From a virus: 50,358 nt of DNA. Made by a program: the position numbers and the translations under genes. Shown here one piece after another: positions 1 through 50,358 of this stretch (positions are counted from its first letter, which is position 1; every line of letters begins with the position of its first letter). Under the pieces are notes generated by a model. The model was not told the origin of the DNA, ran no database searches, and was given only the letters and a program-made list of their open reading frames with translations. Location: positions 1 through 50,358 of the IMG/VR virus record IMGVR_UViG_3300049218_000095. One strand, 5' to 3'.

Positions 1-44
1 GAGTGCAGCTCATCGATATCAAACAGAACACTTTGCAGGGACAC

Positions 45-80
45 AAAAAAATCCGGCCTTCAACAGGTGAAGGCCGGATT
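45..80 (-). terminator. Rho-independent terminator of the cytochrome genes
   Basis: A perfect 12-bp inverted repeat (arms 50-61 and 69-80, 7-nt loop) is flanked on its left by an A-run, which is a U-run on the minus strand. It lies downstream of the two leftward cytochrome genes. Nothing else is recognisable between 81 and 173. Confidence 0.85.
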
Positions 81-173
81 CTTGGGACGCCTTGGCTACG
101 ATGCAATGCTTAAGTGAACAGCATTACCGCAATTGCGGGCCTTTTCGATGTCGTCGCCGATCGACCAGCGCAG

Positions 174-527
174 TTATTTGTCGCCGCTGACGTGTCCTTC
201 CAGGGTATCGAGCTTGGTGGGCAGGCCTGAGAAATAGGCCGCGATGTCTTCGATATCCTGGTCTGACAGAGTCGCGTCCATACCTTTCATGATGGCGTTG
301 TTGCGCCGTCCGTCTTTGTATTCGTGCAACGCCTGTTGGATGTACTCATCGTACTGGCCGGCCAGGCGCGGATATTGGGGGTCGACCGCATTGCCGTCGG
401 TGCCGTGGCAGGCGAAGCAGGTGCCCGCCTTCTTTTTGCCGTTCTCGGCATTGCCGTTGGCCAGCAGCTGCGTGGACGCAAACGCCAGGATGGCACCTAA
501 GGAGAGCAGGGTGAGCGCACGGGTCAT
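174..527 (-). CDS. Periplasmic class I c-type cytochrome
   Basis: A 117-residue protein with an N-terminal signal peptide (about residues 1-23), one haem-binding CFACH motif at residues 37-41, and a Met-containing segment (MKGMD) that can supply the distal haem ligand. It should carry electrons in the periplasm. It lies just downstream of a second monohaem cytochrome on the same strand, 18 bp apart, so the pair is probably co-transcribed and ends at the terminator at 45-80. Exact redox partner unknown; it resembles single domains of cytochrome c4 and similar small c cytochromes. It is ordinary host DNA outside the prophage. Confidence 0.9.
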   Translation of the reverse strand: MTRALTLLSLGAILAFASTQLLANGNAENGKKKAGTCFACHGTDGNAVDPQYPRLAGQYDEYIQQALHEYKDGRRNNAIMKGMDATLSDQDIEDIAAYFSGLPTKLDTLEGHVSGDK

Positions 528-545
528 GCGAAGAGTCCTTGACGA

Positions 546-869
546 CTACTGAGCGAGGCTGGAAAGGTAGGCGGCGACGTTCTGGATGTCCGTATCGGAC
601 AGGCTTTGCGCCTGCGCCCCCATGGTCGGGTGCGTGCGGTCACCGCTCTGATAGCCATGCAGGGCGTTGATGATGTACTGCTCGTTCTGCCCGGCAATCT
701 TAGGCACCGGATACTGCGGGTATGCATTGCTGTAGCCGGGCACGCCGTGGCAGCCGGCGCAGGTGTAAACCAGCTTTTTGCCGGCCGCCTTGTCGCCCGC
801 GGCATGCGCGCCAGCGGTGGCTAGAAGGGCAGTGGCCGCAGCCAAGCTGAGTAGTTGCAGTCGGGTCAT
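546..869 (-). CDS. Periplasmic class I c-type cytochrome
   Basis: A 107-residue protein with a signal peptide ending near AHA, one CAGCH haem motif, and a downstream MGAQ segment as a likely methionine ligand. The ATG at 869 is preferred over an in-frame GTG at 884 because it places a normal Lys/Arg-start signal sequence at the N terminus. It is the promoter-proximal member of a two-gene cytochrome unit and is similar in length and layout to its neighbour, so the two may be ancient duplicates. From 870 to 1102 I see no gene; that stretch probably holds the promoter of this pair. Confidence 0.88.
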   Translation of the reverse strand: MTRLQLLSLAAATALLATAGAHAAGDKAAGKKLVYTCAGCHGVPGYSNAYPQYPVPKIAGQNEQYIINALHGYQSGDRTHPTMGAQAQSLSDTDIQNVAAYLSSLAQ

Positions 870-1102
870 CGAGATCAGTCTCACGATTGCGGCGGATTCG
901 CGGTCATGTAAGCGGTCGAGTATAGAGGTTGCGTCGCGGCTCGAACAACAGTCCGGGGCTTTCGCCGCATGACCGATGCCAGTGCCCGCAACGGTTGTAC
1001 TCTGGAACGTATCGCGCCTATAGAAACACGCGTGCGGCCCCGGCGAATCCGCCTTTTTCGCCGCGACTTATCCATCTGCGGCCCACAATGACACGGATTC
1101 GA

Positions 1103-1132
1103 TTGATGATCGTGCCGTCGTCCCCATATACT
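1103..1132 (+). promoter_or_regulatory. Putative ssrA promoter
   Basis: TTGATG at 1103-1108 and TATACT at 1127-1132 are separated by 18 bp and lie 24 bp before the mature tmRNA 5' end. This fits a sigma-70 promoter giving a short 5' leader that is processed off. Confidence 0.5.
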
Positions 1133-1155
1133 CGGCAGGTTATATCGTTTTCCCC

Positions 1156-1510
<355 letters not shown>

Positions 1511-1515
1511 ATCCA

Positions 1516-1551
1516 GCCCTCTAAGTGTTTGATTCACTTAGGGGGCTTTTT
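1516..1551 (+). terminator. ssrA terminator
   Basis: A 12-bp stem (1516-1527 with 1535-1546, one G-T pair), 7-nt loop and a T-run at 1547-1551, directly after the tmRNA 3' end. It lies on the prophage side of the presumed crossover, so the phage may supply this terminator. Confidence 0.85.
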
Positions 1552-1552
1552 C

Positions 1553-2722
1553 TTATGTGGTCCCCATGGGGTCTGTGTTGGGGTGCATTTGGTGTGTTTT
1601 TGGTGCGTTTTCTTTTGGCGCCCAGAGCATCGCAACCTTGTTGCCGGCATCGGGGGCAATGGATGGAATCCACCGGCCATATACCTTGATGATCATGGCC
1701 CAATCCTTGTGGCCCATCATGGTGGCCACCCAGACGGGATTCTCGCCGGCGCTCAGCAACGTCGAGGCGAACGTGTGCCGAGTCTGATATGGGTAGCGGT
1801 ACCTCACTTCGGCGCGCACCAGCGCAGGTTGCCAAGCGGTCTTCCGGATCGGTCCATCGCCTTCCCAAGGCTCACCGGTCCGTGGGTTCATGAACACTTC
1901 TTCGTTGCGCAGGCGAGTGTGTTGCCGCTGATCCTGCAGCGCATCGATCGCTGGTTGCAGAAGTTGTACTGTGCGCCGGCCGGCCTTGGTCTTTGGCGCC
2001 TTGATCTGTTTTCGCACCTTGGCGCGCCGTACCGATAGCATGCCGCTATGCAGGTCGATATCTTCCCAGCGTAGAGCGATCAGCTCGCTGGTGCGCAGGC
2101 CAGTCCAGAAAGCGAACTGGAACAGATTGCGGATCTGACCCTCGCAGGCGGCGAGTATGGCGGCGACCTCCACTTGGTTGAAAGGATCTACATCGTCCTC
2201 TTCCTTCGGCGGTTCGATCTTTTTAGGTACCCAGCCAACGAACGGGTTGATCGCGATCAACTCGTCGTCTAGTGCCTGGGCATACATCCCCCGCATCGGC
2301 AGCAACAAATTCCGGATGCGCTTGAGACCGCAGTCTTTCTCAGATACCCATTCCTTGAGCGCGGCGCGAGTGAGTTCGGTAAGTCGAAGCGTGCCGAACT
2401 TCGGAACCCACACATTTTTAATGGCCAGGTCATAGTCATCGTAGGTGCTGTGCTGGACTTGGCTTTTCATGCCGCGAAGCCATAGGCTCAGCGCGGTCTC
2501 GATTGTGACCGCCGCGCCCGGCATCCTGGCCAGGATGCGAGCCTTTTTGCTGTTCGGAAAGTACTTCCCATAGTCGAAAGTGCCGCGGGCGATCTCGCCG
2601 AGTATTTGCGCCCGCAGGTTTGCCGCAAATTTCTTATTGGCAGCCGTCGGCGGTAGCTTGAGCCGCTCCTGACATCGGACGCTGCGGTAGTAAAAATCAA
2701 TCAGGATGCTGGTTGACGTCAC
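1553..2722 (-). CDS. int: Prophage tyrosine recombinase (integrase)
   Basis: A 389-residue site-specific recombinase. The catalytic half shows the first Arg in TGLRTSELIALRW, the box II HTFASTLL segment preceded by Arg, and MMGHKDWAMIIKVYGRW with the His and the Tyr nucleophile. The N-terminal half has the short arm-binding domain and central SAM-like domain typical of phage integrases. The GTG at 2722 is chosen because it overlaps the xis stop (GTGA), which suggests translational coupling; longer starts would overlap xis deeply. Gene position next to ssrA indicates integration into the tmRNA 3' end. It is the last gene of the leftward early operon. Confidence 0.93.
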   Translation of the reverse strand: MTSTSILIDFYYRSVRCQERLKLPPTAANKKFAANLRAQILGEIARGTFDYGKYFPNSKKARILARMPGAAVTIETALSLWLRGMKSQVQHSTYDDYDLAIKNVWVPKFGTLRLTELTRAALKEWVSEKDCGLKRIRNLLLPMRGMYAQALDDELIAINPFVGWVPKKIEPPKEEDDVDPFNQVEVAAILAACEGQIRNLFQFAFWTGLRTSELIALRWEDIDLHSGMLSVRRAKVRKQIKAPKTKAGRRTVQLLQPAIDALQDQRQHTRLRNEEVFMNPRTGEPWEGDGPIRKTAWQPALVRAEVRYRYPYQTRHTFASTLLSAGENPVWVATMMGHKDWAMIIKVYGRWIPSIAPDAGNKVAMLWAPKENAPKTHQMHPNTDPMGTT

Positions 2723-2931
2723 GCCGCGCACGCCTGTCGCTGCAGTTCCTTCAGCTGCTGGCCTTCGACCCATAGCCGGTATCCTTCGGGGGAAATGAGC
2801 ACGCGGCCATCCGGCGCCTTTCGCCAGACAATGCCTTCAAGCCACACGCCGGCCTTGATCTTCGCCCGAATTGCTTCCTCGGTATACCCCGACTCCGCTG
2901 AAAACTTGTCGACGGTGAGATAGGAGAGCAT
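2719..2931 (-). CDS. Excisionase-like protein
   Basis: A 70-residue protein with a winged-helix-like layout: a short helical region (VDKFSAESGYTEEAIRAKI) followed by a beta segment (GRVLISPEGYRLWVEG). This fits phage Xis proteins that bend attachment-site DNA and steer integrase toward excision. ATG at 2931 is preferred because a GGAGG lies inside the end of the upstream gene. It overlaps int by 4 bp. The xis assignment rests on size, fold impression and position. Confidence 0.7.
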   Translation of the reverse strand: MLSYLTVDKFSAESGYTEEAIRAKIKAGVWLEGIVWRKAPDGRVLISPEGYRLWVEGQQLKELQRQACAA

Positions 2932-2933
2932 GG

Positions 2934-3641
2934 CTAGACGGCGAGCCTCCGGAATTCGATGGCCCATACCCACGGGTTAGCATCCCAGCTGTCAGCGCCG
3001 TTGATGGTTTCCCACAGCATCTGAAAAGCAATCCGCTCATCACCGTGCTCAAGGTCACGTGCCGGCGTGTCCTGTTCTTCAGCCCATGCCATTGCACCTT
3101 CATCAGCTGCATCAAGGCGGGAAATCGCTTGTAGACGCTCGATGCGAACCTCGGTCACTTCCAACGTGATTCGGCTGATCAACCGCGGCATATGGATCGA
3201 AGGCTTCCAAGCTGAGCGCGGATCGCCGCCGCCATCATCATCGCCCGCCCATTCGCACTCGCCATCAGCGCGATAGATGGCATGCCCGGTTAGATAGCCA
3301 TTGCCGAACCGCATTTCCCGTATTTTCGTCGCGGGTCGATCTGGCACCCAGCCAACGAGGTTTCCTTCTTCGTTCCAACAGTTCGAAATATGACCCCACG
3401 TTTCTTTGACCCACAGCCGATCGCCTGGCGTGCCGTAAGGGCAGCGAAAGCCCGTCGTCATCTCTTCGCTTCCGGCAATTCGCCATTCGCCGCCGTTGAC
3501 AAATGGCCGTGCCTGGCTGAATTGCGCGTTGACGCCGGGACGCCACGGAATCGTCTTGATAGGCCGCCGTGTTACCGTCTTGCGGCCATCGAGGATCGCG
3601 CGAACCATCGGCGCGGAGAAGAGAATAGAGAGCTCAGTCAT
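2934..3641 (-). CDS. Phage protein, ASCH/PUA-like family
   Basis: A 235-residue protein. The N terminus (ILFSAPMVRAILDGRKTVTRR) and the later CPYGTPGDRLWVKETW segment match a widespread phage family related to ASCH/PUA-fold proteins, which are thought to bind nucleic acid or modified nucleotides. No membrane segments. It overlaps its upstream neighbour by 8 bp and ends 3 bp before xis starts, inside a tight leftward operon. Molecular role not established. Confidence 0.7.
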   Translation of the reverse strand: MTELSILFSAPMVRAILDGRKTVTRRPIKTIPWRPGVNAQFSQARPFVNGGEWRIAGSEEMTTGFRCPYGTPGDRLWVKETWGHISNCWNEEGNLVGWVPDRPATKIREMRFGNGYLTGHAIYRADGECEWAGDDDGGGDPRSAWKPSIHMPRLISRITLEVTEVRIERLQAISRLDAADEGAMAWAEEQDTPARDLEHGDERIAFQMLWETINGADSWDANPWVWAIEFRRLAV

Positions 3642-3900
3642 GCGCGCGACTCGTTTCGTATTCCTCTTGGGTTATCGGATGGCCATGACAGCCGATCTCA
3701 TAGCTGAAGCCTTCGCACGGCTGGCCAATCGGCACGACCTTGCGCCCCTTCATCTGTTGGATTCGCAACCACTGGCGTGTCTGGTGAGTCGTGGCCTCGC
3801 GGCCGTCGTCGAGCGTCAATAGGCCGCGGAGATCCTTGTCCAAACTGCGCAGCGAGCCGGCGACGCTCACGCACATGTGGTGGCGGGTGTAAGTGCTCAT
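3634..3900 (-). CDS. Hypothetical phage protein
   Basis: An 88-residue soluble protein of unrecognised family. It contains two cysteines and a WLRIQQMKGRKVVPIGQP stretch. Both ends overlap neighbours (4 bp with the J-domain gene, 8 bp with the ASCH-like gene), which supports it as a real operon member. Confidence 0.65.
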   Translation of the reverse strand: MSTYTRHHMCVSVAGSLRSLDKDLRGLLTLDDGREATTHQTRQWLRIQQMKGRKVVPIGQPCEGFSYEIGCHGHPITQEEYETSRAHD

Positions 3901-4547
3901 TCCTGCACCCCATGTTCGGCGCAGGCGTCGCTGTAGGCCTGCGTGACCTTCTTGAACATTTCTGCGTCACCCGTTTCCTGCTTGTCCGGGTGATAGATCG
4001 AGCGCAGGCGCTTGAACGCGGCGCGGGCTTCGACGGTCGAGCAATTCCGGTCGACCTCGAGGATGTCGCTCCAATGAGTAGTCGGGTTGTGTGCGATGGC
4101 GGCGAATCCGGTAAAGGCACGGTTGAGGATTTCCGCACCGCCGTGACGCTTGATGGCGCGCATGGCGTCCAGCGTCGCGGCGATCGCGGCAAGGTTGTCG
4201 GCGACGCGGTCGTATCGATCGATCGCCATGCAGCGGGTTTGGTCGCCGTCGATCCAGTACGCCGCGGCGCCCGGGTCGGCTGGCTCGCGCTGGGCTGACT
4301 TCGGAAAGCCATCCAGGCGCAGTTCCAGGTTCGTGCTGATCACCAGGTCATCGGCGTGGATATCCATGCGCGCCAGCTCGGAGCGCGTGCGCTCGACGCC
4401 TTCGTTGATCGTCAGCGGCCGGCCGTTTTCCCAGCCGCCGCCGGCGCGCGCACGGGATGCTTTGCCAAAGCGCGCGGACGTACGTTCTGCTGGCGGTGTG
4501 CGCTTCCAGCCGGCGGGCCACTGCAGCGGAAATGCAGGAATCGTCAT
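3897..4547 (-). CDS. Phage protein with C-terminal J domain
   Basis: A 216-residue protein. The C-terminal 60 residues form a J domain: helix II (VEARAAFKRLRSIYHPDK) with the HPD motif that stimulates the ATPase of DnaK/Hsp70. The N-terminal two thirds match nothing I recognise. ATG at 4547 overlaps the upstream stop (ATGA). The J domain suggests recruitment of host DnaK, as lambda-type replication requires remodelling of the initiation complex, but that role is inference. A J domain at the C terminus rather than the N terminus is less common. Confidence 0.75.
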   Translation of the reverse strand: MTIPAFPLQWPAGWKRTPPAERTSARFGKASRARAGGGWENGRPLTINEGVERTRSELARMDIHADDLVISTNLELRLDGFPKSAQREPADPGAAAYWIDGDQTRCMAIDRYDRVADNLAAIAATLDAMRAIKRHGGAEILNRAFTGFAAIAHNPTTHWSDILEVDRNCSTVEARAAFKRLRSIYHPDKQETGDAEMFKKVTQAYSDACAEHGVQE

Positions 4548-5317
4548 GCTTTCGAATCCTCGGTGAGGCCACACTCATGGAGCGCAGTCATAGCCGCGTC
4601 CAGCTTGTCCGCGCTCTCGCGCAGCTGCTTGGCTGTATGGGTGTACTTGGTCCATTGGAGCGAGCTGCGTGCAGCGCGGTAGGCAGCAAAGTCCGCGGCG
4701 ACGTCCTCGGCGCTCCATGTATTCAAGTCGACGCCAGTTATCTCTTTGAACTTGGCGATGGCGGCCGCCGTCTCTGAATGTCGGCGTGTGGCATCTTCTA
4801 CGGCGCGTGCAATGCGCGCGTTCTGGTTGGCGCGGGCTTCAGCCGTAACGGCCTCAATGCGCGCCGCTATCAATCCTTCGGACACCTGACCACACCGCCG
4901 CAGCAGGGACGCTACGAAAGGTGGATCAAGCGGCACCGGCTCAAGTTTCGGCGGCTGAACGCGCCACATAAGCTTGTTGCCCACCAGCTCGACGTGGCCC
5001 CATGTCTCTGGCAGCTCACCAGGCAAGATCACATTCGGCGCGGTGAGCAGAACCCAGCGGTTGCAGTACTTCTGGATCGCGCACGATTTCTCGGGCTTTT
5101 TCTTCTCCCGAAGCCAGTCGCCGCGGCTGGCCTTGAGCTCGAAACCAGTGATAGCCAGTCCGCGCGACGGCCAGATTGCCATGCTGACAGCGTCTGCCCA
5201 GCGCGAATGGCGGCCGCCAGTCGCGTCGCCCACTTCGAAGAACGTAGCGTATTCGGGCAGCGGATAGGCTTTGAGCAATGCCGCTTCGAGATTTGCCGTT
5301 ACGATGCGGTCGCTCAT
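4544..5317 (-). CDS. Putative PD-(D/E)XK-type phage nuclease or DNA-binding protein
   Basis: A 257-residue protein. Residues about 38-75 read RWADAVSMAIWPSRGL then GFELKASRGDWLREKKKPEK, which looks like a restriction-endonuclease-like core (Asp, then E-x-K) seen in MmcB-like and phage hypothetical proteins. The C-terminal 90 residues are predicted helical and alanine-rich. ATG at 5317 overlaps the previous stop (TGATG). Nuclease activity is an inference from the E-x-K pattern only. Confidence 0.6.
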   Translation of the reverse strand: MSDRIVTANLEAALLKAYPLPEYATFFEVGDATGGRHSRWADAVSMAIWPSRGLAITGFELKASRGDWLREKKKPEKSCAIQKYCNRWVLLTAPNVILPGELPETWGHVELVGNKLMWRVQPPKLEPVPLDPPFVASLLRRCGQVSEGLIAARIEAVTAEARANQNARIARAVEDATRRHSETAAAIAKFKEITGVDLNTWSAEDVAADFAAYRAARSSLQWTKYTHTAKQLRESADKLDAAMTALHECGLTEDSKA

Positions 5318-5586
5318 CAGTTCACCCGAAGATCTTTCATGGTGATGAAGCATGGCTGTTTCAGCTGCTCGCGCGCGCCTTCGAGCAATCCGAGAACAAA
5401 GTCGTCCTGGCGTACATGATCACGGAGCAATTCAAAACCGATCTGAACCACGGTGGTCAGATAGGGAATAATTTGGTCGGGCTGCAGCGTGCTGATCCGG
5501 TTAAACGTTTCGTGCATGGCTATCTTTGTCGCTTCGGCCATCGCCAGCTCCAAGGCTTCGTCCGGTTTGGTTTCTTCGTTGCTCAT
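5317..5586 (-). CDS. Hypothetical phage protein
   Basis: An 89-residue acidic, helical protein beginning MSNEETKPDEALELAMAEA. No family recognised. Start at 5586 overlaps the stop of the upstream gene; its own stop overlaps the next start, as throughout this operon. Confidence 0.6.
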   Translation of the reverse strand: MSNEETKPDEALELAMAEATKIAMHETFNRISTLQPDQIIPYLTTVVQIGFELLRDHVRQDDFVLGLLEGAREQLKQPCFITMKDLRVN

Positions 5587-5771
5587 GCGGCTTGCTCCTG
5601 GTCGGGCAGGGTGTCGAAAAGTGACGGCATCGACATGTCGCGCTCCGCAGCTGCGCAATACGCGGCACCATCGAGGTAGTAGGTGGTATTGAGCTCGATG
5701 CCGAAGCCTTTGCGCTTCAACTTGACCGCGCAATAGGTCACCGTCATAAAGTGGGAAGCGCTTTCATGCAT
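5583..5771 (-). CDS. Hypothetical small phage protein
   Basis: A 62-residue protein with a tyrosine-rich centre (NTTYYLDGAAYCAAAERD). The ATG at 5771 sits 5-6 bases after a GGAGG in the end of the methyltransferase gene and overlaps its stop, so it is probably translated. Function unknown. Confidence 0.55.
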   Translation of the reverse strand: MHESASHFMTVTYCAVKLKRKGFGIELNTTYYLDGAAYCAAAERDMSMPSLFDTLPDQEQAA

Positions 5772-7503
5772 CCTCCATCAGCGCTTTGAACAGCGCGCCG
5801 GCGGTGCGGCATGGCACGGCGTTCCCGATCTGCTTGGTGATCTCGGTACCGGTGCCGGCGAAGTCGTAGGTCTCGCCCTGGTCATAAAATGATGTGGCGC
5901 CGGCCAGCTCACGCCAGTGCAACATCCGGTAGAGGATGTCGATGCGGTAGCCATCCAGCGCAGGCGTTGCCAGCTGGATATGCCCTGTTGCGGTCACCGT
6001 CGGCAGCGGTGCTTCGATATCGTGCGTACGAGGCGTTTGGTGGCCATCCTCGCTGAAATTTGGCACAAGGAATGGTTGCGCTAGCGCGAGCTCGCCGCGA
6101 TTTGCGCCAGTCACGGTGCGCAGTGGTTCGTCGATGCCATGGGGCGGTCGCTGGCCGGCGTGCGTGATCGGGACGATGAACGGTTCGACCAGACCGAATC
6201 GCGCCTTGGTGGTGACTGCTGGTACTGGCTGCTCGACGCTCTGCGCTGTCAGGCCGCTGCCACCACCGTAGTACGGCGCCAGCACCGGCTCGATCAGCTG
6301 CGGCCGAGCGTTGCCTGGGCGCTTCACATCGCCAGCGCCACCCGTAGTGATGGTCGGAGCGGGATCTGCGACGGGCTTAGCCGCGGCATAGCTGGAGGTT
6401 CCCATCAGCAGCGGAGTGATGAGGTGCGGGGCTGCGCCATTGCCACCGCCGACGATGGTCGGTACCGGATCAGCGACGGTGCGCGCCGCGCCGCCGCTAG
6501 CCGTAGCCATCACCATGCCGACGTGGCCGCCACCAGCCGTCAGCGACGGTAGCGGATCTGTGATCTCACGCGTCGACCGGTCTAGCTGGCTAGGTTGCGT
6601 GCCACGGAATGTGATCAGCATCGGATCGACGGCACTCGCCGGCACGTCGAGCACAGGCTCTCGGCCTTCCATCAACGCCTGCAGCGCTTCCTGGTATGGC
6701 TTCGGCCAGTTGTAGCGCACCGCGCCGGCGTGGATGCGGCGAAGCGTGTTGAGCACCAGCGGCTTCTTGCGTGTGAAGATGGATTTACCGCGCAGATCCC
6801 AGTCGATGATCTCGGTGGCGCCACGCCAGCGCACGCGGTTGCCGAGCAAGTCGGCAGTGGCGACCTTGGCGTGGGATGGCGTCGGCCAGCGCAACGGCTT
6901 GCCGTCGCTACAGCCGATCATGAAGAACCGCTGCCGCGTCGTGGCGTCGCCGTAGTCGGCGCAGCAGATGATGCGGTAATCGATCCGGAAGCCGATGGCG
7001 CGCAGCGCAGCGCACCACGCACGGAAGTACTCGCCCTTACGCGACGGTATCGGCCGGCCCGTGACGAGGCTGCACGGGCCCCAATCCACGAACTCGGGCA
7101 CGTTTTCGATCTGCAGGCGCTTCACGCGCAGTTCCGTGCACCACCGCACGATATGCCACGGGTCCATGCGCTGCTGGTCGGTGACCGGCTTTCCGCCACG
7201 CGCTCTGCTGTGGAACGTGCACGTCGGTGAGGCGATCAGTGCATCAAGGCTGCCTTCCGGTACCAGCTCGATAGGCCTGGCGCTTTCCAGATCCGCGCAG
7301 TGGTGACGCGCATCAGGGAAGTTCCGCGAATGGGTCGCGATCGCCGTTGGCCAGTGATTTACGGAGATCACCTCGAGTTGGATGCCCATCTGTCGAGCCG
7401 CGCGCATAGCTCCGGTGATTGTTCCGCCCGCGCCGCACCAGAGATCGGCGATGCGCTTTTTCTTGGTCTTGGCGCGAACGCCTATAGATGTTCCGTCAGC
7501 CAT
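5764..7503 (-). CDS. Phage DNA (cytosine-5) methyltransferase
   Basis: A 579-residue protein. SAM-binding motif I is DLWCGAGG (residues about 20-27). Motif IV reads ASPTCTFHS, with Cys where the catalytic PC cysteine lies. Motif VI is ENVPEF, motif VIII GDATTRQRFFMIG, and motif X GNAVPCRT at the C terminus. Between motifs VIII and X lies an unusually long region of about 270 residues with roughly six degenerate repeats built around DP-x-P-T-(I/V)-T. This expanded segment occupies the target-recognition position. It probably methylates phage DNA to evade host restriction. It lies directly downstream of the DGR in the leftward operon. Start: ATG at 7503, coupled by TGATG to an 11-codon mini-ORF (7504-7539). 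Confidence 0.9.
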   Translation of the reverse strand: MADGTSIGVRAKTKKKRIADLWCGAGGTITGAMRAARQMGIQLEVISVNHWPTAIATHSRNFPDARHHCADLESARPIELVPEGSLDALIASPTCTFHSRARGGKPVTDQQRMDPWHIVRWCTELRVKRLQIENVPEFVDWGPCSLVTGRPIPSRKGEYFRAWCAALRAIGFRIDYRIICCADYGDATTRQRFFMIGCSDGKPLRWPTPSHAKVATADLLGNRVRWRGATEIIDWDLRGKSIFTRKKPLVLNTLRRIHAGAVRYNWPKPYQEALQALMEGREPVLDVPASAVDPMLITFRGTQPSQLDRSTREITDPLPSLTAGGGHVGMVMATASGGAARTVADPVPTIVGGGNGAAPHLITPLLMGTSSYAAAKPVADPAPTITTGGAGDVKRPGNARPQLIEPVLAPYYGGGSGLTAQSVEQPVPAVTTKARFGLVEPFIVPITHAGQRPPHGIDEPLRTVTGANRGELALAQPFLVPNFSEDGHQTPRTHDIEAPLPTVTATGHIQLATPALDGYRIDILYRMLHWRELAGATSFYDQGETYDFAGTGTEITKQIGNAVPCRTAGALFKALMEDA

Positions 7504-7537
7504 CAGGCGCACCGGTTCTTAATTTGGTATCGGGTCA

Positions 7538-7714
7538 TCAGCTCTTCCATCCAGTGCATTGCAGGTTGTTGCCGGGATATATCGACTCGCCGGCGCGAAT
7601 GCCGCGGCAGAACCCGAGTCCAGCCGCTGGATTGATCGAGTCGTGTTCGAAGTGCTGGCAGTCACCGCACTCGTGCCGAACTGGCGTCGCGGCTACCGGC
7701 GCCGGCGTATTCAT
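7538..7714 (-). CDS. Small cysteine-rich protein, putative zinc binder
   Basis: A 58-residue protein with the pattern C-x2-C-x-H-F, then GLGFC, then YPGNNLQC near the C terminus: four cysteines and a histidine spaced like a structural zinc site. It starts 23 bp after the reverse transcriptase stop, in the same direction. Its stop (TGATG) couples to an 11-codon ORF and then the methyltransferase. Similar Cys-motif proteins occur in mobile elements, but I know no function. Confidence 0.6.
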   Translation of the reverse strand: MNTPAPVAATPVRHECGDCQHFEHDSINPAAGLGFCRGIRAGESIYPGNNLQCTGWKS

Positions 7715-7736
7715 CCATTGTGGTCGCCGACCGAGA

Positions 7737-8903
7737 TCACGTGCGCACCCGGATCGACAGGTGTTTGCCTTCGAGCTGGTAGCTGAAGCGGCGCGGCGTG
7801 CCCGCGACCGACTGCAGCCACGGTTCTTTCGCGAGTACGCGCTGCTGCAGGCGCCAGGCATCTGCGCGGCCGATATGTCCCTGGTAACTGGCCCAGAGTG
7901 AGCGCACGTGCCGGAACTGCGCCGGTGTGGCGCGTGCGGTGTCGCCGGCGATGTGTTCCGACCTCCACGCGTGCAAGGTATGCTGCGCATGCCGGAGTAC
8001 TCGAGCGCGCACGCGGGTATGTGTCGGGAAAACTATGTAGCCGAGGAAGTCGCAGCCAGCGCTCAGCGGCCGGAGGCGGATATCGGCCTTGAGCTTCAGC
8101 TGCAGCTTGTCGGCGATGAACTGCTCGATCTGCGCCTGCCAGCGTTCCAACTGTGCGCGATCGCGGTGCACCAGCACGAAGTCATCGACGTAGCGCAGGT
8201 AGCGGTCGACCTTCAGCGTATGCTTGACGAACTGATCCAGCGCGTCGAGGTAGACGTTGGCGAAGAACTGGCTGCTGAGATTGCCGATCGGCAGGCCGCA
8301 GCCCGGCGCGGCGTTTTCGAGCCGCTTGTGCAGCGGAACCTGCGCGCGCTCCGCCGCGGTGGAGCGGTGGATCACGCCCTGCTTGCTAACCGGGTGGCGA
8401 AGCAGCGCATGCACGGCGCGGGTGACGATCTCCGGCGCGCCGGCGCGGTCGAGGCGCGGCTTGAGCATGCCGTAAAGCACGCCGCGGTGAATGCTGTTGA
8501 AGAAGTTGTGGATATCGAGCTGCAGATACCAGCCGCCACCCTGGCCGCTATGCACGGAGCGAGCGAACTGCTGCAGGCGTTCGACGGCCTTGTGCGTGCC
8601 TTTGCCCTTGCGGTTGGCGTAGCTGTCGTGGATGAACGCCGGCTCATAGAGCGTTTCGAGCTGCGGCACCAGCCAGTGGTGCACGACGCGGTCCGCGAAG
8701 TCGGGCGCGTGGATCTGGCGAGCCTTCGGCCGCTGGGCGATAAAGCACGTCGCGGGGCGCGGTGACCAGGTGCAGCCGTTGATTTCGCGTTGCAGCTGCA
8801 GCAGACCATCGGCCCAGCGGATATCGAAGGCGAGCTGGTTGCTGCTGGGCTTTTTGTTCTGGCGCGCGCACTTCCAGGCTCCGTACAGCGTTTTCAGACT
8901 CAC
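7737..8903 (-). CDS. DGR reverse transcriptase
   Basis: A 388-residue group II-intron-like reverse transcriptase of the diversity-generating-retroelement clade. Visible motifs are LDIHNFF (residues 129-135, first catalytic Asp), IGNLSSQ (206-212, the DGR-type (I/V/L)GxxxSQ signature in place of the usual QGxxxSP), and YVDD (238-241, catalytic aspartates). No maturase or endonuclease domain follows, as expected. It copies the TR RNA with errors at adenines to make mutagenic cDNA. The GTG at 8903 follows an AGGG and is the conservative start. The same frame stays open through the TR to an ATG at 9086, which would give a 449-residue protein. Confidence 0.93.
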   Translation of the reverse strand: MSLKTLYGAWKCARQNKKPSSNQLAFDIRWADGLLQLQREINGCTWSPRPATCFIAQRPKARQIHAPDFADRVVHHWLVPQLETLYEPAFIHDSYANRKGKGTHKAVERLQQFARSVHSGQGGGWYLQLDIHNFFNSIHRGVLYGMLKPRLDRAGAPEIVTRAVHALLRHPVSKQGVIHRSTAAERAQVPLHKRLENAAPGCGLPIGNLSSQFFANVYLDALDQFVKHTLKVDRYLRYVDDFVLVHRDRAQLERWQAQIEQFIADKLQLKLKADIRLRPLSAGCDFLGYIVFPTHTRVRARVLRHAQHTLHAWRSEHIAGDTARATPAQFRHVRSLWASYQGHIGRADAWRLQQRVLAKEPWLQSVAGTPRRFSYQLEGKHLSIRVRT

Positions 8904-8918
8904 TGCACCCTGACACTC

Positions 8919-9029
8919 ACCGGCGGACACGGCACGCACCGGCCGCACGAAGGCGGTGTTGTTCCGGTTGTTGTTGTTCACGTTGCCGTTGTTGAAATTG
9001 ACGATCCACGCGTGATCGGAAGACCACGC
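8919..9029 (-). repeat. DGR template repeat (TR)
   Basis: A 111-bp sequence between avd and the reverse transcriptase, same orientation. On the minus strand its core is rich in AAC codons (frame reads NFNNGNVNNNNRNN). It is homologous over its full 111 bp, without gaps, to four VRs at 9551, 10019, 10623 and 12467. All differences lie at TR adenines. At the 3' (left) boundary the TR reads GCCGGTGAGTGT where the VRs read GCCGGTCAGTAA (TGA at VR2), the expected IMH*/IMH difference that makes transfer one-way. Confidence 0.95.
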
Positions 9030-9082
9030 ATCCCCGCGCACTTGCGATCCGGCCAAACATCCATGTGGGTAGTAGGGCGTCG

Positions 9083-9517
9083 TCATGACTTGGCCTCAGC
9101 GATCGAGGCGGCGCGGGTACTCAGTGTCTCGGCACGCTCCGCCGGCGGCTGCGCCGGCGAATTCTGGCCGTTCGGATGCTGCTGCTTTTTCCAGCCGCCC
9201 ACCTGCATGCCGAGTTCTTCCGCACAACGCGCAAGCGCCTCGAACTGGGCAAAGCTGTGGAACGCGTGCACCTGCTTGGCAAGCTGCAGGGTGAACTTCA
9301 GTTCATCGGTATCCCACACGAGCTGACCCACCCACCGCGCCTGCTGTGGCTTATCACGCCACGCCCGGTTAGCCACGCGCAGCACTTCGCGGGCAGCGCG
9401 CCGAAGATCCTCACCGACGCCGTAGCGGTGGCACCGAGGAAATTTCGACACGGCCAGCTCTATGTCACGGAGCAAACCAAAGGCCAGCTTTACGATGGGT
9501 GGGGTAGCTAGTGTCAT
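9083..9517 (-). CDS. avd: Avd-like DGR accessory protein (four-helix bundle)
   Basis: A 144-residue, helix-rich, basic protein with the layout of accessory variability determinant proteins and related four-helix-bundle proteins. Characteristic is FPRCHRYGVGEDLRRAAREVL near residues 27-47, followed by long amphipathic helices. Avd forms a pentameric barrel that binds the reverse transcriptase and TR RNA. The 30-residue C-terminal tail is low complexity. ATG at 9517 is chosen over an upstream TTG because the latter falls inside the conserved post-VR element. Its stop overlaps an ATG (ATGA) opening the TR/RT frame. Confidence 0.85.
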   Translation of the reverse strand: MTLATPPIVKLAFGLLRDIELAVSKFPRCHRYGVGEDLRRAAREVLRVANRAWRDKPQQARWVGQLVWDTDELKFTLQLAKQVHAFHSFAQFEALARCAEELGMQVGGWKKQQHPNGQNSPAQPPAERAETLSTRAASIAEAKS

Positions 9518-9544
9518 CACGCTCTCAAAAGCCCAAAAGGCCAA

Positions 9545-9973
9545 TTACTGACCGGCGGACACGGCACGCACCGGCCGCACGAAGGCGGCGAGGTGCCGGC
9601 CGTCGTAGAGCACGTCGCCGCTGCTGAAATCGACGACCCACGCGTGACCGGAAGACCACGCCGTCAGCGTGTTGGTCCAGTACCAGTCGTCGTAAGGTGT
9701 GTTCGGGAAGAAGTCCGGATCGATTGCCGGGCTGTGCGTGGACAGATCGAGGATCGACTCAAGCTCGTCGCGCTCCGGCAAGCGCCAGTCGCTGAAGCCC
9801 GACATGCAAAACGCAGCACACGCGGCCTTGGCGTCGTCATGGTCGAGCGCTTCGGGAAGCACCTTCACGCCAAACATCAGGCCGAGCTCTTGCACCAGCA
9901 CGGCATCCCATTCGGCCGCATCCTTCGCGAGCTGCTGGCCGTCGCTGCCGATCTTGATCAGGGTGTATTTCAT
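9545..9973 (-). CDS. DGR target protein 1, DUF1566-like
   Basis: A 142-residue protein ending in the variable repeat. The core shows DUF1566 hallmarks: FSDWRLPERDELESILDLS, then a WYWTNT segment, then HAWVVDF and AFVRPVRA. The variable C terminus (about residues 104-130) would form the ligand-binding face of a C-type-lectin-like fold. No signal peptide or membrane segment, so it is predicted cytoplasmic or virion-borne. It is a close tandem paralogue of target 2 (same length, near-identical first 25 residues). All four targets end in the same AVSAGQ sequence, which is fixed by the IMH. Confidence 0.9.
   Translation of the reverse strand: MKYTLIKIGSDGQQLAKDAAEWDAVLVQELGLMFGVKVLPEALDHDDAKAACAAFCMSGFSDWRLPERDELESILDLSTHSPAIDPDFFPNTPYDDWYWTNTLTAWSSGHAWVVDFSSGDVLYDGRHLAAFVRPVRAVSAGQ
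9551..9661 (-). repeat. DGR variable repeat 1 (VR1)
   Basis: 111 bp, ungapped match to the TR. By eye, 16 mismatches, every one at a TR adenine (T on the plus strand). It encodes the C terminus of target 1 and includes its IMH just before the stop. Confidence 0.93.
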
Positions 9974-10012
9974 TTCAATTCCTTGAGTGAGAGAGAAAGC
10001 CCAAAAGGCCAA

Positions 10013-10441
10013 TCACTGACCGGCGGACACGGCACGCACCGGCCGCACGAAGGCGGTGCCGTTCCGGTCGTCGTAGTACACGTCGCCGCCGTGGAAAAGG
10101 ACGATCCACGCGCGAACGGAAGACCACGCCGTCGGCGTGTTGGTCCAATACCAGTCGTCGTACGGTGTGTCCGGAAAGAACTCCGGATCGATTGCCGGGT
10201 CGTGCCTGGACAGATCGAGGATCGACTCGAGCTCGTTGCGTTCCGGCAGGCGCCAGTCATTGAAGCCGGCAATCGATACCGCTGCGCATGCCGCCTTCGC
10301 GGCATCATGGTCGAGCGCTTCGGGTAGCACCTTCGCGCAGAACATCAGGCCGAGTTCTTGCATCAGCACAGCATCCCATTCGGCCGCATCCTTCGCGAGC
10401 TGCTGGCCATCGCTGCCTATCTTGATCAGTGTGTATTTCAT
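10013..10441 (-). CDS. DGR target protein 2, DUF1566-like
   Basis: A 142-residue paralogue of target 1, starting MKYTLIKIGSDG. It carries the FNDWRLPERNELESILDLS and WYWTNT motifs, then the variable segment ending AFVRPVRAVSAGQ. Its diversified residues are different (for example RAWIVLFHGG versus HAWVVDFSSG), while the framework outside the VR is conserved, as expected for independently mutagenised duplicates. No secretion signal. An AAGGAAAT-type ribosome site precedes the ATG. Confidence 0.9.
   Translation of the reverse strand: MKYTLIKIGSDGQQLAKDAAEWDAVLMQELGLMFCAKVLPEALDHDAAKAACAAVSIAGFNDWRLPERNELESILDLSRHDPAIDPEFFPDTPYDDWYWTNTPTAWSSVRAWIVLFHGGDVYYDDRNGTAFVRPVRAVSAGQ
10019..10129 (-). 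repeat. DGR variable repeat 2 (VR2)
   Basis: 111 bp aligned to the TR without gaps. About 14 mismatches, all at TR adenines. It forms the 3' end of target gene 2. The 175 bp upstream of this gene (10442-10616) holds no gene that I can see. Confidence 0.93.
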
Positions 10442-10616
10442 TCGATTTCCTTGATGGTTAGATGCCAGAGGCCAGATCGACTGGCCGGTTCCCTGAGTGC
10501 CTTCTCGTTTTGGCTGTTCGAATCAGCTCAGCTCGTCTCGGGTCTGATTGCTTGCGGACTTTGTGTTGCGCGCGGCGCACCGCTCTGGCGGTAAAACTGA
10601 AAGCCCAAAGGGCCAA

Positions 10617-11162
10617 TTACTGACCGGCGGACACGGCACGCACCGGCCGCACGAAGGCGGGGCCGTTCCGGCCGTAGCTGCTCACGTAGCCGAGGTAGAA
10701 ACTGACGAACCACGCGTGAACGGAAGACCACGCACAGGGCGTGCGCGACCACACCCAGCTGCCGTTGCTCTTGAAAAAGTTCGTGTTGATGCACGGCTCA
10801 TGTCGGCTCAGATCCCGTAGGGATTCCAGCTCGGACAGGTCAGGCAGACGCCAATCGGAGTGATCGCCAAGACGGAGATCGGCCGCGTACGCTTCGGCCT
10901 CGGCGAAGTTCATGCGCTTGGGCGATTCCTCTGCCGCCCACATAAGCCCCGTCTTGTGATCGGTGACCAATGGCGCGTCGCTGGCCCGCTCGAAACGCGC
11001 GGCCGCCGCGTCGGAATCGTTCGATGCGGCCGCGCGTGCAAAACCGCCGCTCGCGAACGACTTCGCCAGAGAATCGGCGAACAGCGTGTTCAGCGGCGAC
11101 GTGGCGTCGCTGGGCTGCAGGTTGATGGTGACGTGCTTGATGTTGATAACAGGCTTGTTCAT
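10617..11162 (-). CDS. DGR target protein 3, DUF1566-like with N-terminal extension
   Basis: A 181-residue protein. Residues 1-60 (MNKPVINIKHVTINLQPSD and an Ala/Ser-rich stretch) are unrelated to the other targets. From about residue 64 the DUF1566-like part begins (VTDHKTGLMWAAEES, then DWRLPDLSELESLRDLS) and ends in the VR. The N-terminal extension could be a multimerisation or particle-attachment segment; that is speculation. ATG at 11162 is preceded by AGGA. No signal peptide. Confidence 0.9.
   Translation of the reverse strand: MNKPVINIKHVTINLQPSDATSPLNTLFADSLAKSFASGGFARAAASNDSDAAAARFERASDAPLVTDHKTGLMWAAEESPKRMNFAEAEAYAADLRLGDHSDWRLPDLSELESLRDLSRHEPCINTNFFKSNGSWVWSRTPCAWSSVHAWFVSFYLGYVSSYGRNGPAFVRPVRAVSAGQ
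10623..10733 (-). repeat. DGR variable repeat 3 (VR3)
   Basis: 111 bp aligned to the TR without gaps. About 15 mismatches, all at TR adenines. It encodes the C terminus of target 3. Confidence 0.93.
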
Positions 11163-11169
11163 GGGAGTC

Positions 11170-11379
11170 CTATGCGGTGGCGCCGGCCGGGCGGCTGGCG
11201 TTCTGGGGGAAATCGGGATACGAACCCCAGGGCGCGTACAGCTCGCGCCAGCGGGTTTCATCAGTACCTACGGCGTTGCGGCGGGCGTATCGACAGAGGC
11301 GTCCGTCTTTCCAGACCTCACGTCGATCGGTAACTCGGTTGTCGAAAATTCCGTCGAAGAGGTCGGCTGGTCGAGGCAT
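11170..11379 (-). CDS. Hypothetical small protein between DGR targets
   Basis: A 69-residue protein (starts MPRPADLFDGIFDNRVTDRR, later RWRELYAPWGSYPDF), no known family. It ends 8 bp before target 3 starts. It overlaps the 3' part of the next upstream gene by 112 bp in another frame; that overlap is large, so one of the two may be shorter than given. Sequence looks protein-like, with well mixed residues. Confidence 0.5.
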   Translation of the reverse strand: MPRPADLFDGIFDNRVTDRREVWKDGRLCRYARRNAVGTDETRWRELYAPWGSYPDFPQNASRPAGATA

Positions 11380-11690
11380 GGCGAGGCCTTGGGCGTTGGC
11401 GGCGTGAGCGTGAGCGGCGCGGGAACGTGGATCTGCCGCGGCTTCGGCTTGCGCCGGAAAAGGTTGCGCAGCTGCTGCAGCACGCCGCGGCGCGCGCGTG
11501 CGTTCTCGATCGCGAGGATCGCCGCTATTGCCCTGTCGCCGCGGTCATACGCGGCCGGCGATTTGTCCCAGCGCTTCGGCATGCCCTTGGCGTGAATGGC
11601 GCGCCGGCGCCAGTTCGCCGCGGCGGCGTAGAAGCTCAGCGCTTCACGCATGTTCACGTTCTCGCGCAGCAGACGACCGCGGCCGAACAT
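11268..11690 (-). CDS. Hypothetical protein in DGR operon
   Basis: A 140-residue protein: a helical basic N-terminal half (REALSFYAAAANWRRRAIHA, MPKRWDKSPAAYDRGDRAIAAIL), then a Pro/Thr/Ser-rich tail. The start at 11690 overlaps the upstream stop (TGATG). No family recognised. The C-terminal tail overlaps the gene at 11170-11379. Confidence 0.55.
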   Translation of the reverse strand: MFGRGRLLRENVNMREALSFYAAAANWRRRAIHAKGMPKRWDKSPAAYDRGDRAIAAILAIENARARRGVLQQLRNLFRRKPKPRQIHVPAPLTLTPPTPKASPCLDQPTSSTEFSTTELPIDVRSGKTDASVDTPAATP

Positions 11691-11995
11691 CAGCGCTCTG
11701 CCTCGGCAGCCGCCCAGCCAGCGAGGCGCTTCGCGCGCAGCTCGGCCATGCGAGCTTCGTACTCTGCGCGTGTTTCGTCCGCGCGCTGGTTGGGCAGGCG
11801 GTTGAGGCGAGCCAGGTCAGCGACGATCACCTGGTGTCCGTCCTGGAGCGGCGCAGCCGCGCCGGCGTTCTCGCGCCGCTGCGCATCCTCGGCATGCCGG
11901 TTCGAATAGCGCGCCATGCGCTCGGCGGCGCTCGGCTGGCGGCAGCCATCCCAGCGGCCGGGCTTGGCATGAAAGAACGCGATCAGCGGATTCAT
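11690..11995 (-). CDS. Hypothetical protein in DGR operon
   Basis: A 101-residue protein beginning MNPLIAFFHAKPGRWDG and ending in a charged helical region (ETRAEYEARMAELRAKRLAG). The CRQPSAAERMARYSNR portion resembles small phage morphogenesis/regulatory proteins, but I cannot name it. Overlaps at both ends (4 bp upstream, TGATG downstream) tie it to the same transcript as the DGR targets. Confidence 0.55.
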   Translation of the reverse strand: MNPLIAFFHAKPGRWDGCRQPSAAERMARYSNRHAEDAQRRENAGAAAPLQDGHQVIVADLARLNRLPNQRADETRAEYEARMAELRAKRLAGWAAAEAER

Positions 11996-12204
11996 GCGGC
12001 TTGCTCCGAAGAAAAAGACTCGCCGGCGGCGGGGGAGACCGACCGGGTAGGGGAAGCGGCGGACACCGCCGACGAGTCGGGGAAAATGGAAGTCTTCTGG
12101 CCGGTGGGCGCGTAACGCGCACGGCGCTCTGCGTCGCGGCGATGCCTGGCGCCGAGCATCCGCTCGAGCTCGGCCTGCAGCTGTGCGTCGGTCAGCGGGG
12201 TCAC
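11992..12204 (-). CDS. Hypothetical small protein in DGR operon
   Basis: A 70-residue protein starting at a GTG (12204) that overlaps the stop of the upstream membrane-protein gene (GTGA). N terminus helical (TPLTDAQLQAELERMLGARH); C-terminal half Ser/Ala-rich and probably disordered. No family recognised. Confidence 0.5.
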   Translation of the reverse strand: MTPLTDAQLQAELERMLGARHRRDAERRARYAPTGQKTSIFPDSSAVSAASPTRSVSPAAGESFSSEQAA

Positions 12205-12425
12205 AGCGCACCAGCCTTCACAGCCAGGTAGATCACGATCGAAGCGGCCACCATGACGGCCAGCACGACGTTCTCGGCGCTGAGCAATGCACGAAGCGAG
12301 CTCTGCGGGCGCAGTGGCACAGGTCGCGCCTGTTCGAGCTGCGCAAGCCACTCACCGACGCCGCTGCGCAGCTCGTGACGAGACATGGTCGGTGCGATGG
12401 TGGATTTGCGGACGGATACGTTCAT
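12201..12425 (-). CDS. Small single-pass membrane protein in DGR operon
   Basis: A 74-residue protein. Residues 1-50 are hydrophilic; residues about 51-74 form one transmembrane helix (NVVLAVMVAASIVIYLAV) reaching the C terminus, so it looks tail-anchored. AAGGAA precedes the ATG at 12425. It is the first gene after target 4. It could anchor or sense something at the inner membrane in concert with the diversified proteins; no homologue recognised. Confidence 0.6.
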   Translation of the reverse strand: MNVSVRKSTIAPTMSRHELRSGVGEWLAQLEQARPVPLRPQSSLRALLSAENVVLAVMVAASIVIYLAVKAGAL

Positions 12426-12460
12426 CTGCGTTCCTTGATGGACAAAGCCCAAAAGGCCAA

Positions 12461-12907
12461 TTACTGACCGGCGGACACGGCACGCACCGGCCGCACGAAG
12501 GCGGCGTAGTCCCGGCCGTAGTCGTCCACGTGGCCGAGGCCGAAATTGACGATCCACGCGTGATCGGAAGACCACGCAACCGGCGTGCTGGACCAGTACC
12601 AGTCGGATTTCGTATCGGGGTAAAACGCAGGGTCGGCAGCCGGGCTGTGGCGCGAGTGATCGACCAGGGAGAACAGTTCCTGCACGGTCGGCAGGCGCCA
12701 GTCGTTAAAGCCGGCATAGCTGTCGGCATTGAGCAGGCCGAGCGCCGCTTCGGCTTCGGCGTAGGTCAGTTCGTCGGCAATGGCGCCGACGGCGGCCATC
12801 AGACCGGTAGCGGGATTCAGAGTTGCGAGGAAGGTATCAGCGCCGGCATCGAGCTGTGTGCCATTGGAGCCGATCTTGATCAGGTTGCTGCTGTTTGGCG
12901 TCTGCAC
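12461..12907 (-). CDS. DGR target protein 4, DUF1566-like
   Basis: A 148-residue protein, the first gene of the leftward operon. GTG start at 12907 preceded by GGAG at good spacing. Core: FNDWRLPTVQELFSLVDHS, then DWYWSSTPVAWSSDHAWIVNF and the variable segment to AFVRPVRAVSAGQ. It has the most complete DUF1566 pattern of the four. The first part of its VR (DHAWIVNF) is identical to the TR-encoded peptide, so that stretch is unmutated. No signal peptide. Confidence 0.9.
   Translation of the reverse strand: MQTPNSSNLIKIGSNGTQLDAGADTFLATLNPATGLMAAVGAIADELTYAEAEAALGLLNADSYAGFNDWRLPTVQELFSLVDHSRHSPAADPAFYPDTKSDWYWSSTPVAWSSDHAWIVNFGLGHVDDYGRDYAAFVRPVRAVSAGQ
12467..12577 (-). repeat. DGR variable repeat 4 (VR4)
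   Basis: 111 bp aligned to the TR without gaps. About 13 mismatches, all at TR adenines and all in the IMH-proximal part; the upstream 40 bp or so are identical to the TR. Confidence 0.93.
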
Positions 12908-12943
12908 TGGTTATCTCCGAGGCCGGTGTGGCTGGTGGAGATA

Positions 12944-12984
12944 AAGCTACGTTACGTAGATTCTGCTGTCAATACGTAGCGTAG
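12944..12984 (-). promoter_or_regulatory. Leftward early promoter (pL-like) with two repressor operators
   Basis: On the minus strand TTGACA (12972-12967) is followed after 17 bp by TAGCTT (12949-12944). Operator CTACG-TTA-CGTAG at 12947-12959 covers the spacer and -10 edge. A second copy, ATACG-TAG-CGTAG at 12972-12984, lies at and upstream of the -35. It reads into target 4, the rest of the DGR, the methyltransferase, xis and int. The same 13-bp operator occurs twice at the cro-side promoter. Confidence 0.75.
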
Positions 12985-13009
12985 AAATATTTTTAGATTT
13001 TTGTACGAT

Positions 13010-13351
13010 TCAGAGCTTGATGATGGTTTTGCCCATGGCCAAGAACGCCTGCCGCTGTTCGGGCGACATCTGGGAAAGAATCTCAAGAGCGAGCTTTTGC
13101 TCGCCGGTGATCGCGTACTGGGGATCTTCACCAGCAAGCATTGAAATGCTGGTGTCCATGACCTTGGCAAGTGCAATTAACTCTTCCACGCCCGGTTTAT
13201 TCCTGCCTGTGAACCAGTGGCCTACAGCCCCTCCGTCGACCTTCACTCCCAACACCTGAAGCTGCGCTGCGATTTGGTCGTAGGTGAGCTTGCGCCCCTG
13301 GTTGGCCAGCTCACGCTTCCGGGTACGCAACATTTCATGGATAGGTCTCAT
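13010..13351 (-). CDS. Prophage repressor, XRE-family (CI-like)
   Basis: A 113-residue protein with an N-terminal helix-turn-helix (LTYDQIAAQLQVLGVKVDGGAVGHWFTGRNKPGVEELIALAKVM) and a short helical C terminus. It lacks the S24 protease domain of lambda CI, so it would not be inactivated by RecA-driven autocleavage; induction must work otherwise. It lies between two operator pairs (12947-12984 and 13388-13424), exactly the lambda arrangement, and is read away from the cro-like gene. Confidence 0.85.
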   Translation of the reverse strand: MRPIHEMLRTRKRELANQGRKLTYDQIAAQLQVLGVKVDGGAVGHWFTGRNKPGVEELIALAKVMDTSISMLAGEDPQYAITGEQKLALEILSQMSPEQRQAFLAMGKTIIKL

Positions 13352-13374
13352 AGGCTGCGAGTGTAAATTTTCAC

Positions 13375-13424
13375 TTGCAGTCTAAATCTACGTATCGTAG
13401 TCTTCCGAAAACTACGGAGCGTAG
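13375..13424 (+). promoter_or_regulatory. Rightward early promoter (pR-like) with two operators
   Basis: TTGCAG at 13375-13380 and TAGTCT at 13398-13403 with a 17-bp spacer, plus strand. Operators CTACG-TAT-CGTAG (13388-13400) and CTACG-GAG-CGTAG (13412-13424) cover the -10 and start region, 24 bp apart. The architecture matches the leftward promoter. Confidence 0.75.
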
Positions 13425-13428
13425 CAAT

Positions 13429-13656
13429 TTGTCCCCCCAACAGCTTTTTGTCCAGTTCGTCGATGGCGTGGGCGGCCGTCAAGCCGCCGCGACTTTGCTT
13501 GGCTGTGGCTACGCCGCGGTAGACCACGCTTATACCGGGCGACGCGAAGTGAGCGCCGACATGGCGATCAATGTCGAGAGATTGAGTGATGGTCAATTCC
13601 GGGCTGTAGATCTTCGAGCCGCAGCGAATTCCGAGCTGCAGCGCGAGGCCGGCTGA
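13429..13656 (+). CDS. Cro-like / YdaS-like DNA-binding protein
   Basis: A 75-residue protein with a helix-turn-helix: GGRQAAATLLGCGYAAVDHAY, then GRREVSADMAINVERLS. Divergent from the repressor and first in the rightward operon, which is the Cro position. TTG at 13429 is taken as start because GGAG lies about 10 bases before it and an upstream extension would read through the operators. Its last base overlaps the next ATG. Confidence 0.7.
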   Translation: MSPQQLFVQFVDGVGGRQAAATLLGCGYAAVDHAYTGRREVSADMAINVERLSDGQFRAVDLRAAANSELQREAG

Positions 13657-13964
13657 TGCGAGCGCTACTGTCGAAGCTTTTCCGGCGTCTTGGCGTGATT
13701 CGAGTGGAACCACGTGTTGGCGTGATTCGAGTGGAACCACGTGTTCTTTCGCTGCGCCCGGGGGATACGTTGGTTTTTCGCTGCCCGAACGTTCTGCGCC
13801 CTGGACAGCGCGACGAGCTACGCGCGCGTCTTGCCGAAAGGTTTCGCGAAATCCCGATTGTCGTATTGGATGGCGGCAGCGATCTTTCAGTGATTCGACG
13901 CGAGCAAGCAGGCGAACCAATCTTGCCGGAGCGCGCCAAGTCGGAACAAGGGCGGGACACATGA
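13656..13964 (+). CDS. Hypothetical phage protein with internal 9-residue duplication
   Basis: A 102-residue protein, unknown family. Residues about 12-30 contain GVIRVEPRV twice, encoded by a perfect 27-bp tandem duplication. The rest (LRPGDTLVFRCPNVLRPGQRDELRARLAE) looks like a compact alpha/beta domain. TGATG overlap with the cro-like gene. Confidence 0.6.
   Translation: MRALLSKLFRRLGVIRVEPRVGVIRVEPRVLSLRPGDTLVFRCPNVLRPGQRDELRARLAERFREIPIVVLDGGSDLSVIRREQAGEPILPERAKSEQGRDT
13690..13743 (+). repeat. Perfect 27-bp tandem duplication
   Basis: Two identical 27-bp copies at 13690-13716 and 13717-13743, in frame, inside the gene at 13656. The perfect identity implies a recent slippage or duplication event. 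Confidence 0.95.
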
Positions 13965-14335
13965 ACGGCGCGGGTGAGGTCTTCTTGTTTGCCTGGCTGC
14001 CGCTGGCCGCGGTGTTGCTGCTGCTCGCAGCGCTCGACGGCTGGCGCAAGCGGCGATTGGATAGGCGTACCAAGGAACTCGCCCGGCAATGGCTGACGCC
14101 AGATGAAATCAGGGTTTTGGAAAGTGTCGCGCCAGACCCGCCGCGCGTTATGCCTGCCGCTGCGCTCAGTGTTTCGGAAAGCCAGAGCTTGTCTGCTCGG
14201 AGTTTTCCAGCTGATGAGCTAGCGAAAGCATTTTCTGTCCCAGCCCGCGAAGTTGAACCACTGTCATCGCGTACATGGGGCTCGGATGAGCTTGCTCGAG
14301 AGATTCCATCGAGCTCGCCAGGTAATGGAATCTGA
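13961..14335 (+). CDS. Putative membrane-anchored phage protein
   Basis: A 124-residue protein with one N-terminal transmembrane helix (FAWLPLAAVLLLLAAL) followed by a basic stretch, then a Ser-rich soluble tail. ATGA overlap with the previous gene supports it. The last 170 bp overlap a convincing opposite-strand gene (14166-14414), so the true C terminus is uncertain. Confidence 0.55.
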   Translation: MNGAGEVFLFAWLPLAAVLLLLAALDGWRKRRLDRRTKELARQWLTPDEIRVLESVAPDPPRVMPAAALSVSESQSLSARSFPADELAKAFSVPAREVEPLSSRTWGSDELAREIPSSSPGNGI

Positions 14336-14414
14336 AAACGCCCAATCCCAAGGCTGCTATCGGGGCAATTTCCCATGCAGTGATGGGGGAAAGAATGATG
14401 TCGTCCTGTTTCAT
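14166..14414 (-). CDS. Hypothetical small protein on opposite strand
   Basis: An 82-residue protein with a hydrophobic segment (AWEIAPIAALGLGVF) and a helical C-terminal half. GGAG sits 10 bases before the ATG at 14414. Codon and residue mix look like a real gene. Transcribed against the early rightward operon; if expressed it would be antisense to 13961-14335. Confidence 0.5.
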   Translation of the reverse strand: MKQDDIILSPITAWEIAPIAALGLGVFRFHYLASSMESLEQAHPSPMYAMTVVQLRGLGQKMLSLAHQLENSEQTSSGFPKH

Positions 14415-14558
14415 GAAGTGCTCCGCGCGTGTGGGTTGTGTTCTTGCAAGCCCAGCTTACCGCGCGTAGCGCTTCACCCAATCCGTTGGTGGCCATGAAT
14501 TCCATGGCGCCAATCTAGCCGCCGCCGGCGGACAAATCTTCATGTAAGTGAGGCTCCC

Positions 14559-15014
14559 ATGCATGTTTCAGATGCGGCACAGGCGACGGTCGACAACTAC
14601 CCCGGTGGCGCCGAATCGCTGGCGCCGCGGGTAGGGCTTTCGGCCGGCATCCTGCGCAACAAGGTCAACCCGACCTGCACGACCAACCACCTGACGCTGG
14701 CGGAGGCCAACCGCATCATGTCGGTTACCAACGACCTGCAGATGCTTCAGGCGATGGCGGCCGAGCACAGCTGCGCGCTGGTGCCGCTGGGCGAGCAGGG
14801 CGGCGGCGAATCCGTCATGACGCACCTGCTGCGCCTGGGCATCACCGACGGTGAGTTGACGCGAACGCTGCACGATGCCATGGCGGACAACATCATCACC
14901 AGCAACGAGATGTCGGCCATAACGATGTCCGGGCTGGCCGTGCAGAGAGCATTGATTGCGCTGATCGGTCGGATGCGGCAATGCGCAGGGAAGGGAGCAG
15001 CAGCCCTGTCATGA
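14559..15014 (+). CDS. Phage regulatory protein, CII/CP76 family
   Basis: A 151-residue protein with the layout of the phage CII-family regulators (Phage_CP76): an N-terminal DNA-binding part (ATVDNYPGGAESLAPRVGLSAGILRNKVNP, then HLTLAEANRIMSVTNDLQML) and a helical C terminus. In temperate phages such proteins activate lysogeny promoters. Position after Cro fits. ATGA overlap with the next gene. Confidence 0.8.
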   Translation: MHVSDAAQATVDNYPGGAESLAPRVGLSAGILRNKVNPTCTTNHLTLAEANRIMSVTNDLQMLQAMAAEHSCALVPLGEQGGGESVMTHLLRLGITDGELTRTLHDAMADNIITSNEMSAITMSGLAVQRALIALIGRMRQCAGKGAAALS

Positions 15015-15283
15015 GCATGCATCTCGTGAGCGCAGCTTTCCAGACGGATATGCCGCAGGCCCGCAAGTTCGTTCTCGTGGCGTTATGCGACTACGCCAAC
15101 CATGCCGGCGAGTGCTATCCCACTATTGCGCAACTGATGGCCAAGTGCTCGATGAGCGACCGCGGAGTCCAAAAGCAACTTGTCGACCTGATCAAGTCGG
15201 GTCACTTGAAGCGCGAGCTGCGATCTGGTCAGTCCACCGTGTATCGCATCACCCAGCCTAGGACGTGGCCACCTTGTGAGTAA
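15011..15283 (+). CDS. Winged-helix protein, replication-type
   Basis: A 90-residue protein, essentially one winged helix-turn-helix domain (ARKFVLVALCDYANHAGECYPTIAQLMAKCSMSDRGVQKQLVDL). It is a clear paralogue of the N-terminal domain of the next gene, so the two arose by duplication. ATG at 15011 overlaps the CII-like stop. It may bind the iterons within the next gene or compete with the full-length initiator. Confidence 0.75.
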   Translation: MSMHLVSAAFQTDMPQARKFVLVALCDYANHAGECYPTIAQLMAKCSMSDRGVQKQLVDLIKSGHLKRELRSGQSTVYRITQPRTWPPCE

Positions 15284-16154
15284 CGCTCTGCTCAACGAAG
15301 CCTTCAAGGCCATGATGCCCACGACACAGAAATTCGTGTTCATCGCGCTGTGCGACTACGCGAACGACGCCGGCGAGTGCTTTCCGTCCGTCACCCAGAT
15401 GATGGAACGCTGCTGTATGAGCGACAGGAGCGTGCAGCGGGGCATCGCGGAGCTTGAGCGCATGGGATATCTGCGCCGCGGCTTTCGGCGCGGCAGGTCG
15501 ACTGTCTATGTGGTGACCGATCCTGCGTCGTGGCCTTGCAAACAAGGCGGCGCACCTACGACACAGAGTCACCCAGACACACTGTCACCCCGACACAGAG
15601 TCACCCCAGAGGCGACATACAGTCACCCCGACACAGTGTCACCACCGACAGATAGTCACCACGCCCCCGACACAGTGTCGGGAGCCCACGACACACTGTC
15701 ACCCATAACCACCACTCAACCATCACTTAACCCAGAGCGTGTTTATTCCGCGGGCGAGCGCGAAGCGGATTCGTCAGGGAGCGAAGCGCCGGCCACCAGC
15801 ACCCCGATCAAACCGGCGGTCAGGGCGTGCATGGCGATGATCGCCGCGGGCATCCCGGCGGCCAAGGTGAGCGCCAACCACCCGACGCTGGTGCAGCTGA
15901 TCGCCGAAGGGCGAGTCACCGAGGACTTTGCCAGCGCCGCGGCCTATGCGCTTGAGCAGGTCACCCCTGAATCAGCTTTCGCCTACGCCCTGGGCATCGT
16001 GCGCCGCCAAGCCAACGCGCCGCCGCGCCGCGGTGCAGCCAAACCCGCCGCCAACGACAACTTCGAGGGGAAAAACTATGCAGCCGCAGCCACAGCCATT
16101 GACCAACTCTCTCCCGAGCTCCGAGCCGCTGTTGAGCGAGCCCATGCCATCTGA
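15276..16154 (+). CDS. Phage replication initiator (O-like), winged-helix N terminus
   Basis: A 292-residue protein. N-terminal winged helix (KFVFIALCDYANDAGECFPSVTQMMERC) matches phage replication proteins and the preceding small gene. Residues about 95-150 are a Ser/Thr/Pro/His-rich linker encoded by eight 16-bp iterons. The C-terminal part (VRACMAMIAAGIPAAKVSANHPTLVQ) probably contacts the helicase loader. GTG start at 15276 is supported by alignment with the paralogue from its first residues. The layout, with the origin inside the initiator gene followed by a DnaC-like loader, mirrors lambda O/P. Confidence 0.8.
   Translation: MSNALLNEAFKAMMPTTQKFVFIALCDYANDAGECFPSVTQMMERCCMSDRSVQRGIAELERMGYLRRGFRRGRSTVYVVTDPASWPCKQGGAPTTQSHPDTLSPRHRVTPEATYSHPDTVSPPTDSHHAPDTVSGAHDTLSPITTTQPSLNPERVYSAGEREADSSGSEAPATSTPIKPAVRACMAMIAAGIPAAKVSANHPTLVQLIAEGRVTEDFASAAAYALEQVTPESAFAYALGIVRRQANAPPRRGAAKPAANDNFEGKNYAAAATAIDQLSPELRAAVERAHAI
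15559..15704 (+). repeat. Iteron cluster, putative phage replication origin
   Basis: Eight 16-bp units related to CGACACANNGTCACCC begin at 15559, 15575, 15591, 15613, 15629, 15646, 15668 and 15689. Spacing is mostly 16-17 bp with three steps of 21-22. Many units contain the small palindrome GACAC-A-GTGTC. They lie inside the initiator gene, as the lambda origin does. Confidence 0.8.
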
Positions 16155-16926
16155 GCCAACGCGAAACTTCGAGCTGGTGCAGTGTGAGTGCGAGCGCCAC
16201 GGAACCTACCGCGCCTACCGGCCTACGGACACCAGCGCACCCATCGCCGTTGACTGCCCACGCTGTATCGACGAACTGGAAGCGGATCGCAAGGCTGCGC
16301 GGCGCAAGCGCGATGACCAGCAGATGCGCAGCCGCAAGTTGCGCGAGCTGCATGAGTTGTCCGGCATCCCGGCGCGCTACGCCGATTGCACGCTGGCAGA
16401 TTACCGGGTGAGCAGCACCGCCCAGCGCACGGCGCTGGCGATCTGTCAGGGCTACGCCGAGTCCTGGACCGAGCAATACCGCAAGGGCGGCTCGCTGGTG
16501 TTCACCGGTAACGTGGGTACGGGCAAGACACACCTGGCGTGCGCCATCGCCAACGCGGTCATCGCCGAGCACATGGCGACCGTGACGTTCGGTACCGTGG
16601 CGCGCCTGATCCGCTCCGTCCGCTCCACCTACGGCGGCAAGGCCCGCAAGACCGAGCAGCAGGCCCTGGACGAGTTGCAGGAAGTCGATCTTCTGATCAT
16701 CGACGAGGTGGGCGTGCAGAACGGTAGCGCGCACGAGTTGGCCATGCTGTTCGAGATCATCAACGAACGCCTGCAGAACCTCAGGCCAACCATCATGATT
16801 TCCAACCTCAGTGCGGACGATCTGAAAGACTTCCTCGGCGTGCGCGTGATGGATCGCTTTCGCGAATGCGGCCCCGTAGTGGCATTCGAGTGGGAGAGCC
16901 ATCGAGGCAAGCGGGTGGATGCATGA
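16078..16926 (+). CDS. DnaC-like helicase loader (AAA+ ATPase)
   Basis: A 282-residue protein. Walker A GNVGTGKT (residues 144-151) and Walker B LLIIDE (205-210) are clear, with a sensor/arginine-finger region near VMDRFRECG. Residues 36-63 hold CxC and CPRC cysteine pairs like the zinc-binding N terminus of phage DnaC/IstB relatives. It should load host DnaB helicase at the phage origin. ATG at 16078 follows GAGGGG. Confidence 0.88.
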   Translation: MQPQPQPLTNSLPSSEPLLSEPMPSEPTRNFELVQCECERHGTYRAYRPTDTSAPIAVDCPRCIDELEADRKAARRKRDDQQMRSRKLRELHELSGIPARYADCTLADYRVSSTAQRTALAICQGYAESWTEQYRKGGSLVFTGNVGTGKTHLACAIANAVIAEHMATVTFGTVARLIRSVRSTYGGKARKTEQQALDELQEVDLLIIDEVGVQNGSAHELAMLFEIINERLQNLRPTIMISNLSADDLKDFLGVRVMDRFRECGPVVAFEWESHRGKRVDA

Positions 16927-17192
16927 AGATCGAGCCATTACCACTGTTCGATCGCATCAAGTCGGCACTGCTTCTTGAGCCCATGTCGCGGAACGAGTTG
17001 GTGCTGCTACTTGATGTGCCGAAACTCCCGTTGATCGAAGCGACGCAGATCCTCGAGGCACGCGGTGAGATACGGCGACTGGGGAAAAGCAAGCTGTGGG
17101 TCAACGTGCCAGCGGCAAAGGTACGCGCGTCGCGGCGGCTTGTGGCCGATACCAGCACAGCGCTTTATCGCGCTGTCGAGGCGGCGGCATGA
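16923..17192 (+). CDS. Small winged-helix-like protein
   Basis: An 89-residue protein with a helix-turn-helix-like core (FDRIKSALLLEPMSRNELVLLLDVPKL, then ATQILEARGEIRRLG with a basic wing). ATGA overlaps on both sides. Role unknown; probably a DNA-binding early protein. Confidence 0.6.
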   Translation: MKIEPLPLFDRIKSALLLEPMSRNELVLLLDVPKLPLIEATQILEARGEIRRLGKSKLWVNVPAAKVRASRRLVADTSTALYRAVEAAA

Positions 17193-17617
17193 GCAAGGGC
17201 AAAGGCGCGCTGCGCTACCACAGCGTCGAGACCATGCCGACGCGGCTTCGCCAGATGGTGGAGTCGCAGGGCCGCGGCGCAGCGCGTGAGATTGCTACCA
17301 AGCAGGATTCCAAGCCGAACAAGTATCACAACCACCCGACGACGGTAGACGGAATCCGCTTCGATTCGAAGAAAGAGGCTCGGTTTTACGAGCAGCTGAA
17401 GATCCGCAAGGCGCTTGGCGAGGTTTCCTACTGGCTACGCCAGGTGCCGGTACATCTGCCGGGTGGCAGCCGCTACGTCGTGGATTTCCTCGTGATCTAC
17501 ACCGACGAGCAGCTGGCGCCGGAATACATCGACGTCAAAGGGCGAGAAACGCAGGTTTTTCGCCTCAAGAAACGCGAAATCGAACACCACTACCCGATAA
17601 GGATCAAATGCGTATGA
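17189..17617 (+). CDS. DUF1064 phage nuclease-like protein
   Basis: A 142-residue DUF1064 protein. The pattern FDSKKEARFYEQL (Glu), then VVDFLV (Asp) and EYIDVKG (E-x-D-x-K) fits a PD-(D/E)XK fold; family members are proposed phage Holliday-junction or recombination nucleases. HNHPT precedes the core. ATGA overlap with the previous gene. Confidence 0.8.
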   Translation: MSKGKGALRYHSVETMPTRLRQMVESQGRGAAREIATKQDSKPNKYHNHPTTVDGIRFDSKKEARFYEQLKIRKALGEVSYWLRQVPVHLPGGSRYVVDFLVIYTDEQLAPEYIDVKGRETQVFRLKKREIEHHYPIRIKCV

Positions 17618-17916
17618 GCAAGGCACATCAACTCAGCGTGCGGGAGTTGGCCATGCGGTCGATGGAGATCACGCGAGCGCATGTTGCCGATCATCCGGAC
17701 TTCATGATGGCGGACATCGCCAACCGGCTCACCGCGCGCTATGGCATCAGCCGCGCTTCTGCGTTTCGTTATGTGCGCGTGGCGGTGGATGTTTTGGCTA
17801 TCCACTACGACCACAACGAGCGCATGCGCAAGCAGCAGAGTTTCAGGGTGGCGGATGGGATCGCCGAAGCGCGCTCGACGCGCGCGCCGGCCCGCGGCGC
17901 GGCGGTGATCGCGTGA
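17614..17916 (+). CDS. Hypothetical phage protein with HTH-like segment
   Basis: A 100-residue basic protein. MMADIANRLTARYGISRASAFRYVRVAVDVL looks like a helix-turn-helix. Coupled by overlaps to both neighbours. No firm family. Confidence 0.55.
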   Translation: MSKAHQLSVRELAMRSMEITRAHVADHPDFMMADIANRLTARYGISRASAFRYVRVAVDVLAIHYDHNERMRKQQSFRVADGIAEARSTRAPARGAAVIA

Positions 17917-18092
17917 TGCCGATACCTATAAAGCCGCTGGTCTGCATCATCGACGACAAGATCGCCGTCTTCATGGGCAGCGATTACAAGCACATCGATC
18001 TGGATGCAGCAAAGGCGATGACCCAGTCGCTGCAGCGAAATATGGCGCTGCTGCGGCGCAAGCAGAAACTCGCGAAGAGGGCAGCACGATGA
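17916..18092 (+). CDS. Hypothetical small phage protein
   Basis: A 58-residue protein (starts MPIPIKPLVCIIDDKIAVFM, ends in a basic helix RRKQKLAKRAAR). Its start overlaps the previous stop (TGATG) and its stop overlaps the next start (ATGA), which argues that it is translated. Confidence 0.55.
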   Translation: MPIPIKPLVCIIDDKIAVFMGSDYKHIDLDAAKAMTQSLQRNMALLRRKQKLAKRAAR

Positions 18093-18301
18093 TCTTCGTG
18101 GCAGATTCGCAAGTTCGCTTCGGCTGGGCGATCAAGCATCGTGGAACCGGACAGATCTACCTGCACGAAATATGCGAAGACGAAGAGTCGGCGAGGGCAC
18201 TGATCCGCGGCATGGCCAAGCACCAGCTGCACCGCCGCGAATGGGACATTGTTGCCGTAGGTATAAGCGTTTCAATCATTCCGACGGGGAACAGGCAATG
18301 A
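18089..18301 (+). CDS. Hypothetical small phage protein
   Basis: A 70-residue protein, mixed alpha/beta pattern (RFGWAIKHRGTGQIYLHEICEDEESARALI). Overlaps both neighbours by 4 bp. Unrecognised. Confidence 0.55.
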   Translation: MIFVADSQVRFGWAIKHRGTGQIYLHEICEDEESARALIRGMAKHQLHRREWDIVAVGISVSIIPTGNRQ

Positions 18302-18738
18302 AGCGAACCAACGATCTGGAACAGCGCCTGGTCGATTGGGGCAAAGAGTATGGCGGCGGAAAGTATGCGGCCGCCGGCGGTGGTGGATCACCACTCGCCT
18401 CGATGATGAAATGGCGTGGCCGGCCACCGACCGGATTAGGTTACGAATCGAGTAATACATCTGCCGATGAAGTGCACGCCGCGGTGCATGCGTTAGCCAT
18501 CCAATCGCAAGGATGGTTGCCAGCAGAAGTGCTCCGCTGCGAATACTGGCTACCTGGACAGCCTATCCACTCGAAACTTCAAAAGCTGCGCGCGGTGGGT
18601 AACAATTTGAGCCGCGTTCGCTACTACCAGCATTTGCGCATTGCACGCGTGCATGTGGCTGGCTGGCTGCATCTGCCGTTCTGCGATGATGAAGAGGAAA
18701 TTATTCACGAGATGATTCGTGAAATAGTTCTTGAGTAA
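18298..18738 (+). CDS. Putative late-gene regulator (Q/antitermination-like)
   Basis: A 146-residue protein. The segment RLVDWGKEYGGGKYAAAGGGG and the later VHALAIQSQGWLPAEVLRCEYWLPGQPIHSKLQKL resemble phage late regulators of the DUF1133/RinA/Q type. Position is the strongest argument: last gene of the early operon, immediately before a terminator and the lysis genes. Assignment is tentative. Confidence 0.5.
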   Translation: MKRTNDLEQRLVDWGKEYGGGKYAAAGGGGSPLASMMKWRGRPPTGLGYESSNTSADEVHAAVHALAIQSQGWLPAEVLRCEYWLPGQPIHSKLQKLRAVGNNLSRVRYYQHLRIARVHVAGWLHLPFCDDEEEIIHEMIREIVLE

Positions 18739-18784
18739 TTACAAAAGTCATGTTTTTATGGCGCCATCAAATTCGCGAGATAAG

Positions 18785-18814
18785 AAAAAGGCCGCCTGCA
18801 AAGGTGGCCTTTTT
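18785..18814 (+). terminator. Rho-independent terminator before the lysis genes
   Basis: A 12-bp stem with one G-T pair (18785-18796 with 18803-18814) and a T-run in the right arm. It lies between the putative late regulator and the endolysin, where a Q-type antiterminator would act. Confidence 0.8.
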
Positions 18815-18833
18815 CGTTGCCTGAGATCCTTTT

Positions 18834-19322
18834 ATGACCGCAATCCAGACTGGCGCGGCCATTGTGTCGGCGATGATGCTGCATCTGCTGCCATCGAAGT
18901 TCGATAGTCAGAAAGCGCGCGTCCAGCTGCTGTCGATTGGGTTGCAGGAATCGGGATTCACCGCGCGCCAGCAGCTTGGTGGCCCAGCGCGAAGCTACTG
19001 GCAGATGGAGCAGGGCGGTGGTATCGCAGGCGTATTGAAGCACCCAACATCGAGCGCCTATGCGCGCAGCGTATGTCAGCTTCGAGCGGTCGCGCCCGTA
19101 GCGTCGGATGTCTACGCCGCGTTTCTCAATGATGATCAGCTGGCCTGCGCCTTCGCGCGGCTCTTGCTTTGGACCGATGCCGAACCGCTGCCGTCGCTGG
19201 GCGACGCGGCCGGTGCTTGGAATTATTACGTCGCCAACTGGCGCCCAGGAAAACCGCGGCCAAACGATTGGCCGGCGAACTACACCGCGGCTTTGGCCAA
19301 TGTGGCTGGACAGGTTCCATGA
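18834..19322 (+). CDS. Endolysin-like peptidoglycan hydrolase
   Basis: A 162-residue protein with a lysozyme/transglycosylase-type active-site region (LLSIGLQESGF, catalytic Glu) followed by GPARSYWQMEQGGG. No signal peptide is clear, so a holin may be required. It begins the lysis cassette and overlaps the next gene by 4 bp. Confidence 0.75.
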   Translation: MTAIQTGAAIVSAMMLHLLPSKFDSQKARVQLLSIGLQESGFTARQQLGGPARSYWQMEQGGGIAGVLKHPTSSAYARSVCQLRAVAPVASDVYAAFLNDDQLACAFARLLLWTDAEPLPSLGDAAGAWNYYVANWRPGKPRPNDWPANYTAALANVAGQVP

Positions 19323-19627
19323 CAGCAAAAGCAAGCGCGCTCACCTCTATCAACGGCATCGTTTTTGCCCTTGACCACAGAGATAAGCGTCCAACGGTTG
19401 AGTTATTGGATCTGGTGCGAAAACTCGCATCGGATGCGATTACGGTTCTGAAAGAGCCCGATCCGTTGAACAAAAAGATCGGTTTTATCCTTCTGGCTAT
19501 TCAGCAGAGCACGGTAGTTGAGATCAAGGTTCTGAACAAAAAGCGCGTCACGCGCGTCACGATCTTGGACAACACCATCTACAACTGGGCGCTTGAGGAA
19601 ATCCACCTTTTGGCTGGGTCGATGTGA
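19319..19627 (+). CDS. Hypothetical protein in lysis cassette
   Basis: A 102-residue soluble protein with no known motif (central LLDLVRKLASDAITVLKEPD). Overlaps endolysin (ATGA) and the following membrane protein. Role unknown. Confidence 0.55.
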   Translation: MTAKASALTSINGIVFALDHRDKRPTVELLDLVRKLASDAITVLKEPDPLNKKIGFILLAIQQSTVVEIKVLNKKRVTRVTILDNTIYNWALEEIHLLAGSM

Positions 19628-19962
19628 TGCAACCCGCGCGCACGCTGTTCATGGCTGCGCTGGCGACTTTTATCGTTTCAGGCGCGTTCTATCTGGATTA
19701 TCTGGTCATCATCAGCATCCTGACGAGTCCGAACGACCGGGCGTCAACCAGCACTTTGCTTGGCACGATCATTGGCGTCTGGAACGGAGCTGGATTGGGC
19801 GTGGTGGTGGGTTTCTACTTCGGTCGCAGCAGCGACAGCGATCGAAAGACAGACATCATTGCTGCCAGTACGCCACCTGTCGCAACCTCGACCACGGTCA
19901 CGCCGGGTATGACGACCACCGAATCCACGCCAGCAGAACCAACGTTGCCGACCGCGCCATGA
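19627..19962 (+). CDS. Putative holin (two-helix membrane protein)
   Basis: A 111-residue protein with two transmembrane helices (residues about 7-32 and 44-66) and a Thr/Pro-rich C-terminal tail. Size, topology and position after an endolysin suit a class II holin. ATG at 19627 is chosen; a GTG three bases earlier is also possible. Confidence 0.6.
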   Translation: MQPARTLFMAALATFIVSGAFYLDYLVIISILTSPNDRASTSTLLGTIIGVWNGAGLGVVVGFYFGRSSDSDRKTDIIAASTPPVATSTTVTPGMTTTESTPAEPTLPTAP

Positions 19963-20252
19963 CCGACGAGCAGCCAACCTATGCGCTGCCACCACCGAAA
20001 CGCCGAGATACCGATAGCAGCAGTTTCAGGCAGCCAGTCCCGCAATGGCTGGTCTGGCTGCTCATGGCCGCTGTCGGCGGTGGTGGAACGGTCATGAGCC
20101 GGAACAACGCCAGCGACCAGCAGGACAAGAGCGCGATCATCAGCACGCTGCGGAGCCAGATCGAAAGCGCGAACCAGCGCTGCAACGAGCTGCGCATTGG
20201 CGACATGCGCGAGGACATGCACCGCGGTGACGACAGAAGGGACATTCACTGA
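19959..20252 (+). CDS. Membrane-anchored lysis-cassette protein
   Basis: A 97-residue protein: proline-rich cytoplasmic start, one transmembrane helix (WLVWLLMAAVGGGGTV), then a coiled-coil-like tail (AIISTLRSQIESANQRCNELR). Could be a second holin or a spanin-type subunit. Overlaps both neighbours. Confidence 0.5.
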   Translation: MTDEQPTYALPPPKRRDTDSSSFRQPVPQWLVWLLMAAVGGGGTVMSRNNASDQQDKSAIISTLRSQIESANQRCNELRIGDMREDMHRGDDRRDIH

Positions 20253-20557
20253 TGGAAAGCTTTATCGCTGACATCGTTATTGCGCTGCTCAAACCGCTGT
20301 TCGGATGGTACGCGCGACGCAAAGCTTCGAAGCAATACGCGGAAGAGCAGGCGAGTCGCGATGCTGCGCTTCGCGACAGCCAGGTTATCCGGGACACCAG
20401 TGATAAAGCCATCGAGGCAAGCCATGTGCAAACCGAACAGCAACTGGACCATCTTCGCGCTGACGCTGCTGCTGGCGGCAATGACAGCCTGCGCAGGGAA
20501 TCCGACGACGTCAACGCCGCAATGGACGCCGCCAACAGTGGAGTGCGCCGAACATGA
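20252..20557 (+). CDS. Putative i-spanin (Rz-like)
   Basis: A 101-residue protein with an N-terminal hydrophobic helix (FIADIVIALLKPLFGWYA) and a long charged, predicted coiled-coil periplasmic part. A lipoprotein gene starts within it in the +1 frame, the hallmark of overlapping Rz/Rz1 pairs. Confidence 0.55.
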   Translation: MESFIADIVIALLKPLFGWYARRKASKQYAEEQASRDAALRDSQVIRDTSDKAIEASHVQTEQQLDHLRADAAAGGNDSLRRESDDVNAAMDAANSGVRRT

Positions 20558-20828
20558 GCCTTTCGACGTTCTGGGCGCGTATCCAACTGGGCCTGAGCTC
20601 AGAGGTCACGAAAGCCTCAAATCGCTGCAGGGAAGAAATGCAGCGATTGGCGATTACGCCGCAGCCCTCGGCAACGCTGAGCTCGATGACGGAGCAATCC
20701 GCGACTACAGCAAGCAGCAAGCAGTTTGGGCAATCAGCGCCATCGGCGTTGATCAGCGAAACCGTGTCCGACGAAGTGCCACAGCCGACTGCCTCGATAA
20801 CGATCGCCGTCGAAACATCATCAAGTGA
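20424..20828 (+). CDS. Putative o-spanin lipoprotein (Rz1-like), overlapping
   Basis: A 134-residue lipoprotein: signal sequence WTIFALTLLLAAMTAC with the lipobox Cys at residue 23, then a Pro/Thr-rich linker. It begins inside the i-spanin-like gene in another frame with GAGG 9 bases before the ATG. Such pairs fuse inner and outer membranes at lysis. Confidence 0.6.
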   Translation: MCKPNSNWTIFALTLLLAAMTACAGNPTTSTPQWTPPTVECAEHEPFDVLGAYPTGPELRGHESLKSLQGRNAAIGDYAAALGNAELDDGAIRDYSKQQAVWAISAIGVDQRNRVRRSATADCLDNDRRRNIIK

Positions 20829-20841
20829 ACTGGAGAAAACC

Positions 20842-21129
20842 ATGTCGTTTACCGCCATCCTCAAAGCATTGTCGCTTATTCCATCCATCCTGCCGGTGAT
20901 CGCTGCATTCGTGCAGCAGGCCGACGCGTTGCTGTCGGGTTCGCCGGGTACCGCCAAGCTGCAAGCAGTGCTTGCGGCTGTGACTGCTTACTTGGCCAAG
21001 ATCGAGGCCGATGCTGACGTCATTGCCGAGCTGCAGAAGCTCGTGACGCCGTTGATCGAAGGCGCCGTCGCATTCGCACACACGGCATCGCCGCCTGTGG
21101 TGACTACGGGTGCCGCTGCAAAAGCCTGA
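20842..21129 (+). CDS. Hypothetical helical protein
   Basis: A 95-residue protein rich in Ala and Leu with an amphipathic/hydrophobic centre (LSLIPSILPVIAAFVQQADALL). GGAG precedes the ATG at 20842. It sits after the spanins; might be holin-associated but has no proven membrane segment. Confidence 0.5.
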   Translation: MSFTAILKALSLIPSILPVIAAFVQQADALLSGSPGTAKLQAVLAAVTAYLAKIEADADVIAELQKLVTPLIEGAVAFAHTASPPVVTTGAAAKA

Positions 21130-21132
21130 TCT

Positions 21133-21324
21133 ATGATTGATCTGGCTGCACAGTGGGATGTTCAAGCCGATCGACTTGAACGCAAGAAGAAAGATATCAA
21201 CCGCAGCGCTTGCCACGATGGCAAGCGTCAACTGTTGGTAGGCATGGCCGCCGCATACCGTACATGTGCAGAGCAGCTGCGCATGCGGGATGCGACGCCG
21301 ATCAAGGCTGATGACAATGGATGA
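21133..21324 (+). CDS. Hypothetical small phage protein
   Basis: A 63-residue charged helical protein (DVQADRLERKKKDINRSACHDGKR). Typical of small genes between lysis and packaging modules. Overlaps the next gene by 8 bp. Confidence 0.5.
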   Translation: MIDLAAQWDVQADRLERKKKDINRSACHDGKRQLLVGMAAAYRTCAEQLRMRDATPIKADDNG

Positions 21325-21535
21325 CGCACGCATCGATGCACTGATCGCCAGCAATGAAGCACTGGCTGAAAGCAATTCGCTGTTGGCTGATGCCATTCGG
21401 TTGCAGACACTAGGCTTGCATGCGCTTGCCGACGCGATCGCTGCACCCATCGATGGTCAAGATCCTGATCAGCCTGGTGATCAACCGGCTGACGACGTAC
21501 CGCGATACATGGACGGCAAACCGATCGACGATTGA
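21317..21535 (+). CDS. Hypothetical small phage protein
   Basis: A 72-residue acidic protein with a helical N-terminal half (DALIASNEALAESNSLLADAIRLQ) and a disordered Asp/Pro-rich tail. ATG at 21317 has AAGG at usable distance; an ATG at 21311 is possible. Confidence 0.5.
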   Translation: MDDARIDALIASNEALAESNSLLADAIRLQTLGLHALADAIAAPIDGQDPDQPGDQPADDVPRYMDGKPIDD

Positions 21536-21538
21536 TCG

Positions 21539-21901
21539 ATGCCAACCAGACCACGAACACACAAACCACCAGGCCGACCAACGCCGCAGCAGGTTCGGCA
21601 GGTAGCCGATCAGCAGCGTGGATCAGCGCATCAGCGCGGCTATGGTGCGCGGTGGCAGAAGTCGCGTATCGGTTGGTTGTCAGCGCATCCGTTGTGCGCG
21701 GAATGCGAGCGACAGGGCATGGTCAAGGCAGCGACGGTCGTCGACCACATCATTCCGCACCAGGGCGACATGACGTTGTTCTGGGATGCCGACAGCAACT
21801 GGCAGTCGTTGTGCAAGACGTGCCACGACCGCAAGACGGCGACCGAGGACGGCGGCTTCGGCCGCGCTCGTTCAGGTTCGCCAATTGTTAAGTCAAACTG
21901 A
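21539..21901 (+). CDS. HNH endonuclease
   Basis: A 120-residue HNH nuclease: CAEC, then VVDHIIPHQGD and LFWDADSNWQSLCKTCHDRKT supply the His-Asn-His site and the two zinc-binding Cys pairs. In HK97-type cos phages an HNH protein next to the small terminase assists TerL cleavage at cos. Position immediately before terS matches. Confidence 0.9.
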   Translation: MPTRPRTHKPPGRPTPQQVRQVADQQRGSAHQRGYGARWQKSRIGWLSAHPLCAECERQGMVKAATVVDHIIPHQGDMTLFWDADSNWQSLCKTCHDRKTATEDGGFGRARSGSPIVKSN

Positions 21902-22038
21902 ACGTCATTCAGTTTCATTTAACAAATCGATCGATGGCAAGCCGGTAGGGGGTATGAAAACTTCAAACCCTTTTTCGCCAAGACCGTTGTGACAAACGTT
22001 TTTTCACACCGTCAAATCAGCAAAACGAGTTTTTTGAC
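21885..22038 (+). other. HNH-terS junction: hairpin and putative cos region
   Basis: An 18-bp inverted repeat (21885-21902 with 21908-21925; 16 of 18 positions pair) spans the HNH stop. It is followed by about 110 bp without a gene up to terS, including a GGGGG tract near 21950. In cos phages with an HNH-terS order the packaging site usually lies here. I cannot point to the cut positions. Confidence 0.4.
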
Positions 22039-22452
22039 ATGCCCCGAGCCCGCAAGCCACACAACCTGCACGTCGTTGCAGGGACGGCGCGCCCGGATCG
22101 TCTCCAGCCGCTGGGCGTCGAGCTGCCGCTGATCGATGACACGCCCGAAGCGCCGGACTGGTTGCCCAACGCGCATGCGACGAAGGAATGGAACCGGCTC
22201 GCGCCGCTGCTGGCGGCGAACAAGCTGCTCACCGAGGCCGGACTGTCCGCGCTCGGCGTGCTTTGCGCGCTGCACGGCACGCTGGTGCAGCAGTTCTCTG
22301 CCGGCATGCAGCCGACCGGCCACATCGTCGCGCAGTACCGCGCGCTGGTGAACGACTTCGGCCTGACGCCGGTCGCGCAGGGCAAGGTGAAACCGAGTGG
22401 CGACGAAAAGCCGAACAACCCGTTCGCCAAAAACGGCAAGCGGGGAGCGTGA
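22039..22452 (+). CDS. terS: Terminase small subunit, P27 family
   Basis: A 137-residue P27-like protein: a basic N terminus (RKPHNLHVVAGTARPDR), then APDWLPNAHATKEWNRLAPLLAANKLLTEAGLSAL. It recognises the packaging site and recruits TerL. Followed directly by terL with an overlap of up to 56 bp. Confidence 0.9.
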   Translation: MPRARKPHNLHVVAGTARPDRLQPLGVELPLIDDTPEAPDWLPNAHATKEWNRLAPLLAANKLLTEAGLSALGVLCALHGTLVQQFSAGMQPTGHIVAQYRALVNDFGLTPVAQGKVKPSGDEKPNNPFAKNGKRGA

Positions 22453-24145
22453 CTACGTTGCGATCGCGCTGGCCTATGCGCAAGAAGCTGTATCCGACAA
22501 AAGGGGGAAGTACTTCGGTAAGTGGATCCGCCTGGCAGCCAAGCGCTACCTGGGAGATCTGAAGCGGGCCAAGGCGAAGGCATCCGTCTTCGTATTTGAT
22601 CCGTGGCATGCCAACGATGCGTGCGACTTCATCGAAAAGATGCCGCACGTCGAAGGTGTCTGGACGAACCCCGACGGTACCGAGCAGAAGTGCATCCTGC
22701 TCGACGCGTCGCACGTGTTTTTCGTGGTGCAGCTGTTCGGCTTTCGCACGCGATCGACCGGCGCTCGGCGCTTTACGTCTGCGCTGTTTGCCGTGGCGCG
22801 CAAGAACGCCAAGTCGACGCTCGCTGCAGCGATCTTGCTGTACTGCCAGTGCTGCGAGCAAGAGCCAGGCGCGCAGGTGATCAGCGCGGCAACGACCGGC
22901 AGCCAGGCCCGCATCATCTTCAACGTCGCCAAGAAAATGGCGGAGAAAACCTCGGCTCTCCGCGAGGCCTTCGGGCTTGAGTGCTGGGCCAATGCAATCA
23001 GCCGCGTGGAAACCGGCTCAACGTTCAAACCGATCAACGCCAAGGCATCCACGCAAGACGGCCTCAATCCGTCGCACGTCGGCCTTGACGAGATCCACGC
23101 GCACAAGGATGCCGACCTGCTGAACGTGCTGCAGTCGGCGGCCGGCGCACGCCGAAGTCCGCTATTCCTTTTCACCACGACGGAGGGATACATCAACGCC
23201 GGGCCCTGGGGAGACCTGAGGCGATTCGCGCAGCAGCTGCTCGAAGGTGTTTTCGGCTACGAGGCCGATCACTTCCTCGCGCTGTTCTATGCGGTCGACG
23301 ATGCTGATGCCGACTTCGATCAGGCGGCGTGGGTCAAGGCGAATCCGCTGTTGCGCGCGAATCCGCATTTGCTTTCGGCCATCCGAAAGGAAGCCGTCGA
23401 AGCGAAGGCAATGCCGAGCAAGCTTGCTGAGTTCCGCATCAAGCGACTCAACAGGCAGTCGGCCGCGGCTAACGCTTGGGTAGACCTGACGCGCTGGAAG
23501 AAATGCGACGGCATGGTGGATTTGGCGTGGCTGGAAGGTCAGCCGTGCTGGGGTGGGTTGGACTTGGCCAGCACCCGCGATCTGACCGCCTTCCGGCTGG
23601 TATGGCTGGTCGACGGTATCTATTACACGTTCGGATGGCGATGGGTTCCGACGGATGCCGTCGCGCAGCGCACGGAGCGCGGAACAGTTCCTTATGCCAG
23701 CTGGGTTTCGACGGGTCTTATCCAGCAGACCGAAGGGGACGTTACCGACTACGCCGTGGTCGAGGCGGGGATTCTTGCGGCGTGCGAACGCTTTCGACCT
23801 CAAGCGATCGCGTACGACGCATGGAATGCCAGCGACCTGGTGAACCGATTGGTCGAGGCGGAGATGCCGATGGTGCAATTCATCCAGGGTCCAAAGTCTT
23901 ATCACCCTGCCATGCAGGCTCTAGAAGTCGCTTATATCAGCGGGAAATTCGCGCACGGCGGCGATCCAGTGCTGACCTGGTGCGCGGCAAACGTCATACC
24001 TCGCTACGACCAAAACATGAACGCCGCACCCGACAAGAAGCGCGCACCGGACAAGATGGACGACATGACAGCACTGCTGATGGCCATCGGCGTCTCCCAA
24101 GGCACCGAATCGGAAACTCTCTCCCAAGCATTCGTGGTGCTCTGA
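22397..24145 (+). CDS. terL: Terminase large subunit
   Basis: A 582-residue packaging ATPase/nuclease of the Terminase_1 (HK97/P27-partner) group. ATPase: Walker A-like VARKNAKST and Walker B VGLDEIHAH. The nuclease half begins at GGLDLASTRDLTAF and ends with KMDDMTALLMAIG, both with acidic residues. GTG at 22397 is the longest start; the beginning within the terS overlap is uncertain. Confidence 0.92.
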   Translation: MATKSRTTRSPKTASGERDYVAIALAYAQEAVSDKRGKYFGKWIRLAAKRYLGDLKRAKAKASVFVFDPWHANDACDFIEKMPHVEGVWTNPDGTEQKCILLDASHVFFVVQLFGFRTRSTGARRFTSALFAVARKNAKSTLAAAILLYCQCCEQEPGAQVISAATTGSQARIIFNVAKKMAEKTSALREAFGLECWANAISRVETGSTFKPINAKASTQDGLNPSHVGLDEIHAHKDADLLNVLQSAAGARRSPLFLFTTTEGYINAGPWGDLRRFAQQLLEGVFGYEADHFLALFYAVDDADADFDQAAWVKANPLLRANPHLLSAIRKEAVEAKAMPSKLAEFRIKRLNRQSAAANAWVDLTRWKKCDGMVDLAWLEGQPCWGGLDLASTRDLTAFRLVWLVDGIYYTFGWRWVPTDAVAQRTERGTVPYASWVSTGLIQQTEGDVTDYAVVEAGILAACERFRPQAIAYDAWNASDLVNRLVEAEMPMVQFIQGPKSYHPAMQALEVAYISGKFAHGGDPVLTWCAANVIPRYDQNMNAAPDKKRAPDKMDDMTALLMAIGVSQGTESETLSQAFVVL

Positions 24146-25431
24146 TGCGTCTTTCCGATTACGAGTGGAAACAGGGAAAAAACGGGGTAGAAATCGTCAA
24201 TTTCGACGGTTTTTCCGACGTTTCATCCTCTGATCCGGCCGGAATGGCGCGCATCTTTGGCGACGTTCTGACGGCTTCTGGGGCGCCTGTCACCGAATTC
24301 ACCGCCATGCGCACGTCGGCCGTGTTCGCCTGCGTACGCCTGATCGCCGGCGCGATGGCGTCGACGCCTATTCCGGTCTATCAGCGCGCTGGCGATGTTT
24401 CGACGGTCGTCCCGAACCACCCATTTACCGAGTTATTCAACGAACAGCCGACGCCGCGGTTCAGCGCATCGACGTTCTGGGAGTTCGTCACCGCGCAAAT
24501 GCTGCTGCGCGGCGATGGCATCGCCTACATCGTTCGAAAAAATCCATACAGCCCGGACATTGTTGGCGTCGTGCCGATCGCGCGCCAGAACGTCGAGATC
24601 CAGCGCATCAACGATCGTCTGCTGTACCGCATCAGCGAATACTCGGACATGGGCACGCAGAAGTACTTCGTCGCCGATCAGGACGACGTGCTGCATTTCC
24701 CGGGTTTCGGCTTCAATGGATTGTCGAGCTATTCGGTCATCGGCTGGGCCGCGCGTCAGGCCATCGGTGTCTCGCTCGCCGCCGACCAGTTTGCTGCTCA
24801 GTTTTTCGGCAGCGGCGCGCATATGCAATACGCCGTCAAGTCGCCGAAGACCATGTCTCCGAAGCAGCAGCACGACTTCCGCGAGGCGTGGATCGAGCAT
24901 TACTGCGGCACCGGCTACACCGGCAAGCCGCTCATCCTGACCGAAGGGCTGGACGTTCAAGAGCTTTCGATGAACGCGGTCGACTCGCAGCTGCTCGAGT
25001 CGCGCAAATGGCAGGTGATCGATATCGCCCGGGCGTTCGGCGTGCCGCCTTTCATGGTCGGTGAAACTGACAAGCAGACCTCGTGGGGCACCGGGATCGA
25101 GTCGATGTCCCGCGGCTTCGTCCAGTACACGCTGCAGCCGCACATCACTCGATTCGAGCAGGAGCTCAACCGCAAGCTGTTCCCGCTGCGCAACAAGTAC
25201 TTCATGCGTTTCGATACCGACGCGTCGCTGCGCGGCGACACAGCCGCGCGCACAGCGTTCTACCAGGCGGCGCTCGGCGGCACTCAGGCGCCGGCGTGGA
25301 TGACGCCAAACGAAGTGCGCCAGCAAGAAAACCTGCCGCCCATCGATGGCGGCGGAACGCTTTTCGTCCCGCAGCTCGCCGCGGGCAAAACCAACTCATC
25401 GCCCGATCCGTCCGGAGCCACCAAGTCATGA
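24145..25431 (+). CDS. Portal protein, HK97 family
   Basis: A 428-residue protein with the HK97 portal pattern (TSAVFACVRLIAGAMASTPIPVY, RGDGIAYIVRK, later QVIDIARAFGVPPFMVG). It forms the dodecameric DNA gate at one capsid vertex. ATG at 24145 overlaps the terL stop (TGATG). A long upstream extension of the frame is only a shadow of terL. Confidence 0.95.
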   Translation: MRLSDYEWKQGKNGVEIVNFDGFSDVSSSDPAGMARIFGDVLTASGAPVTEFTAMRTSAVFACVRLIAGAMASTPIPVYQRAGDVSTVVPNHPFTELFNEQPTPRFSASTFWEFVTAQMLLRGDGIAYIVRKNPYSPDIVGVVPIARQNVEIQRINDRLLYRISEYSDMGTQKYFVADQDDVLHFPGFGFNGLSSYSVIGWAARQAIGVSLAADQFAAQFFGSGAHMQYAVKSPKTMSPKQQHDFREAWIEHYCGTGYTGKPLILTEGLDVQELSMNAVDSQLLESRKWQVIDIARAFGVPPFMVGETDKQTSWGTGIESMSRGFVQYTLQPHITRFEQELNRKLFPLRNKYFMRFDTDASLRGDTAARTAFYQAALGGTQAPAWMTPNEVRQQENLPPIDGGGTLFVPQLAAGKTNSSPDPSGATKS

Positions 25432-26168
25432 AAAATCGCATCTTCCAGCTGCTGCGCGACAACGCGGCCAAGCCACGCAACTTTCGCGTCGAGAACGCTG
25501 CAACGGATGAAGCCACCATCTTCATCTATGACGTGATCGGCATGGATTTCTGGACGGGCGACGGCGTCACGGCGCAGGCGTTCGCCAACGCGCTGGCCGG
25601 CATCACGGCGCCCACCATTCACTTGCGCATCAACTCGCCGGGTGGCGACGTGTTCGAAGCGCGTGCCATGGTGGCGCAGATGCGCAACCACGCTGCCAAA
25701 TTCATTGGCCACGTCGACGGCTTGGCCGCCTCGGCAGCCAGCACCATCGCCGTATGCTGCGACGAGCTCGATATGGCTGACGGCAGCATGCTGATGGTGC
25801 ACAACGCCTGGACGTTGGTCATCGGAAACAAAGAAGATATGACGTCGACGGCCGCGCTGTTGGCCAAGATCGACGGCACGATCGCTGCAGACTACGCGCA
25901 GCGCTCCGGCGCTACGCTTGACCAGGCGCAGCAGTGGATGGCCAGCGAAACGTGGTTCACCGCGCAGGAGGCGGTCGCGGCCAATCTCGCTGACAGTGTC
26001 GCCACAGGATCCTCCAAGGCCAGCGCGAAGAACGCCGCACAGTGGAACCTCACCGCTTACGAACATGCGCCGGCTCTTCCTGAGCCGGAGGCAACCCCAT
26101 CGATCGACGAAGCCGATCTGCGCGCCCGCAATGAGCGCCGTCTCGGCCTGATCGAACGAACCGCCTAA
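25428..26168 (+). CDS. ClpP-like prohead maturation protease
   Basis: A 246-residue S14-type serine protease: LRINSPGGDVFEARAM (oxyanion region), GLAASAAST (nucleophile Ser) and MLMVHNAW (His). It removes scaffold-type N termini during head maturation. Overlaps the portal gene by 4 bp; the usual portal-protease-capsid order holds. Confidence 0.93.
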   Translation: MKNRIFQLLRDNAAKPRNFRVENAATDEATIFIYDVIGMDFWTGDGVTAQAFANALAGITAPTIHLRINSPGGDVFEARAMVAQMRNHAAKFIGHVDGLAASAASTIAVCCDELDMADGSMLMVHNAWTLVIGNKEDMTSTAALLAKIDGTIAADYAQRSGATLDQAQQWMASETWFTAQEAVAANLADSVATGSSKASAKNAAQWNLTAYEHAPALPEPEATPSIDEADLRARNERRLGLIERTA

Positions 26169-26196
26169 GCGCCGCGCTGCGCTTATGCCCCCCGAG

Positions 26197-26217
26197 CCGC
26201 CGCATGGCGGTTTTTTT
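26197..26217 (+). terminator. Terminator between protease and capsid genes
   Basis: CCGCC-GCAT-GGCGG followed by seven T. It may lower upstream read-through or mark a separate capsid promoter. Confidence 0.75.
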
Positions 26218-26239
26218 GTGCCTACAGAGGAATAGACCC

Positions 26240-27463
26240 ATGAGTATTCAAGCTCTCCGGGAGCGTCGCAGCGCCCGTGCAAAAGAAGTCCGCGACTATA
26301 TGGACGCCAACAAGGACGGCCAGTGGACCAAGGAAAATCAGGAGTTCTACGACAAGGCCATGCGCGAGATCGAGGATCTCGAAGGCCAGATCGATCGCAC
26401 TCAGAAAGTGCTCGACCTGGACGCCGACGAGCGCTTCAAAAACGTCGTGCGCGAAGGCGTGGTGCGCAAGGGCATCGAAGCTGGCGGCCCGCGCGATATC
26501 TTCAACCGTTTCTTGGCCAATGGCTGGGACGGCCTGGACGCGAATGAGATCAAGGCTGTTCGTAACACCATGTCGACCACGACCCCAAGTCAGGGCGGCT
26601 ACACCGTTCCGACCGAAGTCGCGACGCAGGTCATCGACGCGATCAAGGCCTTTGGCGGTATGCGTCAGGTGGCCGACGTATTCACCACCAGCCAGGGCGG
26701 CGAGATCGACTATCCGACGAGCGATGGCACGGCGGAAGTAGGCGAAATCGTGGCACAGAACACGGCAGCTGCGTCACAGGACATCACGTTCGGATCGGTT
26801 CCGCTGCTGACCTATAAGTTCGGCTCGAAAATCATCACGGTGCCGATCGAACTGATCCAGGATTCGAACGTCGACATCGAAGGCTTCGTCGTCGCGCGCA
26901 TTGCCACTCGCCTTGGCCGCATCCAGAACCAGAAGTTCACGGTTGGCTCGGGCGTCGGCGAGCCGAATGGATTGTTCACTGCGGCTGCGGTGGGTGTCGT
27001 TGCGGCGACCGGCGGCGCCACCGGCGTGATCTACGACAACCTGGTGGACCTGCAGCACTCCGTCGACCCGGGCTATCGCGCGGTCAACAAGTGCAAGTGG
27101 ATGTTTGCCGACTCCACCATGAAGGTCATCCGCAAGATCAAGGATGACAACGGGCGCCCGATTTTCGTTCCGGGCTATGAGCTGCAGGTTCCGGGCGGTG
27201 CGCCGGACACGCTGCTCGGCGATGCGGTGCAGATCAACCAAGACGTGCCGGCCATGGCCGCCAATGCGAAGTCGATCGCGTATGGCGACTTCAGCTACTA
27301 CAAGATCCGCGATGTGATGGATCTGACGATGTTCCGCTTCACGGACTCGGTCTACGCCTCCAAGGGTCAGGTCGGCTTCCTCGCCTGGCAGCGTTCTGGT
27401 GGCAATTACACCGCCGCCGGCACCAACGGCCCGGTGTCGCTGTTCCAGAACTCGGCCACCTGA
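26240..27463 (+). CDS. Major capsid protein, HK97 gp5 family
   Basis: A 407-residue protein. Residues about 1-105 form a charged helical delta-like domain (RERRSARAKEVRDYMDANKDG, EIEDLEGQIDRTQKVLDLDADERF) that the adjacent protease should remove near MSTTTPSQGG. The mature part has the HK97 fold signature FGGMRQVADVFTTSQG and ends with VGFLAWQRSGG. AGAGGAA precedes the ATG at 26240. Confidence 0.95.
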   Translation: MSIQALRERRSARAKEVRDYMDANKDGQWTKENQEFYDKAMREIEDLEGQIDRTQKVLDLDADERFKNVVREGVVRKGIEAGGPRDIFNRFLANGWDGLDANEIKAVRNTMSTTTPSQGGYTVPTEVATQVIDAIKAFGGMRQVADVFTTSQGGEIDYPTSDGTAEVGEIVAQNTAAASQDITFGSVPLLTYKFGSKIITVPIELIQDSNVDIEGFVVARIATRLGRIQNQKFTVGSGVGEPNGLFTAAAVGVVAATGGATGVIYDNLVDLQHSVDPGYRAVNKCKWMFADSTMKVIRKIKDDNGRPIFVPGYELQVPGGAPDTLLGDAVQINQDVPAMAANAKSIAYGDFSYYKIRDVMDLTMFRFTDSVYASKGQVGFLAWQRSGGNYTAAGTNGPVSLFQNSAT

Positions 27464-27555
27464 TCGGTCAGCCGCGCACCAACTGAGCACTTTCGACGCG
27501 GCGCCTTCGGGCGCCTCGTCGTTTCTGCATTCCATTTTTTCAAGAGGATCCATCC

Positions 27556-27795
27556 ATGCCTCCACGCATTCCCAAAGAGCCGACCGACAATCCGGCCGAA
27601 GGCGCGACCAGCGGCCGCGTGCTTCAGAAGTTCACCTACAACGATGTCGAATACCGCCCGAACGATCTTTTCAAAGGGTCGGAGTCCGATGTCGCTGGCC
27701 ATCACGCCGCCGGCAACATCGATGCGCATCCGGATGCGGTCCCGCTGGCCAAGCCACGCCCGAAGGCCAAGGCCGACGAAGCGATCGAGGACTGA
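27556..27795 (+). CDS. Hypothetical head-region protein
   Basis: A 79-residue hydrophilic protein (GRVLQKFTYNDVEYRPNDLFKG core, disordered ends). AAGAGGA before the ATG. Small proteins of this kind often sit between capsid and connector genes. The 92 bp before it contain a short GC-rich hairpin. Confidence 0.6.
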   Translation: MPPRIPKEPTDNPAEGATSGRVLQKFTYNDVEYRPNDLFKGSESDVAGHHAAGNIDAHPDAVPLAKPRPKAKADEAIED

Positions 27796-27798
27796 TCG

Positions 27799-28401
27799 AT
27801 GTTCATGGGCATAGAAGTCATCGAGGCGCCGGAGGAAGAGCCGCTGACGCTGGATGAGGCCAAAGCGCATCTGCGTGTCGACATCGACGATGACGACGAC
27901 CTCATCACTGCCTTGATCAGCGCGGCGCGCGGCCACGTTGAGTCACGTACGGGCAGGGCGCTTGTCACTCAGGCGTGGCGCCTCACGCTCGATGACTTCC
28001 CGCGCTATGCCAATGCCCAGCGCTATTGTCACCAGGCACCCATCAAGTTGCCTGGTGGCCCTTCGTCCGGCGTCACGTCATTCACCTACATCGACAGCGA
28101 TGGCACGCAGCAGACTCTCGATCCTTCCGCCTACGTGGTGGACCTGTCGGGGGAGGGCGCGCGCATCACACCGCTCTGGAATACGCCGTGGCCGACCATT
28201 CGCCGGCAGATTGGTGGCATCAAGATCGAATACGGCGTCGGCTATGGCGAACCTGCAGACGTGCCGCAGGCGCTCAAGGCAGCCATGAAGCTGATCATCG
28301 GCGAGCTCTACTCGAACCGCGAAAGCTGGGTCGATTCGAGGCTCACCGAAAACACGACCGTCGACAACCTCATCTTCCCCTTTGTGCTGGTGTATCCATG
28401 A
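27799..28401 (+). CDS. Head-tail connector protein (gp6-like)
   Basis: A 200-residue protein with the YqbG/gp6 connector signature LTLDEAKAHLRVDIDDDDDLITALISAARGHVE, then ALKAAMKLIIGELYSNRE. It forms the ring under the portal. Followed with 4-bp overlap by the closure protein. Confidence 0.88.
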   Translation: MFMGIEVIEAPEEEPLTLDEAKAHLRVDIDDDDDLITALISAARGHVESRTGRALVTQAWRLTLDDFPRYANAQRYCHQAPIKLPGGPSSGVTSFTYIDSDGTQQTLDPSAYVVDLSGEGARITPLWNTPWPTIRRQIGGIKIEYGVGYGEPADVPQALKAAMKLIIGELYSNRESWVDSRLTENTTVDNLIFPFVLVYP

Positions 28402-28760
28402 GTCTGGCGGCTGGCCGTCTTCGCCATAGTGTGCTGATCGAGAAAAAGGTCACCACGCGCGACGAGGCTACCGGCGCACCCGTTACCTCGTGGCAACCGT
28501 TTCTCACGGATGGCGCGGGCCAGCCGATGAACGTTCGGGCAGAAGTCGTGCCCCTATCGGCCAAGGAATTCGTCGCGGCGCAAGCCGTGCAGTCACAGAT
28601 CACCACGCGCATCACCATCCGCTACCGGCCCGGCTTGCTCGCCAGCATGCGCATCACCTTCCGCGGGCAGATCTACAACATCGCCGGCGCGCTGCCGGAC
28701 AACCTGTCGGGCCTGGAATACATCACGTTGCCGTGCTCCGAGGGTGTCAACGATGGCTGA
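28398..28760 (+). CDS. Head closure / head-tail adaptor protein
   Basis: A 120-residue protein starting AAGRLRHSVLIEKKVTTRDEATGAPV, with ITIRYRPGLLASMRITFRGQIYNI: the pattern of SPP1 gp16-like head closure proteins. It is encoded between connector and gp10-like proteins, as usual. Confidence 0.85.
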   Translation: MSLAAGRLRHSVLIEKKVTTRDEATGAPVTSWQPFLTDGAGQPMNVRAEVVPLSAKEFVAAQAVQSQITTRITIRYRPGLLASMRITFRGQIYNIAGALPDNLSGLEYITLPCSEGVNDG

Positions 28761-29280
28761 GCTGGCCAACATCACCGGGCTGGATGAAACGCTCAAGGCG
28801 CTGCGCGCGCTGCCGTCGGCGATCAGCGGCAAGAACGGCGGCCCGCTGCGCAAGGCGCTGTACGCCGCGGCCAAGGTCATCCGGGACGAGGTCAAGGCCA
28901 AGGCGCCCGTGTACGCCGGGCCGGCAGACAAGTGGCATACGCCCGGGCTGCTGCGTGACAGCATCTCCATCTTTCGTGATCGCGCGCCGCAGAACATCGG
29001 CGCCAACGAGCACTACACCATCGGCGTGCGCAAGCAGCGGAAAAAGTACGCCGCCAATGCCCGCAATCTCCGGCTCGGCAAGCTGGGCAAAAGCTACAGC
29101 ACCTATGGCGCCGTGTTCTACGCCAAGTTTCTGGAATTCGGCACCAGCAAGATGCCGCGTCATCCATTTTTCACGCCGGCCTTCGAAGGCAAGAAAACGG
29201 CGGCGCTCGATACGTTCACCGCCGCGCTTGCCGCGCAGGTATCCAAGGCCGTGGAACAAGCCAAGAAGGGTGGGGCATGA
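28753..29280 (+). CDS. HK97 gp10-like neck protein
   Basis: A 175-residue protein: ALYAAAKVIRDEVKAKAPVY and FYAKFLEFGTSKMPRHPFFTPAF are characteristic of the HK97 gp10 family of neck/tail-completion proteins. ATG at 28753 overlaps the previous gene by 8 bp. Confidence 0.9.
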   Translation: MAELANITGLDETLKALRALPSAISGKNGGPLRKALYAAAKVIRDEVKAKAPVYAGPADKWHTPGLLRDSISIFRDRAPQNIGANEHYTIGVRKQRKKYAANARNLRLGKLGKSYSTYGAVFYAKFLEFGTSKMPRHPFFTPAFEGKKTAALDTFTAALAAQVSKAVEQAKKGGA

Positions 29281-29630
29281 ATCCGCGCGTCTATCCCGTG
29301 CTATCGGCCTATGCGGCGCTGGCCGCGCTGGTGGGCGACCGCATCTACCCGATCATCGCGCCGCAGTCCGTTGTGAGGCCCTATGTGGTGTTCACGCCCA
29401 TCGGCATCAGCACCGAGCAGTACTTCGCCAGCCCGGAAGACGTCGACTACGACCGAGTCTCCATCGACTGCTGGGCCGGCGATTACCCGACGGCCCAGGC
29501 GATCGCCGCGGCATGCCGTCTCGCGCTCGCCGGAAACGGCTACCTGGCCAGCGGCATGAGCGACTACGAGGGCGAAGAAACCAAGCTCTATCGGGCGACG
29601 ATCGACTGGTCGTTTGTGACCCTGAGCTAA
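29277..29630 (+). CDS. DUF3168 tail completion protein
   Basis: A 117-residue DUF3168 protein (YAALAALVGDRIYPIIAPQ, YDRVSIDCWAGDYPTAQAIA). It terminates the tail tube at the neck in many siphophages. ATGA overlap with gp10. Confidence 0.88.
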   Translation: MNPRVYPVLSAYAALAALVGDRIYPIIAPQSVVRPYVVFTPIGISTEQYFASPEDVDYDRVSIDCWAGDYPTAQAIAAACRLALAGNGYLASGMSDYEGEETKLYRATIDWSFVTLS

Positions 29631-29673
29631 CCCAATCCTGACCCCGGCGCGCACGCCGGATCGATGGACAGCA

Positions 29674-29696
29674 CCCGCCCTTGTGGCGGGTTTTTT
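29674..29696 (+). terminator. Terminator before the tail tube gene
   Basis: CCCGCC / GGCGGG stem (29674-29679, 29685-29690) followed by six T. Confidence 0.8.
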
Positions 29697-29732
29697 GTGT
29701 GCGCGGCAAAAACCCCTCACGAGGAAATCAGC

Positions 29733-30197
29733 ATGGCAAAGATTAAAACCCAGGGCACCGATCTATTCGTTGCCAACACCCCGACCACGGCACTGAAGCT
29801 GGCCTGCATCACGTCGTTCTCCGGCCTGAGCGGTGCTCGCAACAAGATCGACGTGACGTGCTTCAGCTCTGTCGAAATGGAGTCCGAAGGCGGCATGCCG
29901 GATCCAGGAGAAATCACGGTCGGCGGTATCTATGACACCGCCGACAGCGTCTTCACCGACCTGGTCGCCCTCAAGGACTCCGGCGATACGGTCGAGTGGT
30001 ACCTCGGCGGCAACGACGGCACCACGGCGCCGACGGTCGCCGCCGGCGTGCTCACGCCACCCACCGCGCGCACCGGCTTTACCTTCCAGGGCTATGTCGC
30101 CGATATCGCCTGGGCTATGGACGCGAACAGCGTTTGGAAATACACGCTGACGATTCAGCGCAGCGGCCCGTGGGATCTGATCCCCGCCACGCCGTAA
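29733..30197 (+). CDS. Major tail tube protein
   Basis: A 154-residue protein: KIKTQGTDLFVANTPTTALKLACITSFSGLSGARNKIDVTCFSS, then DPGEITVGGIYDTADSVF, fits the siphophage tail tube family. GAGGAAA precedes the ATG. It has its own upstream terminator, consistent with high separate expression. Confidence 0.88.
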   Translation: MAKIKTQGTDLFVANTPTTALKLACITSFSGLSGARNKIDVTCFSSVEMESEGGMPDPGEITVGGIYDTADSVFTDLVALKDSGDTVEWYLGGNDGTTAPTVAAGVLTPPTARTGFTFQGYVADIAWAMDANSVWKYTLTIQRSGPWDLIPATP

Positions 30198-30317
30198 GCG
30201 TAGGCCACCGATTCACCCAACGGTGAAACCCTTGTTGCGGTCGCGCGGGCTCCCCTGCGCTGTCCACCGTGGCGCAGCCGCGCGGCCGCAGCATCCTCAA
30301 TCAAACGGTGAACACCC

Positions 30318-30659
30318 ATGAGCACGAACGACGATTTCTTCGACCCGCTGTATGTGGATCGCGAATTCACCCGCCGCGGCAAGACCAAGGCATTCCGCTT
30401 CCGCGAGATCACCGGCGATGAGTCGCAGGCGATCTTCCAGACCGGCACCGACAAGCCCGATCCCGAGAAAACCAAGACGCTCGATGCCCGGCTCGTCGTC
30501 GCGGCCGTCGCCATGCTGGGCGATGACGGCGCGGTAACGCCCATCACCCTCGAGCAGGCCAAGAGCATGCCGGCCCGTTTCCGTCAGGAGCTGGTCAAGG
30601 TCATCCTCGAGGTGAACGGCTTCGAGAAAGAAAAGACCGAGGCTAAAACGGGGGACTAA
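30318..30659 (+). CDS. Tail assembly chaperone, short form (gpG-like)
   Basis: A 113-residue protein between tail tube and tape measure, the lambda gpG position. It ends in a charged region EVNGFEKEKTEAKTGD. Its 3' end has a five-G run (30650-30654) just before the stop, where a -1 shift opens the downstream frame. Confidence 0.8.
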   Translation: MSTNDDFFDPLYVDREFTRRGKTKAFRFREITGDESQAIFQTGTDKPDPEKTKTLDARLVVAAVAMLGDDGAVTPITLEQAKSMPARFRQELVKVILEVNGFEKEKTEAKTGD

Positions 30660-30961
30660 AGCAGGGCGGCGAGGAATACTTTTGGCATCTCCTCGCCCTG
30701 ACGTTTCGCGAGCCAAACGTACGCCGCCTCAAGCGGCGCATTTCCCAGCGCCAGTTCATGGATTGGCAGATCATGCACACCGTCCGGCCGATCGATGGCG
30801 ACCGCCGGCGGGACAATCTTCTGGCGCAATGCGTGGTCTACCTTGCCCGTGCGGCAGGCAACAACGATCTGCAGTTCGATCAGCTGATCAATGATCCGTT
30901 CGAGCCTGATCCGAAAGACGACTTCAATACGATCATGCGGGCTTTCCAGGGGAGTGGTTGA
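30318..30961 (+). CDS. Tail assembly chaperone, frameshifted form (gpGT-like)
   Basis: If ribosomes slip -1 on the G run in ACG GGG GAC, the frame continues GLKQGGEEYFWHLLALTFRE, then FMDWQIMHTVRPIDGDRR, to the stop at 30961. The continuation has the small W/P-rich pattern of gpT-like domains and has no convincing start of its own before an internal ATG at 30758. The -1 frame is closed by a stop at 30644, so slippage is confined to 30647-30656. The product would be about 214 residues. Confidence 0.75.
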
Positions 30962-30964
30962 TTT

Positions 30965-31372
30965 GTGGCAGACTTCCCGCGTCTCCTTGACCGGGAAGTC
31001 GGCATGGGTAAGCCAGCACTGAAAAAGATCGCAGCGATCGTCGCAGGAACTGGATTTCTCAATGAGGATGGTGACCCTGCGGCATTTATTCGAAGGCACT
31101 GCAAAGTAGGTGCTCGAATTGATCTTCGTAGGGAGCCACAGAATCCTTACGACAGAAACGCGATCGCCGTAATCCTGGTCAAAACTGGATGGCTTGGCCG
31201 GCGGGTTGCAAAGATAGGCCACGTAAAGGCGCCGTTGGCCAAGAGGCTGGCCCCTTTGATGGACTCCGGCATTGAGATGCAAGCAACAGTTGTCAGCTTC
31301 TTTGCTCCACGAGAGAAGGAATTTCCAAGGGTCAGCATCTCTATTGTGTATATGCCAGAATCAACCACCTAG
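30965..31372 (+). CDS. HIRAN-domain protein (moron-like insertion)
   Basis: A 135-residue protein made mostly of a HIRAN domain: IVAGTGFLNEDGDP, GARIDLRREPQNPYDRNAIAVIL, KIGHVKAPLAKRLAPLMDSG. HIRAN domains bind DNA 3' ends or damaged DNA in helicases. Here the domain stands alone, between the tail chaperone and tape measure genes, where normally no gene lies. GTG at 30965 is the likely start; ATG at 31004 is an alternative. Confidence 0.8.
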   Translation: MADFPRLLDREVGMGKPALKKIAAIVAGTGFLNEDGDPAAFIRRHCKVGARIDLRREPQNPYDRNAIAVILVKTGWLGRRVAKIGHVKAPLAKRLAPLMDSGIEMQATVVSFFAPREKEFPRVSISIVYMPESTT

Positions 31373-31390
31373 TCATAAAGGGAGGTTGCT

Positions 31391-31612
31391 ATGGTCATGT
31401 TTTGGGTGCTTTTGGGCGCATTGATTGGCATCGCTGCAGCACAAGCGCGCGGTTTTGGAACGGCCAGTGGATTGATTGGCGGCATGATGCTTGGGCCTCT
31501 GGCAATCCTGATGTTTTTTGCTTCGAGCGGCCGTCGTAAGTGCCCGCAATGCGCTGAGTGGACACAAAAGAAAGCGAAGATTTGCCCGCACTGTAGAAGC
31601 GCAATCGCGTAG
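31391..31612 (+). CDS. Membrane protein with C-terminal zinc ribbon (moron-like)
   Basis: A 73-residue protein: two hydrophobic stretches (FWVLLGALIGIAAAQA and LIGGMMLGPLAILMFFA), then a zinc ribbon CPQCAEWTQKKAKICPHC. GGGAGG precedes the ATG. With the HIRAN gene and a terminator it forms a cassette inserted in the tail module. Function unknown. Confidence 0.7.
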   Translation: MVMFWVLLGALIGIAAAQARGFGTASGLIGGMMLGPLAILMFFASSGRRKCPQCAEWTQKKAKICPHCRSAIA

Positions 31613-31635
31613 TGCAAGACCAATAAATCTCAACT

Positions 31636-31662
31636 AGGCCTGCCATCGAGCAGGCCTTTTTT
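31636..31662 (+). terminator. Terminator of the HIRAN/zinc-ribbon cassette
   Basis: An 8-bp perfect stem AGGCCTGC / GCAGGCCT with a 6-nt loop and a T-run, 16 bp before the tape measure gene. Confidence 0.85.
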
Positions 31663-31677
31663 ATGGGCGAATGAAAA

Positions 31678-34512
31678 ATGGCGAACAACAGCGTCGGTAG
31701 CGTAAGCATCGACCTCGAAGCCCGCATTGCAAAATTCGAGTCTGATCTCGGGCGCGCCGCACGCATAGCAGACCAGCGCGCAACAGAAATGCGCGCGACC
31801 CTGGGAAGCATTGCAGCAGTTCTCGGCGCCGGCTTGTCCCTCGCCGGCATCAGCGAGTTCGTCAAGTCGTCGATCGATGCTCAGGATGCCATCAGCAAGC
31901 TGTCGCAGAAAGTCGGTGTTTCTACCGAAACCCTTTCTGGATGGGAGCTCGCATCAAAGCAGGCGGGGGTAGAGAACGACGCATTTCAGAAAGGCTTAAT
32001 TAAGCTCGGACAGGCTGCAGCAGCATCGGCCGATGGCAGCAAAGAGCAGGCGAATGCCTTCAAATCTATTGGCGTCTCTGCAACTGATGCCAGTGGCCAC
32101 CTTAAGCCGATAGAGCTGCTTTTCGGCCAAGTCGCTGACAAAATCGCGGGCTACAAGGATTCGACAGAAAAGACGGTTGTCGCCACTCGGCTGTTTGGTA
32201 AAGCCGGTGCGGATCTGATCCCTTTGCTCAACGGTGGCAGCAAGGGTCTTGCCGACTACATGAAGCTCGCCGACGACTTCGGCCTCACGGTGGGAGGTAA
32301 ATCGGCCAAGGCTGCCGAAGAATTCAACGATAGCCTTGAGCAGTTGGGTTTTGTCAGCAAAGGCGTTGCTAACCAGTTGGTCACTGCACTAGCTCCAGCG
32401 TTGGCCGATCTTGCGCAGGAGGCTGTTGGATTTTTCCGAGGTGAGGATTGGAAGACGGTTTTAGCTGCAATATCGTCTGGCGCAAAGGACGTTGCAGATC
32501 ACATCGGTGAAATCATCGATGCAGCCAAGCTGTTGGGCGAGATCCTTGTAACTGTCTATTCGCTCAATGCGATCCGGCTTGGGTCGGAATGGGTCGCGAA
32601 TTTGGCGTTGCAAACGACGGCCGTGAAAGGCTTGATCGTAGCTCAGTCTGAATGGGGTGCGGCTACTGCTGGCAGCTTCGCCGAAGCAAAGAAGAACATC
32701 GGCCTGTTAGGCATCGCTTTCAACGTCGTTGGAGCAGGTCTCGCTGGCTGGGAAATTGGCACGTATGTGCGTGATCAGTTTGAAATTGTCGCGCGCCTCG
32801 GTGATGGCCTTGTAGTCGGTGCGGCCCAGTGGTGGGAGAACATCGAATATGCCGCGAACGTGGCTTGGGCCTCGATCGTCGGCGTGGTCAAGATCGCAAT
32901 CGGCAAAATCCAGACCGCGATCGCTGACCAGCTCGCATCCGCCGCGGCTTCTGCCGCCAAGCTTCCGGACTTCCTCGGCGGTGACAAGATCGCCGCGGCC
33001 TACACCAAAGCTGCCGATGCCATTCGCCCAGCGAAGGATGCGACAAAGCAGTACAACGATGAGCTGGCGAAGCTCGACGCCACCCACAAGAAGGCGAATA
33101 TCGATATCGAGAAGATGGGCGACGACATGTTCGCCGCTACGACGCGCCAGTTCGCGCCGAAGCCAACCGATCATTCGCTGGATTCGATTAAAGCGCCGAC
33201 CGCTGCGCCCAAACAGCTTTCGCTGATCAGCGCAGCAGCCGATGAGATGGCCAAAAAATATGCGGACGCCGTCCAGGCCATCCAGAGCAAGATCGCCGCC
33301 GATCAGGAAAGCTTGAATGTCGGCGCCAAGGTCACCCAGGCCGAGAAGGATCGCGCCAAGCTCATACAAGAGATGGACTCCGGCACGCTGAAGGTCACTG
33401 CAAGCCAGCGCGCGTATTTGTTGTCGCTCTCTGACACCGACATAGCGTTGCAGAAGTCGATCCAGTCCGAGAAAGAGCGCCAGCAGGGCATCGCCGACAC
33501 GCTCGCGCTCACCGACAAGCTCTCGACCGCGCTGCAGGATCAGATCGACCAGAACGCCATTGCCGATGCCGGCGTGGGCCATGGCCAGGAAGTGCAGCAG
33601 CGCCTGCAGGGCGAGCTTCAGATCCGCCAGAAATTCGCCAACGACGTCGCGGCGCTCAACAAGAAGGCTACTCAGCCGGAGAACGTCGGCACCACCAACG
33701 GCATCGGCGGCGACTTCTACAACATGCACCTGGCGGAGATCGCCGGCTTCCAGGCGCAGGCGCAGGCCGAATACCAAAAGGGTCTGGACAACGTCAAGGC
33801 GTCCCAGCTCGACGGCATGAACGGCGTGCGCGCGGCAATGGAGGATTTCCAGACTACACAGCAGAACATGGCCGCGCAGACCAAGGAATTCACCACCAAC
33901 GCGCTGAGCGGTTTCAGCGACGCCTTTGCCAGCTTCGTCTCCGGCACGGAAACCGCCAAGAAGGCGTTCGGCTCATTGATCGACAGCATGTACGTACAGG
34001 CGCTCAAGTTCCTTGCCGACAAAAGCATCCAGGCGCTGTTCGACAGCTTCGGCCTGACCGGCAACGCCACTCCGGGATCCACGGCAGGCGGTCTGGGGAG
34101 CTTCTGGGGAAACCTGACCAACGCGTTCGGCTTCGGCGGCGGAAGCGCCAGCAGCAGCGGTTCGGATGCCCTCACGTCGAGCGGCCTACTCGGCGGCGAT
34201 TCCATCGGCGCGGCTCCGATCTTCAATCTTGCCGGTGGTCTGGCAACGGGCGGCAGCGCCGCGGCCGGCGCCAACTACCGCGTTAACGAAGTGGGCCCGG
34301 AACTGCTCACGGTCGGCGGTCAGGACTACCTGATGATGGGCAGCCAGCCCGGCAAGGTCACGCCGAACAGCCAGATGCAAAAGATGACACAGGGCGGCAC
34401 GACGATGATCACCAACGTCAACGTGCAACCCACCAGCACCCGGCGCACCGCAACCCAAACGGCTGACGCGATCGCGCGTAAGCAGCGCGTCGCATCCTCA
34501 AGGAACGGCTGA
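31678..34512 (+). CDS. Tape measure protein
   Basis: A 944-residue, largely helical protein with the N-terminal tape-measure start (GSVSIDLEARIAKFESDLGRAARIADQRA), a hydrophobic central zone, long coiled-coil stretches, and a C-terminal Gly-rich end with LATGGSAAAGANYRVNEVGPELL. It sets tail length and enters the cell on infection. A long antisense frame over 32707-33777 is a codon-bias shadow. Confidence 0.93.
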   Translation: MANNSVGSVSIDLEARIAKFESDLGRAARIADQRATEMRATLGSIAAVLGAGLSLAGISEFVKSSIDAQDAISKLSQKVGVSTETLSGWELASKQAGVENDAFQKGLIKLGQAAAASADGSKEQANAFKSIGVSATDASGHLKPIELLFGQVADKIAGYKDSTEKTVVATRLFGKAGADLIPLLNGGSKGLADYMKLADDFGLTVGGKSAKAAEEFNDSLEQLGFVSKGVANQLVTALAPALADLAQEAVGFFRGEDWKTVLAAISSGAKDVADHIGEIIDAAKLLGEILVTVYSLNAIRLGSEWVANLALQTTAVKGLIVAQSEWGAATAGSFAEAKKNIGLLGIAFNVVGAGLAGWEIGTYVRDQFEIVARLGDGLVVGAAQWWENIEYAANVAWASIVGVVKIAIGKIQTAIADQLASAAASAAKLPDFLGGDKIAAAYTKAADAIRPAKDATKQYNDELAKLDATHKKANIDIEKMGDDMFAATTRQFAPKPTDHSLDSIKAPTAAPKQLSLISAAADEMAKKYADAVQAIQSKIAADQESLNVGAKVTQAEKDRAKLIQEMDSGTLKVTASQRAYLLSLSDTDIALQKSIQSEKERQQGIADTLALTDKLSTALQDQIDQNAIADAGVGHGQEVQQRLQGELQIRQKFANDVAALNKKATQPENVGTTNGIGGDFYNMHLAEIAGFQAQAQAEYQKGLDNVKASQLDGMNGVRAAMEDFQTTQQNMAAQTKEFTTNALSGFSDAFASFVSGTETAKKAFGSLIDSMYVQALKFLADKSIQALFDSFGLTGNATPGSTAGGLGSFWGNLTNAFGFGGGSASSSGSDALTSSGLLGGDSIGAAPIFNLAGGLATGGSAAAGANYRVNEVGPELLTVGGQDYLMMGSQPGKVTPNSQMQKMTQGGTTMITNVNVQPTSTRRTATQTADAIARKQRVASSRNG

Positions 34513-35111
34513 TGTTCTATTCCATCCAGATAGCCGCGGTGCCGGGCTTCGGCTGGACGGGTACGCCCGAATTCAGCACCAACATCCAGAAGCTCGCCAA
34601 CGGCCGGGAAAAGCGCAACGGCGACTGGGCGGTTGTTCGACACACGTACTCGCCAGCCTACAAAAACATCAGCATCGCAGCGTATCTGGCCATCAAGGAT
34701 GTCTTCCTGGTGATGCGCGGCAGCCTGCACACGTTCCTGCACAAGGACTGGGCCGACTACTCAGCGACGAACGCCCAGTTCGACACCGCTGACGGCGTGA
34801 AGACCGTCTACCAGTTGGCCAAGATATCGGCCCTAGGCGGCGGCACCTACACGCGGATCATTACCAAGCCCGCCGCGGGCGTGATCATCTACGTCAACGG
34901 CGTAGCAACGACCGCTGTCGTTTCCCAGCTCGATGGATCCGTGACCTTCGCATCGCCACCGGCCGAAGGTGCGGTGCTGAGTTGGACCGGCAATTTCTTC
35001 ATACAGGTCCGCTTCGACGCGGACACCATGCCTTTCACCATTGATGACAAGAACAGCACCGGGTTCTTCACCAATGGCACGCTCGACCTGATCGAAGTAC
35101 TCGACGAATGA
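34512..35111 (+). CDS. DUF2460 distal tail protein (GTA gp12-like)
   Basis: A 199-residue DUF2460 protein (VPGFGWTGTPEFSTNIQKLANGREKRN at the start, a FTIDDKNSTGFF segment near the end). Members form the distal tail ring in gene-transfer-agent-type tails. Overlaps the tape measure stop by one base. Confidence 0.9.
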   Translation: MFYSIQIAAVPGFGWTGTPEFSTNIQKLANGREKRNGDWAVVRHTYSPAYKNISIAAYLAIKDVFLVMRGSLHTFLHKDWADYSATNAQFDTADGVKTVYQLAKISALGGGTYTRIITKPAAGVIIYVNGVATTAVVSQLDGSVTFASPPAEGAVLSWTGNFFIQVRFDADTMPFTIDDKNSTGFFTNGTLDLIEVLDE

Positions 35112-36286
35112 GCCGGACCATACCTGCCGCCCTCGCGGCGCACCTCGCCGGCGCGGCCACCACCACGTGTGGCCTGCTGAAAATAACCCCGATCACCCTG
35201 CCAGCGTTCGGGATAACTACGCTGGATCGCGACATCGTCTACGACGATGGCACCGGCAGCGGCCCGATCACCTATTACGCCGCTTGCGGCTACACGGCAT
35301 CGGATACGGACACGAAATCCGATCTGACCGTAGACAACGCCGAAGCTCAAGGCCTGATCGCCCAATACCCACTCGACGGCGTCACGCCGCAGAATATCCA
35401 AGACGGCCTATACGACAGCGCGCGCTTCGTTCAATACCTCGTGAACTACGAGGATCTGACGATGGGCCACGCCATTTTGAACGGCGGCCAGGTCGGTCAG
35501 ATCACGACGAACGATGACCTCTCGTGCCAGATCGAGCTCCGCTCGCTAAGCCAGATCCTCAAGCAGGCATCGCTCATCGAGCTGACATCGATCACTTGCC
35601 GCGCGGATTTCGGCGACGAACGCTGCAAGGTGCCCCTGCGTTGGTACAACAGCACGGTCGGCACGGTCGGCGCAGAGAACGATCGCGAGTTCAGCTGCCT
35701 GTCGCCACCGGGCGGTGACGTCGATCCCGGCGCCACGACGGCGCCGATCACTAACCAGTATTTCGCCACCGGTGACGGCATCAACCGCACGTTCCAGCTG
35801 GTCGACACCGCCGGCGAGCCGGTGACGTCGGGTTACACGATCACTGCGCTGTACGCCGACGGCGCGGTCAAAGATCCGAAGTACTGGACCGACCAGGGCG
35901 GCGGCGTGATCTTCTACGGCCCAGGCTCGGGCAGCGGTTCGCCGTTCGCGCCGCCCGAAGCCGGTGAAGTCGAGTCTTGGTCCGGAACGATCACGCTCAA
36001 CCCTGACGGTTTTTTCGCGCCTGGTGTCGTCCATATGCTTACGGGCGCCAATGCTGGCGTCGAGCGCGAGATCGAGTCATACGTAGCAGCGACCGCAACG
36101 ATCGTGCTGGCCATTCCGATGCCCAACCCTATCGCGGCTGCCGACACCTTCAAGATCCGCCGCGACTGCGCTAAGTCAAAAGCGGCCTGTATCGCTTACG
36201 GAAATTTGCCCAACATGCGGGCCGAGCCTGAGTTGCCGCGAGGTACGGGCACCGACGTCCAGTCGCCATCGGTTGAGCCTTCATGA
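35108..36286 (+). CDS. DUF2163 tail hub protein (GTA gp13-like)
   Basis: A 392-residue protein with the DUF2163 N-terminal domain and the conserved Cys segment TSITCRADFGDERCKVPL. It belongs to the hub/megatron module. Followed by NlpC/P60 and tip genes in the conserved GTA order. Confidence 0.9.
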   Translation: MSRTIPAALAAHLAGAATTTCGLLKITPITLPAFGITTLDRDIVYDDGTGSGPITYYAACGYTASDTDTKSDLTVDNAEAQGLIAQYPLDGVTPQNIQDGLYDSARFVQYLVNYEDLTMGHAILNGGQVGQITTNDDLSCQIELRSLSQILKQASLIELTSITCRADFGDERCKVPLRWYNSTVGTVGAENDREFSCLSPPGGDVDPGATTAPITNQYFATGDGINRTFQLVDTAGEPVTSGYTITALYADGAVKDPKYWTDQGGGVIFYGPGSGSGSPFAPPEAGEVESWSGTITLNPDGFFAPGVVHMLTGANAGVEREIESYVAATATIVLAIPMPNPIAAADTFKIRRDCAKSKAACIAYGNLPNMRAEPELPRGTGTDVQSPSVEPS

Positions 36287-36732
36287 GCCGGGCAATTGGG
36301 GAGCCTTTTACCACTGAAGAGACCGCGCAATTTGTGGCCGCTGCGCGCGCGCGCAAAGGTATCCGCTTCCGGCACCAAGGCCGCAGCGATCGCGGCGTTG
36401 ACTGTGCAGGGCTTGCTCAGGTGTGCCTAGCCGCGTTGGGCAAGCCGACAGTCGATATGGAGGCCTACAGCCGGGAGCCGATGGGCGGCCGACTGGAGCA
36501 CATATTGGAGGAAAATCTTGGCGCACCACTAGCGAAGGATCAAGCACGCGTCGGCGATATCGTACTCATGCGCTTTCGGGGCGAGCCACAGCACGTCGCG
36601 ATTATCGGCGACTACATCTACGGTGGCCTGTCGGTAATCCATGCCTATCTGACGATGCGCAAAGTGGTCGAGCATCGCCTTGATGATGTTTGGCGTAGCT
36701 ACATCACCGAGAACGGGGTTTATCGACCATGA
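36283..36732 (+). CDS. NlpC/P60-family tail peptidase
   Basis: A 149-residue cysteine peptidase: GVDCAGLA (nucleophile Cys), QHVAIIGD (His) and VIHAYL (third polar residue). It probably cuts peptidoglycan during DNA entry. GTA gp14-like position. Confidence 0.9.
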   Translation: MSRAIGEPFTTEETAQFVAAARARKGIRFRHQGRSDRGVDCAGLAQVCLAALGKPTVDMEAYSREPMGGRLEHILEENLGAPLAKDQARVGDIVLMRFRGEPQHVAIIGDYIYGGLSVIHAYLTMRKVVEHRLDDVWRSYITENGVYRP

Positions 36733-39194
36733 GTGGCCAGCAGATAGGCACTGTCATCGGCGGCGTGGCCGGCTTCGCGATTGGTGGACCTGCAGGTGCT
36801 CAGATCGGCATGGCGATCGGTGGCCTGGTGGGCGGCATCATCGACCCGACCAAGATCAACGGCCCCAAGATCGGCGACGGCCAGACCCAGCAGTCGACCG
36901 ACGGCATCGCTATACCGTGGGTGCAAGGCACTGCGCGCATCGCAGGTACGATCGTACAGTACAGCCCGCGGCGCCAGGTTAGAGTCAAAGACAGTAGCGG
37001 CAAAGGTGGTCCAAGCGTTCACCACTACGAAGCTCACCAGGACTTCGCGATTCTCGTTTGCGAGTCGTGCTCATTGCGGGACAGCTCGATGGGACAGATC
37101 CTGATCGTGGAACAAGATGGCCATATCGTCTATGACGTGCGGCCAGGTAGCACGATTTTGTCCGACTCGGCGAAGTGGAAAGCCAACGTCGATTTCATGT
37201 TCGGCGATGAAGGGCAACTACCGCATCCGACTCTCGAAGCGATCACGGGCGTTGGCAATCAGGTCTCCTACCGCGGCAGTCTTGTCGTGGTGTTCCGCGA
37301 TTTCAACTTGACCACGATGTCGAGCAATCGTATTCCGTCTTTCGTTTTCACTGTTCAAGACAGCGGCAGTGCCGGCGTCGTTGTTCCCTACGATGACCCG
37401 AGCTGGAAATATCTTTTCGATCCGGGCAGCAGCACGGACTATTCCAGCCCGACTTTCGACGACAGAAGCTGGGCTGTTGGTCGTGGCGGTTTCGGCAATG
37501 GCGGTCCGGCTGCAGGTAGTCAAGTTGTGCATACACCAGGTCCAAATCCCGACGAGGGACAGCTTATCTGGCTACGTCGCAGCGTTAACGCGACGCCAGG
37601 CCAGATGCTTACCCTATCGGCGTCACACGACAACAATGCGCAGGTATGGTGGAACGGCGCGCTCATTTTAGATCAAGCCGACGGTAGCGCAGTATTCGGG
37701 ACTGACGTCGTTACCATACCCGGCACAAACGTCGAGTCGATCAACCTCGTTGCGATGCGCGTGCGGGAAACCGACGCATCAGCTCCAGGCAATTACTCCT
37801 ATGCTTCTCTGGTTGTGAGCCAAGGTGCCGTCGCTCCAGGGTCGGTGGCTTTGGAACAGATTTGCACTCGCATCTGTCTGCGTGGCGGATTGCAGACGTC
37901 CGACTTCGACGTTTCAGCGTTGAACAGTATCGCCGTGCTCGGATATCCCATCGCCCGTCAGTCGAGCGGCACGGATGCACTGACCCCGTTGCTTGCTGCT
38001 TTTTTCGCATACGCTTCGGAGTTCGATGCAAAACTAAATTTCAAAATGTACGGGGCGGATGCCGTTCTCACGATTGACGAGGATGATTTGCTAGCCGGCA
38101 ACGATGCGAACGACGGGTACATCACCAAGAATTTGCGCAATCAGCAGACTGAGTTTCCCAAGCGAATCGTGGCCAGCTACTACGATCCTGCGCAAAACTA
38201 TTTCACGTGCCAAGTACCAGCTGGGCGTACAGCGATCGGCATCAAGGCCATCGGCGATCAGGCATTTGACATTCCGGTGGTTATGGACGCAACGACGGCG
38301 AAGCAAGCAGCAGACAAAGCGCTCAAAGTGGCGTACGCGACACTGGAAGGGACGATCGAAGATTCCGTGCCGTTCGCCATGTCGAGCGCTACCTATTTGT
38401 CTCTCGCTTCGGGGGATGCAGTGATTTTCCGGGGCAAGCGCTACGTCCTCGACGAGGTCGTCATCAGCCAGAATTACATGAAACTAACCAAACGGTATGA
38501 GCGCCAGTCGGCCTACACGTCGCTGGTTCAAGCCATCGCAGGCAACCCACCCGAACCGCCCACGTCGCCATACTCCGGGCCATCAACGTTGCTCGTTCTC
38601 AATTTGCCGTCGCTGCGACCACAGGATACCTATGGGGTGTATCTCGCTGCCGCTTCGCTGCTAAGCGCGCCGTCAAGCAGTTGGGCAGGGTGCGCGGTCC
38701 AGATGTCACTCGACGGGCAAGTGACTTGGAACACGGTGGCATCTATTTCGCAAAAGTCGACGATGGGAACGCTCGCGGTCGATGAGCCTGGCACACATGA
38801 GCCGATCACTGTGCAGGTGAATGACAATCTCGAAACGGTTGCGCCGGAACAGATCGCCGCTCAGGCAAACGGTTTTGCTATTACCGCCGCATCGGGTGTC
38901 TCTGAACTTGGCCAGTTTCAAACTGCTACAGAGCAGCCGACGGTGGCCCAGTACCAGCTGACGAATGTCACGCGAGGATTGAAAGGAACGGTCGAAGTTT
39001 TGCACCTCGCGGGCGAGTCTTTCACCATGCTCGACGCGGTGTATTTCGTTCCTATCGACACCAGCTTTGCCGGAAAGACGCTTTATTTTCGAACGATCGG
39101 CTTCGGCGAGTCGGTACCGGATGACCCAGTCGTGAGCTGCGTTTATACGCCAGACCTAACCATCATCATCAACGGCGGGAAGACCGGCACATGA
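36729..39194 (+). CDS. Tail tip protein (GTA gp15/TipJ-like)
   Basis: An 821-residue protein. N terminus is a Gly-rich hydrophobic segment (IGGVAGFAIGGPAGAQIGMAIGG), then VQGTARIAGTIVQYSP typical of tip attachment proteins. A beta-rich insertion (about residues 225-380, WLRRSVNATPGQMLTLSASHDNNAQVWWNG) looks like a carbohydrate-binding or jelly-roll domain. The central part (ALEQICTRICLRGGLQTSDFDVS) matches baseplate hub family proteins. Confidence 0.88.
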   Translation: MSGQQIGTVIGGVAGFAIGGPAGAQIGMAIGGLVGGIIDPTKINGPKIGDGQTQQSTDGIAIPWVQGTARIAGTIVQYSPRRQVRVKDSSGKGGPSVHHYEAHQDFAILVCESCSLRDSSMGQILIVEQDGHIVYDVRPGSTILSDSAKWKANVDFMFGDEGQLPHPTLEAITGVGNQVSYRGSLVVVFRDFNLTTMSSNRIPSFVFTVQDSGSAGVVVPYDDPSWKYLFDPGSSTDYSSPTFDDRSWAVGRGGFGNGGPAAGSQVVHTPGPNPDEGQLIWLRRSVNATPGQMLTLSASHDNNAQVWWNGALILDQADGSAVFGTDVVTIPGTNVESINLVAMRVRETDASAPGNYSYASLVVSQGAVAPGSVALEQICTRICLRGGLQTSDFDVSALNSIAVLGYPIARQSSGTDALTPLLAAFFAYASEFDAKLNFKMYGADAVLTIDEDDLLAGNDANDGYITKNLRNQQTEFPKRIVASYYDPAQNYFTCQVPAGRTAIGIKAIGDQAFDIPVVMDATTAKQAADKALKVAYATLEGTIEDSVPFAMSSATYLSLASGDAVIFRGKRYVLDEVVISQNYMKLTKRYERQSAYTSLVQAIAGNPPEPPTSPYSGPSTLLVLNLPSLRPQDTYGVYLAAASLLSAPSSSWAGCAVQMSLDGQVTWNTVASISQKSTMGTLAVDEPGTHEPITVQVNDNLETVAPEQIAAQANGFAITAASGVSELGQFQTATEQPTVAQYQLTNVTRGLKGTVEVLHLAGESFTMLDAVYFVPIDTSFAGKTLYFRTIGFGESVPDDPVVSCVYTPDLTIIINGGKTGT

Positions 39195-40600
39195 CGCAGG
39201 TTCTCAACTACCGCTTTCAGTTTCGGTACGGTACGGCTGCCGAGTGGACAGCAACCAACGAGGTGCTTCTGCCCGACGAGGGCGGCCACGAGTCGGACAC
39301 GAACAAGCTCAAAATTGGTAATGGCGTCACTCCGTGGAACGCGTTGCCTTATTTCGGAGGGAACAACGCATCGTACCCGGTGGTCACAACGGCGGGTAAC
39401 ATCACGCTAAATGCAGCTGATCACGCTAACAGGATGTTGCTCCATACAAACGGGACGATCACCGTTGGGCCTAGCGCTGCCGCTGGTTTCTTTGTTGGTG
39501 ACTCCATTAAAGTGCGCAAGCAAACAACTGACGTTGTTCTCTTTGCCGCAACGGGATCGGCGACGCTAGATTTCAACACCGTGGCTTATCAAGCGCAGAT
39601 GGGCAAGTTGAAAGATGTCGTCGAGCTAAAAGTCATAGCGCCAGACACATATGCAATCCTGGGAACGCTGCTCGCAGTCGCGCCGCCTACGCCGCTCACG
39701 CTTACGGGTACATACGCAGCCGGCAGCTCAGGTGACGCGTACACATCGTCGCTGGCCATTGCGGGTGGAACGGCACCATACCTCAATCCTAGAATCCTTA
39801 GCGGCGCATTGCCGCCCGGCTTGGCGTTGAGCGTCGTCGGGTCAACCCTCGTGTTGAGCGGTACGCCGACCGCAGCCGCGTCCTATACGTTTGATGCAGC
39901 CGTTGATTCTACGGACGGGCAGACGGCTGATAGTTCGCAAACGATCGCTGTTGCGGGTGGCTCAGGCGGTGATCCTTTCTGGGACTATGTCACGTCGCTG
40001 CTGCATTTTGAGGACGGCGATGGATCAACAGCGTTTACTGACCAGAAAGGTGTTGCATGGACAATCCATAGCGGCACACCAAAGGAAACGACTGCTTGGG
40101 CACAATTCGGCGAAGGCTCGCTAGATGTAGGCGGCGGATCGATTTTGGGAGCCGTTGGTGCTGTCGGTTCTGGACGTTTCTGTATTGAAGGAACGACTAA
40201 ACTCACGGGTGCATCTCGTGGCATTTTTGACACCATTCTTGGAAATTCGGCGAGTGCTTTGGCGCTTGGCTTTGACGGAGCTGGGAACATCCAGCTTTAC
40301 CACGGGGGCAGCGTAAGCAACGTTGCCTATGCTCCTGCCGCAGGTACACCTTTCGCGTGGTGTGTTGAGCGAGATGGAAGCAGTAATATCCGAGTTTACG
40401 CGGATGGCGTTGTGTTAATGACCGTTGTTGATAGTTCAACTCTTGGTGGTTCAGATCATCTTTTCTTGGGATGTTATTACAACGAAGGCTATCCGACTGT
40501 CGGGTATATCGACGATTTCCGAGTGACTATTGGTCAGCCATCGGATCGTTACGGTGGACCATACACGCCGGCAACGGCAGCTTTCCCAAACCACGCCTAG
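39191..40600 (+). CDS. Receptor-binding-type tail protein with Mtd-N-like start
   Basis: A 469-residue protein. Residues about 8-55 (FRYGTAAEWTATNEVLL, then SDTNKLKIGNGVTPWNALPY) match the Mtd_N/phage-fibre attachment domain. Residues about 165-255 form an Ig-like putative-Ig domain (APYLNPRILSGALPPGLALS, VLSGTPTAAASYTFD). Residues 265-460 look like a concanavalin/LamG domain. It lacks any VR. It is the last structural gene and probably determines host binding. Confidence 0.8.
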   Translation: MTQVLNYRFQFRYGTAAEWTATNEVLLPDEGGHESDTNKLKIGNGVTPWNALPYFGGNNASYPVVTTAGNITLNAADHANRMLLHTNGTITVGPSAAAGFFVGDSIKVRKQTTDVVLFAATGSATLDFNTVAYQAQMGKLKDVVELKVIAPDTYAILGTLLAVAPPTPLTLTGTYAAGSSGDAYTSSLAIAGGTAPYLNPRILSGALPPGLALSVVGSTLVLSGTPTAAASYTFDAAVDSTDGQTADSSQTIAVAGGSGGDPFWDYVTSLLHFEDGDGSTAFTDQKGVAWTIHSGTPKETTAWAQFGEGSLDVGGGSILGAVGAVGSGRFCIEGTTKLTGASRGIFDTILGNSASALALGFDGAGNIQLYHGGSVSNVAYAPAAGTPFAWCVERDGSSNIRVYADGVVLMTVVDSSTLGGSDHLFLGCYYNEGYPTVGYIDDFRVTIGQPSDRYGGPYTPATAAFPNHA

Positions 40601-40622
40601 ATTAAATAGTTAGATAGGGCCG

Positions 40623-40835
40623 ATGGCACTTAGAAACCGCGATGCGTATAACCGAAGCCGCGGCCGCACCGATTTCGTACCGCCTTGGCTGCGCAAGCTC
40701 GAAGCCGAGTCCAGGGCCGCGGCGGCGGAAGCTGCGCGCGAACATCGCGCCAAGCACCCAAGGAAGAAACAGCCGCGTTTAGTGCGCGAAGAGCAGCCGA
40801 TGAAATCGCTTAATCCGCACGGGCGCGGCAAATAG
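40623..40835 (+). CDS. Small basic hypothetical protein at prophage right end
   Basis: A 70-residue Arg/Lys/Ala-rich protein (NRDAYNRSRGRTDFVPPWLRK, AREHRAKHPRKKQPR). Last gene before the presumed prophage end. From 40836 to 41126 I see no gene: it holds an 11-bp direct repeat (AGTTTTACGCA twice near 40834-40857) and the left end of the next island. Confidence 0.5.
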   Translation: MALRNRDAYNRSRGRTDFVPPWLRKLEAESRAAAAEAAREHRAKHPRKKQPRLVREEQPMKSLNPHGRGK

Positions 40836-40902
40836 TTTTACGCACAGTTTTACGCATCGCTCAACGGGGTGATGGGTGATACCTGTAACTGATTGAAATA
40901 GA

Positions 40903-40917
40903 TGGTGCCGGAGCGGG
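40903..40917 (+). repeat. Island attL: degenerate copy of tRNA-Leu 3' end
   Basis: TGGTGCCGGAGCGGG matches the plus-strand reading of the tRNA-Leu 3' end at 49869-49884 with one C deleted. Adjacent AACTGAT and GAA matches extend the similarity. It marks the distal end of the tRNA-Leu island. Confidence 0.65.
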
Positions 40918-40965
40918 CAACGAAAGATGAGTGATAGCAGGCTATGCAAGCCATCGGATAGGTTT

Positions 40966-40986
40966 ATACCCCCAAATGTACCCCCA
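40966..40986 (+). repeat. Putative integrase arm-site repeat (left)
   Basis: ATACCCCC, four bases, then GTACCCCCA. The same 21-bp arrangement recurs at 49735-49755, with 19 of 21 positions identical, close to the integrase start. Confidence 0.6.
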
Positions 40987-41126
40987 TTTTGTCGGCGCTA
41001 GGCTAGTGGATAGATTGCGGATTGATGAGTAAGCGCGAGTGTGCGCGTCTGGACCGCACGTTCGGACGAAGCCTTGGCAACCCTCTTGCATTACTTCCCA
41101 CGTTCAAACGAAACGGGGGATAAGGA

Positions 41127-41441
41127 ATGTTCAAGCGAATCGGTCCATCAGCCTTTCTATGTCTGGCGATGCTTGGCTTAAACGGCATCGCTGCCACTCA
41201 GGGCCACGCGCAGCAACAATCACAACAAAGCGCGCAGGGCATCACAACTGGCTCAACTGCGCTCATCGAGCAGGGTAGCTATACCAACCGCAAGGGTGAC
41301 TCCGTGCATCGTCCCGCGCACACCGTTTCGGGTGCGGTGCCAGCCGGCGCTACGGCTCAATGCCGCGACGCCAGTTACAGCTTTAGTGAAAACCACCGCG
41401 GGACATGCTCGCATCACGGCGGCGTGTCGCGCTGGCTTTGA
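41127..41441 (+). CDS. Secreted DUF3761-like protein
   Basis: A 104-residue protein with a signal peptide (cleavage near GHAQQ) and the C-terminal signature GATAQCRDASYSFSENHRGTCSHHGGVSRWL region typical of DUF3761: two Cys, a His pair and a terminal Trp. Periplasmic or secreted; function unknown. Confidence 0.75.
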   Translation: MFKRIGPSAFLCLAMLGLNGIAATQGHAQQQSQQSAQGITTGSTALIEQGSYTNRKGDSVHRPAHTVSGAVPAGATAQCRDASYSFSENHRGTCSHHGGVSRWL

Positions 41442-41474
41442 CTGCGGGTCCATCAATCCATCAGAGGGAAAACC

Positions 41475-41660
41475 ATGAAAAAGTTCAACGTACTACTTGC
41501 TGCCGTTCTTTTAGCCCTCTCTTTCAATGTAGGCGCGAAAGGCAGTCACGCGCACTATGGCTACCAAGGTGGTCACTACTCAGGTGGCCACGGGAGTTCT
41601 CACAAGGGCGGTCATTACGTCAATCCACGCACCGGCAATCACTACACTCATCATCATTGA
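41475..41660 (+). CDS. Small secreted Gly/His-rich protein
   Basis: A 61-residue protein: signal peptide (KKFNVLLAAVLLALSFNVGA) and a mature part of Gly-His repeats ending HYTHHH. It could bind metal ions. AGAGGGAAAA precedes the ATG. The next 180 bp (41661-41843) hold no gene I recognise. Confidence 0.6.
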   Translation: MKKFNVLLAAVLLALSFNVGAKGSHAHYGYQGGHYSGGHGSSHKGGHYVNPRTGNHYTHHH

Positions 41661-41876
41661 TCGCGTAAATACTCACCGCATCAGTGAAGTGTGCCCCGGT
41701 CGTCGGTTCCACCTGACGTTGCAGCGTCGGCTATTGCCGGACACCTGTCGGATCGGGCCAGACTTGCGGGGCAGCCATACAATGCGCCAGCGGGAGGTCC
41801 AAAGCTGCCGGCCTAGCCACCGTCGCACTGTAAGCCTAGGCTGATGCATACACACCCAAGCCTGCGGGGAATGCCG

Positions 41877-42185
41877 ATGGAACCAGGGCAACAATGGTTT
41901 ACCGTCAAAGAGGCCGCTGAGTACCTTCGGCAGAGCCTTAGAAAGTTCACCGACCTTGGCATCCAGGCCCATGGTCACGGCGCCCGCAAGGTTTATCACC
42001 GGCCGATATTGGATGCCGCGATGCTTGCTAGACCATGGCAAACGTCAGGTAGCTTCACTCGAGATACCGATTTCATTGCCCAAGGGTCGGCAAGGTATGG
42101 TGACCTAGCGGACCGATTAGCCAATGTCAGGAAACGGCCCTACAAGCCAAGGCCTAGGAAGAAGCGAGCTAACGCTAGCGTGTAA
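41877..42185 (+). CDS. Small helix-turn-helix protein, excisionase/MerR-like
   Basis: A 102-residue protein: WFTVKEAAEYLRQSLRKFTDLGIQAHGHGARKVYHRPILD resembles the helix-turn-helix of excisionase-family proteins. The C terminus is very basic (KRPYKPRPRKKRAN). GGGGA lies 6 bases before the ATG at 41877. Confidence 0.6.
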   Translation: MEPGQQWFTVKEAAEYLRQSLRKFTDLGIQAHGHGARKVYHRPILDAAMLARPWQTSGSFTRDTDFIAQGSARYGDLADRLANVRKRPYKPRPRKKRANASV

Positions 42186-42193
42186 TCGCAGCT

Positions 42194-42502
42194 TCAGCGG
42201 ATCGGCGACTGAGCCGAGTATCTTGGGTCGTTCTCATCGAGGCACATAAAAGTAATCTCAGCCTCACCGCAACCACCGTGCAGTGCACACTCGTGCGATG
42301 TCTCGTTTTGTAAAAGAACCTGCTTGTGCAGGCTTCCGCAGTACTGGTTGGCTTCTTTGATGGCTTCACCCTTGGCGCCAGCCGGACCATCGAACGCGAC
42401 ACGCGTTGAAATCGTGTAGGTGTCCTTGCCGACTTTCATAGGGCCTGTGTCAGCGCATGCGGCCATCAGCATCGCTGCGGCGACGATCGAAAATCTTTTC
42501 AT
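42194..42502 (-). CDS. Small outer-membrane-type lipoprotein
   Basis: A 102-residue protein with a lipoprotein signal (RFSIVAAAMLMAAC, Cys 15 lipidated) and a mature domain DTYTISTRVAFDGPAGAKGEAIKEANQYC with further Cys near the C terminus. This family is common in Xanthomonadales and Burkholderiales cargo; role unknown. The 275 bp up to 42777 contain no convincing gene. Confidence 0.7.
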   Translation of the reverse strand: MKRFSIVAAAMLMAACADTGPMKVGKDTYTISTRVAFDGPAGAKGEAIKEANQYCGSLHKQVLLQNETSHECALHGGCGEAEITFMCLDENDPRYSAQSPIR

Positions 42503-42777
42503 GTGTTCCCCTGCCTTAGCTAATCCATGGCAGGTACATGTTGAACTCAAGCCCTCAGGGCGTCCAGAGGCTGCGCAGGGCGGTATCTAGCGAATCGACA
42601 CTTCCCAGCACTTTGCCGGACCCGTTCCCTTTTATGGCGTCGGAAAACTCAACAGGGGTCGCGCGTAGTTGCGTCCGAAAACCCCTGCGGCGTCGCGCAT
42701 GATTACGTCAAGAAACCCCGGCAGCCTTCGCTAGACCGGCCTATTTTAGTAACTGCTCTAGTTGCGACCATCAAAGG

Positions 42778-43698
42778 TTAAAAGGTGATCTGCGGCACTG
42801 GGTTGTAGCTGGGCGATACGTCAGGAATGTAGTTCTGCTGATAAGCGCTCAACCCATAGCCAAGACCTTGCGCAGCTTTCTGTCCAAAGTTTGACCACGC
42901 ATTCGCGCTGCCGTAGATGCCCCCAGCGCGGATTTGCCCGGAGCTGATTTGGTTGGCGCTGATGTTATTGGCGTAGTTCGTTCCGGCTGCCTGCGTGTTG
43001 TTCGTCGCAGTCTGAGCCACGCCGGCAAGGCCAGCTAAGCGGTTCATGTATGGCTCGTATCCCTACTGATCGGCATAGTTGTTGCCAAAGGATTGCAAGG
43101 CTTTCAACGTGGCGCCTGAATTAAGTCCACCCGCAGCCGCCGCGCTCGCCTAAACAGACTTGTTGCCTTCATCTAGGCCGAACTGGTAACCCGGCGTATT
43201 GCGGAACGCTGCAAAAGCGTCCTGCTGCTGTTGTGCGGCAGATTCAGCGGGTGCCGCAGTTGCGGATGGTGCTGGCGAAGCAGTAACGCCATAGCTTCGA
43301 CCCTCTTTCTATCCATCCGTTAGATAGTGCTGATAAGGATGTGTAGAAAAGTAGGGGTCTTTCGCAACGTCTGGATTTGCTTTCAAGTAGGCCGCATCGG
43401 CTGCGGAGCTTTCATAACCTTGGGGTCCGCCGCCCGTTCCAGCAGCAGTATATTGCTGATTGCCCGAGACTCCACCTAGACCAAGAAGCTTCGTGTACTG
43501 GTTTAGGCCAACGAGTCCAGCACCACGAAACGGAGCTTGGTCGGCTTCCGTCTGGTTGAACATTTGCAGCTGTGTGGCATCTGCCTGCTGTGTCGCCTGA
43601 GTCTGTGCATTCGCAGCGTTCTAGGCTGCATCTGATTGCTAGTTGGCTCCGTACAGCGATGCCGCAACACCCGCTGCGCCCACGATTGCTGCGACCAT
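42778..43698 (-). pseudogene. Phage-type virion/ejection-like protein gene with five in-frame TAG codons
   Basis: From the ATG at 43698 one frame runs 307 codons to a TAA at 42778 with no frameshift. It is interrupted only by TAG at 43641-43639, 43623-43621, 43311-43309, 43152-43150 and 43065-43063. The translation stays protein-like throughout: Gln/Ala-rich start, PFRGAGLVGLNQYTKLLGLGG, a YLKANPDVAKDPYF...HYLTDG repeat motif continuing with KEGRSYG after the third TAG, and NRLAGLAGVAQTATNN near the end. These features resemble internal virion or DNA-ejection proteins of short-tailed phages. It is either a pseudogene with only amber lesions or a gene made for amber readthrough. Confidence 0.7.
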
Positions 43699-43721
43699 TT
43701 TTAGTTTCCTCGTCTGTTCGA

Positions 43722-44273
43722 TTAGTGGAGCTTTGAAAAATAAGCGTCCCGCACCTGTGCCCTCGCGCTCTGGTAGGCGTTACAGCGGCCGAGATGGGGC
43801 TGCACTTGCATGTCCAGCAACAGGCGGTAGCGAATGACATCGAAAGGTGCGTTCGGCCGCAGGTACGCCCACAGCTCTCCAGCTTTCGTCTCGTCCCACA
43901 GATCGAGATAGGTCCAGTGCCTTCCCCTGATCTGCCTCAGCTGTTCCGCAAAACTGGAAACGCCTTCTAGGCCGATACGTGACAGGCTTCGATCGCAGTC
44001 CGCTCCTTCTCGCTCGATGACCGCTATCGGGCAATCGTATTGCGCCAGCCAGCCAGGCAGCAGAAAAGACCCCGTGCAGCTGATTCCGAATGCACGCTCG
44101 TCGCGGGGCCAGAGGTCGGGCAATCCATAGTTGAACGGGTCGTGCAAGCAAAGGCTCGTATCCGTCGTGAGCCAGTTAGCCAGCCAAGTTGTTCCCGATC
44201 TCGGCAACCCTAAAACGATGAAATCAATTTCAGGCTTGCGCAGAGCTGGCGGCAGTTCGTTTTCAGGATTCAT
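43722..44273 (-). CDS. Sulfotransferase-like protein
   Basis: A 183-residue protein with the PAPS 5'-phosphosulfate-binding loop GLPRSGTTWLANWLTTD near residue 20 and a conserved FEYVVRYR-like late segment (FDVIRYRLLLDMQ). It is shorter than typical sulfotransferases (about 250-300), but some phage-borne ones are compact. It lies 23 bp upstream of the amber-interrupted gene in the same direction. Start at 44273 is the nearest sensible ATG. Confidence 0.7.
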   Translation of the reverse strand: MNPENELPPALRKPEIDFIVLGLPRSGTTWLANWLTTDTSLCLHDPFNYGLPDLWPRDERAFGISCTGSFLLPGWLAQYDCPIAVIEREGADCDRSLSRIGLEGVSSFAEQLRQIRGRHWTYLDLWDETKAGELWAYLRPNAPFDVIRYRLLLDMQVQPHLGRCNAYQSARAQVRDAYFSKLH

Positions 44274-44390
44274 CGATGCCGTCGTTCCGAGGTGGCCGTG
44301 CATGACCCGGCACGGGGCGGGAGAGATGCCAAGCAAGGCGGCGTTCTCTGCGGGCGTTATCTGAACTCAACACTAGGATAGGTTCCCGAT

Positions 44391-44777
44391 TTAGCTGCCC
44401 GTCGAAACCCTTCCAAGCTCGTCTAGCGCGACCCTGCGAACCTTGAGCAACGTGCTGTATCTGACGCCCGCCTCTTTGGCTAAGTCGCGCGGTGGCGTTC
44501 GAATCGGTATGTGGTGAATCTTTGCCGATGCCAGCAACAGGCCCAGCACGATCGTTTCAGCCGTCGTGCGAATGCCAACGTCCGCGAGTGTTGCGAGTAT
44601 CCGATAAACGGCCCGCATCATCGGATTCGTTGCAGGTGCCAGCGCGTAGACGCTGCGCACGATGGAGTGGGCGAACGCGGTCAGCTCGGGGCCGAATACG
44701 TCAGGCGGGATGACGATGATGCTGAATCCTTCCTGGAGTAGCTCGGATTCGTCAGGCGGCGACAGTAGGTCAATCAT
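44391..44777 (-). CDS. Hypothetical island protein
   Basis: A 128-residue protein with a hydrophobic helical centre (IRTTAETIVLGLLLASAKI) and a helix-turn-helix-like end (TPPRDLAKEAGVRYSTLLKVRRVALDELG). Possibly a small regulator. It starts 3 bp after the neighbour's stop. Confidence 0.5.
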   Translation of the reverse strand: MIDLLSPPDESELLQEGFSIIVIPPDVFGPELTAFAHSIVRSVYALAPATNPMMRAVYRILATLADVGIRTTAETIVLGLLLASAKIHHIPIRTPPRDLAKEAGVRYSTLLKVRRVALDELGRVSTGS

Positions 44778-44780
44778 GCG

Positions 44781-44984
44781 TCAGCCCGTCCGCTGTAGTT
44801 GCTTGTTAGCCGCGGCGCGGTCAGTACGTCGATATGCCCATCGGCGAAAGGGCACAACGAAAACTGCGCAATTGCCAAGCGTGAAGCGCCGGATCGTCGG
44901 AGCGCGATTGTTCCAGCCCGGTTTTCGGTCAGCAGCTTTCAGAGCGGCTAGGAGCAAGGGCGAAATAGTCGAGTTGGTCGTCAT
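44781..44984 (-). CDS. Small hypothetical island protein
   Basis: A 67-residue basic protein (LLLAALKAADRKPGWNNRAP, FRRWAYRRTDRAAANK). Unrecognised; supported mainly by tight spacing to the next gene. Confidence 0.4.
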   Translation of the reverse strand: MTTNSTISPLLLAALKAADRKPGWNNRAPTIRRFTLGNCAVFVVPFRRWAYRRTDRAAANKQLQRTG

Positions 44985-45090
44985 CGGTCGAAGCTCCCCA
45001 GCGACAGGACGAAAGACACAGCCCTTGGTAGATTCTTAGAGGTGTACGACCGGCGTACCAGACTCACCCGATAATCGGGTCGATAGGCGA

Positions 45091-45588
45091 TCATTTCGAC
45101 GCCCTTTTTTGTGGTTCTAGCCCGACAGTCGTACCAGTCTCACCCGATGGGCGTACTGGGATCGGTGTTTTTGACAGGGTAGTAACTGGCTGGCCGGACG
45201 ACTTCCATTTACCCGACGCAACGCGGGAGGGCGACACGTCCATCTTGCCTTTGCACTCATCAATGGGTCGCCACGTAAAGGCGTAGAGACTTGTGCCGTT
45301 TAGGCCGCCCTGTCTGGTTTGCTCGATCATCCCGGCAGACACCAACTCTTTCAGCGCTTTGGACAGCGTATCTTTTGAGCGCCACCCTCTTAACTGCATT
45401 AGCGCCCACGCTGCCGAAAGGTCGCCGTTGTTGAACCCGTTAAAGCGAGCGCCGATGTCCAGCACCAACGCTTTAGCCTTGAGCGATAGCGCGCGGAAAT
45501 TTTCACTCGCCAGCACGTCGGTAGGGATCGGCAAGAACGTTCCCAATTCTTTGCGGCCTTGATGCCTCTCACGCCGACCCGGCCTCAC
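45091..45588 (-). CDS. Winged-helix protein of mobile-element replication type
   Basis: A 165-residue protein: FLPIPTDVLASENFRALSLKAKALVLDIGARFNGFNNGDLSAAW, then DTLSKALKELVSAGMIEQTRQGG form a winged helix like those of plasmid/island replication proteins. The C-terminal 45 residues are disordered. 4-bp overlap with the upstream gene. Confidence 0.65.
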   Translation of the reverse strand: MRPGRRERHQGRKELGTFLPIPTDVLASENFRALSLKAKALVLDIGARFNGFNNGDLSAAWALMQLRGWRSKDTLSKALKELVSAGMIEQTRQGGLNGTSLYAFTWRPIDECKGKMDVSPSRVASGKWKSSGQPVTTLSKTPIPVRPSGETGTTVGLEPQKRASK

Positions 45589-46043
45589 TGGCTAGCCTCT
45601 GCGGCATCCTCTGCGATCACGCCAGGAGACGTTCTAGGGGGGTACCCTGCGTGGGTACTGGCCTGTTCGGGTAGCTGAGCAAGGGGTAGGTATGGGTTGC
45701 CCCCAGCGGTACCCCCCGCGCGCTGACCTAGGCATTTACCAGACTCCATCCTTGACCCGGTGCGCGATGCCCGATTGAGCCGCCTGCGGACCGCTCCCCA
45801 GCGTGCCGCTATCTGAGGGAATCCCTCGGCAAGGGTGTCAACGAGTTTGCCCGGTAGGTACGCCCTTAGACGGGCTTCTCCGCCCTCTTTAACCAGCTCA
45901 TGCAGCAGCGAACAGACTGCCTCACCCTGCAAGTGCTGGGCGTGCTGCCAATCGTCTAGCGGGCAGATGGGTGCATTGCAGGAATTGAACCTAGGGCAGC
46001 GTTGCGCGCCCGCGTTGGTTACGCTCAAAAACTCGGCGCTCAT
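45585..46043 (-). CDS. Hypothetical island protein with Cys cluster
   Basis: A 152-residue protein. RCPRFNSCNAPICPLDDWQHAQHLQGEAVC contains four Cys in a short region, suggesting metal binding. Overlaps both neighbours by 4 bp, so it belongs to an AlpA-led operon. Confidence 0.55.
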   Translation of the reverse strand: MSAEFLSVTNAGAQRCPRFNSCNAPICPLDDWQHAQHLQGEAVCSLLHELVKEGGEARLRAYLPGKLVDTLAEGFPQIAARWGAVRRRLNRASRTGSRMESGKCLGQRAGGTAGGNPYLPLAQLPEQASTHAGYPPRTSPGVIAEDAAEASQ

Positions 46044-46279
46044 GCGGCACCGCCGCGAGATGCGGCGACGCGGCTAGCGCACCAGTTCGATATTTCAGAT
46101 TCAACCCATGCCGATGCCGCAGGCGATAGCTTGACCCGGCGCGGGAAGCTTCCCGCAGCTTCTAGGCGGTGAATGTGTGAGCGGGATAGGCCAGTGCGAG
46201 CGCAGACGGCTGGCAGGCGCAGGAAGTGAACGGGAGCGTTTGGCGTAGCGGCATTGCTGGAATCGGTATGGGTTTGCAT
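46040..46279 (-). CDS. AlpA-family regulator
   Basis: A 79-residue AlpA-like protein: FLRLPAVCARTGLSRSHIHRLEAAGSFPRRVKLSPAASAWVESEI. Such proteins control excision and expression of P4-like islands. ATG at 46279 chosen. First gene of a three-gene overlapping leftward operon. Confidence 0.85.
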   Translation of the reverse strand: MQTHTDSSNAATPNAPVHFLRLPAVCARTGLSRSHIHRLEAAGSFPRRVKLSPAASAWVESEISNWCASRVAASRGGAA

Positions 46280-46378
46280 GGCATCACCTGGTTGAGTGAT
46301 GCCTAGGCTATGAATCAACGGTCTCGTTCTGAATCCCCATTGCTCAGCAGAGCGTACGGCCTGCGCCGCAGAGCGTAA

Positions 46379-47005
46379 TTACCGATGATCAATCAAATAG
46401 TCTCGAATCGTCCTGTACGCCGCAACAACTAGCTGATCTTTGAACATTCTTGCCGCGGCATCGTCCTTGCTCATATTTTTATGCATGGCGTACCACTCGC
46501 GCACGCGTCGTCTATTTTCATTGTGTACGGCATGACTAGCGTCGGCGGCGTGTTTCGCTGCAATTGATCGCTGATTTGCAGACAGATTTTTCAGGACTGA
46601 ATTTAGATGAAACTTGGCAGTTTCAAATGACGTCTTTACGAACCAGGGTTTTAGCTTGTCGAGCAGATCATGAAATCCATAATGACCTACAACGATGTAG
46701 ACAATGACCAACCCTGCCATCATCTGTGATTCGCTGATTTCGCGAATTTCCTCGCACTTTCCATCTAAAAAAAGGTGTGCGTATTTGAATACGAGATACG
46801 CATTTCCTGCTGTTCGCTGGCTTTCTTCTGATGTAAGAATTGAATACATCTCATCTGACAAGCCTCTCACAGCAGGATCCATAGGCCCATCGTGCGCCTC
46901 TCCGACCTTGTCAAAACCCATCTTGATATGAGCGAACTGACTATCGAGCTGCGCTATAGGCAAGCTCTGCGTCCTTCCAAACTGCGCGCGTATGACATTG
47001 CCCAC
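46379..47005 (-). CDS. Hypothetical island cargo protein
   Basis: A 208-residue soluble helical protein, with AT-richer codon use than its neighbours. Features: GFDKVGEAHDGPMDPAV, MMAGLVIVYIVVGHYGFHDLLDKL (a hydrophobic helix), and a basic C-terminal third. No family recognised; composition suggests a separate origin. Confidence 0.55.
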   Translation of the reverse strand: MGNVIRAQFGRTQSLPIAQLDSQFAHIKMGFDKVGEAHDGPMDPAVRGLSDEMYSILTSEESQRTAGNAYLVFKYAHLFLDGKCEEIREISESQMMAGLVIVYIVVGHYGFHDLLDKLKPWFVKTSFETAKFHLNSVLKNLSANQRSIAAKHAADASHAVHNENRRRVREWYAMHKNMSKDDAAARMFKDQLVVAAYRTIRDYLIDHR

Positions 47006-47117
47006 GTTGCGTACCTTTCCACCCTTCGAAAGGTGCCGCGCCAGCCTGAGAAGGTGTCAGGTTTTCGGGGATCAGCCCGGGCGCGGCTTCAACATCAAGA
47101 ATCACTATCCGCAGTTC

Positions 47118-47333
47118 TTAGCGGTCTAGCGGACAGGCAAGGCTTTTTGCAGCTTCGATCATATCCGTTACCGCCCAGCAGGCGTTTTGAATTTGGTGGG
47201 GAGAGGCACCGGCTTCGGCACCATCTCCGATAAGCGAGGTAATCGCCGACGCCTGTGCGAGTAGACGAGATATTTCGTCAAAGGTTTCGCGCGGATCGAG
47301 AACGGAAGCTTTCGTAGTGTTTGCGGTTGTCAT
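47118..47333 (-). CDS. Small hypothetical island protein
   Basis: A 71-residue helical protein (DEISRLLAQASAITSLIGDGAEAGASPHQIQNACWAVTDMIEAAK). Similar small proteins are frequent in proteobacterial islands. The 110 bp between it and the 46379 gene hold nothing recognisable. Confidence 0.55.
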   Translation of the reverse strand: MTTANTTKASVLDPRETFDEISRLLAQASAITSLIGDGAEAGASPHQIQNACWAVTDMIEAAKSLACPLDR

Positions 47334-47491
47334 GTGTCACCTCGTCTCTAGGGTTCTAGTGACCAACCCAAACCATTGCAGTAAGGGTGGCGGACGTACA
47401 GGGTTGGCGAACCGAGGATCAAGGAAGCCCGGCCAGCTCGAAAGCTGCCCTGCACGCCCACCGCAGAAAGCGAGCGCGACGCAGCGGACAC

Positions 47492-47513
47492 AAAAAAAGC
47501 GCCTTTTGGCGCT
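47492..47513 (-). terminator. Rho-independent terminator, leftward
   Basis: AGCGCC-TTTT-GGCGCT flanked on its left by seven A, so a U-run on the minus strand. Which transcript it serves is unclear, since the next gene to the right points rightward. Confidence 0.65.
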
Positions 47514-47656
47514 GCTGCGCCTTGATCTGATCAGGTCGCCAAACCTGGTCACCGATTTTGCGGTGACGACGAGAGGATGCTCCCGTGATGCGTGCATTGC
47601 AAGTGCCAAGTAGTTGCCCAAGAATCACAGAGACGACAGGCAGAGCAGGATGCATG

Positions 47657-48418
47657 ATGAGTGAGAAAAAGCTTAATTCTCAGCCTAAATCTACATTTTT
47701 TCGGCGCCTGTCAACTATAAATAGTTTTCTCGGTCACTGTCTCAATTTTGCCGCGCGTGATGCGATAAGCGCAGCGTTCGGGTGGGCGACTCTGGTCAAT
47801 GCTGCCGCCGTCGTCTATCTGGGGCATCAATGGGGGCTGAGCGTCAACCCAAGTCAGGGCTGGGTAAACACCTTCGAATACGCAGTGCTGTGTTTCCTGA
47901 TTGGCATGCTCATCGCATTTTTTATCAATCTTTTCTTGGTCTCACCAGTCAAGGCCTACCGCTTCATGAGACCACTTGTTTTGGCGATTAGTGGCACGGC
48001 GAGATCGCCGGACTTTGTATTTAACGAGACCACTCGTGGCTATAGCTCAACCGTTGTGGTGAAAAACAGATCGCACTCATATTTACTTGACTGCACAGTC
48101 CATGTTGTCAATTTGACGCGGCAAGATGGATCGAAGTTTGCGCGTTTTGTTGAGAAATTCGACCTTCCTCCCAAGTCAACCAAGCACATTTATTTCGCGC
48201 ATTGGTTCGCACGCGAGACACCGAACGCCGACGATACGGGGATTCGGTTAAACGGTTCGATAGGAGGGTGGGGCGGAAATATTTTTGAGCTTTCCAGCGA
48301 AGGGGAGGAATTGCTCATAAAAGTAGAATTGGCGAACGTGGAAGCGAAATACATTCGATGCCGCGTATGGGTAGATCGAAAACTCCGTGAGCTAAGAACG
48401 ATCCATCTGGGGCGGTGA
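47657..48418 (+). CDS. Two-helix membrane protein, unknown
   Basis: A 253-residue protein: two transmembrane helices (about residues 45-65 and 75-100, the latter FEYAVLCFLIGMLIAFFINLFLV), then a beta-rich soluble domain of about 150 residues. AGGA precedes ATG codons at 47654 and 47657. It is the only large gene on the plus strand in this part of the island and sits next to the integrase, a common cargo slot. No family recognised. Confidence 0.6.
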   Translation: MSEKKLNSQPKSTFFRRLSTINSFLGHCLNFAARDAISAAFGWATLVNAAAVVYLGHQWGLSVNPSQGWVNTFEYAVLCFLIGMLIAFFINLFLVSPVKAYRFMRPLVLAISGTARSPDFVFNETTRGYSSTVVVKNRSHSYLLDCTVHVVNLTRQDGSKFARFVEKFDLPPKSTKHIYFAHWFARETPNADDTGIRLNGSIGGWGGNIFELSSEGEELLIKVELANVEAKYIRCRVWVDRKLRELRTIHLGR

Positions 48419-48464
48419 GAACCAAGCAGATAACGAGCTGTCGCCAGAAAATAGTAGGTGTCGA

Positions 48465-49694
48465 TCAACCAGCCCGGCGCTTGATCGCTATGATCTTGCC
48501 ACCGGCCCGCAGCCCGTCCAGATAGTCCGCCCATGCCTGCATCATTCGGGTGCGTTCTTCCAGATATTGCGCTGCGCTTGTGTAGGCTTCGCGCACCTTG
48601 TTTGACTCGGCATGCGCAAGCTGGCGCTCGATGGCGTCCGGGTTCCAGCCCATTTCGTTTAAGCGCGTCGCGGCCATGCTGCGGAAGCCGTGCCCGGTCA
48701 TTTCCTCGCCTGTGTAGCCAAGCCTGCGCAGGGCTGCGTTGATCGTGTTTTCAGACATAGGACGTGAGGCCGTGCGCAATCCGGGGAATACGTAGCGGGA
48801 GTCACCGCCGCCACCTGTCAGCAGACGCAGCTCGCGCAGTACCGTCACGGCTTGGGCGGATAGGGGCACTAGGTGGGGTGCCCTCATCTTCATTTTCTCA
48901 CCGGGTATACGCCATATAGCGCCGTCAAGATCGAACTCGGACCACTCCGCATGGCGCAGCTCTCCGGGCCTGACAAACACCAGCGGGGCTAGTTTTAGCG
49001 CGGCTAGTGTGGCGGGTTGACCTACAAAGCCATCGATGGCGCGCAGCAGCTCGCCTACACGCAATGGATCGGTAATGGCTGCATGGTGCTTGCCCCTTGG
49101 AGCCTTGAGCGCACCGCGCAGGCTGGCAGTTAAGTCGGTTGATGCTTTCCCCTCTAGCACCGCGTAGCGGAACACTTGCCCAGCTTTTACCTTGACCCGA
49201 CTGGCGGTTTCTAGCTTGCCAGTTGACTCGATTCCCCGAAGCACGTCCAAAAGTTCGCGGGTCGTTATTTCTGAGATTGGGCGGGTACCAAGGGCAGGGA
49301 ACAGGTGTCCGAGTATCCATTCGTTCTTGGTTGCCGTGACAGCCGCAACGTCCTGCCTTGCCATCCATTCGCGCGCGACAGCTTCAAAGGTTTCTGCGGC
49401 AGAGGCAGCGGCTACCGATCGACTCTGTTTCACTCGCTTGCGTTCGGCGCTGGTATCGACGCCTTGCTTCAGTTTGCTGCGAGCATCGGCGCAAGCGGCT
49501 CGAGCTGCTACTAGAGACTGTTCGGGGTAAGCGCCCAGTGCCAGCAGCTTCTCTTTACCCGCGACGCGGTACTTCCACCGCCACAATTTGGAGCCTGTCG
49601 GGTTGACGAGCAGATACATGCCGCCACCGTCCGCCAGCTTGTAGGGCTTGGCCGCTGGCTTCGCTTTGCGGATGGATACGTCAGACAGTGGCAT
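48465..49694 (-). CDS. int: P4-type tyrosine integrase (DUF4102)
   Basis: A 409-residue integrase. The N-terminal DUF4102 domain is clear (LSDVSIRKAKPAAKPYKLADGGGMYLLV region). Catalytic residues: Arg in FVRPGELRHAEWSEFD, HGFRSMAATRL (box II), and Tyr in REAYTSAAQYLEER. It lies 174 bp from the tRNA-Leu 3' end and points away from it, as P4-family integrases do at their tRNA target. Confidence 0.95.
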   Translation of the reverse strand: MPLSDVSIRKAKPAAKPYKLADGGGMYLLVNPTGSKLWRWKYRVAGKEKLLALGAYPEQSLVAARAACADARSKLKQGVDTSAERKRVKQSRSVAAASAAETFEAVAREWMARQDVAAVTATKNEWILGHLFPALGTRPISEITTRELLDVLRGIESTGKLETASRVKVKAGQVFRYAVLEGKASTDLTASLRGALKAPRGKHHAAITDPLRVGELLRAIDGFVGQPATLAALKLAPLVFVRPGELRHAEWSEFDLDGAIWRIPGEKMKMRAPHLVPLSAQAVTVLRELRLLTGGGGDSRYVFPGLRTASRPMSENTINAALRRLGYTGEEMTGHGFRSMAATRLNEMGWNPDAIERQLAHAESNKVREAYTSAAQYLEERTRMMQAWADYLDGLRAGGKIIAIKRRAG

Positions 49695-49734
49695 GGTGGG
49701 GGTATCCTTCCCAAGAGGCAGGCCAGTCCTGCCG

Positions 49735-49755
49735 ATACCCCCGACTGTACCCCCA
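49735..49755 (+). repeat. Putative integrase arm-site repeat (right)
   Basis: ATACCCCC, four bases, GTACCCCCA, matching 40966-40986 at 19 of 21 positions. Located 40 bp upstream of the integrase start. Confidence 0.6.
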
Positions 49756-49798
49756 ATTACGGGGGTATTCTAGTAGACGGGTCGGGACGCTATGGGCA

Positions 49799-49826
49799 TA
49801 AAAAAACCGCCAAAGTGGCGGCTTGT
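49799..49826 (-). terminator. Terminator downstream of tRNA-Leu
   Basis: CCGCC / GGCGG stem with A-run to its left (U-run on the minus strand). It ends the tRNA transcript before the integrase region. Confidence 0.75.
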
Positions 49827-49868
49827 ATGGGATGGCGGGGTTCTATGGGATGGGCTGAAACTGATATT

Positions 49869-49955
49869 TGGTGCCCGGAGCGGGAATCGAACCCGCAAGA
49901 CCGTGAGGTCGAGGGATTTTAAGTCCCTTGCGTCTACCAGTTTCGCCATCCGGGC
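49869..49955 (-). tRNA. tRNA-Leu (UAA)
   Basis: An 87-nt cloverleaf on the minus strand, including the encoded CCA. GCCCGGA pairs with TCCGGGC; anticodon TAA in ACTTAAAAT; long variable arm (class II) and GGTTCGATTCC T-loop. Its 3' end is the insertion site of the island. Confidence 0.97.
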
Positions 49956-50053
49956 TGATAGTGCGTTTGTGGCGCTGCGCCAGCGGCAGCAGGTGGTGCG
50001 AATCGTAGCATGCGTGAACGCGTAGGCAGAGGCTGACGCGTCGTTGCCAACCT

Positions 50054-50358
50054 TCAGAGCAGGCTTTTGAAGATGTGAATGCCGGCGGTGTATTCGCCGA
50101 TGATGGTGCCGAGGCTGACCAGGAAGAAGTTCAGCAGGGTGCGGGCGACGCGGTTTTTCCACCAGCCGCTCCAGTGGCCGATATCGTCGCGCAAGGTGTC
50201 GAAGTCGACCACGCGCGGGCGGCGCACCCAGGCTTCGGCCATGGCGCTGATGCCGCCGGAAGGGATGCCCGGTCGAAACGGCTTGATCGGTCCGGCGATG
50301 GCGGCGGCGAGAATGCTCAGCGGGTGACCGCCGGCGATCAGCGCGCCGAGTGCGGAGA
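50054..50358 (-). CDS. TraB-family membrane protein, C-terminal part
   Basis: The 3' end of a gene that continues past the window (frame open to 50358). The peptide includes AGPIKPFRPGIPSGGISAM, then AWVRRPRVVDFDTLRDDI and FFLVSLGTIIGEY, the conserved C-terminal membrane domain of TraB-family proteins. Host gene flanking the island. Any start within the window is internal to the family. Confidence 0.8.
   Translation of the reverse strand, partial: SALGALIAGGHPLSILAAAIAGPIKPFRPGIPSGGISAMAEAWVRRPRVVDFDTLRDDIGHWSGWWKNRVARTLLNFFLVSLGTIIGEYTAGIHIFKSLL

Follow-up and report, generated by a model that had tools for sequence, protein, structure and literature searches.

A template repeat inside the reverse transcriptase reading frame, enclosed by a putative conserved RNA, in a four-target diversity-generating retroelement of a Lysobacterales temperate phage

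Most of the mechanistic knowledge about diversity-generating retroelements (DGRs) was obtained from a single element, that of phage BPP-1, in which an RNA spacer placed 3′ of the template repeat (TR) recruits and primes the enzyme. The locus described here raises the question of how the mutagenic template is chosen and bounded in an element devoid of such a spacer. It was found in a stretch of 50,358 nucleotides, hereafter the window, corresponding to the IMG/VR virus record IMGVR_UViG_3300049218_000095, for which a first-pass annotation made from the sequence alone had proposed a DGR with one TR and four gapless 111-bp variable repeats (VRs), each at the 3′ end of a DUF1566-like gene. The repeats and their targets were located as follows:

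8919..9029, minus strand: TR, 111 bp, within the reverse transcriptase (RT) ORF and in the same reading frame as the targets
8915..8921, minus strand: IMH* border, the TR ending in ...GGT/GAGT and the VRs in ...GGT/CAGT (IMH)
9551..9661, minus strand: VR1, in target gene 1, 16 mismatches to TR, all at A
10019..10129, minus strand: VR2, in target gene 2, 14 mismatches to TR, all at A
10623..10733, minus strand: VR3, in target gene 3, 15 mismatches to TR, all at A
12467..12577, minus strand: VR4, in target gene 4, 13 mismatches to TR, all at A
9545..9973, minus strand: target 1, Lcl_C/DUF1566, 142 aa, Lcl_C match
10013..10441, minus strand: target 2, Lcl_C/DUF1566, 142 aa, Lcl_C match
10617..11162, minus strand: target 3, Lcl_C/DUF1566, 181 aa from its ATG, Lcl_C match and structural model
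12461..12907, minus strand: target 4, Lcl_C/DUF1566, 148 aa, Lcl_C match

This arrangement of repeats was borne out, since the 58 TR-VR mismatches all fell on TR adenines, which represent 24 of the 111 positions, and the random placement of all of them at adenines would have a chance of about (24/111)^58. A search of both strands revealed no further VR within the 50 kb. The element is thus a real, classical DGR carried by a phage genome, in which one template serves four targets. The GGT/CAGT end of the VRs, as opposed to GGT/GAGT in the TR, was shared by the window and nearly all of the relatives displayed. The hairpin that follows the VR in BPP-1-type elements is defined as GC-rich, of 7–10 bp, with a GRNA loop (PMC3240598); it was absent 3′ of the window VRs, which are followed only by a weak GGCC-TTT-GGGC stem of 4–5 bp that was not kept in relatives.

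The four VRs constitute the 3′ ends of genes carrying the Lcl_C domain (PF07603), all above the cut-off, which gives the DUF1566-like genes of the first-pass annotation their family, and the model of target 3 adopted a C-type lectin fold whose best match was Legionella Lcl (8q4e). With 85% identity in the 200 nt that precede the VR, target 2 is a recent paralogue of target 1, whose start is probably the ATG at 9973. Some of the target ORFs were given mechanical GTG/TTG starts, and the mechanical ORF of target 3 begins at 11261. It had been remarked that most DGRs have one or two targets, and four are indeed uncommon, but such elements have already been published (PMC3521204, PMC6642488, PMC10743442), four-VR DGRs being described in the first of these, so that the four-target trait is one more case of the known multi-target DGRs. 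The multi-target DUF1566 DGRs share with the window element several paralogous Lcl_C/DUF1566 targets, few templates and a related host group; that of Stenotrophomonas sp. SKA14 has two TRs and six VRs, whereas in the window a single TR serves four targets within 4 kb. Among the fetched loci, the relatives of the window element presented 1–3 targets within 10 kb.

The enzyme and its accessory protein were found directly downstream of the targets on the same strand:

9083..9544, minus strand: avd, PHROG 3206 "Avd protein of DGR" E 1.7e-12, Pfam bAvd 28.8 bits
7737..9086, minus strand: RT ORF, 449 aa, Pfam RVT_1 E 1.2e-15, PHROG 1423 E 6e-91

The RT was assigned to the DGR type by its PHROG 1423 match and by its predicted fold, which matched BPP-1 bRT (8ub7) from residue 60 on with a Z of 33.3 and 29% identity. 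The Avd-like protein was substantiated by PHROG 3206, the Pfam bAvd score lying below the 40-bit cut-off. With regard to the cassette layout, RT, Avd and TR were all present as annotated, but the TR was placed within the RT ORF and not beside it: residues 1–19 precede the TR, residues 20–56 are encoded by it, residues 57–61 form a linker, and from about residue 62 onwards the sequence is that of the conserved RT. The RT start codon (ATG, 9084–9086) overlaps the Avd stop as ATGA.

Several observations in relatives addressed whether the element diversifies. In close relatives, the VRs differed at 39–83% of the TR-adenine positions versus 0–8% elsewhere, and in those with cassettes about 93–95% identical, differences affected 9–19 of 22–25 TR-adenine positions and 0–6 of about 71–88 others. 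Across 102 loci, the TR-VR mismatches comprised 2907 at adenines and 29 at other bases. Divergence specific to adenines of the VRs in close relatives therefore indicates that this family diversifies, and the excess of variation at adenines over other positions, which had been suggested as a check, was observed in these relatives. In the window, the 87 non-adenine positions were identical in each VR pair (87/87), whereas the 200 nt upstream of the VRs were only 51–85% identical between copies, which argues for recent activity, as had been proposed together with the diversification of the four proteins as a set. That the DGR is a decayed relic with old VR differences is, for this same reason, very unlikely; although a single truncated gene is what remains of the target array in a near relative (L006), all ORFs of the window element are intact and YVDD is preserved. 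Two nearly identical pairs of metagenome contigs carried identical VRs, an observation that fits either a common source or the absence of recent homing. The exact TR pattern, with A as N, had no match in viral_contigs outside its own record, and searches with Avd and target 3 retrieved mostly the contig of L006 and weak relatives.

The location of the TR within the RT frame proved to be a clade-wide trait. The RT frame was open through the TR in all 99 loci of the Lysobacterales clade, compared with 76 of 198 for the other two frames, and an ATGA at the Avd end was in frame with RT in 98 of the 99. It could be argued that these are ordinary BPP-1-like DGRs in which RT starts after the TR, and that the frame is open there merely as a consequence of GC-rich sequence and the target frame. 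In fact, 38% of the other frames are open anyway at this high GC, the TR has to be open in the target frame, a GTG occurs near residue 62 in some loci, and RT residues 1–49 are predicted to be disordered (pLDDT < 50). We nevertheless regard this explanation as quite improbable, given that the ATGA was in phase 0 with RT in 89 of 90 dereplicated loci, despite distances of 126 to 222 nt, whereas the outgroup phases were distributed 15/18/10; the exception among the 90 (L024) carries Avd, TR and RT in a single ORF. Moreover, no ATG, GTG or TTG occurs from the TR end to residue 77 in 46 of 91 loci, and three loci (L070, L082 and L103) with out-of-frame TRs keep the RT frame open through compensating shifts. 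The reading in which RT translation passes through the TR is thus the one retained here. The residues encoded by the TR are probably without function of their own, since they are predicted to be disordered and these three loci encode a different peptide, and their candidacy as a working part of RT was rejected on the same observations. The pre-TR part presented a pN/pS of 0.62, a mild coding constraint only, and synonymous change was also reduced there.

The position of the TR end sets these elements apart from the BPP-1 cassette (mtd/avd/TR/brt). The TR ended at most 21 nt before residue 58, close to the conserved RT start, in 99 of 99 in-group loci and at most 20 nt before it in 38 of 51 outgroup loci, the distance in BPP-1 being 183 nt. 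Both systems have in common the RT fold, Avd, a TR upstream of RT, adenine mutagenesis and a C-type lectin target whose 3′ end holds the VR, although BPP-1 has one Mtd target and the window element four. The BPP-1 TR starts immediately at the avd stop codon, and it is separated from brt by a non-coding spacer of 144 nt that adopts a folded structure and recruits the enzyme (PMC12875486). A BPP-1-type non-coding TR-RT spacer of about 140 nt is absent from the window and from nearly all in-group elements, and no counterpart of the BPP-1 recruiting and cDNA-priming elements 3′ of the TR was found here. A structured 3′ spacer within the RT coding sequence was considered and discarded, as synonymous change did not drop after residue 62 and RNAalifold gave a z of about −2, like coding controls. 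The window element has its TR in the 5′ portion of the RT ORF, as do the Group 3 DGRs of Schillinger et al. and Vibrio phage VP58.5. In VP58.5, the annotated RT likewise starts at an ATGA overlapping avd, but 126 nt are retained between TR and RT. The earlier class rests on annotation, whereas in the present elements the trait is fixed across a clade and was tested by frame, start codons and RNA covariation.

Covariation in the region around the TR revealed a putative folded RNA, composed of a leader (P1–P3) and a long-range helix (P0):

9123..9128, minus strand: P0 5′ arm, GACACT, at the end of the avd coding sequence, paired to 8912–8917
8912..8917, minus strand: P0 3′ arm, AGTGTC, immediately following the TR, at the start of the RT coding sequence
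9111..9117, minus strand: P1 5′ arm, CCCGCGC, pairs with 9033–9039
9033..9039, minus strand: P1 3′ arm, GCGCGGG, ending 3 nt before the TR
9093..9109, minus strand: P2 hairpin, GCCTC/GAGGC, containing the SD-like GAGG that precedes the RT start codon
9052..9078, minus strand: P3 stem, in the pre-TR part

P1–P3 were paired in 97.3%, with 121 double-sided changes versus 22 in shuffled data, and the X–X′ pair of P0 stood at 88/89; the 5′ arm of P0 overlaps an ACTGAGT motif that is invariant in the clade. The evidence for the RNA structure is this covariation, the single-sequence fold of the window RNA being no more stable than shuffles. The leader model also detected 12 distant DGRs, and it gave no match in BPP-1; the window element has a folded leader before its TR, BPP-1 the spacer after it. 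Among 50 distant DGRs, only 20 had a P0 of at least 6 bp against a permuted maximum of 11, in a search anchored on a GTGC/GAGT motif picked after looking, which makes this result weaker than the permutation count suggests; the unanchored search was not significant (mean z 0.07). Rfam 15 gave no near-threshold match in 8700–9700, and a conserved folded RNA around the TR was found neither in Rfam 15 nor in the searchable open-access literature.

Such a leader could serve merely to control RT translation, by sequestering the Shine-Dalgarno sequence at the avd-RT junction, with no relation to template use. The SD-like GAGG, placed about 7 nt upstream of the RT ATG, lies in P2, which was paired in 98.8% of cells. 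This explanation is nonetheless unlikely, considering that the leader also occurs in DGRs whose RT does not start within it, that P1 ended 1–14 nt before the TR in all 12 distant DGRs with a leader, and that P0 spans the TR by pairing with the bases directly after it. The template is enclosed by conserved RNA, the leader ending at the 5′ border of the TR and P0 spanning it, and this RNA would have a function in template use.

We therefore consider it likely that the Avd-RT RNA of this four-target DGR acts as both messenger and template, the latter enclosed by a folded domain; how the template would be bounded and primed, how translation would be switched and what part the targets would play are what we infer below. 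The Avd-RT operon would give one RNA, and the RT-Avd complex would bind its folded domain (P0 and the P1–P3 leader). The TR would be copied from its 3′ end (GGT/GAGT) towards P1, the putative boundary for copying, with random insertion opposite adenines, and the cDNA would replace the 3′-terminal VRs of the four C-type-lectin genes, whose IMH corresponds to the template border minus one base match (CAGT versus GAGT). Given the overlap of the RT start codon with the Avd stop and the presence of GAGG within P2, ribosomes finishing avd would open this hairpin and then translate through the TR into RT, while bound RT-Avd would close the domain and convert the messenger into a template.

In retron ncRNAs, the a1/a2 arms form a long-range helix that closes the template RNA directly upstream of RT. 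The likeness to P0 is an analogy of layout only, as the element described here, unlike retrons, has a DGR-type RT, Avd, TR/VR homology and adenine mutagenesis, with no evidence of 2′-OH priming. The cassette type was already known; this lineage is marked by the clade-wide location of the TR within the RT frame and, across many such elements, by the conserved RNA that appears to enclose it. We lean slightly towards a broader proposal, in which a widespread class of spacer-less DGRs would recognize and bound the template by means of a 5′ leader and P0 and not a 3′ spacer, the template RNA of the Lysobacterales being in addition protein-coding and switching between being translated and being copied. 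If so, spacer-less elements would select and delimit the mutagenic template by a second mechanism and, in the Lysobacterales branch, one molecule would alternate between RT translation and copying by RT; moreover, DGR templates might be found by an RNA model and compact mutagenesis cassettes might be designed.

The carrier is a temperate phage of Lysobacterales. The element had been placed in a prophage, and the record holds integrase, repressor, replication, head and tail genes; as to prophage ends, neither attachment repeats nor a repeat of the tmRNA 3′ end was found in the record. The lectin targets are encoded beside the repressor, outside the tail module.

The scan of both strands of the whole 50 kb for copies of the template repeat (TR, 8919-9029, minus strand) differing from it at TR adenines alone recovered the same five copies reported in the first-pass annotation, the TR and the variable regions (VRs) of four targets; no further copy was found, these five being the complete set. 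On the coding (minus) strand, the VRs carried 16, 14, 15 and 13 substitutions relative to the TR, all 58 of them at TR adenines (24 in the TR), and the 87 non-adenine positions showed no difference in any VR pair, while the 200 nt preceding the VRs were 51-85% identical. This pattern cannot be explained by chance. Moreover, Lcl_C (PF07603, DUF1566) was above cut-off in all four target genes, and both the reverse transcriptase (RT) and the accessory protein Avd were recognised by Pfam and PHROGs, in agreement with their initial assignment as DUF1566-like targets, RT and Avd. The four-target diversity-generating retroelement (DGR) was right as first reported, and DGRs of this sort are already known.

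The organization of the RT gene revealed that the template lies within its reading frame. The start ATG of the RT ORF overlapped the Avd stop as ATGA and was followed by 19 codons, the TR, a short linker and the conserved RT. Among the Lysobacterales relatives forming the clade, the RT frame was open across the TR in 99/99 loci (the other two frames in 76/198), and an in-frame ATGA was present upstream of the TR in 98 of the 99. When the Avd stop was located independently, from Avd homology in 90 dereplicated loci, it was in phase with the RT frame in 89, at distances of 126-222 nt; in the outgroup, the three phases were represented by 15, 18 and 10 loci. The exception was the related locus L024 (9554-11359), presenting Avd, the pre-TR part, the TR and RT in one 601-aa ORF, which may be either a fusion of Avd to RT that occurs in nature or a frameshift introduced during assembly. 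In an RT tree built without the TR-encoded part, 47 rows, including the window, formed one supported group, and all 47 had the TR in the RT frame. No ATG, GTG or TTG occurred from the TR to residue 77 in 46 of 91 loci. In three relatives (L070, L082 and L103), the TR was out of frame with the RT, flanking shifts compensated to keep the frame open, and the TR-encoded peptide was wholly different. AlphaFold confidence was low for RT residues 1-49. The open frame, the Avd phase, the scarcity of start codons and the compensating shifts argue that the RT would be made by ribosomes reading through the TR, and that the encoded peptide itself is of little importance. A TR overlapping the RT ORF as such was already known from group 3 (2012 listing), and Vibrio phage VP58.5 likewise presents this overlap.

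The end of avd and the pre-TR part presented a covariation-supported fold in which helix P1 (7 bp) encloses P2 and P3. In 60 sequences, standard pairs occupied 97.3% of the P1-P3 cells, versus 83.9% in shuffled and 21-50% in slid alignments, and 121 cells had changed on both sides, versus 22 in the shuffled controls. The covariance model of this leader also matched 12 DGRs from beyond the clade, and in every one of them P1 ended 1-14 nt ahead of the TR; covariation within them was strong (96.6% versus 69.2%), in an alignment fitted to the model. Synonymous change was 0.24-0.46 at RT residues 1-61 versus 0.52-0.68 in the remaining RT, and no reduction was observed just after the TR. The leader had no match in Rfam, no description of such a leader was found in the open-access papers searched, and against these sources it is provisionally considered an undescribed element.

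A further helix spanning the TR, P0, was formed by GAXACU in the avd end and AGUX'UC directly after the TR. X and X' paired in 88/89 loci (A-U 42, C-G 24, U-A 14 and U-G 8), versus at most 56 loci in 1000 shuffles. It is due to this pairing that the residue following the TR is C, F or Y with a fixed third codon base. In distant DGRs, an anchored test, whose anchor was chosen after inspection, found P0 of at least 6 bp in 20/50, with a permuted maximum of 11, and is taken as supporting evidence only. The ACTGAGT heptamer (9119-9125, minus strand), which extends from the P0 5′ arm into the beginning of the P0-P1 junction, was invariant in the clade alignment; its counterpart in distant DGRs was mostly CACTGTGC or CATTGTGC.

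In the Bordetella phage BPP-1 DGR, the avd stop marks the beginning of the TR, and a 144-nt spacer, which folds, recruits bRT-Avd and primes cDNA (PMC12875486), lies between the TR and brt. Unlike in BPP-1, the distance from the TR end to the beginning of the conserved RT was at most 20 nt in 98/99 loci of the in-group and 38/51 of the outgroup, and the leader model gave no significant match in BPP-1 and five other phage DGRs. With a template that is also coding sequence and an RNA fold around it, this lineage is regarded as a distinct form of DGR. It is proposed from the anatomy that the enclosing RNA would serve as a template boundary and might also act as a switch between translation and template use.

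In 102 related loci (RT identity of at least 53%), TR/VR mismatches numbered 2907 at adenines versus 29 elsewhere, a descriptive ratio, given that the scan favours such matches. The comparison of VRs for A-position variation, suggested at first pass, was run in these relatives: in pairs with about 93-95% identical cassettes, both VRs differed at 9-19 of 22-25 adenine positions versus 0-6 of about 71-88 non-adenine positions, a result that shows diversification of the DGR family and does not extend to the window's own population. Within each of the near-identical contig pairs L017/L018 and L050/L055, the VRs were identical.

Where 9 kb or more of upstream sequence was available, clade loci presented one target in 7 cases, two in 56 and three in 19, the four in the window being the highest number within the clade examined. 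DGRs with four VRs have been published (PMC3521204), most of the six VRs of a Stenotrophomonas DGR lie in DUF1566 genes (PMC6642488), and up to eight targets have been mentioned (PMC10743442). The near relative L006, whose RT is 94% identical and whose TR is identical at 87 matched positions, carried one short, truncated, chimeric gene (L006:5550-6010) in place of the lost target array; target number therefore changes fast.

On the minus-strand arm of the record, a virus contig from IMG/VR, a tyrosine integrase adjoining the tmRNA gene (1156-1510) was followed by a C5 cytosine methyltransferase, the DGR, the four targets and a small repressor-like gene, after which the plus strand carried replication, terminase, head and tail genes. 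This order places the DGR and its targets in the integrase-repressor arm, outside the tail module. Two genes of this layout are as follows:
13010-13351, minus strand, small HTH repressor-like gene
39191-40600, phage tail fibre gene encoding Mtd_N, the N-terminal domain of the major tropism determinant, together with a laminin-G-like part
No VR was present in the tail fibre gene, and this tropism-type protein is not a DGR target in this phage. The target proteins were small, with no obvious signal peptide on inspection by eye, and the model of target 3 presented a C-type lectin fold whose closest match was the Legionella Lcl C-terminal domain. A small ORF (about 12201-12428, minus strand), directly after VR4 and between targets 3 and 4, encoded a single hydrophobic, membrane-like stretch.

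Adjoining the phage, a P4-like satellite signature was observed at 47022-50162, comprising C4 antisense RNA, c4-a1b1, isrK and int-alpA RNAs, a second tyrosine integrase and tRNA-Leu, and the record may thus hold two mobile elements. Short direct repeats of the GACACAGAGTCACCCC type at 15560-15648, inside a replication-initiator-like gene, are possibly an origin.
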